Origin: Chloroflexota bacterium
GTDB lineage: Bacteria; Chloroflexota; Anaerolineae; Promineifilales; Promineifilaceae
DNA length: 33,508 nt
NCBI GenBank assembly: GCA_003696605.1
Contig: RFGV01000028.1
Location: forward strand, 1 to 33,508
Direction of reading: 5' to 3'
The translations under genes and the position numbers were made by a program. The notes under the pieces were generated by a model. The model was given only the letters and a program-made list of their open reading frames with translations, was not told the DNA's origin and searched no databases. Positions 1-33,508 of this stretch are shown one piece after another. Numbering within the stretch: position 1 is the stretch's first letter; every line of letters begins with the position of its first letter.

Positions 1-118
1 ACACCACACCAACCAACCCAACCCCCGCCACAACCAGCCAGCTCCCCAAAGGGACACCCAACATATCCGCCAGCCAAATTCCTACAAACCAACCGGTAAT
101 CAGATAAACCAAACGCAT
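1..118 (-). CDS. N-terminus of a membrane protein, cut by the window edge (possibly ComEC-like)
   Basis: Only the first 39 codons are present, read leftward from ATG at 118; an in-frame TAA lies five codons upstream, so this is the only ATG available. The visible peptide starts MRLVYLITGWFVGIW and continues with a second hydrophobic stretch rich in Val, Leu and Gly (SWLVVAGVGLVGVV), which suggests two closely spaced membrane helices. Small paired N-terminal helices of this kind are typical of DUF4131/ComEC-type DNA-uptake channels, but the fragment is too short to decide. It is transcribed divergently from the response regulator at 275. Coding status is supported by the open frame and the hydrophobic pattern; the ComEC suggestion is an inference. 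Confidence 0.45.
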   Translation of the reverse strand, partial: MRLVYLITGWFVGIWLADMLGVPLGSWLVVAGVGLVGVV

Positions 119-125
119 AATACTG

Positions 126-154
126 TTGAGTTACAACAAAGGGTCTGCTACAAT
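126..154 (+). promoter_or_regulatory. Candidate sigma-70-type promoter for the first response regulator
   Basis: TTGAGT at 126-131 and TACAAT at 149-154 are separated by 17 bases, matching the vegetative consensus at 4/6 and 5/6. Transcription would start near 161, giving a leader of about 115 bases before the ATG at 275. A weaker alternative is TTGGGT-N18-TATGAT at 174-203. The same TACAAT -10 box with 17-base spacing is seen at rex. Confidence 0.4.
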
Positions 155-274
155 AATCTTGCCAACTCACAAATTGGGTTTAGTAAGCACAAACAACTAT
201 GATTGTAACAACAAGCGCGTGCCAAACAACCAGTACAAACGTATTAAATCAAAAATAAATGGTACAACATTTCA

Positions 275-1012
275 ATGTCAAACAATTTCAATCCTGAAAA
301 ATACCGTATTCTGGCCGTTGATGACAGCACCCTAATCTTAAATATGGTGGAAACTGCCCTCAAACGAGCCGGGTTTCAAGTCAGCACAGCCATTTCTGGT
401 GAAGACGCGCTTGATCTAATCAAACAACAGGGACTTCCACATCTGGCATTAGTAGACATTAATATGCCCTTCGGCATGGACGGCTTCGAATTCTGCGAAC
501 AACTGCACCAATTCTCAGACGTTCCCGTCATCATGCTCACTGCCATCGATGAACAAGACACCATCATTCACGCCATCGAACAATTCGCCGAAGACTACAT
601 TACCAAGCCATTCAGCCCCGGCGAACTCGTAGCCCGTGTTCGTCGTGTCCTTCGTCGCCTAGGCAACTTCCCCTACGACCTAAACGCACTTACCCGGGTG
701 GACGAACACCTGACCGTTGATTTCCCCGGCTGTCAAATCATCCTGAATGGCAAACCAATTTCCTTAACTCCCACCGAAACCAAACTATTGTATATTTTAA
801 TGCGTTCAGCCGGAAAAATTATGTCGTTCAATTTTTTGATGCAGCGACTTTGGCCAATGGAATCAACAACAGAAGAACGATTACGAGTTTACGTTCACCG
901 CCTGCGCAAAAAAATTGAACCAGATTCGGCCAATCCTCGTTACATTATGGCCGAAAGAGGAAAAGGGTATGGTTTTGTAGCCAGTACCCACACAAACCAA
1001 ACAGAAACTTAA
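275..1012 (+). CDS. OmpR/PhoB-family response regulator (orphan, copy 1)
   Basis: A 245-residue two-domain response regulator: receiver domain about 10-128 and winged-helix DNA-binding domain about 145-238. Receiver landmarks are the acidic pair D16/D17, phospho-acceptor D61 (in LVDINMP), T89 and K111. The usual GADDY before the conserved Lys reads FAEDY. The C-terminal half has the winged-helix signature LTPTETKLLYIL and the closing ERGKGYGF. No strong Shine-Dalgarno precedes the ATG. It is followed by a close paralogue at 1117 and no histidine kinase is encoded with either, so both are orphans in this window. It probably acts as a cytoplasmic transcription factor; its signal and targets are unknown. 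Confidence 0.9.
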   Translation: MSNNFNPEKYRILAVDDSTLILNMVETALKRAGFQVSTAISGEDALDLIKQQGLPHLALVDINMPFGMDGFEFCEQLHQFSDVPVIMLTAIDEQDTIIHAIEQFAEDYITKPFSPGELVARVRRVLRRLGNFPYDLNALTRVDEHLTVDFPGCQIILNGKPISLTPTETKLLYILMRSAGKIMSFNFLMQRLWPMESTTEERLRVYVHRLRKKIEPDSANPRYIMAERGKGYGFVASTHTNQTET

Positions 1013-1037
1013 ACTGGTCAAAAAAATTCAGACCAGT
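1013..1037. repeat. Inverted repeat between the two response regulators
   Basis: ACTGGTC (1013-1019) and GACCAGT (1031-1037) form a perfect 7-bp inverted repeat around an 11-base A-rich centre, starting immediately after the stop codon of the first regulator. There is no following T-run, so a strong intrinsic terminator is unlikely. It could be a weak attenuator or an operator for one of the flanking regulators. Confidence 0.45.
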
Positions 1038-1116
1038 CTAGACAATTGGAGAATGACAAGAGGGGGCATTTTGCAGCACAGGTGGCTGCAAGTGCAATGT
1101 GTGTAGAGCAGTAACT

Positions 1117-1842
1117 ATGGAAATCTATCAACAACAAACAATTCTGGCAGTTGATGACAATCTTTATACAGTGCGCGTTGTGCAACACGCTCTGGAACAG
1201 GCCGACTTCAAAGTTATCACTGCTAATTCTGGCGAAGAAGGACTAAACCTTATTTCCCAATTCGGGCTTCCACATCTGGCAATTGTTGACCTGCATATGC
1301 CACCAGGAATGAGCGGATTTGAATTTTGCCGCTCTGTCCACCAGTTCAGCGACCTGCCAGTAATTATGTTAACTGCCGTGAATGATGAGGAGACAATCAT
1401 TCAAGGGCTGGAAGAGCATGCCGAAGATTATTTGGTCAAGCCTTTTAATCCAGGCGAACTGGTAGCTCGTGTGCGCCGTGTTCTGCGACGTATTGGGGAT
1501 TTTGCCTACACGCTAGAACCTATCACGAAAGTTGATGAACGGCTTGCTGTTGACTTCCCCAAGCGTCAAGCCATTGTAGATGGTAAAACTGTCTCTCTCA
1601 CGCCCACCGAAACAAAATTGTTGTATATTTTGATGCGTAATGCCGGAAAGACTGTGACTACCAGCTTTATTTTACGCCGCTTATGGCCCCTGGAACCAGC
1701 CTACGAAGACCGTTTGCATGTACATATGCACCGTTTGCGCCGCAAAATCGGTGACAAGAAAAGTGGGGAGCGATACATCGTTTCGGAAAGGGGTTTGGGG
1801 TATATTTTCAAGCCAGGCGCAAGTATGACATCTCATAAATAA
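1117..1842 (+). CDS. OmpR/PhoB-family response regulator (orphan, copy 2)
   Basis: 241 residues from ATG 1117; an in-frame GTG at 1099 would add six residues, but the ATG form aligns better with copy 1. Receiver: D13/D14, phospho-acceptor D58 (IVDLHMP), conserved Thr and Lys in the usual places, with HAEDY replacing GADDY. The DNA-binding domain carries the same LTPTETKLLYILMR block as copy 1 and ends ERGLGYIF. The proteins share long identical stretches (for example GELVARVRRVLRR), so they arose by tandem duplication, but the recognition-helix region differs (MSFNFLMQRLWPM against VTTSFILRRLWPL). That suggests diverged DNA targets. No kinase partner is adjacent. Confidence 0.9.
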   Translation: MEIYQQQTILAVDDNLYTVRVVQHALEQADFKVITANSGEEGLNLISQFGLPHLAIVDLHMPPGMSGFEFCRSVHQFSDLPVIMLTAVNDEETIIQGLEEHAEDYLVKPFNPGELVARVRRVLRRIGDFAYTLEPITKVDERLAVDFPKRQAIVDGKTVSLTPTETKLLYILMRNAGKTVTTSFILRRLWPLEPAYEDRLHVHMHRLRRKIGDKKSGERYIVSERGLGYIFKPGASMTSHK

Positions 1843-1943
1843 CTGCTGTTTGGTGGCTGGGCTAAATTCCTGGCTTGCTTTGCTGGCATGCCAGGTCTTT
1901 TTTGTTGTCTTGTTTGGTCCACTTTGCTCTGAGGAATCTGTTC

Positions 1944-2600
1944 ATGACGCAATATTCTATTGAGGAAATAGAAAAATCGCTTACTCTGCCTGATTTTGAT
2001 GTTGTGGCTGCACAGTTGCCTATGGTGCCGGCTCCGCGTTTGCGCCAGATGGTTTCGCCTTCGGCGAATACACGAACAGGGAGTGTGTTGTTGCTGTTAT
2101 ACCAGCATAATGGAATGTGGTATGTGGTGCTGACACGTCGCCGGGATGATTTGAACGCGCATGCTGGTCAGATTTCGTTTCCGGGGGGACGGCATGAGGA
2201 TTCGGAGACTTTGATGATGACAGCTCTGCGCGAAACGGAAGAAGAAATTGGGGTGGCAGCGGAAGATATTGTTGTGTTGGGGGAGTTGGGGAAAATTTAT
2301 ATTCCTCCATCGGATTTTGAAGTGTATCCGTTTGTTGGTGTTTATAGGAAGGGGCGACCTTCTTTTCGTCCAGCCAGTGATGAGGTGGCAGAAATTTTGG
2401 AGGTGCCGCTGGCTTGGTTGCTTGACCCGGCCGCTTGTCAGGTTGAGGAGTGGAATTTTGGGGGGCAGTTGATTCCTATTCGTTTTTTTGCTGTTGGGGC
2501 GCATAAGGTGTGGGGAGCGACAGCTATTATTTTGAATGAGTTTTTGGAGCGGTTGCGCGCTGTGAAGCAGCGATCTATTCCTGGCGACGGACCACAGTAG
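1944..2600 (+). CDS. Nudix hydrolase, CoA pyrophosphatase type (NudL-like)
   Basis: 218 residues from ATG 1944, chosen because a GAGGA ribosome-binding site lies about 8 bases upstream; longer in-frame starts have none. The Nudix box G-x5-E-x7-REUxEExGU is complete at about 82-104 (GGRHEDSE...RETEEEIGV). It is preceded by HAGQISFPGG, the signature of the CoA pyrophosphatase branch that cleaves CoA and its derivatives to 3',5'-ADP and 4'-phosphopantetheine in a Mg2+/Mn2+-dependent reaction. It is probably cytoplasmic, with no signal peptide. Its last 26 bases overlap the 3' end of the convergent histidine kinase. Assignment to the CoA-active branch rests on the motif; the exact substrate is inferred. 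Confidence 0.88.
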   Translation: MTQYSIEEIEKSLTLPDFDVVAAQLPMVPAPRLRQMVSPSANTRTGSVLLLLYQHNGMWYVVLTRRRDDLNAHAGQISFPGGRHEDSETLMMTALRETEEEIGVAAEDIVVLGELGKIYIPPSDFEVYPFVGVYRKGRPSFRPASDEVAEILEVPLAWLLDPAACQVEEWNFGGQLIPIRFFAVGAHKVWGATAIILNEFLERLRAVKQRSIPGDGPQ

Positions 2601-4044
2601 AGTGTTCTGGGGTGTTTGAGATGGGTAAACGGACAACGAATTGGCTCCCTTTGCCGACTTCGCTGCGTACTTGAATACGGCCGTTATGCGCCGCTATCAG
2701 TTCTTGCACAATCGCCAATCCCAATCCTGTGCCACGACGGCCGTTTTCTCGCATTCGTGATTTGTCAACCTGATAAAATCGCTCAAAAATTCGTGACAAA
2801 TCTTCCGGCGGAATCCCCTTCCCTGTGTCCTGCACCCATGCTTCTACTGCTTGTGTACCATACGGCCTGGCTGCCAGGTGTACACGTCCCCCTTCAGGTG
2901 TGTGTGTTAGCGCGTTATCTACCAGATTGGTAAAAACCTGTACCAGCCGATCGTAATCTCCCCAGACTGGGGGTGTTGGCCTGGCATCTAATGTCAGGTG
3001 AATTTTTTGTTCTTCTGCTTTGGGCACAAAACTATGGTAAACCTCTGTCAATAACTGGGTCAGATCTACCTGTGTTTGATTTAGTTCAAGCTGACCAGAC
3101 TCAATACGTGCGAGATCAAGTAATTGGTTAACCATGCGGGACATGCGTTCAGTTTCATTATAAATGATAGTTGCAGCCCGCTGGCGTGCTTCTGGTGTAT
3201 CGGCCGTGCCGTCGAGCAGTGCCTGGCTCCAGCCACGAATGGAAGTGAGTGGTGTTTTCAGGTCATGGGAGACATTCGCCACAAAATCACGCTGACTTTG
3301 ACGGCTTAATCGTACCTGGCGTACCATGCTGTTAAAATTGCGGGCAACCCGGCGTACTTCCTCTGGGCCATGAACGGGTACAGTTTGTTCATAATCTCCC
3401 TGGGCAATCGCTTCGGTTGCTTGAGCCATGCGCTGTAACGGCCGTGCCACCCACCCGGCAATACCAAAAGCCAATAATAGTGACAACAAAAAAGCAACCA
3501 ACCCGGCAGCCACTAATGAACCGGAAAATGACTCTCGGAAAAACACCATAGCTGATGGTTCTGGCTGGGCAAAAACAATTTGTGAACGTCCACCATTGGC
3601 CGTTGGTTGCACATATACGAGCCAACGTGAGCCATCTGTATGACGATAACGGCCGTAACTCCCGCCCCCCGCCGGTACAGACACCCCTCGTCCGGCCACC
3701 TCCACTTCACCCAGACTTTCCCCCTGCCACGAAGTATCCGTAGCCGTATCAAACAACACCGTATGCATCTCGCCACGAATAATCAAAATACGTACACCAT
3801 AATCCAAGGCTATCTGCTCTAATGCATGCAATACAGCTTCATTATCCGCGCCCCGCTCTTCCAAATGTGTCAGCTCATTTCGGGTAGCCCGCGCAATCGT
3901 GCTCAATCGTTGCCAGGATGGCAAAAACCGTACCGTTGGCCGTGTGGCAAAGAAGAACAATGCCACCGCTACCAACACCAACACCGTGGCGATCACTACA
4001 AGGTATGAAACAAGCAAACGGCTACGCAATGAACGAAACATCAT
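2575..4044 (-). CDS. Membrane sensor histidine kinase (HAMP-HisKA-HATPase)
   Basis: 489 residues. A first membrane helix (about 11-33), an extracytoplasmic sensor region (34-175), a second helix (about 176-198) and a HAMP linker (about 199-250) lead to the HisKA dimerisation helix, with phospho-accepting H260 in VSHDLKTPL. The ATPase domain has the N box (N373, NLVDNALTHTP), G1 box DTGKGIP (406-412), F box FERFYQVDKSR and G2 box GTGLGLAI (438-445), so all catalytic elements are intact. It is the third gene of a leftward operon after ridA and its cognate response regulator, 59 bases downstream of the latter. Start is ATG 4044 or the adjacent ATG 4041. The architecture resembles PhoR/MprB-type envelope or phosphate sensors; the signal cannot be read from sequence. 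Confidence 0.94.
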   Translation of the reverse strand: MMFRSLRSRLLVSYLVVIATVLVLVAVALFFFATRPTVRFLPSWQRLSTIARATRNELTHLEERGADNEAVLHALEQIALDYGVRILIIRGEMHTVLFDTATDTSWQGESLGEVEVAGRGVSVPAGGGSYGRYRHTDGSRWLVYVQPTANGGRSQIVFAQPEPSAMVFFRESFSGSLVAAGLVAFLLSLLLAFGIAGWVARPLQRMAQATEAIAQGDYEQTVPVHGPEEVRRVARNFNSMVRQVRLSRQSQRDFVANVSHDLKTPLTSIRGWSQALLDGTADTPEARQRAATIIYNETERMSRMVNQLLDLARIESGQLELNQTQVDLTQLLTEVYHSFVPKAEEQKIHLTLDARPTPPVWGDYDRLVQVFTNLVDNALTHTPEGGRVHLAARPYGTQAVEAWVQDTGKGIPPEDLSRIFERFYQVDKSRMRENGRRGTGLGLAIVQELIAAHNGRIQVRSEVGKGSQFVVRLPISNTPEHSTVVRRQE

Positions 4045-4103
4045 GCCCTACCATACCACCCATTCATAAACCCATCATCAATAATCTGTAACAAAACTGT
4101 AAA

Positions 4104-4799
4104 CTATGCCTCCTCAATCACAACCAGCTTATATCCCATCCCCCATACCGTTTCAATAGACAGATTGCTGTCTTTCAATTTCTCTCGCAAATGGGCAATA
4201 TGCACATCTACTGTGCGCGTCTGACCGTAAAACTCATATCCCCATACCAAATCGAGAAGTTGATCGCGAGAAAGTACCTGGTTGACATGATCAACCAGTG
4301 TGAGCAGTAAATCAAATTCCTTGGTGCGCAAGTTCACACGTGTACCATCCACACGAACCTCACGACTGGCAGGATCAATGGTGACGTTCCCCATCTCACG
4401 TGGTTGGGCAGACGGCCGTTCTTCGCCGCCAACTCGTCGCAAAATTGCCCGCACTCTGGCCACCAGTTCTCTGGGATTAAACGGCTTGGTCAGATAATCA
4501 TCAGCACCCATTTCCAGCCCGACAATCTTATCCACGTCATCATCACGTGCAGTCAGCATCAATATTGGCAGATTGCTCTTTGCCCGCACCCGTCGGCAAA
4601 CTTCCCAGCCATCCACTTCTGGCAACATCAGATCCAACACCATCAGGTCTGGCATATCCTGCTGAATTTGTGCCAGAGCTTTTGCGCCATCATCCACAGT
4701 AAGCACGCGGTATCCTTCCTTTTCCAGATACATACGTGCCAGTTCGCGAATATTTGCTTCGTCGTCAACAACCAGAATTGTTTGTTTGGCCACAGGCAC
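4104..4799 (-). CDS. OmpR/PhoB-family response regulator, partner of the adjacent kinase
   Basis: 231 residues with a canonical receiver (D12/D13, phospho-acceptor D56 in VLDLMLP, T83, K105 in ADDYLTKPF) and a winged-helix effector ending WGMGYKL. Unlike the orphan pair at 275 and 1117, it keeps the standard GADDY motif. It lies 7 bases downstream of ridA and 59 bases upstream of the kinase, all leftward, so kinase and regulator are very probably a cognate pair that responds to an envelope or extracellular signal and controls transcription. Confidence 0.95.
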   Translation of the reverse strand: MPVAKQTILVVDDEANIRELARMYLEKEGYRVLTVDDGAKALAQIQQDMPDLMVLDLMLPEVDGWEVCRRVRAKSNLPILMLTARDDDVDKIVGLEMGADDYLTKPFNPRELVARVRAILRRVGGEERPSAQPREMGNVTIDPASREVRVDGTRVNLRTKEFDLLLTLVDHVNQVLSRDQLLDLVWGYEFYGQTRTVDVHIAHLREKLKDSNLSIETVWGMGYKLVVIEEA

Positions 4800-4806
4800 T
4801 CCTTTG

Positions 4807-5196
4807 TTATTCAGCCGGTATCAGTGCCACTGCTTCTATTTCTACGCGAGCATCCAAAGGCAACGCAGCAACTTGTACAGCCGAGCGCGCTGGTGGATTT
4901 TCAGTAAAATATTGCGCATAAACCCCATTCATCGCCCCAAATTCACCGATATCCTTGAGAAACACTGTAGTTTTAATCACGTGCGCCAGGTCTGAACCGG
5001 CAGCTTGTAAAACAGCCTGGAGGTTACGTAGAACCTGATGAGTTTGGGCTGTGATGTCATCTTCTACCAGTTTTCCGGTTGTTGGGTCAAGGGCAATTTG
5101 TCCGGCAGTATAGACAAGGTTGCCAATCCGAACAGCCTGGGAATAAGGGCCAACGGCTGCGGGTGCGTGTTTGGTGTGAATGATCTGTTTTGTCAT
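4807..5196 (-). CDS. ridA: RidA family enamine/imine deaminase
   Basis: 129 residues, the standard family length. RidA hydrolyses reactive enamine/imine intermediates released by PLP enzymes such as threonine dehydratase, protecting PLP enzymes from damage. The catalytic Arg is R104 in NPPARSAVQV, and the N-terminal APAAVGPYSQAV and EAVALIP end are family hallmarks. Start ATG 5196 is fixed by an AGGAGG site 6 bases upstream; the open frame extends further but without a better signal. It is the first gene of the ridA - response regulator - kinase operon, 7 bases before the regulator. Its inclusion in a two-component operon is a contextual observation only. Confidence 0.95.
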   Translation of the reverse strand: MTKQIIHTKHAPAAVGPYSQAVRIGNLVYTAGQIALDPTTGKLVEDDITAQTHQVLRNLQAVLQAAGSDLAHVIKTTVFLKDIGEFGAMNGVYAQYFTENPPARSAVQVAALPLDARVEIEAVALIPAE

Positions 5197-5263
5197 TTGT
5201 TGCCTCCTGATTGTTTTAGAATTGTTTGGTGTTTCAGCTTGTGTATTGCCAAATTCTGCTTGC

Positions 5264-5293
5264 ATTTTAGCATGGGGTGTTATGCCAGCACAA
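5264..5293 (-). promoter_or_regulatory. Weak candidate promoter for the ridA operon
   Basis: Reading leftward, TTGTGC (5293-5288) and TAAAAT (5269-5264) are separated by 18 bases, about 70 bases before the ridA start. The -10 box matches well, the -35 box only in its TTG. No better pair was seen in this gap. Confidence 0.3.
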
Positions 5294-5352
5294 ACCGGGT
5301 TTTTGGGGGAAAATCTGACAGTCTGCCTGCTTTATGATAAACTTTGCCTGAT

Positions 5353-5529
5353 ATGGGCGGGTTTGTTTGGTTTGTACCGCTGGTCATTGAACTGGGCAAC
5401 TTTACCTTGCATAGTGTAACACCGTGGCGGGAAGTTGCCTGGTTTGTTGTTGGGTTGGTTTTACTGGCGGGAATGACAACGGCCGTTCTTTGGTGGAATC
5501 GTCGTGCCCGCTCCGATCCGTTTGCCTGA
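5353..5529 (+). CDS. Putative small membrane protein, unrecognised
   Basis: 58 codons from ATG 5353 within the 408-base gap between ridA and efp. The product is hydrophobic, with a clear membrane helix near residues 30-51 (VAWFVVGLVLLAGMTTAVLWW) followed by a basic NRRAR stretch, consistent with a single-pass protein whose C-terminus stays in the cytoplasm. No convincing ribosome-binding site is present. It contains one AACGGCCGTT motif (5478-5487), read as Thr-Ala-Val. No family was recognised and it may not be expressed. The rest of the gap shows only the ridA leader and the efp ribosome-binding site. Confidence 0.4.
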   Translation: MGGFVWFVPLVIELGNFTLHSVTPWREVAWFVVGLVLLAGMTTAVLWWNRRARSDPFA

Positions 5530-5604
5530 CAATAATCGAGATTAACCGTCACGAGTATCAATTCTCCGGATTTCGTGGCGATATGACAAAGGAGCGAATT
5601 TGTT

Positions 5605-6162
5605 ATGATTGATGTCAATCAATTACGTCGTGGTGTAACATTTTTACATAATAACAATCTTTATAAAGTATTGGAATATAGTCATCACAAGCCTGGGCGA
5701 GGCAAGGCAACCATCCGTGTTAATGTTCGCGATCTGCGCACGGGGGCAAATTTACAGCTTACTTTTACCTCTGGTGACCGGGTGGAAGATGTCCGTCTGG
5801 ATAAGCGTACATATCAGTATCTGTACGATGATGGGCAGTTTTACGTCTTTATGGATACTGATACATATGAACAAAAGTCCATTCCACATGCGGTGTTTGG
5901 GGATGATGCCGCTTATCTGATTGATAATATGGAGATGGAACTGCTCTCATATGAGGGTGAGGTGATTGACTATATTCTGCCGAAAACAGTGGAGTTTGAT
6001 GTGGTGGAAGCGGAAAATGCAGTAGCAGGTGATACGGCTACTGGTGCCACAAAAGAGGTGATCACTCAAACTGGTCTGAAGGTACGGACACCATTGTTTG
6101 TGCAGGCAGGTGATCGCATCAAGGTGAATACGGAAACAGGTGAGTATATTACTCGTGTGTAA
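5605..6162 (+). CDS. efp: Translation elongation factor P
   Basis: 185 residues with the three-domain EF-P layout (KOW-like domain about 1-65, then two OB domains). It binds stalled ribosomes between the P and E sites and speeds peptide-bond formation at polyproline. The tip loop reads HHKPGRGKA, so the position modified by beta-lysyl-lysine in E. coli (K34 in KPGKGQ) is Arg32 here. The C-terminal block GDTATGATK...TPLFVQAGDRIKV is characteristic. An AAAGGAG site precedes ATG 5605. The TAA stop overlaps an AACGGCCGTT palindrome (6161-6170), and an intrinsic terminator follows. No EpmA, EpmB or EarP modification gene is in the window. Confidence 0.97.
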   Translation: MIDVNQLRRGVTFLHNNNLYKVLEYSHHKPGRGKATIRVNVRDLRTGANLQLTFTSGDRVEDVRLDKRTYQYLYDDGQFYVFMDTDTYEQKSIPHAVFGDDAAYLIDNMEMELLSYEGEVIDYILPKTVEFDVVEAENAVAGDTATGATKEVITQTGLKVRTPLFVQAGDRIKVNTETGEYITRV

Positions 6163-6189
6163 CGGCCGTTTTCGTGTTGCGTTTTTGGG

Positions 6190-6225
6190 GCCTCGGCAGT
6201 TTTTTACCGAGGCTCTTTTCTTTTG
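6190..6225 (+). terminator. Intrinsic terminator of efp
   Basis: GCCTCGG (6190-6196) pairs with CCGAGGC (6207-6213) around a 10-base loop and is followed by TCTTTTCTTTT. It lies 28 bases after the efp stop codon. Confidence 0.88.
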
Positions 6226-6242
6226 ATTCTGGAGGTTAGTTG

Positions 6243-6596
6243 ATGATTTATCATATTATTCAAAAAGTCGCATGGGAAACGGCCGTTGCTGCTGGTAGCT
6301 ACCAGCCTGCTTCCCTGCACAATGAAGGATTCATCCACTGCTCCACCCGTGATCAGATTCTTTTCCCGGCCAATGAGCTTTATCGCGGCCAGACTGACCT
6401 GATGTTATTATGTATTGATACAAACCGGGTCACTGCGCCTGTTGTGTATGAGGATTGCTACGAAACTGGCATGGAATTCCCGCATATTTACGGGCCACTG
6501 AATTTAGACGCAGTTGTTCAGGTAGTGGATTTTCCACCAAATGATGATGGTACATTTACTTTGCCCGATTCGTTGCCTTTTGATATGGCAAACTAA
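6243..6596 (+). CDS. DUF952 family protein
   Basis: 117 residues from ATG 6243, which has a GGAGG site 7 bases upstream; an in-frame TTG at 6240 is less likely. The sequence follows the DUF952 pattern throughout: an IYHI start, W-x-x-A, SLHNEGFIHCST, a G-x-x-DLMLLCID block, then FPHIYGPLNLDAVV. The conserved His and Cys in FIHCST and the His in FPHIYGPL are all present, but no enzymatic role is established for the family. It is a small soluble protein with no signal peptide. The efp terminator separates it from efp, and its last 41 bases overlap the convergent Hsp70-like gene. Confidence 0.85.
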   Translation: MIYHIIQKVAWETAVAAGSYQPASLHNEGFIHCSTRDQILFPANELYRGQTDLMLLCIDTNRVTAPVVYEDCYETGMEFPHIYGPLNLDAVVQVVDFPPNDDGTFTLPDSLPFDMAN

Positions 6597-8946
6597 ACAC
6601 CTGACGTACAGTCACTTCGGGAGCAGTCGGAAGCAAGGGTGATGATTTGGTGCTTTTGGTGGGCTTAAAACGGCCGTTATTCACCCGCACGCATCCTTTT
6701 TCCGTCACCAGCCAGGTTCTCAGTTGGTCTGAAACAGGCACTATACCAACCACAGGTGAACGCCGGGCAATTACAGAACGTCCCTTGCTGTTAGGCTTTG
6801 GGGGATGAGGAATCCAGGCTGGTTTTAAAGAACGGCCGTAGCCATCTTCCGTTACCAACAGCAACTCATCCTCTTCTGCTGCTACCACACTCCCAACCAC
6901 ACGATCCGTTTCCCCACAGTTCAAAATCTGTGTGCCCCCATGCCGTATTGCCGAAACCGAATATCGTACCGCTCGCCCCGATTTAGTTACAGCCAATAAC
7001 ATACCAACCTTGTCCACACCATACAAATTCACCACAATGCCAGGTAATGGCGTATCAAATTTATACGGAATCGGCATTTCAATATTTGCCTTGAGAATAT
7101 CGGTTGGATACGGCCGTGCCAACCCCGTCGAAGTAACCAACAACACATGCTCCCGTGCCACCAAATCTGACCACCGGGCAACAGCACACACTCGCTCCTT
7201 CTCCCCCATAAAATGTACTTGTCGCAAACTCAATTCGGCTGAATCCAAATCCATCAACTGCCTCGGCGTCACCAGTAAAAAGCGGTAATGTGTAGTGACC
7301 AGCAACAATTTCTCATCCATATCAGCCACCAGACAAGGCAAAGCAGACTCAGCCAACTGGAGCTCAGACCACAAAAGAGTATCAGAAAGTGCCTGATCGG
7401 AAGCAAAGGAAACGGCCGTGGCCAACCCATTCGCCGTAAGTGCCACCATTGCCCTCTGGTCAGTCTCCACCACCCCACCCGATTCCACCAGCCAAATCCG
7501 CCGTTTCAACATCTCCAATTCCACCACACGCGCCTTCGGCGGAACCGAGAGTTCCGATTTTGGCAAACGCAAATCCTCAGGCCGATACACCGGCATATCC
7601 AGCTTCCCCTCTTCCAGCAAGTACCCAACCACACTTAACCCCGCGGTAACACTGCTAAACGTGTCCACACTCTTGACCCGCGCTGCACCAAACTTGCGAC
7701 ACAACATCTCATGAAACACTGGAATCTGCGCCGACCCACCCGTCCGAATCACAGCATCAATCTCATCTGCTCGCAAACCAGAAAGCCCCACCACCTCATC
7801 CACATGAGCATCAATTGCCACAATCTCATTTCGAATAATCCGCTCAAATTCCGTACGCGTAATAAATTCCCGCACATGAAAACCCGGCCCATCCAGCAAA
7901 ATCTCTGCCCCCCGCTTCTCCGACAAACGCCGCTTTGCCTGCTCCACAACATCAAACATCTGCAACGCATAATTATTCTGCACCAGACTAATCAATGCCT
8001 CAATCTGATATCTTTTTTGAGCTGTACGCGCTATCTCCTGCAATATTTGGCGATTTTCGGCCGTTTGCAACGTCAAAACAGATTGCCAATCTGAAAACGC
8101 ATCATAAATCCAGCGTGGAATCGTCAGTTGCCTGTGCCGCGACCCATACGTAGAACCTTCTCCAAAATGACGAGGCAACTTCGTCCGTACAATTTTTTGA
8201 TCAAACACATCCCCAGCCACCGGAACACCCCCCGTTGCCAACACACGATATTCTCCGCCCCCCAATCTCATAACTGTAATATCCAGCGTTCCCCCACCAA
8301 AATCAAAAACCAATACATTTTGCGCCCGTTCCAATTCCATGGAATAACGAAACGCCGCCGCGACCGGCTCATACTGTAAAAAAACCTCCTCATAACCAGC
8401 CTTAAATGCCGCCCTCAACAAACGTGCCTGAGCCAGTCGATCTTGTTCATCCGAATGACCAAAATGCACTGGCCGCCCCAAAACAACCTGCTTCAACTCC
8501 CGCCCCAACAACTTTTCTGCCCGCACCTTAGTCACATACAAATACAAAGCAATCAAATCTTCCAAATAATAAAAATCCTGCCCCACCACTGTACCCACAT
8601 AAGACTTGTCACGTAAGCCCGTCTTAATTGACAAAAACAACCGACCGGGAGAAAGAACATCTATATACGCATAAACATCTGTGACGTAATACATATCCCC
8701 CCCAAAAACCTCCAACTCCCCAATCCAAACCTTCTTCAGCTTGACAGCCCGGCCAATATTTTGAGCAAAGTATAGATTTATTGCTTCCCTGCCAATAGAA
8801 ACACTCTGTTCAGTTGTAATGTAAAGTGCAGTACGAGCCACCTGTGGATTCTGATTCATTGGATCAAGTGGCAAAACTCGAACAGAACGGCCGTCATACA
8901 CCGCCATCCCCGAATTCGTCGTCCCAAAATCCATACCCACAATCAT
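6556..8946 (-). CDS. Hsp70-like ATPase fused to a GyrA-type C-terminal beta-pinwheel
   Basis: 796 residues from ATG 8946, preferred because AGG lies 6 bases upstream; TTG 8961, GTG 8958 and ATG 8949 are in frame. Residues 1-450 form an Hsp70/actin-fold ATPase: phosphate-1 DFGTTNSG (6-13), phosphate-2 FDFGGGTLDITV (214-225) and adenosine motif IRTGGSAQIP (about 400-409). No Hsp70 substrate-binding domain follows. Instead, from about 480 there are repeats of the type LLLVT-x-x-G-x-x-R starting near 498, 547, 600, 648, 694 and 743, spaced 46-53 residues. This is the blade spacing and motif of the six-bladed DNA gyrase A C-terminal domain. No canonical QRRGGKG GyrA box is visible. Function is unknown. 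The gene lies just beyond the terminator of the bc operon. Confidence 0.85.
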   Translation of the reverse strand: MIVGMDFGTTNSGMAVYDGRSVRVLPLDPMNQNPQVARTALYITTEQSVSIGREAINLYFAQNIGRAVKLKKVWIGELEVFGGDMYYVTDVYAYIDVLSPGRLFLSIKTGLRDKSYVGTVVGQDFYYLEDLIALYLYVTKVRAEKLLGRELKQVVLGRPVHFGHSDEQDRLAQARLLRAAFKAGYEEVFLQYEPVAAAFRYSMELERAQNVLVFDFGGGTLDITVMRLGGGEYRVLATGGVPVAGDVFDQKIVRTKLPRHFGEGSTYGSRHRQLTIPRWIYDAFSDWQSVLTLQTAENRQILQEIARTAQKRYQIEALISLVQNNYALQMFDVVEQAKRRLSEKRGAEILLDGPGFHVREFITRTEFERIIRNEIVAIDAHVDEVVGLSGLRADEIDAVIRTGGSAQIPVFHEMLCRKFGAARVKSVDTFSSVTAGLSVVGYLLEEGKLDMPVYRPEDLRLPKSELSVPPKARVVELEMLKRRIWLVESGGVVETDQRAMVALTANGLATAVSFASDQALSDTLLWSELQLAESALPCLVADMDEKLLLVTTHYRFLLVTPRQLMDLDSAELSLRQVHFMGEKERVCAVARWSDLVAREHVLLVTSTGLARPYPTDILKANIEMPIPYKFDTPLPGIVVNLYGVDKVGMLLAVTKSGRAVRYSVSAIRHGGTQILNCGETDRVVGSVVAAEEDELLLVTEDGYGRSLKPAWIPHPPKPNSKGRSVIARRSPVVGIVPVSDQLRTWLVTEKGCVRVNNGRFKPTKSTKSSPLLPTAPEVTVRQVFSLPYQKATNRAK

Positions 8947-8959
8947 CATCCACCTCACC

Positions 8960-8992
8960 AAACAAAAACGCCCGGCCTCAAAAGACCGGGCG
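8960..8992 (-). terminator. Intrinsic terminator of the cytochrome bc operon
   Basis: On the leftward strand CGCCCGG (8992-8986) and CCGGGCG (8975-8969) form a 7-bp GC-rich stem with a 10-base loop, followed by TTTTTGTTT. It lies 26 bases after the diheme cytochrome c stop codon and just before the Hsp70-like gene. Confidence 0.9.
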
Positions 8993-9018
8993 TATTCAAC
9001 TCCATACCCTAACTCTGC

Positions 9019-9867
9019 TTACTCACCACTTCCCAACAAGAACGTCAGCAAGTCAGCCATATCCTGCGGATTCGCAGCCATCCGCTCCGCAAAATTCCCA
9101 GGCATTGCACTCGGTGATGTACACGGCCCAGTGGGACAGTCAGGCGCAATAAACGCATTCGGATCCAAAATCGACTCATATACATACTGCGCTGCCGACT
9201 TCCCTTCTTCACGTGTTGCCCCTACTTCAGCAATCTCACCCAGCCACGGGCCAACCGCATTAGAACCCTCCTGCGTCACATCCCCATGGCAACCAATACA
9301 ACCATACGACAAATATAACGCCTCACCATTTGCAGCATCACCTTCAGGAAATTCAGCCAGGAAATCATCCACAGACTCCGGCCAATCAAACGTAATATCA
9401 GGCTGGCTGCACAATTCCTCACTTTCCCAGTTCAGAACAAAAGCAACCACATTATCAATTTGATCATCCCGCATAGGACCACCAAAACGCTCCGACCAGG
9501 TCGGCATCGCTGTACCCACACGACCAGCCGCAACAGTTTGCTTGATAAACGCCTCCTTAGAGCCTACCCAATTCATTGCCTCCAGACGTGCAGGTCTATC
9601 ACCACATACAAGGCCTTTGGAATTCAGCGGCAAACCCTTGCAACCAATTTGATTACCAGCCGTATCATAACATTCCTTAGCCTCACCATTCACGCCATGG
9701 CAAGTTGCACAGTTATTGGCGAAAATTTCCGCACCCGTCTCAATAGAACGACCTACTGCCGCTCGGGAGAAAGCCTCCATACGAGCCGGCTCACGCAGTG
9801 CCGCAAATCCCAATATCATCATCGTCAGCATAAACGCGACGGTTCCAATGACAACTTTTACTTGCAT
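9019..9867 (-). CDS. Membrane-anchored diheme cytochrome c of the bc complex
   Basis: 282 residues. An N-terminal hydrophobic segment (about 4-24) probably serves as an uncleaved anchor, placing the domains outside the membrane. There are two c-type domains: heme 1 CATCH (53-57) with likely axial M121 (TAMPTW), and heme 2 CIGCH (190-194) with likely axial M255 (SAMPGNF). Domain 1 has a Cys-containing insertion (C66, C76, C88) after the heme site. C153, C244 and C249 are further cysteines outside the heme motifs. As the third gene after Rieske and cytochrome b, it takes the position of cytochrome c1 and should pass electrons from the Rieske centre to a soluble carrier or oxidase. Confidence 0.93.
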   Translation of the reverse strand: MQVKVVIGTVAFMLTMMILGFAALREPARMEAFSRAAVGRSIETGAEIFANNCATCHGVNGEAKECYDTAGNQIGCKGLPLNSKGLVCGDRPARLEAMNWVGSKEAFIKQTVAAGRVGTAMPTWSERFGGPMRDDQIDNVVAFVLNWESEELCSQPDITFDWPESVDDFLAEFPEGDAANGEALYLSYGCIGCHGDVTQEGSNAVGPWLGEIAEVGATREEGKSAAQYVYESILDPNAFIAPDCPTGPCTSPSAMPGNFAERMAANPQDMADLLTFLLGSGE

Positions 9868-9911
9868 AAGCAGCTATCCTCTCAATGGACTTGAATTAAC
9901 ACATGCCCTAA

Positions 9912-9939
9912 AAGGTGGAGGTTTTTCCACCTCCACCTT
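9912..9939 (-). repeat. Intercistronic hairpin between cytochrome b and cytochrome c genes
   Basis: AAGGTGGAGG (9912-9921) and CCTCCACCTT (9930-9939) form a perfect 10-bp stem with an 8-base loop. On the transcribed strand it is followed by only a short TTTTAGGG, so it may be a leaky terminator or an RNA-processing or stability element within the operon. Confidence 0.6.
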
Positions 9940-9951
9940 CCTAAACCAAAC

Positions 9952-11643
9952 CTAGCAATTCTTGTTTACAAAGCGGCATTCCTCTTCATAATTGGAATCC
10001 GCATGACGATACTTCACCCAATCCAGATCAACCAACATTTTATCCGGATTATTCGGGTCAACCGCTTCAAAGTGTAAAACCAATTTTCGCAGGTTAGGCT
10101 GCACATCTTCAATAATTAGCTTGGCAACCGGATCGGGCATTGCCGAATCGGTAAATGAATTCCCCCATTTACCTTCACCTGTCACACGGCATTCCTCAAA
10201 TTCCGGATTCCCAGTCAGTGTACAGCTATGCAAAGCCAGCGCCTCATCAAACTTCTCCAGCGCCCGGGTCAAATGCGGCCGATCAGCAATCACCTGACCA
10301 GGCTCATAAGTTCCCGGCAACAATTCATCAAAGGGAACGCCCAACAATACACTCGGCCCTTCTTGAGGCGCGATTTCTTGTGCTACTTCCCGTTCCGGAG
10401 AACTTTGTACTCGGAATTCCGGAGTACCCATCCAGTTAGACACCAGCATAAAGGCAATAAACAGCATTGCCACACTCAAGCCCAACCGGCGATCAGCATA
10501 ACGACGGCTCTTGCCTACTTCAAAGTAAGGCATCACAATGAAAGCCACCATCAACAGAGGAATAAAGCCAACCACCAGCGTTTTATCGGCCAACTTTAGC
10601 CATCCCTGCGACCAAGAAAGATACCAGGGTGCCACTACGTGCAAAGGTGTCACAATGGGGTCAGCATGATGCTCCAGCGGCGCATCCCAGAACCACAAGG
10701 AGCCAGCCGTGAGGAAAAGAGTCACCAAAGCGGTCCACATCAACTCGCTGGTTAGAATATCCGGGATAAAGTAAGTACGCTCATTCTTGGGCACACGCTT
10801 GGCTGTATCCTCGCCAATCTCTTCACGGCCAGGTGGTAATGAAAGCCCATGCAATACAACTTTGTAATAATGAACAAAGAAGAAAATACCCAACAGCAAG
10901 GGCATTAACAATACATGGAAAAGGTACCAACGTAAAAGACCGCCAGCCCCCAAAGTGGGTGCACCTTGCAAAATCAGCAATACATTCTTGTTGATGACCT
11001 CAGCGGGAATAATGCCCGGCAGCGGGGATGGCGCAGCCTCAGCACCACTAATAAACACAGTCAATGCCCAGTAAGACAATTGGTCCCAGGGTAACAAATA
11101 ACCGCTAAAACTTAAGAGCAGTGTAAGCACCAAAAGGATCATACCCGTAGCCCAGGTAAATTGGCGTGGCTTTTTATAGCTGCCGGTAATAAATGTCCGC
11201 AACATATGTAAGGCGACTGCCACAACCATTACCTCAGCACCCAGTCGGTGCATATTCCGCATCAATTGTCCCAAAGGCACGTTGCTCAAGATATTCCACA
11301 TATTGGAATAAGCAACAAGCGGGCTGGGGGTATAGAAAATCATCAAGATAATGCCTGTGATGGTTTCCCAAACAAACATGAATGTGGATAACCAACCCAG
11401 GCGGAATGTTGGGTAAATGTGTGTTACTTCCGTATGGTAGAAGCTAGGGCGAATATGCAGCCAAAAACTGTCGGCATGAGGGCGCAAGCGAGGATTCGGC
11501 CGTCTTGGCTCATCACCTCGCAAGGCAGCACGAATATCACTAATATTCATACCGGCGGTCACGCGCTCGACGATTTCATCGGCTTTGACCAGAACGGCCT
11601 GCTTCAACCCCATTTCTCTGACTTGATCAACAAATGTTGTCAT
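9952..11643 (-). CDS. Cytochrome b (b6-like) subunit of the quinol:cytochrome c oxidoreductase, with long C-terminal extension
   Basis: 563 residues, much longer than usual (about 380-430). The polytopic core (about 75-405) has bis-heme ligands H132/H146 and H243/H258. The second pair is 15 apart, as in b6-type proteins, rather than 14 as in mitochondrial cytochrome b. The Qo-site PEWY motif is replaced by APWY (338-341), removing the usual Glu. The last ~155 residues are hydrophilic, with four cysteines (474, 485, 556, 563), no CxxCH and no recognised domain. A roughly 70-residue charged segment precedes the core. AAGGAG sits 8 bases before ATG 11643. It oxidises quinol (probably menaquinol) with the Rieske protein encoded 84 bases upstream. 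Confidence 0.95.
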   Translation of the reverse strand: MTTFVDQVREMGLKQAVLVKADEIVERVTAGMNISDIRAALRGDEPRRPNPRLRPHADSFWLHIRPSFYHTEVTHIYPTFRLGWLSTFMFVWETITGIILMIFYTPSPLVAYSNMWNILSNVPLGQLMRNMHRLGAEVMVVAVALHMLRTFITGSYKKPRQFTWATGMILLVLTLLLSFSGYLLPWDQLSYWALTVFISGAEAAPSPLPGIIPAEVINKNVLLILQGAPTLGAGGLLRWYLFHVLLMPLLLGIFFFVHYYKVVLHGLSLPPGREEIGEDTAKRVPKNERTYFIPDILTSELMWTALVTLFLTAGSLWFWDAPLEHHADPIVTPLHVVAPWYLSWSQGWLKLADKTLVVGFIPLLMVAFIVMPYFEVGKSRRYADRRLGLSVAMLFIAFMLVSNWMGTPEFRVQSSPEREVAQEIAPQEGPSVLLGVPFDELLPGTYEPGQVIADRPHLTRALEKFDEALALHSCTLTGNPEFEECRVTGEGKWGNSFTDSAMPDPVAKLIIEDVQPNLRKLVLHFEAVDPNNPDKMLVDLDWVKYRHADSNYEEECRFVNKNC

Positions 11644-11727
11644 TTATCTTACTCCTTATTTCCCAGTTCGCTCCTCAACCTTTCTGCCAAATTGAACCTC
11701 AAGAAAAGTCAAGGGGTTTTTCAGAAG

Positions 11728-12381
11728 TTATGGACAGCTGTCAGTGAAACTGCAGAGCAATGTCTGCGATGGGCCATTCTTTTTGTCGCCTGTGTCGATA
11801 CGCAGAAATGCGGTATCAGGCGGCAATTCCAGTGGCATCCAGAAATTGTCTTTCAATTCCGATGATGCCAGTACAGTTTGCTTATCTGCCGCCAACGCAT
11901 CAACCCGAAAACGATCCAGTGTTCGAGGAGCAGGTGACTCGATACGACGGCCATCTAACCGATACTTAGAACCATGGCACGGGCACTCAAACCGATTATT
12001 TGCCGGAGTCCAAGCATAAATACAACCAAGATGTGTACATACTTTATAAATTGCGGCCACACCCTTGATCTCGCTATCTTCGTCCGGTGCCCGATACATC
12101 CGCTCTTGTCCTTGCGGATTTGTAGTATCAAGATTCACTAACCAGAAGCGACCTTCCGGGAAATTCACCGGCTCGCCATTCACTTCTGGCAGGGAATCTA
12201 CTGGCAGCACAAACGCACCACCAAACTCACCTTCACGAAAACGCGGGATCAGGTACCAGATTAACAACCCGGCGGCCTGTGCCGTGAACAATGCCATCGA
12301 CGCGCCCCAAATGTAATACAGGAACTCGCGCCTGGTGATACCGGTGCCGGTTACTCCGGCTTCAACTGCTACATTTGCCAT
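11728..12381 (-). CDS. Rieske [2Fe-2S] protein of the bc complex
   Basis: 217 residues. N-terminal TRREFL followed by a hydrophobic helix (about 22-45) resembles a Tat-dependent uncleaved anchor, as is normal for Rieske proteins folded before export. Cluster ligands are C115 and H117 in CTHLGC (115-120), and C133 and H136 in CPCHGS (133-138). C120 and C135 would form the usual disulfide. A 30-residue tail follows the cluster fold. It is the first gene of the bc operon and accepts electrons from quinol at the Qo site for transfer to the diheme cytochrome c. A Rex-like site and a tRNA terminator lie in its upstream region. Confidence 0.96.
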   Translation of the reverse strand: MANVAVEAGVTGTGITRREFLYYIWGASMALFTAQAAGLLIWYLIPRFREGEFGGAFVLPVDSLPEVNGEPVNFPEGRFWLVNLDTTNPQGQERMYRAPDEDSEIKGVAAIYKVCTHLGCIYAWTPANNRFECPCHGSKYRLDGRRIESPAPRTLDRFRVDALAADKQTVLASSELKDNFWMPLELPPDTAFLRIDTGDKKNGPSQTLLCSFTDSCP

Positions 12382-12447
12382 ATGGCTTTTCTCCTGACCT
12401 CACCAATCAAAGTTTGTCCTGTGCAAAATTATTACATCACAACAACT

Positions 12448-12472
12448 AAAAAGCACACAGTGTGTGCTTTTT
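12448..12472 (-). terminator. Terminator downstream of tRNA-Val
   Basis: An 11-bp perfect stem (12448-12458 with 12462-12472) around an AGT loop has A/T ends that supply a U-run in either direction. For leftward transcription from the tRNA it reads GCACAC-ACT-GTGTGCTTTTT. It lies in the 214-base gap before the Rieske gene and shares bases with the Rex-like site at 12462. Confidence 0.85.
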
Positions 12473-12479
12473 GTCACAA
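12462..12479. promoter_or_regulatory. Candidate Rex operator upstream of the bc operon
   Basis: GTGTGCTTTTTGTCACAA contains TGTG-N8-CACA, the core of known Rex operators (consensus TTGTGA-N6-TCACAA). It is 81-98 bases upstream of the Rieske ATG and differs at only three positions from the site at 28175. Its left half is also the arm of the tRNA terminator, so part of the match may be coincidental. Confidence 0.45.
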
Positions 12480-12595
12480 ATGGCGATTATAACCAAAAGT
12501 CAAACTTGTCGCAAAAAATAACCGCTCGCGTTTTGATGCGGCGGATAACTGTATCCAGATATATCATTACGACAATCCTGAACAGATTTTTGTTG

Positions 12596-12669
12596 TGGGC
12601 GCTGAGGGACTCGAACCCCCGACCTCTTCGGTGTAAACGAAGCGCTCTGACCAGCTGAGCTAAGCGCCC
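12596..12669 (-). tRNA. tRNA-Val (anticodon TAC)
   Basis: Reading leftward from 12669, a 74-base cloverleaf is complete: acceptor GGGCGCT/AGCGCCC, D arm AGCTCAGCTGGTCAGAGC, anticodon stem-loop CTTCG-TTTACAC-CGAAG with anticodon TAC, and T arm containing GGTTCGAGTCC. The discriminator base is A and CCA is not encoded (CAA follows). It lies downstream of dcd on the same strand and is followed by the terminator at 12448. Confidence 0.97.
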
Positions 12670-12731
12670 TATATGGAGTGAATTATAGCCAGATCGTTAA
12701 ATTGTGCCAGAAAAAATCCGATTGTTTCGGC

Positions 12732-13286
12732 TTAAATTCGTGGCAATACAATACTTTGTTGCTTTTGGTATTTGCCTTTGCGGTCAGCATAGGAGATTTC
12801 GCAAACTTCATCTGCCTGAAAGAATAATACTTGCGCAATACCTTCATTGGCATAAACACGGGCAGGTAGAGGCGTGGTGTTTGAAATTTCCAAAGTGACG
12901 TATCCTTCCCATTCGGGTTCAAAGGGTGTTACATTGACGATGAGACCACAGCGAGCATAGGTAGATTTTCCCAGACAAACAGTGATGACGTCTCGCGGGA
13001 TTCGAAAATATTCGACAGTTTGAGCAAGGACAAAGCTATTGGGGGGGATGACGCATACATCTCCCTTGAAGTCAATAAATGATTTGGGATTGAAGTTTTT
13101 GGGGTCAACAACGGCCGAATGGACATTGGTGAATATTTTAAATTCATCGCTAACGCGGATGTCATACCCATAAGATGACAAACCGTAGGAAATAACTCCT
13201 TCACGCACTTGATGATCAACAAATGGTTCGATCATCCCGTGTTCTAGTGCCATTTTTCGAATCCAGCTATCTGGTTTTACACTCAT
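12732..13286 (-). CDS. dcd: dCTP deaminase
   Basis: 184 residues. It deaminates dCTP to dUTP (or dUMP in bifunctional forms) in dTMP biosynthesis and acts as a trimer. The signature [10 protein letters not shown] (106-115) holds S108 and R112, and the catalytic Glu is E133 in GYVTLEISN. The N-terminal [12 protein letters not shown] is also conserved. The C-terminus [13 protein letters not shown] is typical of the shorter-tailed, non-enterobacterial branch. GAGGG sits 6 bases before ATG 13286. It lies 45 bases downstream of argS and upstream of tRNA-Val, all leftward. Whether it is mono- or bifunctional cannot be settled here. Confidence 0.96.
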
Positions 13287-13331
13287 TTTTGTCCCTCATC
13301 TTGTTTTGGTTTGCTTACGCTTGCGTAGCTC

Positions 13332-14993
13332 TTACATGACTTCTGGTGCACTCATACCCATCAAATCTAGCACGCGCGCGAATAGCATTTTGGCAGCTCG
13401 ATAAAAGCGTAACCGGGCGAGTTGGAGCGATTCAGGTACTTCGCTATGAAGGACTCGGCAGTTTTCGTAAGTTGGATGGAAAAGGGAGGCCAGTTCGTAG
13501 GCATAAAAGGCTATATGATGGGGTTCTAGTTGGGTAACCATGAGTTCGATCACATCTGGCAATTCCATTGCCTTGCGCAGGAAGGCCAATTCGTGTTCAT
13601 TGGTAAGCAAGCTTAGGTCGGCGTTCTGATCGGCGTTGGGGTCTTTACCGACTTCAGCCCACCGCCGAAAAATGCCGGCACAACGAACGTGGGCGTTTTG
13701 GATGTAGTAAACTGGATTTTTATCGGATTGTTCAATGGCAAGGTTGACATCGAATTCGATTGGGCTATTTCCGGAACGGGAGATCATGAAGTAGCGGATT
13801 GGGTCGGCACCAACTTCGTCTAGCAAATCATCTAAAGCGACGAATGTGCCAGCGCGAGTGCTCATTTTAACTTCCTGGCCGTCTTTTATAAGGGTAACAA
13901 TTTGATGTAGTACTGTGCGGACGAAGTCTGTGCGATATCCCAGTGCCTGGACTCCCATAAGTACTTGGGGAGCGGTGGCGTGGTGATCGGGGCCAAAAAT
14001 ATCTACCACGAGGTCGAAGCCACGCTGTGCTTTGTGCCAGTGGTAAGCGATGTCAGGCATGCGGTAGGTAGGTTCGCCCGTGGATTTGACGAGGACGCGG
14101 TCTTTTTCGTCGCCGAAGGCTGTGGAACGGAACCAGACGGCATTGTCTTTGCGGTAGACATAGCCTCTTTTTTCGAGTTCTTCGAGTGCTTGCCAGACAC
14201 GGCCGCTTTCGTAGAGGCTTTGTTCGCGATAGTATACATCAAACACGATGTTGATGCGGCGCAGGCTCTCTTTTTGCATGGCAGAAATACGGTCTTTGGC
14301 GTAATCGGCGAAGAATGAAACTGGTTTTCCCAGGAGGCTGTCACCGTGTTTTTCGTACAATTCGCGGGCGATGTCAATGATATATTGGCCACGATAATGA
14401 TCTGCACCTAATTCGACGTTTTGACCACAAAGTTGCTGATACCGGATTTTTGTTGTTTCGCCTAACAGGGTGATTTGTCGGCCGGCATCATTGTAGTAGT
14501 ATTCGAGGGTGACGTCGTAGCCGGCGGCACGCAGGGCGCGGGCCAGGGTGTCGCCCATGACGCCACCTCGTGTACGGCCGATATGGATGGGGCCTGTGGG
14601 GTTGGCACTGACACATTCTACCTGGGCTTTTTTACCGTCGCCGAGGTGAATACGGCCGTAATCCATACCCGCAGTCAGTATTTCCTCTACAACTTGCTGC
14701 AAACATGCTGTCGTCAATCGAAAATTGATAAACCCGGGCGCAGCTACTGAGACATCTGCCAAAAAAGACGGCCGTTCCAAATGTGCCACAATCACTTCTG
14801 CAATCTTCATTGGTGCCATACGTGCCAGCCTCGCCAATCGCAATGCCACCGGCGAAGCATAATCCCCATGCGACAAATCCCGCGGCCGTTCAATAGCCAC
14901 CTCCGGCAACGCAAACTGTGGCAAAGCCCCCACAGCCTGTGCTTTTTCAATCGCCTGAGCGACAATAACACTCAATTCCTTATTCACTCTCAT
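13332..14993 (-). CDS. argS: Arginyl-tRNA synthetase
   Basis: 553 residues from ATG 14993, preceded by GAGGTG at an 8-base spacing; an in-frame TTG at 14999 is unlikely. A class I synthetase charging tRNA-Arg. The N-terminal Add1 domain (about 1-100) precedes the Rossmann core with the HIGH-equivalent HIGR at 137-140 (NPTGPIHIGRTRGG). The KMSK-equivalent is KMSTR near 375. The C-terminal DALR anticodon-binding domain ends with the family-typical GMSAPEVM. All core elements are present and the length is normal. It lies between a glycosyltransferase (54 bases upstream) and dcd. Confidence 0.97.
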   Translation of the reverse strand: MRVNKELSVIVAQAIEKAQAVGALPQFALPEVAIERPRDLSHGDYASPVALRLARLARMAPMKIAEVIVAHLERPSFLADVSVAAPGFINFRLTTACLQQVVEEILTAGMDYGRIHLGDGKKAQVECVSANPTGPIHIGRTRGGVMGDTLARALRAAGYDVTLEYYYNDAGRQITLLGETTKIRYQQLCGQNVELGADHYRGQYIIDIARELYEKHGDSLLGKPVSFFADYAKDRISAMQKESLRRINIVFDVYYREQSLYESGRVWQALEELEKRGYVYRKDNAVWFRSTAFGDEKDRVLVKSTGEPTYRMPDIAYHWHKAQRGFDLVVDIFGPDHHATAPQVLMGVQALGYRTDFVRTVLHQIVTLIKDGQEVKMSTRAGTFVALDDLLDEVGADPIRYFMISRSGNSPIEFDVNLAIEQSDKNPVYYIQNAHVRCAGIFRRWAEVGKDPNADQNADLSLLTNEHELAFLRKAMELPDVIELMVTQLEPHHIAFYAYELASLFHPTYENCRVLHSEVPESLQLARLRFYRAAKMLFARVLDLMGMSAPEVM

Positions 14994-15047
14994 GCCCAAT
15001 ACACCTCTATAATCAAAACTTCGCGCATTTTAACATGCCTGCCAAAC

Positions 15048-16202
15048 TCATACCAAATCCCGACCTGAAGCCACAGCATCCAACACACGTAACGTTTCTG
15101 CTGCTGTTCGTTGCCAGCTAAACCGAGCCGCCTGCTGCAATCCCTTCTGGCGCAACTCATTGGCAAACTCTTCCTGAATCAATGCCGAAATAATTGCCCC
15201 AGCCATTTCCCGAGGCTTATCCGGATCTACAGCAAAACCGGCATCCCCTATCACTTCTGGCAATGAACCACTATCACTGGCTATCACAGGCACCCCAGAA
15301 GCCATCGCCTCTAACACAGGCAAGCCAAACCCTTCGTGCCGACTGGGAAACACAAACGCATCCGCATAACGGTAAAGCACCGGTTTATCTACCTCGTCCA
15401 CAAAGCCAATCCAGCGCACATATTCTTCTATTTGCAATTGCCTGATGTAGTTATCATAGTCTGGGTAAACTGGAGAGACGGTGTGTGGTTTACGCCCAGC
15501 CAATACCAGTGGGTATTGTTCACCAAGCGCCTGTCCGACATATGTATAAGCCAATAACAGTGTCGTAACATTTTTGTGCAGCTCATATCCGCCTAAGTAA
15601 AGCACATAAAAATCGGGTAAATCATACTTTTTTAAGGTGGCCATTTCCACCAGGGAATTAGTGGGTGGATGATATTCTTTTCCTACCGCCAGATAAATGG
15701 CCGTCACCATTTCTGCCGACAAACCCAGTTGCTGTATGATATCTTGCTTGCTGGCCAGGGAGTCCGTAATCACGTGACTGGCTCCCCGTGCACTAGCAGT
15801 AACCAATGCGTTATACAGCCGTGCGGAAAGACGACGCCGATATTCCGGTACCAGCATGGTGGTTAAATCGTGAATTGTGACAACCAACGGTACTGGAGAC
15901 TGCAAGGGAGCTCCCCAGTAAGGTACATGAGCGATGTCTGCCTTCACTTGTTTGCAAGCCTGGGGGAATTGAATTTGCTCAAAAATGACTTTGCCTATGT
16001 GTCCGGCACGCACAGGTATGGTATGTGTACGCACGCCTGGCGGGATGTTTTCTGGTTGTGGTTGGCCAGGTGTCTGTGGGTATATCAGGGTAATATCCAG
16101 ATCGGTGACCATCTGGTTCAGGTGCCACACAAGCTGACGCAGATATTGTCCACTGCCGGTGTGTGGCTGATTCCAGAACCAGGCGTTTATCGCTAAATGC
16201 AT
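15048..16202 (-). CDS. GT4-family glycosyltransferase (GT-B fold)
   Basis: 384 residues. The N-terminal Rossmann domain starts MHLAINAWFWNQPHTGSGQY with the Gly-rich acceptor loop and contains HDLTT (111-115). The C-terminal nucleotide-sugar domain includes LYLGGYELHKN and the retaining-GT4 E-x7-E pair E290/E298 (EGFGLPVLE). It is a cytoplasmic, probably membrane-associated enzyme that adds a sugar from an NDP-sugar to a lipid-linked or polysaccharide acceptor; the sugars are not predictable. It is the last gene of the exporter cluster, 21 bases after the small membrane protein. AGGA sits 8 bases before ATG 16202. Confidence 0.93.
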   Translation of the reverse strand: MHLAINAWFWNQPHTGSGQYLRQLVWHLNQMVTDLDITLIYPQTPGQPQPENIPPGVRTHTIPVRAGHIGKVIFEQIQFPQACKQVKADIAHVPYWGAPLQSPVPLVVTIHDLTTMLVPEYRRRLSARLYNALVTASARGASHVITDSLASKQDIIQQLGLSAEMVTAIYLAVGKEYHPPTNSLVEMATLKKYDLPDFYVLYLGGYELHKNVTTLLLAYTYVGQALGEQYPLVLAGRKPHTVSPVYPDYDNYIRQLQIEEYVRWIGFVDEVDKPVLYRYADAFVFPSRHEGFGLPVLEAMASGVPVIASDSGSLPEVIGDAGFAVDPDKPREMAGAIISALIQEEFANELRQKGLQQAARFSWQRTAAETLRVLDAVASGRDLV

Positions 16203-16223
16203 GGTTTTTTCCTGTTTTTGTTT

Positions 16224-16424
16224 TTATTTGTTGTGAAAGAGTATGGTGTCTATGAGGAGTTTACCAATGTAAACGATAAAGACAAAAATGGTGGCGGGTA
16301 CTTGCCAATAGAGAAACCAGTTTGGCGTCCAGACAGGCAGGGGGACGACGGCAATGAAGAAGGCGATGGCGGCAGCCAGGATGGCTTTTTCAAAGAAGCG
16401 TCGCCAACGGTTTGTTTTTTTCAT
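16224..16424 (-). CDS. Small two-helix membrane protein, unrecognised
   Basis: 66 residues. A basic start (MKKTNRWRRFFEK) precedes two hydrophobic segments (about 14-30 and 40-60) separated by a Pro/Trp-rich turn (PLPVWTPNW). The positive-inside rule puts both ends in the cytoplasm. It sits 20 bases after the second permease gene and 21 bases before the glycosyltransferase on the same strand, a spacing that favours a real operon member. The ribosome-binding site is weak (GAGTG). No family was recognised; it could be an accessory subunit of the exporter or of the glycosyltransferase. Confidence 0.6.
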   Translation of the reverse strand: MKKTNRWRRFFEKAILAAAIAFFIAVVPLPVWTPNWFLYWQVPATIFVFIVYIGKLLIDTILFHNK

Positions 16425-16444
16425 GGTAAATCACTCTGCTTTGT

Positions 16445-17671
16445 TTATTCGAAGCGTAAGGCGTCAATGGGGTGCAGGGATGCGGCGCGGGAGGCGGGAT
16501 AGATGCCGAAGAAGAGACCGACGGCAACAGAGAAGCCGACGGCAAGGGTAATGGCGTTGAAGGTAACGGCCGTATTTAGTTCCGGCACAGCCAGATTGAC
16601 TGCCTTTGCTCCTACCAGCCCCAACAAAATGCCTAACAAACCGCCAATTAGAGCCAGTAATATTGCTTCTGTGAGAAATTGGCTGAGGATGTCCCGTTTT
16701 TTGGCTCCAACTGCTTTACGCAGGCCAATTTCTCGTGTCCGTTCGGTAACGGAAACGAGCATAATATTCATGATGCCAATGCCTCCTACCAGCAAGGAAA
16801 TGCTGGCAATTGCACCCAGAAAGAGGGTAAGAACGGCCGTTACCGCCCCAAACGACTCTAAAAAGTCTTGTTGAGTCAAAATGAGAAAATCATCCTCATC
16901 ACGAAAGGTGATATTGTGCAACTGGCGCAATGTATTCGCGACATCAATCAATACATCATCCACTGCTTCACTATCCACAGCTTGCACCAAAATAAAATCC
17001 ACTCGCAAACGGCCGCTTTTGGGATCACGCAAATTGTAAAGACGCTCTTGCGCCGTAGTCAGTGGCACAACAACCAGATCATCCTGGCTGCCAAACACAC
17101 CGCCACCTTTCGGCTCCAAAATACCGACAACCCGAAAGTTTACACCCCGAATCTTGATATCTGTTCCGATCGGGTCCACATCTGGCGGAAAAAGGTTTTT
17201 TACCACCTCTGACCCCAGAACGGCAACACGAGAACGGCCGTTATAATCCTGCTCCGTAATAAATCGCCCGCGCGCCACCTTATAACCACGTAACGGCCCA
17301 TAATCCGGCGTTGTCGCCCGTATAGAACCCTGATACACCGTTCCCTGATACCGTAACTCAGAACTCCGAATCACCATAGGCGCAACCGCCACCACATTCG
17401 GCACCAACACCGGATCTGCCAGTGCCCTGGCGTCATCCATCGTCAATGTCGAAGTTGCCCGCCCCGGATCATCCGTAGGCAATACAAATACCAGGTTCGT
17501 TCCCAATCCAGCAAACTGATCAGCCACAAAGCGCGTGACGCCATCCCCAATAGCCAGCAAAGTGATCACAGCCGCCACACCAATCATAATCCCCAACATT
17601 GTCAGGGCTGCTCTCAGTTTATTCGCTCGTAGCGAATCCAGTGCAATTCGTATGTTCTCACTAATATTCAT
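16445..17671 (-). CDS. MacB/FtsX-type ABC transporter permease (second copy)
   Basis: 408 residues from ATG 17671; the frame is open further upstream, but that stretch overlaps the first permease and lacks family similarity. Four membrane helices follow the MacB plan: one near 20-42, a large extracytoplasmic domain (about 45-285), then three C-terminal helices. The conserved motif VGGIGIMNIMLVSVTERTREIGLRKAVGAK connecting to the last helices is present and ends at the typical PIDALRFE. It starts 2 bases after the stop of the first permease (TAGAAATG), so translational coupling is likely. The two permeases are paralogues, presumably forming a heterodimer with the ATPase at 18933. Confidence 0.92.
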   Translation of the reverse strand: MNISENIRIALDSLRANKLRAALTMLGIMIGVAAVITLLAIGDGVTRFVADQFAGLGTNLVFVLPTDDPGRATSTLTMDDARALADPVLVPNVVAVAPMVIRSSELRYQGTVYQGSIRATTPDYGPLRGYKVARGRFITEQDYNGRSRVAVLGSEVVKNLFPPDVDPIGTDIKIRGVNFRVVGILEPKGGGVFGSQDDLVVVPLTTAQERLYNLRDPKSGRLRVDFILVQAVDSEAVDDVLIDVANTLRQLHNITFRDEDDFLILTQQDFLESFGAVTAVLTLFLGAIASISLLVGGIGIMNIMLVSVTERTREIGLRKAVGAKKRDILSQFLTEAILLALIGGLLGILLGLVGAKAVNLAVPELNTAVTFNAITLAVGFSVAVGLFFGIYPASRAASLHPIDALRFE

Positions 17672-17673
17672 TT

Positions 17674-18915
17674 CTACTCGTACCGCAATGCCTCTATTGG
17701 ATTCAACGCCGCCGCCCGCGTGGCCGGATAAACACCAAACAATAATCCCACACTGGCTGAGATGGCAATGGCCCCCATAACGGCCGTCCAGTCCACCGTC
17801 GGTTGCAATGTATCCGACAACCCAGAAATAATCCGCGTGCCAGCCATGCCCAGCAACAAGCCAATCAAACCACCAGTTACAGCCAACGTAACCGCTTCCA
17901 CCAAAAACTGCCATAAAATATCATGCCGCTTGGCTCCGACCGCTTTACGCAAGCCAATCTCCCGTGTTCGTTCAGTCACGGACACAAGCATAATATTCAT
18001 AATACCAATCCCCCCCACCAACAGCGAAATACCAGCAATAACGCCCAAAAATATGGTTAAAACCCCGGTAATCTGGCCAAACGCTGATACCAGCTCTTCC
18101 TGACTGACAACGGTAAAATCATCCTCGTCCCGAAAGGTAATATTATGTGTTTCCCGCAAAGCCAGTTGAATTTCGGCAATTGCTGCTTCCTGGCGCTCTT
18201 CATTAATGACCTGTGCGTAAATCAAGTCCACCCGTAACTTGCCATCCGGTCGCCGTGCCGGAAAAAGGCGACGCTGGGCAGTTGTAATAGGAATCAATAT
18301 CAAATCGTCTTGATCATTAAAGCCAGAGCCACCTTTTTCTTCCATTAACCCAATGACGCGAAAGTTAATGTTGTTGATTTTGATGTTTTCTCCAATGGGG
18401 GGCTCTCCATTGGGAAATAGTTCTTCGTAAACAGTTTGTCCTAACACAGCCACACGGGCGTTGGTTGTAACATCCTGCTCAGTAAAGAAGCTGCCAGCAA
18501 CAGGAAAGAAATTGCGAACTTGAGGGAAATCAGGGGTTGTGCCGGTGATGTTTGTGCGTACTTCCTGCCCGCCTCGGGTAACGGTGGCAAAACGGCCGTA
18601 TTCTGGCACCACTGCTATCACATCCGGCACAACAAACGGATCCGACAAGACAGCCACATCCTCATCCGTCAAACCCAACCCACCAGCACGTCGTGGCCCC
18701 TGCTCCGGTGACAACTGCCCCGGAATAATAAACAACAAGTTATTACCCAAATCCTCAAACTCACCCGTTACCACCTGCTCTACTCCACGCCCCACAGAAA
18801 CCAGCGTAATGACAGCTGCCACCCCGATGATAATTCCCAACATCGTTAGCAACGAGCGCAGCTTGTTGGCAGCCAACCCATCCAGCGCCATCCGGAAATT
18901 CTCGGTCAGGTTCAT
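17674..18915 (-). CDS. MacB/FtsX-type ABC transporter permease (first copy)
   Basis: 413 residues from ATG 18915 (GAGGGG 7 bases upstream); a GTG at 18921 is in frame. Same architecture as the second copy: N-terminal helix after NKLRSLLTMLGIIIGVAAV, a periplasmic-type domain containing the TTPDFPQVRNF and FRVIGLMEEKGG blocks, then three helices ending NPIEALRYE. MacB-type proteins usually carry the ATPase in the same chain; here it is separate (18933), as in LolCDE-like and many Gram-positive exporters. It starts 17 bases after the ATPase stop codon. Confidence 0.93.
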   Translation of the reverse strand: MNLTENFRMALDGLAANKLRSLLTMLGIIIGVAAVITLVSVGRGVEQVVTGEFEDLGNNLLFIIPGQLSPEQGPRRAGGLGLTDEDVAVLSDPFVVPDVIAVVPEYGRFATVTRGGQEVRTNITGTTPDFPQVRNFFPVAGSFFTEQDVTTNARVAVLGQTVYEELFPNGEPPIGENIKINNINFRVIGLMEEKGGSGFNDQDDLILIPITTAQRRLFPARRPDGKLRVDLIYAQVINEERQEAAIAEIQLALRETHNITFRDEDDFTVVSQEELVSAFGQITGVLTIFLGVIAGISLLVGGIGIMNIMLVSVTERTREIGLRKAVGAKRHDILWQFLVEAVTLAVTGGLIGLLLGMAGTRIISGLSDTLQPTVDWTAVMGAIAISASVGLLFGVYPATRAAALNPIEALRYE

Positions 18916-18932
18916 AGGCACGCCCCTCTAAT

Positions 18933-19691
18933 CTAATGCAACGCCTGATCAGACGGCCGTTTTGCCAGTCCAGCCACCAACGGCTCTGCCACCACCTCAT
19001 CCCGCACAATCTGACCATCCGCCAAGGTCACAATCCGGTTTGTATGACGCGCAATCCATGGATCATGCGTCACAAACACAATCGTTATCCCCTGCTCCCG
19101 ATTCAACTTCTGAAAAATCTGCATAATCTCCGTACCCGATTTACTATCCAGATTACCCGTTGGCTCATCTGCCAAAATAATCGCCGGTTCATTCACCAAT
19201 GCCCGAGCAATAGCCACCCGCTGTTGCTGTCCACCAGACAACTCACTCGGCTTATGGTGCAAGCGATCTCCCAATCCAACCAACTCCAAAGCCCATTTAG
19301 CCCGTTCCCGTCGCTGCCGCTTGCCTGCATAAATCAACGGCAATTCCACCTGCCGCAAAGCAGTTGTCCGTGGCAACAAATTAAAGTTCTGAAACACAAA
19401 TCCGATTTTTCGATTGCGGATTTCAGCCAGTTCATTATCTGTCAGCTTACTCACATCTTCACCATCCAGGATATACTCCCCACTGGTTGGCTGATCGAGC
19501 GCACCCAACATATTCATCATGGTCGACTTCCCCGAACCGGATGGCCCCATAATGGATAAAAATTCACCAGGGTAAATATTCAGGGAAACACCACGCAAAG
19601 CATGGACCTCATGTTCGCCCATTTTGTAAATTTTAGTCAGGTTACGTACAGTAATGATGGGATTACGGCCGTTTTCACTCAAACCACTCAC
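18933..19691 (-). CDS. ABC transporter ATPase, MacB/LolD type
   Basis: 252 residues from GTG 19691, preceded by GGGGG; an ATG at 19693 is in another frame and closes at once. Walker [11 protein letters not shown] loop [10 protein letters not shown], signature LSGGQQQR, Walker [13 protein letters not shown] and H-loop THD are all intact. Sequence character ([17 protein letters not shown]) is of the LolD/MacB group, which powers mechanotransmission rather than channel transport. It sits 11 bases after the adaptor gene and 17 before the first permease, completing the tripartite inner part of the exporter. A 25-residue C-terminal tail beyond the fold has no known role. Confidence 0.96.
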
Positions 19692-19702
19692 ATCACACCC
19701 CC

Positions 19703-21256
19703 CTAATTCCCACCAAACAAATTAAAACCCTCACGAGAATTTGTTACAACAACAACATCCCCCTCTTGCAAACCACTAATCACCTCACTAAACTGCTCAT
19801 TCCGCAAACCAGTTTCAATAGGCACCTCTTCAATCACACCATCCGGACGTCGTACATTCACCAAAGCCGCACCCGTCTCCCGGTCCAGACGAATCGCCCA
19901 ATTAGGCACACGCAACACATCCTCCACCTCTTCCACAATAATAGATGCATTGGCACTCATCCCCGGCCGCAACTCGACATCCTGCTCCCCAACAATATTA
20001 ATCGTCACCAAAAACGTCACCACCCCCCCCACATTCGTCGGCGTAGGTGCAATTTCGGCCACCTCACCCTGAACAACCACATCCGGCAAAGCATCCAGCG
20101 TAATTTCCACCGGTTGTCCCACAGCCACACGCTCAATATCAATCTCATCTACATTCACATCAATATGAAACGATTCTTCACTCACAATCGTAATAACCGG
20201 CACACCCGGCGACACCTGTTCCCCCTTATTCACCTGAACACTCGCCACCGTACCTGCCACCGGTGCGATAATCTGAGCCTCTTCCAACCTCACCTTGGCC
20301 AGCTCCAGATTAGTACGGGCACTCTCCACCTGTGCTTCCAAAATGGCAATCTCTTCTTCTGTAGGCGGCTCCAACAAGCGATCATAAGCAGCCTTGGCCC
20401 GTGCCACATTTGCTTCAGCTACAGCCACATTACCCTGTGCCGCCAACACATTGGCCTGAGCACTGGCAATCGCTGCATCCGCTGCCTGAATATCAGCCGC
20501 ACTCGGCCCAGCCAATAAATCAGCCAATTGAGCCTCTGCCGCCGCCAAAGCAGCATTCGCATTTTCCAGATTGGCACGGGCTTGCTCTTCCGGCGCCCCC
20601 AAACCAGGACACTCCTCCCGTTCTGAGCCATCAGGCAAAGTAATCTTGAAACATTCTATTGTACGGTTATAGGCATCCTGAGCATTTTTCTGCTGCAATC
20701 TGGCATTGGCTACCTGGGCTTCGGCAGCAGCAATCTGACCCGGCGTTGGGCCAGCCAGCAGTTGCGCTTTTTGGGCCTGCGCTTGCAAAACGGCCGCTTC
20801 CGCCGCCGCCAGATTCGCCTGCGCCACCTGCAATTGCGCTTCGGCCGCATCAATATCCGCCTGCGCCGTCGCCAGAGTAGCCGGCGTCGGTTCACTATTC
20901 AACCGCTGTTGCAAAGTCAACTCCTGAATACGCAAAGCATCCTCTGCCTGCTTTACCGCCAACTCCAATTCGGCCGTGCCCAACGTCGCCAACACATCCC
21001 CTGCCTGCACAACCGCCCCCCGGCGCACATTCAACTCCTGAACAGTCCCCGCCACACCAAAAGTCAGTGTAACCAACGCCTCAGGCTCAATCGTCCCCGT
21101 TGCACTAACCGTCGCCGTAATCTTATCCCGTTCCACCACAGCCTCACGCAACACCTCAAACGCCGGTTCCTGGCTAGCAACACGCTGCCGACGCAAAAAC
21201 AGCCCTCCAACTACCAACAAAACAACAAGCCCAACAATGATCCCTACTCTGCGCAT
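19703..21256 (-). CDS. Membrane-fusion/periplasmic adaptor (HlyD/MacA type) with long repeated coiled coil
   Basis: 517 residues from ATG 21256 (AAGGA just upstream); ATG 21271 is an alternative. An N-terminal anchor helix (about 4-20) is followed by the first lipoyl half and then an unusually long alanine-rich coiled-coil hairpin (about 95-335). Inside the hairpin, LLAGP/LLEPP-led units starting near 166, 247 and 294 recur, each followed by an AAAEAQV-like helix, suggesting internal repeats. One segment carries two cysteines (202 and 216) around a short polar loop. The second lipoyl half ([14 protein letters not shown]) and beta-barrel domains follow. It is the first gene of the exporter operon. 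Its cargo is unknown; MacA relatives carry peptides, lipids or siderophores. Confidence 0.93.
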
Positions 21257-21271
21257 AGTTCCTTCCCACAT

Positions 21272-21495
21272 CTCATTAAAATTTTCTTCTTAAACCCTGA
21301 GTTTAATAAACACCACATCAACCCAAATTTGTGACATGCAACCAAATATCCAAACACCAACAATCGCATGATTATAAACAAACAAAACCCAAAACCATAA
21401 CGACAAAAAAACAAAAACACAAATTCCAAACTTTCATTAACAAAACCATTCCGTTAACTTTCCATCAAAACGCTTCTCACAACACCATTCGTCTA
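21272..21495 (-). other. A-rich divergent leader of the exporter operon
   Basis: This stretch between the adaptor gene and the rex promoter holds no convincing gene. On the leftward strand there is a perfect TATAAT (21376-21371) without a clear -35 partner, and an AT-rich hairpin TTAAAC-CCTGA-GTTTAA (21290-21306) in the presumed leader. The segment 21375-21430 is a run of A with scattered C on the top strand. Confidence 0.35.
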
Positions 21496-21524
21496 TTGCG
21501 ATGGCTATTTAGATATGTTACAAT
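21496..21524 (+). promoter_or_regulatory. Promoter of rex
   Basis: TTGCGA (21496-21501) and TACAAT (21519-21524) are separated by exactly 17 bases. Transcription would start near 21531, about 46 bases before the GTG start, inside the Rex-like operator. Confidence 0.6.
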
Positions 21525-21527
21525 TAT

Positions 21528-21545
21528 TTGTGAAAAGTTACACGA
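21528..21545. promoter_or_regulatory. Candidate Rex operator (autoregulation)
   Basis: TTGTGAAAAGTTACACGA matches the TTGTG-N8-CACAA Rex consensus with one mismatch in the right arm. It begins 4 bases after the -10 box and covers the expected transcription start, a position suited to repression of rex by its own product. Confidence 0.5.
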
Positions 21546-21576
21546 ATCACTTGCACACGGCAAAAGGAAACAGAAC

Positions 21577-22197
21577 GTGGTTGATGTTCCAGACATTGTA
21601 ATCGGACGCTTACCTATTTATCTACGTGAACTAACACGGCTGGCTGAAGAAGAAAACCAAACCACCACTTCCTCTCACGAGCTGGGGCAACGTTTGGGCA
21701 TCAGCTCAGCCCAAATTCGTAAAGATCTTTCTCACTTTGGTGAATTTGGCAAACAGGGAACTGGTTACCACATTAACTACCTGATAGAACAACTACGAGA
21801 AATTCTACACCTGACCCAAGAATGGCCAGTGGCACTAATTGGCGCAGGCTATCTGGGACATGCTTTAGCCCACTACGACGGTTTCAAGCCACGTGGTTTC
21901 GTCATCACCTGTGTTTTCGATAACGATCCACGAAAAATTGGAGAAAACCTCAATGGGCTCGTCGTTTCAGACATCCACGATATGGAATCAATTATCCAGG
22001 AAAAAAATATCAAAATTGCTATCCTGGCTACGCCAGCTAATACAGCCCAAGAAATAACAGATCGCCTGGTCAAGGCAGGAGTCAAAGCCATTCTAAATTA
22101 CGCTCCCATCCATCTCAACGTTCCCCCCGATGTACAGGTGAGCTACAGCGATCCAGTTGTCCAACTCCAGCGAATGACCTATTACTTAACTCCCTAA
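21577..22197 (+). CDS. rex: Redox-sensing transcriptional repressor Rex
   Basis: 206 residues from GTG 21577, chosen because AAAAGGA lies 8 bases upstream and the length fits the family; a longer in-frame ORF from 21331 would include the promoter. An N-terminal winged helix (about 1-80; SSHELGQRLGISSAQIRKDLSHFG) binds DNA. The Rossmann domain has GAGYLG (89-94; usually GAGNLG) and D115 after the second strand, where NADH or NAD+ binds. The C-terminal helix region VQLQRMTYYL makes the domain-swapped dimer. Rex releases DNA when NADH is high and typically controls respiratory and fermentation genes. Three Rex-like sites are present in this window. Confidence 0.96.
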   Translation: MVDVPDIVIGRLPIYLRELTRLAEEENQTTTSSHELGQRLGISSAQIRKDLSHFGEFGKQGTGYHINYLIEQLREILHLTQEWPVALIGAGYLGHALAHYDGFKPRGFVITCVFDNDPRKIGENLNGLVVSDIHDMESIIQEKNIKIAILATPANTAQEITDRLVKAGVKAILNYAPIHLNVPPDVQVSYSDPVVQLQRMTYYLTP

Positions 22198-22215
22198 GTA
22201 AATGCACAAGTAATA

Positions 22216-22250
22216 AAAAAGCCCCTTCTTAAAACAGAAGGGGCTTTTTC
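22216..22250. terminator. Bidirectional terminator between rex and mreB
   Basis: GCCCCTTCT (22221-22229) pairs with AGAAGGGGC (22236-22244) around a 6-base loop, flanked by AAAAAA on the left and TTTTT on the right. It therefore ends both the rightward rex transcript and the leftward atp-mreB transcript. Confidence 0.93.
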
Positions 22251-22269
22251 CTTTTTCTGCTTCAACAAA

Positions 22270-23286
22270 TTAGAAGTCAGGCACACTCCGTTTCAAAATG
22301 TGCAATTCTGACAATGTACGCCCCGCCCCAATAACAGTACATGCGATGGGATTATCAGCCACATAAGCCGGAACACCTGTTTCGCGCGTAATTAGCGTAT
22401 CTATCTCTCGTAGCAAGGCACCACCACCAGTCAAAGCCATTCCTCGGTCAATAATATCCGAAGATAATTCCGGTGGCGTTTTGGCTAATACGGCACGGAT
22501 CACATTGACAACAGCTGATAACGGTTCTGCCAGGGCCTCAACAATTTCACTGGTACGTACAGTAATCGTCTTGGGGAGTCCAGCAATTTGATCACGCCCT
22601 TGAACTTGCATTTCCAGTTCTTCTTCCAGCTCAATAGCTGACCCAATTTTAATTTTGATGGATTCGGCCGTTGGCTCACCAATCACAAGATTATATTTTT
22701 TACGAATGTAATTGATGATAGCCTCATCCAAATGAACTCCACCCACACGCACCGATTCAGCACACACGATACCATTCATCGAAACAACGGCCGCTTCTGT
22801 CGAGCCACCACCCAAATCCACCACCATATTCCCCGTTGGTGTGCCAATTGGCAAACCAGCCCCAATCGCTGCCGCCAGTGGTTCCGGAATCAAATGCACC
22901 TCACGCGCCCCTGCCGTCAACGCCGCTTCTCGTACCGCCCGTCGCTCCACACTAGTTACACCATAAGGCACACTAATAATAACCACCGGCTTCCGCAAGC
23001 GAAAACGACCAGTTACCTTGCCGATAAAATACTCCAGCATACCCTGGGTAACATAAAAGTCAGCAATAACACCATCCCGCAAGGGACGCATTACTTCGAT
23101 CTCTTCCGGAGTACGGCCGTACATCTCCTTTGCCGCGCGGCCCACTTCCACAATCTTAATCTTGTCTCCATCCTCGCTAAACGCAACCACAGACGGCTCT
23201 TGCAAAACAACACCACGATTCTGGTCATAAACCAGAATATTCACCGTCCCCAGGTCAACAGCAATATGCGGAGTAAAAATTGCCAC
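22270..23286 (-). CDS. mreB: Rod-shape determining actin homologue MreB
   Basis: 338 residues from GTG 23286, two bases after the atpC stop. MreB polymerises under the membrane and guides the elongasome. The actin-fold motifs are complete: phosphate-1 [12 protein letters not shown] (9-20), the connect motif with [14 protein letters not shown], phosphate-2 [15 protein letters not shown] and adenosine motif ALTGGGALL. The length is normal. It has no mreC or mreD beside it and is instead the last gene of the F1 ATP synthase cluster. Whether it is co-transcribed or has its own promoter inside atpC is not visible. Confidence 0.96.
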
Positions 23287-23288
23287 GG

Positions 23289-23744
23289 CTACTCTTGATC
23301 CTCAAAACTTTCTCGGCCAGTAGGCATCGCCCGCCGACGGCGACGGCGACGCGCCACATCAATCCGAATTTGCGCCCGTTGCAACGAAGCCCGAATCTGC
23401 GCATAACGCTCCGGATCCTCTGGCACACCCTCTTTCATCAACTGCTCTGCATGCTCACGAGCCTTTTCCGCCCGCTCAATATCAATTTCCTCAGCATGTT
23501 CAGCCGAATCCGCCAAAATCACCACCTTATCCGGCTGAATTTCAGCAAAACCACCACCAATCGCAAAATATTCTTCCTGCCCACCAACACGCACAACCAC
23601 CTCACCAAAACCCAATGTTGTCAATAACGGCGTGTGCTTGGGCAGAATCCCCATGCGGCCTTCAGAACCCGGCAAACTCACCGAATCCACATCACCGCTA
23701 AAAACCGTTCGTTCCTGTGTTACAATTTCACATCGAATTGGCAT
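23289..23744 (-). CDS. atpC: F1 ATP synthase epsilon subunit
   Basis: 151 residues, slightly longer than the common 130-140. The N-terminal beta-sandwich (about 1-85) has the family motifs [13 protein letters not shown] and [10 protein letters not shown]. The C-terminal helical hairpin begins near 88 and ends in a very basic run of seven arginines (RRRRRRR) near 132-138. The epsilon subunit links gamma to the c-ring and its C-terminal helices can inhibit ATP hydrolysis. Start ATG 23744 follows GGGGGTG. It lies 82 bases downstream of atpD, with a hairpin in between, and 2 bases before mreB. Confidence 0.96.
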
Positions 23745-23769
23745 TTTTCACCCCCTCAGGGTAGGAAAA

Positions 23770-23804
23770 GATGCCAGGCCACACAGTTCCACCGACCTGG
23801 CATC
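23770..23804 (-). repeat. Intercistronic hairpin between atpD and atpC
   Basis: GATGCCAGG (23770-23778) and CCTGGCATC (23796-23804) form a perfect 9-bp stem with a 17-base loop. On the leftward transcript TTTTCC follows, so partial termination or RNA processing before atpC is possible. Confidence 0.6.
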
Positions 23805-23826
23805 TCCTTTCATATACACACCAATT

Positions 23827-25239
<1,413 letters not shown>

Positions 25240-25247
25240 TTATGCTC

Positions 25248-26159
25248 CTATGAGCTTTTTGCTAGAGCTTCTGCACCGCCGACAATGTCCAGAATTTCAC
25301 TGGTAATGCTTGTCTGGCGTGCTTTGTTTCTGTCCAAAATAAGAATTTCTATCAATTCGGCAGCGTTATCAGTTGCATTGTTCATAGCAACCATGCGCGC
25401 ACTGTGTTCACTGGCTAACGCCTCCAATACAGATTGATAAATTTGCAACTGAGTAAAACGCGGCACAATCACATCCAGTAAAGCACTGGGTTCTGGTTCG
25501 TAACTGTATACACGTTCAGAAACACCAGTGAGATCAACCTGTCGTACATATTCTGCCACTGCCATATTGGCAAAATCCATGGGCTTGAGTGGCAACAATT
25601 GCTTAATTGTCGGCACACGTGTTACCAGGTTGATGAAGTCGGTGTATGCAATAAACACCTGGTCTACTTTGCCAGCCAGGTAATCTTCTGTAACTAATCT
25701 GGCTATTGGCGAAATGTCCATAATCGAGGGAGAATCTGGAATGCCATCAAATGCGGCAACCACGTTGTACCCTCGCCGAATCATCAAATCGCGTCCCTTG
25801 CGACCAACTGCTATCACCTGAACGGGTGTGTCTAGGGCATTAATGAATTTTTCGGCACGTTGAATGATATTTGTGTTATATGCGCCAGCCAGCCCCCGAT
25901 CACCGGTAATCAGAATTAGTCCGGTGTTTTTGATTTCCTCGCGAACGGTGAGCAAGGGGTGTCCAGTGGAGGCCACACCCGGTTGGGCGGCCAGATTGTG
26001 CAGAATTTCAAATGCTTTGCCAGCATAAGCGCGAGTTGCCTCTACCTGACGTTGAGCACGACTGGCTTTTGAAGCAGAAACGGCCGCTAACGCATTCGTC
26101 ACTTGAGAGATATTTTTGATACTACGAATTCGCTTGTTTAGTTCGCGTTCTGTAGCCAT
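25248..26159 (-). CDS. atpG: F1 ATP synthase gamma subunit
   Basis: 303 residues from ATG 26159 (AGGAT 7 bases upstream). The long N-terminal helix opens with the family pattern TERELNKRIRSIKNISQVTNALAAVSASK, the central Rossmann-like part contains LILITGDRGLAGAYNTNI, and the C-terminal helix contains MVAMNNATDNAAELIEILILDRNKARQ. These form the rotating shaft in the alpha3beta3 ring. It lies between atpA (60 bases upstream, with a strong hairpin) and atpD. Confidence 0.97.
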   Translation of the reverse strand: MATERELNKRIRSIKNISQVTNALAAVSASKASRAQRQVEATRAYAGKAFEILHNLAAQPGVASTGHPLLTVREEIKNTGLILITGDRGLAGAYNTNIIQRAEKFINALDTPVQVIAVGRKGRDLMIRRGYNVVAAFDGIPDSPSIMDISPIARLVTEDYLAGKVDQVFIAYTDFINLVTRVPTIKQLLPLKPMDFANMAVAEYVRQVDLTGVSERVYSYEPEPSALLDVIVPRFTQLQIYQSVLEALASEHSARMVAMNNATDNAAELIEILILDRNKARQTSITSEILDIVGGAEALAKSS

Positions 26160-26172
26160 ATGCACATCCTAA

Positions 26173-26204
26173 TTGTGTGCCGGATTTTGAAACCCGGCAC
26201 ACAA
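26173..26204 (-). repeat. Intercistronic hairpin between atpA and atpG
   Basis: TTGTGTGCCGG (26173-26183) and CCGGCACACAA (26194-26204) form a perfect 11-bp stem with a 10-base loop. It is followed by TTAGGATG rather than a T-run, so an RNA stability or processing role is more likely than termination. Confidence 0.7.
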
Positions 26205-26219
26205 CCTTAATTGTCTCTT

Positions 26220-27887
26220 TTAGCTCAGCCAGCTTTTATTGAAATCTTCAATTGCTTGCTTGAGAGCAGACTCGATTTCCTCATTCCAGGCACCGCTTTC
26301 CAAAATTGGCTGCCCTACTTCAGGATGAGCTGTATCCATATATCGCACAAATTCACGGCTCCATTGCCCAATCTTGGAAACTTCTACTTGATCCAGATAG
26401 CCGCGTGAACCAGCATAAATGAGCATAACCTGATGATGGAGCGGCCACGGATTGTATTGAGGCTGCTTTAACAGTTCCATCAATCGTTCACCGCGAGCCA
26501 ACTGGCGCTGGGTGGCTGCATCCAGGTCAGACCCGAACTGGGCGAATGCGGCCAGTTCACGATACTGGGAAAGGTCTGCCTTGAGACCACCTGCAACCTT
26601 ACTCATAGCCCGGCGCTGGGCAGAGCTACCAACACGGGATACAGACAGACCGGTGTTAATGGCTGGGCGCTGACCAGCATTGAACAGGTCAGTTTCAAGG
26701 AAGATCTGACCATCGGTAATGGAGATGACGTTTGTGGGAATGTAAGCGGACACGTCGCCCAGTAGTGTTTCGATGATTGGCAATGCTGTCAATGAACCAC
26801 CTGTGCCTGGCCGTTTTTTGATTTCGTATTTATCAGAGTCGGGCATGGCTTTCAGGTCGGCTTCGGCATTATGCCAGTCCAGATTACCAAAGTAGACTTT
26901 GCCATTGACGCCTTCGGTATCTCGGGTGACTTCTGTGCCTTTTTCCACAATAATTAGTTCGTCACGCAAACGGACAGCACGTTCCAGCAGGCGGCTGTGC
27001 AAGGAAAAGATGTCGCCAGGGTATGCCTCGCGACCAGGTGGGCGGCGGAGGATGAGGGACATCTGGCGATAAGCCCAGGCGTGTTTGGATAAGTCGTCGT
27101 AAATTACGAGAGCGTCTTTACCCTGTTCCATAAATTCTTCGCCGATGGCGCAACCGGCATAAGGAGCGAAGTATTGGAGAGGTGCAGGGTCGGATGCACC
27201 GGCGACAACGACAACGGTGTAGTCCATGGCACCATATTTTTCCAGGGTAGCAACAACCTGGGCTACCTGACCAACACGTTGGCCGATAGCGACGTAAATG
27301 CAGAGCAGGTCGCCGCCTTTTTGATTGAGAATGGTGTCGAGGGCGAGGGCGGTTTTACCAGTTTGGCGGTCGCCGATGATTAATTCACGCTGACCACGGC
27401 CAATAGGGAACATGGCATCGATAGCCATGATACCGGTCTGAACGGGGGTGTCTACGGCTTTACGCTCAATAACACCGGGAGCGATACGCTCTAACGGCCG
27501 TATCTTTTTGGCATTGATCGGCCCTTTCCCATCCAGCGGGTTACCCAACGGATCGACAACACGGCCGATAAGCTCATCACCCACAGGTACAGAAGCAATA
27601 CGCCCGGTAGCACGAACTTCGTCTCCAGCCTGAATACCAGTGTAGTCACCCATAACCACAACACCAACTGTGTCTGGCTCCAGGTTCAAAGCCACACCGG
27701 CGACACCGTTACTAAACTGTACCAATTCAGCAGCCTTGACATTGGAGAGACCATTACACAAGGCCACACCGTCTGCCACAGAGACTACTGTACCAACACT
27801 GCGGGCATCTACCTTTGGCTCAAAGTCTTTAATTTGCTCCAGCAATGAGTTCGCTATATTTTTAAAATCTGGGGCAAGGGTTGCCAT
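26220..27887 (-). CDS. atpA: F1 ATP synthase alpha subunit with a ~50-residue insertion
   Basis: 555 residues, about 45-50 more than usual. Walker A GDRQTGKT (172-179), the [15 protein letters not shown] block, [12 protein letters not shown] and the Arg-containing [11 protein letters not shown]-like block (near 416-424) are conserved. The extra residues lie between [11 protein letters not shown] and [14 protein letters not shown] (about 311-360, bases 26808-26957). In most bacteria these two blocks are almost adjacent. The insertion is in frame and polar ([20 protein letters not shown]) and keeps the flanking motifs, so it is a real part of the protein. AAGGAGG precedes ATG 27887. It is the first gene of the cluster; atpH and the Fo genes are not upstream. 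Confidence 0.97.
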
Positions 27888-28174
27888 TCACCAACCTCCT
27901 TAGGATTGTATACTTTCCTAAAAAATTTTATGTTAAACCCGGCCAAGCAGTAGGGGGAAGAAATACGGCCAGCTATTTTGCCCGCCAGATATTTGCCTGT
28001 TCGGGTTCTCAAGTCTATCGAATCAAACTATCGAGAACGGTTATCAGCACAAGTTAAACCAGGCTGGCAGCCTGGCTGACAACCGGGCAGATATTACCCT
28101 ACCTGTCTGTATTTGTCCAACGAATTACCTATGGTGACTTGCACCAAATTCGTGTTTTGAACAATAATAAGTGC
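27888..28174. other. Divergent intergenic region between atpA and the glycosyltransferase pair
   Basis: About 290 bases without a convincing gene. Near atpA the leftward strand has TATACAAT (a -10-like box) just before the ribosome-binding site, with no clear -35 partner. The middle holds the palindrome at 28059 and the imperfect repeats GCCAGATATTTGCC and GGCAGATATTACC. The right part leads to the Rex-like site at 28175. Confidence 0.4.
28059..28075. repeat. Palindrome CCAGGCTGGCAGCCTGG
   Basis: Two perfect 8-base arms around a single G. It has no T-run and a loop too small for a normal terminator, so a protein-binding site or a short cruciform or hairpin is more likely. It sits about 170 bases upstream of atpA in the divergent region. 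Confidence 0.5.
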
Positions 28175-28192
28175 TTGTGCATTTTATCACAA
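28175..28192. promoter_or_regulatory. Strong candidate Rex operator in the atpA/glycosyltransferase region
   Basis: TTGTGCATTTTATCACAA has perfect 5-base arms TTGTG and CACAA separated by 8 bases and matches the general Rex consensus TTGTGA-N6-TCACAA at all but one position. It lies immediately before the AAGGAG purine run ahead of the glycosyltransferase leader and about 290 bases upstream of atpA. Confidence 0.65.
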
Positions 28193-28214
28193 GGAGAGGG
28201 GGAGGGCAACTTTC

Positions 28215-28247
28215 ATGAAAATGTGGGGCATAGGGTACAATCGTTGA
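28215..28247 (+). CDS. Possible 10-residue leader peptide upstream of the glycosyltransferase
   Basis: ATG 28215 has the best ribosome-binding site in the region (GGAGGG, 8 bases upstream) but opens only a short frame, MKMWGIGYNR, ending in TGA at 28245-28247. The glycosyltransferase ATG at 28250 follows two bases later in another frame and has no ribosome-binding site of its own. This arrangement suits translational coupling through a leader. Alternatively, the true glycosyltransferase start is an upstream in-frame TTG (28139) or GTG (28223). Confidence 0.35.
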   Translation: MKMWGIGYNR

Positions 28248-28249
28248 TT

Positions 28250-31057
28250 ATGTGTGGGAAACGAAAGGGTGTAAATTTTGTCGGGCTGATTTTGGTGGTG
28301 CTTGTTTTGGTTGCATTTGGGCTCCGCATGTACCGGATTGATGCGTTTGGCTTCTGGACAGATGAAGGACTTACACCTTTGCGGTCTGGTTATTCGCTTG
28401 TGGAGATTTTGAGCAATCGCATTGTGATTCAGGAGGGGATTACGAAGGATACACACCCTCCTTTTTATTATCTTTTGATCCATTTTAGTCGGTTGCTGTT
28501 TGGTGAGTCAGATTTTGCGTACCGGTATCCCAGTGTGTTGGCAGGTGTATTGTTAGTGCCGCTCATGTATCAATTGGGGCGACGGTTGCATACGCGAGCG
28601 TTGGGTCTGTGGGCGGCGGGGATTACGGCCGTTAATCCATTGCAAGTTTGGTATGCCAATGAAGCTCGTATGTACACTTTATATGTGGTGTTGGCGGCTG
28701 GTGCAGCTTATGCTTTATGGCGTGCTATACAGGGTAGTCATTTGTATCGGTATCTGGTTGTTTATTTTGTGTTGTCTGGTTTGGCTTTTTATACTCATTA
28801 TACGGTCGTTTTTCTGATTGCTGCCCAAACACCATTCTGGGTTTATCTGTTATGGCAAAGGGGTCAAAAACGGCTAATTCTCGGAACGGCCGTTTTGGGT
28901 ATGCTGGTTGTTATTCCGGTCATCCCTTTTACGATTCCTCGTCTCTTTACTGGTGCTGAAGCCAACTATTTCTATGTCCCTCCCTTCATTATGCTTCAGG
29001 ACGTTATTCATGCTTTCGGTCTTGGACTAACCACCCACTTTGAATATTTACTAACTCGTTTACTGGATATAGGCATGGCAGTCCTGGTTTTTAGCGGACT
29101 TTATGGCTTACCAAATTGGCGGACCAGGTTGTTTGTGTTGGTTTATTTATTCGCCGTGGTGGCTGGGTTGATGCTGGGATCACTCATTAAGCCCATGTAC
29201 CAGGGAGCGCGCCATATTATGGTAGGCAGTCCGGCGCTTTATTTATTGGCGGCATCAGGTATTGTTTGGTGGCTGACAAAATCTCGCATTTCATATGGGT
29301 GGCAGCGCATGGCAGCCAGGGGGATTTCGGCCGTTTTGCTGCTCGTTCTCATTGCTGGCCCGACAGTAGCTTTACAGAATTACTTTTTTGATGATACGTT
29401 TGGCAAGGATGATTTCCGAGGACTTATCCACTATATTGAAACACACGCTGGGGAAAATGACCTGATCATCTACAATAATGCTGTTTTGCTTCCTCTCCAT
29501 GCCCATTATCAGCAACGAGCAGATGTAACAGCCATAGGTGTCCCTGTGTATCCATATCAGGCAAATGAAAATACAGATTTGTTACTGGCGAAACTGGCAA
29601 AGCAGTATGATAGAATTTGGTTTGTCACTGATCCACCAGCAGACAAACGAGATGCAGGTGGTCGGGTTCAGGCATGGCTTGATTCCCATCTTTTGCCAAT
29701 TGAAGTTCGCCATTTTCCTGGTCGAACAACCGAAGTCAAATTTGTGCTTTATCGCACGAAGACTTTATCAGGAGAGTCATTACCCCAAACGACCGTTCCC
29801 CTAAACATTCAATGGCCACAAACACCCCGACTGGTTGGAATCAACCCGCTTTTCTCACAACCGGCACGCCTGCCAGCGCTTTGGCTCGACTTGTTTTGGC
29901 AAGGAAATGCCCCGGCAGAAGAAATGCACTTGCGTTTTTCTGTACGTGATATAAACGGACAGGTATGGTGGGTATGGGAACGGCCGTTTGTACTAAACCC
30001 AGACTTGTTACGAAAACAATGGTCATCAGAGAACATCACCCATACCCCTCAAGAAGTTTTTGTGCCGGCAGGATTGCCACCAGGCGAATACACTCTTTGG
30101 CTACAACCACTCGCTACAGCCACCGGTCCTGCACTTGGTGAAGCAACTCAAGTATTATCTTTTCAAATAGCCCCAACTACAGAGTGGCTCATAGCACCAG
30201 AAATATCATTTACCAGTCCATTCCCTATCCATTTTGCCAATGGCCTGCGCTTACAAGGCTATACTGTGCCGGTTCCTGTTGTCAAACCAGGACATACCTT
30301 ACCTATCTCCCTCTATTGGCAAAGTTCTAGTCCCACATTTACAAATCAAAACCTGCGTTATCGCATTGATATTGTGGACAAGGATGGCAATTCAATAAAC
30401 ACTAGAGAAGGTAATGTAGGCGCAGAGTGGCTAACCCAATGGCCGAACAATGCCTTAATTCGACAGGATACAGGCCTCTACTTTTCGCCAGAAACAACTC
30501 CCGGCACATACCGCCTGCGCTGGCAACTGATAGCCAACGGCAACCCCGTTGCCGGGCGACCATCATGGCGCCCATGGTTTGGTAAGGGTGTATTGATGGG
30601 TGAGATTGTGGTAGAACCATGGCCAATGGTAACAGAACGTCCAACAGATGCGGCGGTTATGGAGGCTCGTTTTGGGGATGCAATTGCATTATACGGGTAT
30701 AAATTGGGCGAACTGGAAAACGGCCGTTTGCCACTCACCCTCTATTGGGAAGCTCTGGATACACCACCCGCCAACTATCTGGTCTTTGTTCACCTTGTCA
30801 ACCCTGCCGACAACCAAATCGTCAGCCAAATTGATCGAATTCCGGTAAATGGTTTGCGCCCAACTCGTGGCTGGCGTATTGGGGAAATCCTCACTGACCA
30901 GTACGAACTAACCATACCGGACACACTGGAAGCAGGGGATTATACAATTAACATCGGTCTTTACCTGGGCGACACTGGTGAGAGATTACCGGTATCATAT
31001 CAAAATCAACTGCAGGAAAACAATCAGCTTTCCATCACCACCCTGACCCTGCCATGA
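28250..31057 (+). CDS. GT39-like polytopic glycosyltransferase (GT-C fold) with C-terminal beta-sandwich tail
   Basis: 935 residues from ATG 28250; the upstream in-frame TTG 28139 would add 37. The first helix (about 11-26) is followed by an extracytoplasmic loop with the likely catalytic acidic pair D38/E39 (FWTDEG). DTHPPFYYLL (67-76) and the block NEARMYTLYVV (137-147) mark the PMT/ArnT-like GT39 family, which uses polyprenyl-phosphate sugars. About ten helices extend to ~375, and a soluble domain (about 380-520) follows. After it come at least three related beta-rich units, each with a 'LRLxGY ... LPISLYWQ'-type core (near 540, 680 and 820). It overlaps the next gene by 4 bases (ATGA). 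It probably decorates a cell-surface glycan or protein. Confidence 0.88.
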   Translation: MCGKRKGVNFVGLILVVLVLVAFGLRMYRIDAFGFWTDEGLTPLRSGYSLVEILSNRIVIQEGITKDTHPPFYYLLIHFSRLLFGESDFAYRYPSVLAGVLLVPLMYQLGRRLHTRALGLWAAGITAVNPLQVWYANEARMYTLYVVLAAGAAYALWRAIQGSHLYRYLVVYFVLSGLAFYTHYTVVFLIAAQTPFWVYLLWQRGQKRLILGTAVLGMLVVIPVIPFTIPRLFTGAEANYFYVPPFIMLQDVIHAFGLGLTTHFEYLLTRLLDIGMAVLVFSGLYGLPNWRTRLFVLVYLFAVVAGLMLGSLIKPMYQGARHIMVGSPALYLLAASGIVWWLTKSRISYGWQRMAARGISAVLLLVLIAGPTVALQNYFFDDTFGKDDFRGLIHYIETHAGENDLIIYNNAVLLPLHAHYQQRADVTAIGVPVYPYQANENTDLLLAKLAKQYDRIWFVTDPPADKRDAGGRVQAWLDSHLLPIEVRHFPGRTTEVKFVLYRTKTLSGESLPQTTVPLNIQWPQTPRLVGINPLFSQPARLPALWLDLFWQGNAPAEEMHLRFSVRDINGQVWWVWERPFVLNPDLLRKQWSSENITHTPQEVFVPAGLPPGEYTLWLQPLATATGPALGEATQVLSFQIAPTTEWLIAPEISFTSPFPIHFANGLRLQGYTVPVPVVKPGHTLPISLYWQSSSPTFTNQNLRYRIDIVDKDGNSINTREGNVGAEWLTQWPNNALIRQDTGLYFSPETTPGTYRLRWQLIANGNPVAGRPSWRPWFGKGVLMGEIVVEPWPMVTERPTDAAVMEARFGDAIALYGYKLGELENGRLPLTLYWEALDTPPANYLVFVHLVNPADNQIVSQIDRIPVNGLRPTRGWRIGEILTDQYELTIPDTLEAGDYTINIGLYLGDTGERLPVSYQNQLQENNQLSITTLTLP

Positions 31058-33300
31058 GGATATTTGTGTCAGAACAAAAACAAACTATTTTTGCCACTTT
31101 CATCGCAACTCATTCTCACTTGTTATTGGCATTGATATTAGTTATTTATCTGGTGATTACAGGAGCGTATAGCATCATTAATCCGTTATTTGAAGCACCA
31201 GATGAACATTGGCATTTTTTCACAGCAGAATACATTGCCCAAAACGGCCGTTTGCCCTACGTAGCCGAACCTTATGACGAATGGCTCAGTCAGGAAGCTG
31301 CCCAACCCCCTCTATATTACATCATTGGCGGGCTACTTATTCGGCCAATAAATACAGCCAACGCCCGTGAGCAAGTCTGGCTCAACCCGTTTGCCCAGAT
31401 TGGTTACGCTGCGGCCCTCACTAACATCAATTTAGCCGTTCATACACCAGCCGAAGCATGGCCATGGCAAGGATACGCATTGGCCGCCCACCTGCTACGG
31501 GGGTTTTCCACCTTACTAGGGTTAGGAACGCTATTGTTCATCTATGGGACAGCTCGTTTGTGCTGGCCGGATTCGCCACAACGCGCCCTCCTGGCAGTGA
31601 GTCTGGCTGCTTTTCTCCCCCAGTTTAATTTTGTACACGCCTCTATTACCAACGATACATTGATTACATTTTTGGCCGCTGCTGCTATATGGCAAATTGT
31701 GCGTTTGTGGCAACAACCCATTACCTTTTATCGCCTTTTATGGTTGGGCATTACTATCGGATTGGCTATCCTGAGCAAAAATGCAGGCGTGCTTTTATTA
31801 GCATACGGATTAGGGGTGTTGGTATTGGTAGCTATCCGCGAGAGACGTTTCCGACTGCTTTTCTCGACTGTACCAGTTGTGTTGTTGCCTGCCATTTTTA
31901 TTGGCGGGTGGCTTTGGTGGCGTAACTGGCAACTGTATGGTGATCCTACAGCAGCAAACCAATTTGTAAGGCTGGCGGGCGGCGATCGAAATTATTCCGT
32001 TTGGCAGGTATTGAGTGAAACGCCTAGCCTGTGGCTATCGTTTTTTGGTGTGTTTGGCTGGTTTAATTTACGCGCCCCCAACTGGGTCTATTGGATATGG
32101 AATGGGGTGGCAGGAACGGCCGTTCTGGGCACAATTCTCTCTTTGTTTCCCCACCACTCCCAACCTGTACGACCAAATAGCTGGCAAACCATTCTCAAAC
32201 ATCCTCGCTTTTTGGCATTCCTTTTAGCTGGTTGGGTAGGGCTGGTTTACGCCGGACTGGTCGCTTTCATGATGCGCACACCAGCAGCCCAAGGCCGGCT
32301 ACTTTTTCCGGCTATTGTACCTTTAATGCTGGGGCTGGCGTGGGGAATTTCGCAACTGGGACAATGGATAACGGCCGTTATCCCTCTCTTCGCCTTTACA
32401 ACTACCTTCTACTGTCTCTTGTTTACCATTCGTCCGGCCTACACCCCGCCCCCACTTTACACCGAACTCCCCAACTATGCGACTCCCCTACAAATCCAAA
32501 TGGAACATGGCTTAACCCTGGTGGGTATTCATGTAGAAACTCCAGAAGCTCAACCAGGGGAGCCGATTTGGTTGACCCTATACTGGCAAGCTGACAGACC
32601 GATTACCAGGCCACCAGAGTTTGTGTTAGATATTCTGGGCCGGGGTCAAGAACCAATTGCCCACCTGCACAGCTATCACGGACGCGGTTTGTATCCAGCC
32701 AATCTGTGGCCTACTGGCAAAATCGTAGCCGACCGATTTGCCGTGCGTATCGATCCATTTGCCCAGGCCCCGGTAATGGGAAGATTCTTTGTGCGCCTTG
32801 TTGACAGTCCACAAGCTGTACCAATAGGAGAGATAAAAATCACCCCCACACAATGGCCGAAAATGTCATCTGATGAGGTGTTGGTACAAATTGGTGATGG
32901 CGCAACATTAACGGCCGTTTTTCTGGACACATATAAAGCACAGCCAGGGGATACTGTACATGTTTACGCTATGTGGCAAATCACTGCTAATATCTCTCAA
33001 GACTATACAACGCTCATCCACTTAGGACCAGCTAACCAGGCACCAATTGTAACCGGTGACAGCCCTCCCCTGCAGGGAGATTACCCCACTCACCTCTGGG
33101 CTGCAGGCGAGATTATTGAAGATGAATACACACTCCAATTGCCGGATGATATAGAAAACGGCCGTTACCCAGTCTGGATTGGCATGTATGACCCCAATTC
33201 ACTAACCCGTCTTCCTCTTTTCGTTCAAGGAGAACGCCAACCAAATGATGTGTATCTGGTTGGCTGGCTAGAGATCAACGCCCAGACCAATACGCCATAA
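31054..33300 (+). CDS. GT39/DUF2142-like polytopic glycosyltransferase with C-terminal beta-sandwich tail
   Basis: 748 residues. After the first helix (about 22-42), the loop holds NPLFEAPDEHWH with the likely catalytic D50, followed by AQPPLYYIIGG, the GT-C pattern seen in GT39 and DUF2142 enzymes. About ten further helices reach ~475. The tail (about 490-745) has two units whose cores, LTLVGIHVETPEAQPGEPIW and TLTAVFLDTYKAQPGDTVHV, are related to each other and to those of the upstream gene. Overlap of 4 bases with that gene indicates coupled translation and a shared pathway. Substrate is not predictable. Confidence 0.87.
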   Translation: MRIFVSEQKQTIFATFIATHSHLLLALILVIYLVITGAYSIINPLFEAPDEHWHFFTAEYIAQNGRLPYVAEPYDEWLSQEAAQPPLYYIIGGLLIRPINTANAREQVWLNPFAQIGYAAALTNINLAVHTPAEAWPWQGYALAAHLLRGFSTLLGLGTLLFIYGTARLCWPDSPQRALLAVSLAAFLPQFNFVHASITNDTLITFLAAAAIWQIVRLWQQPITFYRLLWLGITIGLAILSKNAGVLLLAYGLGVLVLVAIRERRFRLLFSTVPVVLLPAIFIGGWLWWRNWQLYGDPTAANQFVRLAGGDRNYSVWQVLSETPSLWLSFFGVFGWFNLRAPNWVYWIWNGVAGTAVLGTILSLFPHHSQPVRPNSWQTILKHPRFLAFLLAGWVGLVYAGLVAFMMRTPAAQGRLLFPAIVPLMLGLAWGISQLGQWITAVIPLFAFTTTFYCLLFTIRPAYTPPPLYTELPNYATPLQIQMEHGLTLVGIHVETPEAQPGEPIWLTLYWQADRPITRPPEFVLDILGRGQEPIAHLHSYHGRGLYPANLWPTGKIVADRFAVRIDPFAQAPVMGRFFVRLVDSPQAVPIGEIKITPTQWPKMSSDEVLVQIGDGATLTAVFLDTYKAQPGDTVHVYAMWQITANISQDYTTLIHLGPANQAPIVTGDSPPLQGDYPTHLWAAGEIIEDEYTLQLPDDIENGRYPVWIGMYDPNSLTRLPLFVQGERQPNDVYLVGWLEINAQTNTP

Positions 33301-33438
33301 AATTAACAAAGACACCAAGACATGATAAAGGCTTTTCTTAGCGATCTCGGCAACCTTACAGGGAAAAACCACCACACCTGAACGGTCACCAAATTTCCAC
33401 ACAAAAACGAGTTCTTATCCCCACCCCCAAAACAAAAA

Positions 33439-33466
33439 CGCCCGTGACAGATAACCATCACGGGCG
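33439..33466 (-). terminator. Intrinsic terminator of a leftward gene beyond the window
   Basis: CGCCCGTGA (33439-33447) and TCACGGGCG (33458-33466) form a 9-bp stem with a 10-base loop; on the leftward strand TTTTTGTTTTGG follows. The remaining 42 bases to the window edge should hold the 3' end of that gene, but the frame cannot be fixed. The gap 33301-33438 shows nothing recognisable. Confidence 0.88.
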
Positions 33467-33508
33467 CAAATTGGCAACAATATCTATTCTATCGAATTGG
33501 CTCTTTCT

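Follow-up and report, generated by a model that had tools for sequence, protein, structure and literature searches.

Hsp70s work by linking a single ATPase to a peptide-gripping domain of a single kind. The gene studied here, which lies in a 33,508-nucleotide stretch of Chloroflexota DNA analysed as a whole ("the window"), raises the question of what such an ATPase does when the domain attached to it is instead a wheel of the type with which gyrase wraps DNA, and whether that wheel still works on DNA. The anatomy is near certain: a YegD-like Hsp70 ATPase joined to a six-bladed GyrA-type β-pinwheel (Table 1). In the open-access literature, we found no paper joining Hsp70 with the GyrA C-terminal domain (CTD).

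Gene structure and genomic context

The coordinates of the gene were correct in the initial annotation, but the gene is read on the minus strand; over this interval the other strand is full of stops, and the reading frame of the fusion runs from 8946 down to 6556, with alternative starts at an in-frame ATG three bases earlier and at a TTG at 8961. The start codon follows about 20 nucleotides after a terminator-like hairpin, upstream of which lies a Rieske/cytochrome b/cytochrome c gene set (9019–12381). The hairpin sets the cytochrome genes apart from the fusion gene; no sigma-70-like promoter was found between the two. At the other end, a convergent DUF952 gene (6240–6596, plus strand) shares 41 bases, at its own 3′ end, with the end of the fusion gene, and a DUF952-like gene adjoins the fusion in a few relatives as well. 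Apart from this convergent gene, at a few loci, no neighbour of the fused genes is conserved, so that operon context was rejected as a guide to function; in the loci read, no conserved neighbour points to a client for the fusion protein. Elsewhere in the window (16445–18921, minus strand), two ABC-permease-type genes lie in tandem with overlapping frames; by eye they resemble FtsX/MacB, and an ATPase gene and a gene for a membrane-fusion-like protein lie beside them.

Table 1. Positions of the fusion gene, its parts and related features; positions refer to the window unless a locus is named.
Feature	Residues	Position	Strand	Basis or remark
Whole gene, Hsp70 ATPase–pinwheel fusion	796 aa	6556..8946	(−)	Same-length homologues in relatives
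YegD-like Hsp70 nucleotide-binding domain	1–447	7606..8946	(−)	Alignment to DnaK 2v7y, domain models
Linker	448–494	7465..7605	(−)	Conserved stretch xVNLxLLxRRI at residues about 475–485
Six-bladed GyrA-type β-pinwheel without GyrA box	495–785	6592..7464	(−)	Profile, structure matches, box and loop-arginine analyses, shuffles
Blade-5 loop (PKPNSKGRSVIARR)	716–729	6760..6801	(−)	PNxKGK in relatives
Terminator-like hairpin and T-run		8968..8993	(−)	Between cytochrome genes and fusion gene
Box-bearing stand-alone pinwheels (L127, L128, L132–L135, L137–L139, L141, L142, L145, L116, L117)		L116, 7601–8671; L117, 5854–6942		

The Hsp70 ATPase domain

The N-terminal half matches the Hsp70 family model PF00012 (E 6e-32, 111 bits, above the cut-off of 20.6), and the YegD-like NCBIfam model PRK11678 aligns over its whole length to residues 1–438 (E 1e-49). 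At 169 bits, however, the latter match stays well under the curated equivalog cut-off of 331, and on these scores we class the ATPase as a relative of YegD and not as a PRK11678 equivalog. The phosphate-1, phosphate-2 and adenosine motifs that had been recognised in the N-terminal region are borne out both by the PF00012 match and by an alignment to DnaK (2v7y), in which the catalytic residues correspond to D6, K108, E193, D215 and T220, all of them invariant across 19 relatives. The models of DnaK, HscA and PF00012 match the ATPase region only; because no Hsp70 model extends past that region, the protein has no Hsp70 substrate-binding domain, as had been supposed. It resembles YegD, which also has no such domain, and has all catalytic residues in place, but carries in addition a pinwheel about 290 residues long; from the canonical chaperone DnaK it differs in having a GyrA-CTD-like tail instead of the substrate-binding domain.

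Hsp70 and actin have a common fold, and the protein could on that ground be an actin-like scaffold, with the ATPase domain polymerising and the pinwheel decorating or capping the filament. Part of the ATPase domain does match PF06723 (MreB; E 8e-12), but that match is confined to the shared phosphate-2 region (residues 169–254), the Hsp70/YegD match (1e-49) is far stronger, and the genome has an MreB-like gene of its own, recognised by eye, at 22270–23286. We consider such a scaffold very improbable.

The C-terminal pinwheel

The blade motif [LIVMAW][LIVMA]{2}T-x-x-[GY] occurs six times, always within the tail, with its threonine at residues 504, 551, 605, 654, 699 and 748; in 20,000 shuffled tails it is found at most three times, with a mean of 0.09. 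The initial annotation was thus right in counting six repeat units, although their spacing is 45–54 residues and not 46–53, and the arginine that it had closing each LLLVT-x-x-G-x-x-R unit is not general: it is absent from unit 1, and the sequence in unit 2 is T-T-H-Y-R.

Taken alone, the fusion sequence matches the GyrA model TIGR01063 modestly (E 2e-6), and PF03989 (DNA_gyraseA_C) gives 13.6 bits, below its gathering score of 27. The family is clearer: all 19 related tails match TIGR01063, and a profile made from them finds, above threshold in the PDB, GyrA/ParC CTDs only, the best match (E 2e-19) covering the full domain, which confirms the assignment of the tail to this type. The structure model of the tail, built from three sequences, is of low confidence (pLDDT 47, pTM 0.49); with this model, the best Foldseek matches are all GyrA/ParC CTDs (E 6e-9), and VIA-align scores the same domains at a Z of 11–15 and the next fold at 3.7, with the structural matches spanning residues 495–785. 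A full-length prediction (pLDDT 40) was set aside. Profile, Foldseek and VIA-align agree on a predicted GyrA-like pinwheel, so that the initial reservation, that the tail might take some other fold, fell away. A generic WD40 or RCC1 propeller is ruled out by the restriction of the PDB profile matches to GyrA/ParC and by the low Z of the best non-pinwheel fold.

As in the GyrA CTD (PF03989), the blades number six and follow the same order; the tail differs in having no GyrA box and in having mostly lost the loop arginines (see below), and what precedes it is an Hsp70 ATPase, not the topoisomerase core found in DNA gyrase subunit A. The genome has a complete GyrA of its own elsewhere (L006), with its QRRGGKG box intact. 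Since GyrA/ParC CTDs are what the tail resembles most, and the genome has this GyrA, the protein could be a regulator directed at gyrase or topoisomerase, the pinwheel mimicking the GyrA CTD and docking on gyrase or a gyrase partner for the ATPase to remodel; the complex of the ParC CTD with MukB (4mn4) is an example of protein contacts made by a domain of this kind. Yet we noticed no link with gyrA, gyrB or topoisomerase genes at the loci that were read, and the fusion is patchy within the class, though gyrase is nearly universal. A role of this kind seems to us rather improbable.

Conservation and distribution

Our in-depth search covered Chloroflexota, with one close-relative scan and plasmid records beyond it. 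The core fusion, whole or split at contig ends, is present in 41/52 genomes of the window's family (those without it being G004, G007, G011, G017, G018, G029, G031, G033, G355, G362 and G366) as well as in another family of the class Anaerolineae (L149, L163); the named relatives from the close-relative scan are Anaerolineae bacterium CH7 and Chloroflexi bacterium Ww301. Because the fusion occurs at full length in many independent genomes, and because the genome has a separate intact GyrA, an assembly artefact, a concern raised in advance, is ruled out. Both halves are under purifying selection, with a dN/dS between close relatives of 0.05–0.08 for the ATPase half and 0.13–0.22 for the tail.

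No plasmid record in PLSDB covers 80% of the fusion protein; among the matches listed, only the ATPase part is reached, with a best coverage of 55%. A phage or defence origin was rejected, since the PHROGs matches reach the Hsp70 part only and no PADLOC model matches the fusion protein. Some Hsp70-containing conflict systems have an Hsp70 domain without the peptide-binding part, as the fusion does (PMC7159879), but those systems centre on GTPases, and gyrA goes unmentioned in that paper; around the fusion gene, no conflict-system neighbours were seen.

Loss of the GyrA box and of the loop arginines

The canonical GyrA box, Q(R/K)RGG(R/K)G, had been described as missing from the tail. Both the box and the loop analyses agree, and the absence extends to the whole set of Hsp70-linked pinwheels: the box is found in 0/50 (34 fused, 5 partial, 3 divergent fusions and 8 split, counted after removal of identical ORFs only, so that a few rows may nearly duplicate others, and the partial ones may be missing some of the pinwheel domain), against 29/32 GyrA/ParC. 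Many Anaerolineae also have, outside gyrA, stand-alone pinwheel proteins of 350–440 residues with a short N-terminal helix, and among those read, all 14 without an Hsp70 link carry a box such as QRRGGMG (Table 1). The Hsp70 link goes with loss of the GyrA box. The same division is seen in the starred branch (97/93), which unites GyrA with the box-bearing stand-alone pinwheels and excludes all Hsp70-linked ones. The stand-alone proteins appear to wrap DNA autonomously and to be comparable with Borrelia Gac, a GyrA-type pinwheel at work outside topoisomerase (PMC10127594). The likeness of Gac to the fusion goes as far as that; Gac is made from inside gyrA and binds DNA, whereas the pinwheel of the fusion is diverged, comes from a separate gene and is fused to an ATPase.

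In Salmonella GyrA, the CTD requires arginines in the blade loops to bind DNA, and single alanine mutants lose binding or bind more weakly (PMC7210945). We infer from blade-loop position that the residues scored here, which were taken from the GyrA of the window's own genome, correspond to these arginines. Position by position, arginine is found in 29–32 of the 32 GyrA/ParC sequences and in 0–6 of the 34 fused tails. The arginines of blades 1–4 and 6 are mostly gone, and at blade 6 the position is D or E in 22/34; blade 5 has kept K or R in 30/34, its loop being the only one in which a basic residue is retained in most family members. Overall charge was of no use as a sign of lost DNA binding, since the groups overlap and the linked tails, with a net charge of −0.3 per 100 residues, lie near GyrA at +0.8.

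Even without a canonical box, pinwheels of the ParC type bind DNA weakly, and loss of the box alone is therefore compatible with DNA binding. The initial annotation had proposed a DNA- or nucleoid-associated chaperone; in such a protein the pinwheel would bind DNA, perhaps bent or crossed as in ParC, and bring the ATPase to the chromosome. Such a role draws on the fold of the tail, which is that of a DNA-wrapping domain, on the basic blade-5 loop, and on Gac, a stand-alone GyrA CTD that acts as a DNA-binding repressor (PMC10127594); because this fold has several modes of DNA binding, as ParC-type domains and Gac illustrate, a DNA-associated role keeps some probability. The proposal is nevertheless weakened by the loss of the box from all 50 linked pinwheels, when unlinked stand-alone ones of the same class keep it, and by the loss of most of the other loop arginines, single substitutions of which are enough to impair binding in GyrA (PMC7210945). 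We judge it unlikely.

Split and second fusion forms

In eight genomes from four other families, the Hsp70 and the pinwheel are adjacent genes on the same strand (L080, L082, L083, L153, L154, L159, L161 and L164). The ATPase of this split form is YegD-like and tailless and lies just downstream of the pinwheel gene, the product of which has a helical segment (coiled-coil-like by eye) and then the GyrA-type pinwheel; the gene order is thus opposite to the domain order of the fusion. At L083 the partner passes PF03989, with 33.5 bits against the gathering score of 27. One gene separates pinwheel and ATPase at L080 (4460–5686), encoding a 409-residue protein without a Pfam match. The split two-gene form and the box-bearing stand-alone relatives are new with respect to the initial annotation. 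In the ATPase tree, one group (99/98) holds 24 members, 22 of which are fused to or adjoin a pinwheel, and the remaining two are second copies, from genomes in which another copy is linked.

A second, diverged type of Hsp70–pinwheel fusion is found at L077 (2541–4904), L078 (2499–4877) and L079 (2387–4705). The ATPase domains of these three fall in a different part of the tree, in another Hsp70 lineage than the main fusion, but their pinwheels group with those of the main fusion (97/94); either the tail may have moved between Hsp70 lineages, or the grouping may be a long-branch artefact.

In several families there are also YegD-like ATPases extended at the C-terminus by about 150–170 residues (L155, L165–L177); no Pfam match was found in the extension tested (L166).

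Proposed mechanism

The loss of key DNA contacts suggests that the DNA-wrapping part of gyrase may have been reused here for another job. We give about an even chance to what seems the best reading, that the protein is not a DNA-wrapping chaperone but a platform whose binding of protein is gated by ATP. The pinwheel would act as the effector half of the Hsp70, where the substrate-binding domain usually sits, and binding and hydrolysis of ATP by the Hsp70 domain would alter the hold of the pinwheel on a partner protein, contacted through the rim of the pinwheel or through the conserved segment of the linker; a DNA-wrapping wheel would in this way have been converted into a platform for protein. 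Protein binding had been offered earlier as one of two options, and it is now the favoured one, if evenly balanced, given the count of 0/50 for the box in linked pinwheels and the loss of most other loop arginines. There is precedent among the structural matches themselves: the ParC CTD, which shares the fold of the tail, serves as a protein-binding surface for MukB (4mn4), although ParC is a topoisomerase subunit and the tail of the fusion sits on an Hsp70 ATPase.

More tentatively, and at somewhat less than an even chance, we see in these genes a previously undescribed ATP-driven module, its two parts paired repeatedly, both by fusion (in two Hsp70 lineages) and as a two-gene neighbourhood, in which a wheel that lost its DNA contacts may have become the effector of an Hsp70. 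A natural swap of the peptide-gripping domain for a gyrase wheel would be a clean test of how far the Hsp70 switch can be transferred, and the linked wheels without the box, set against the unlinked wheels with it in one bacterial class, offer a comparison for the repurposing of a DNA-binding fold.
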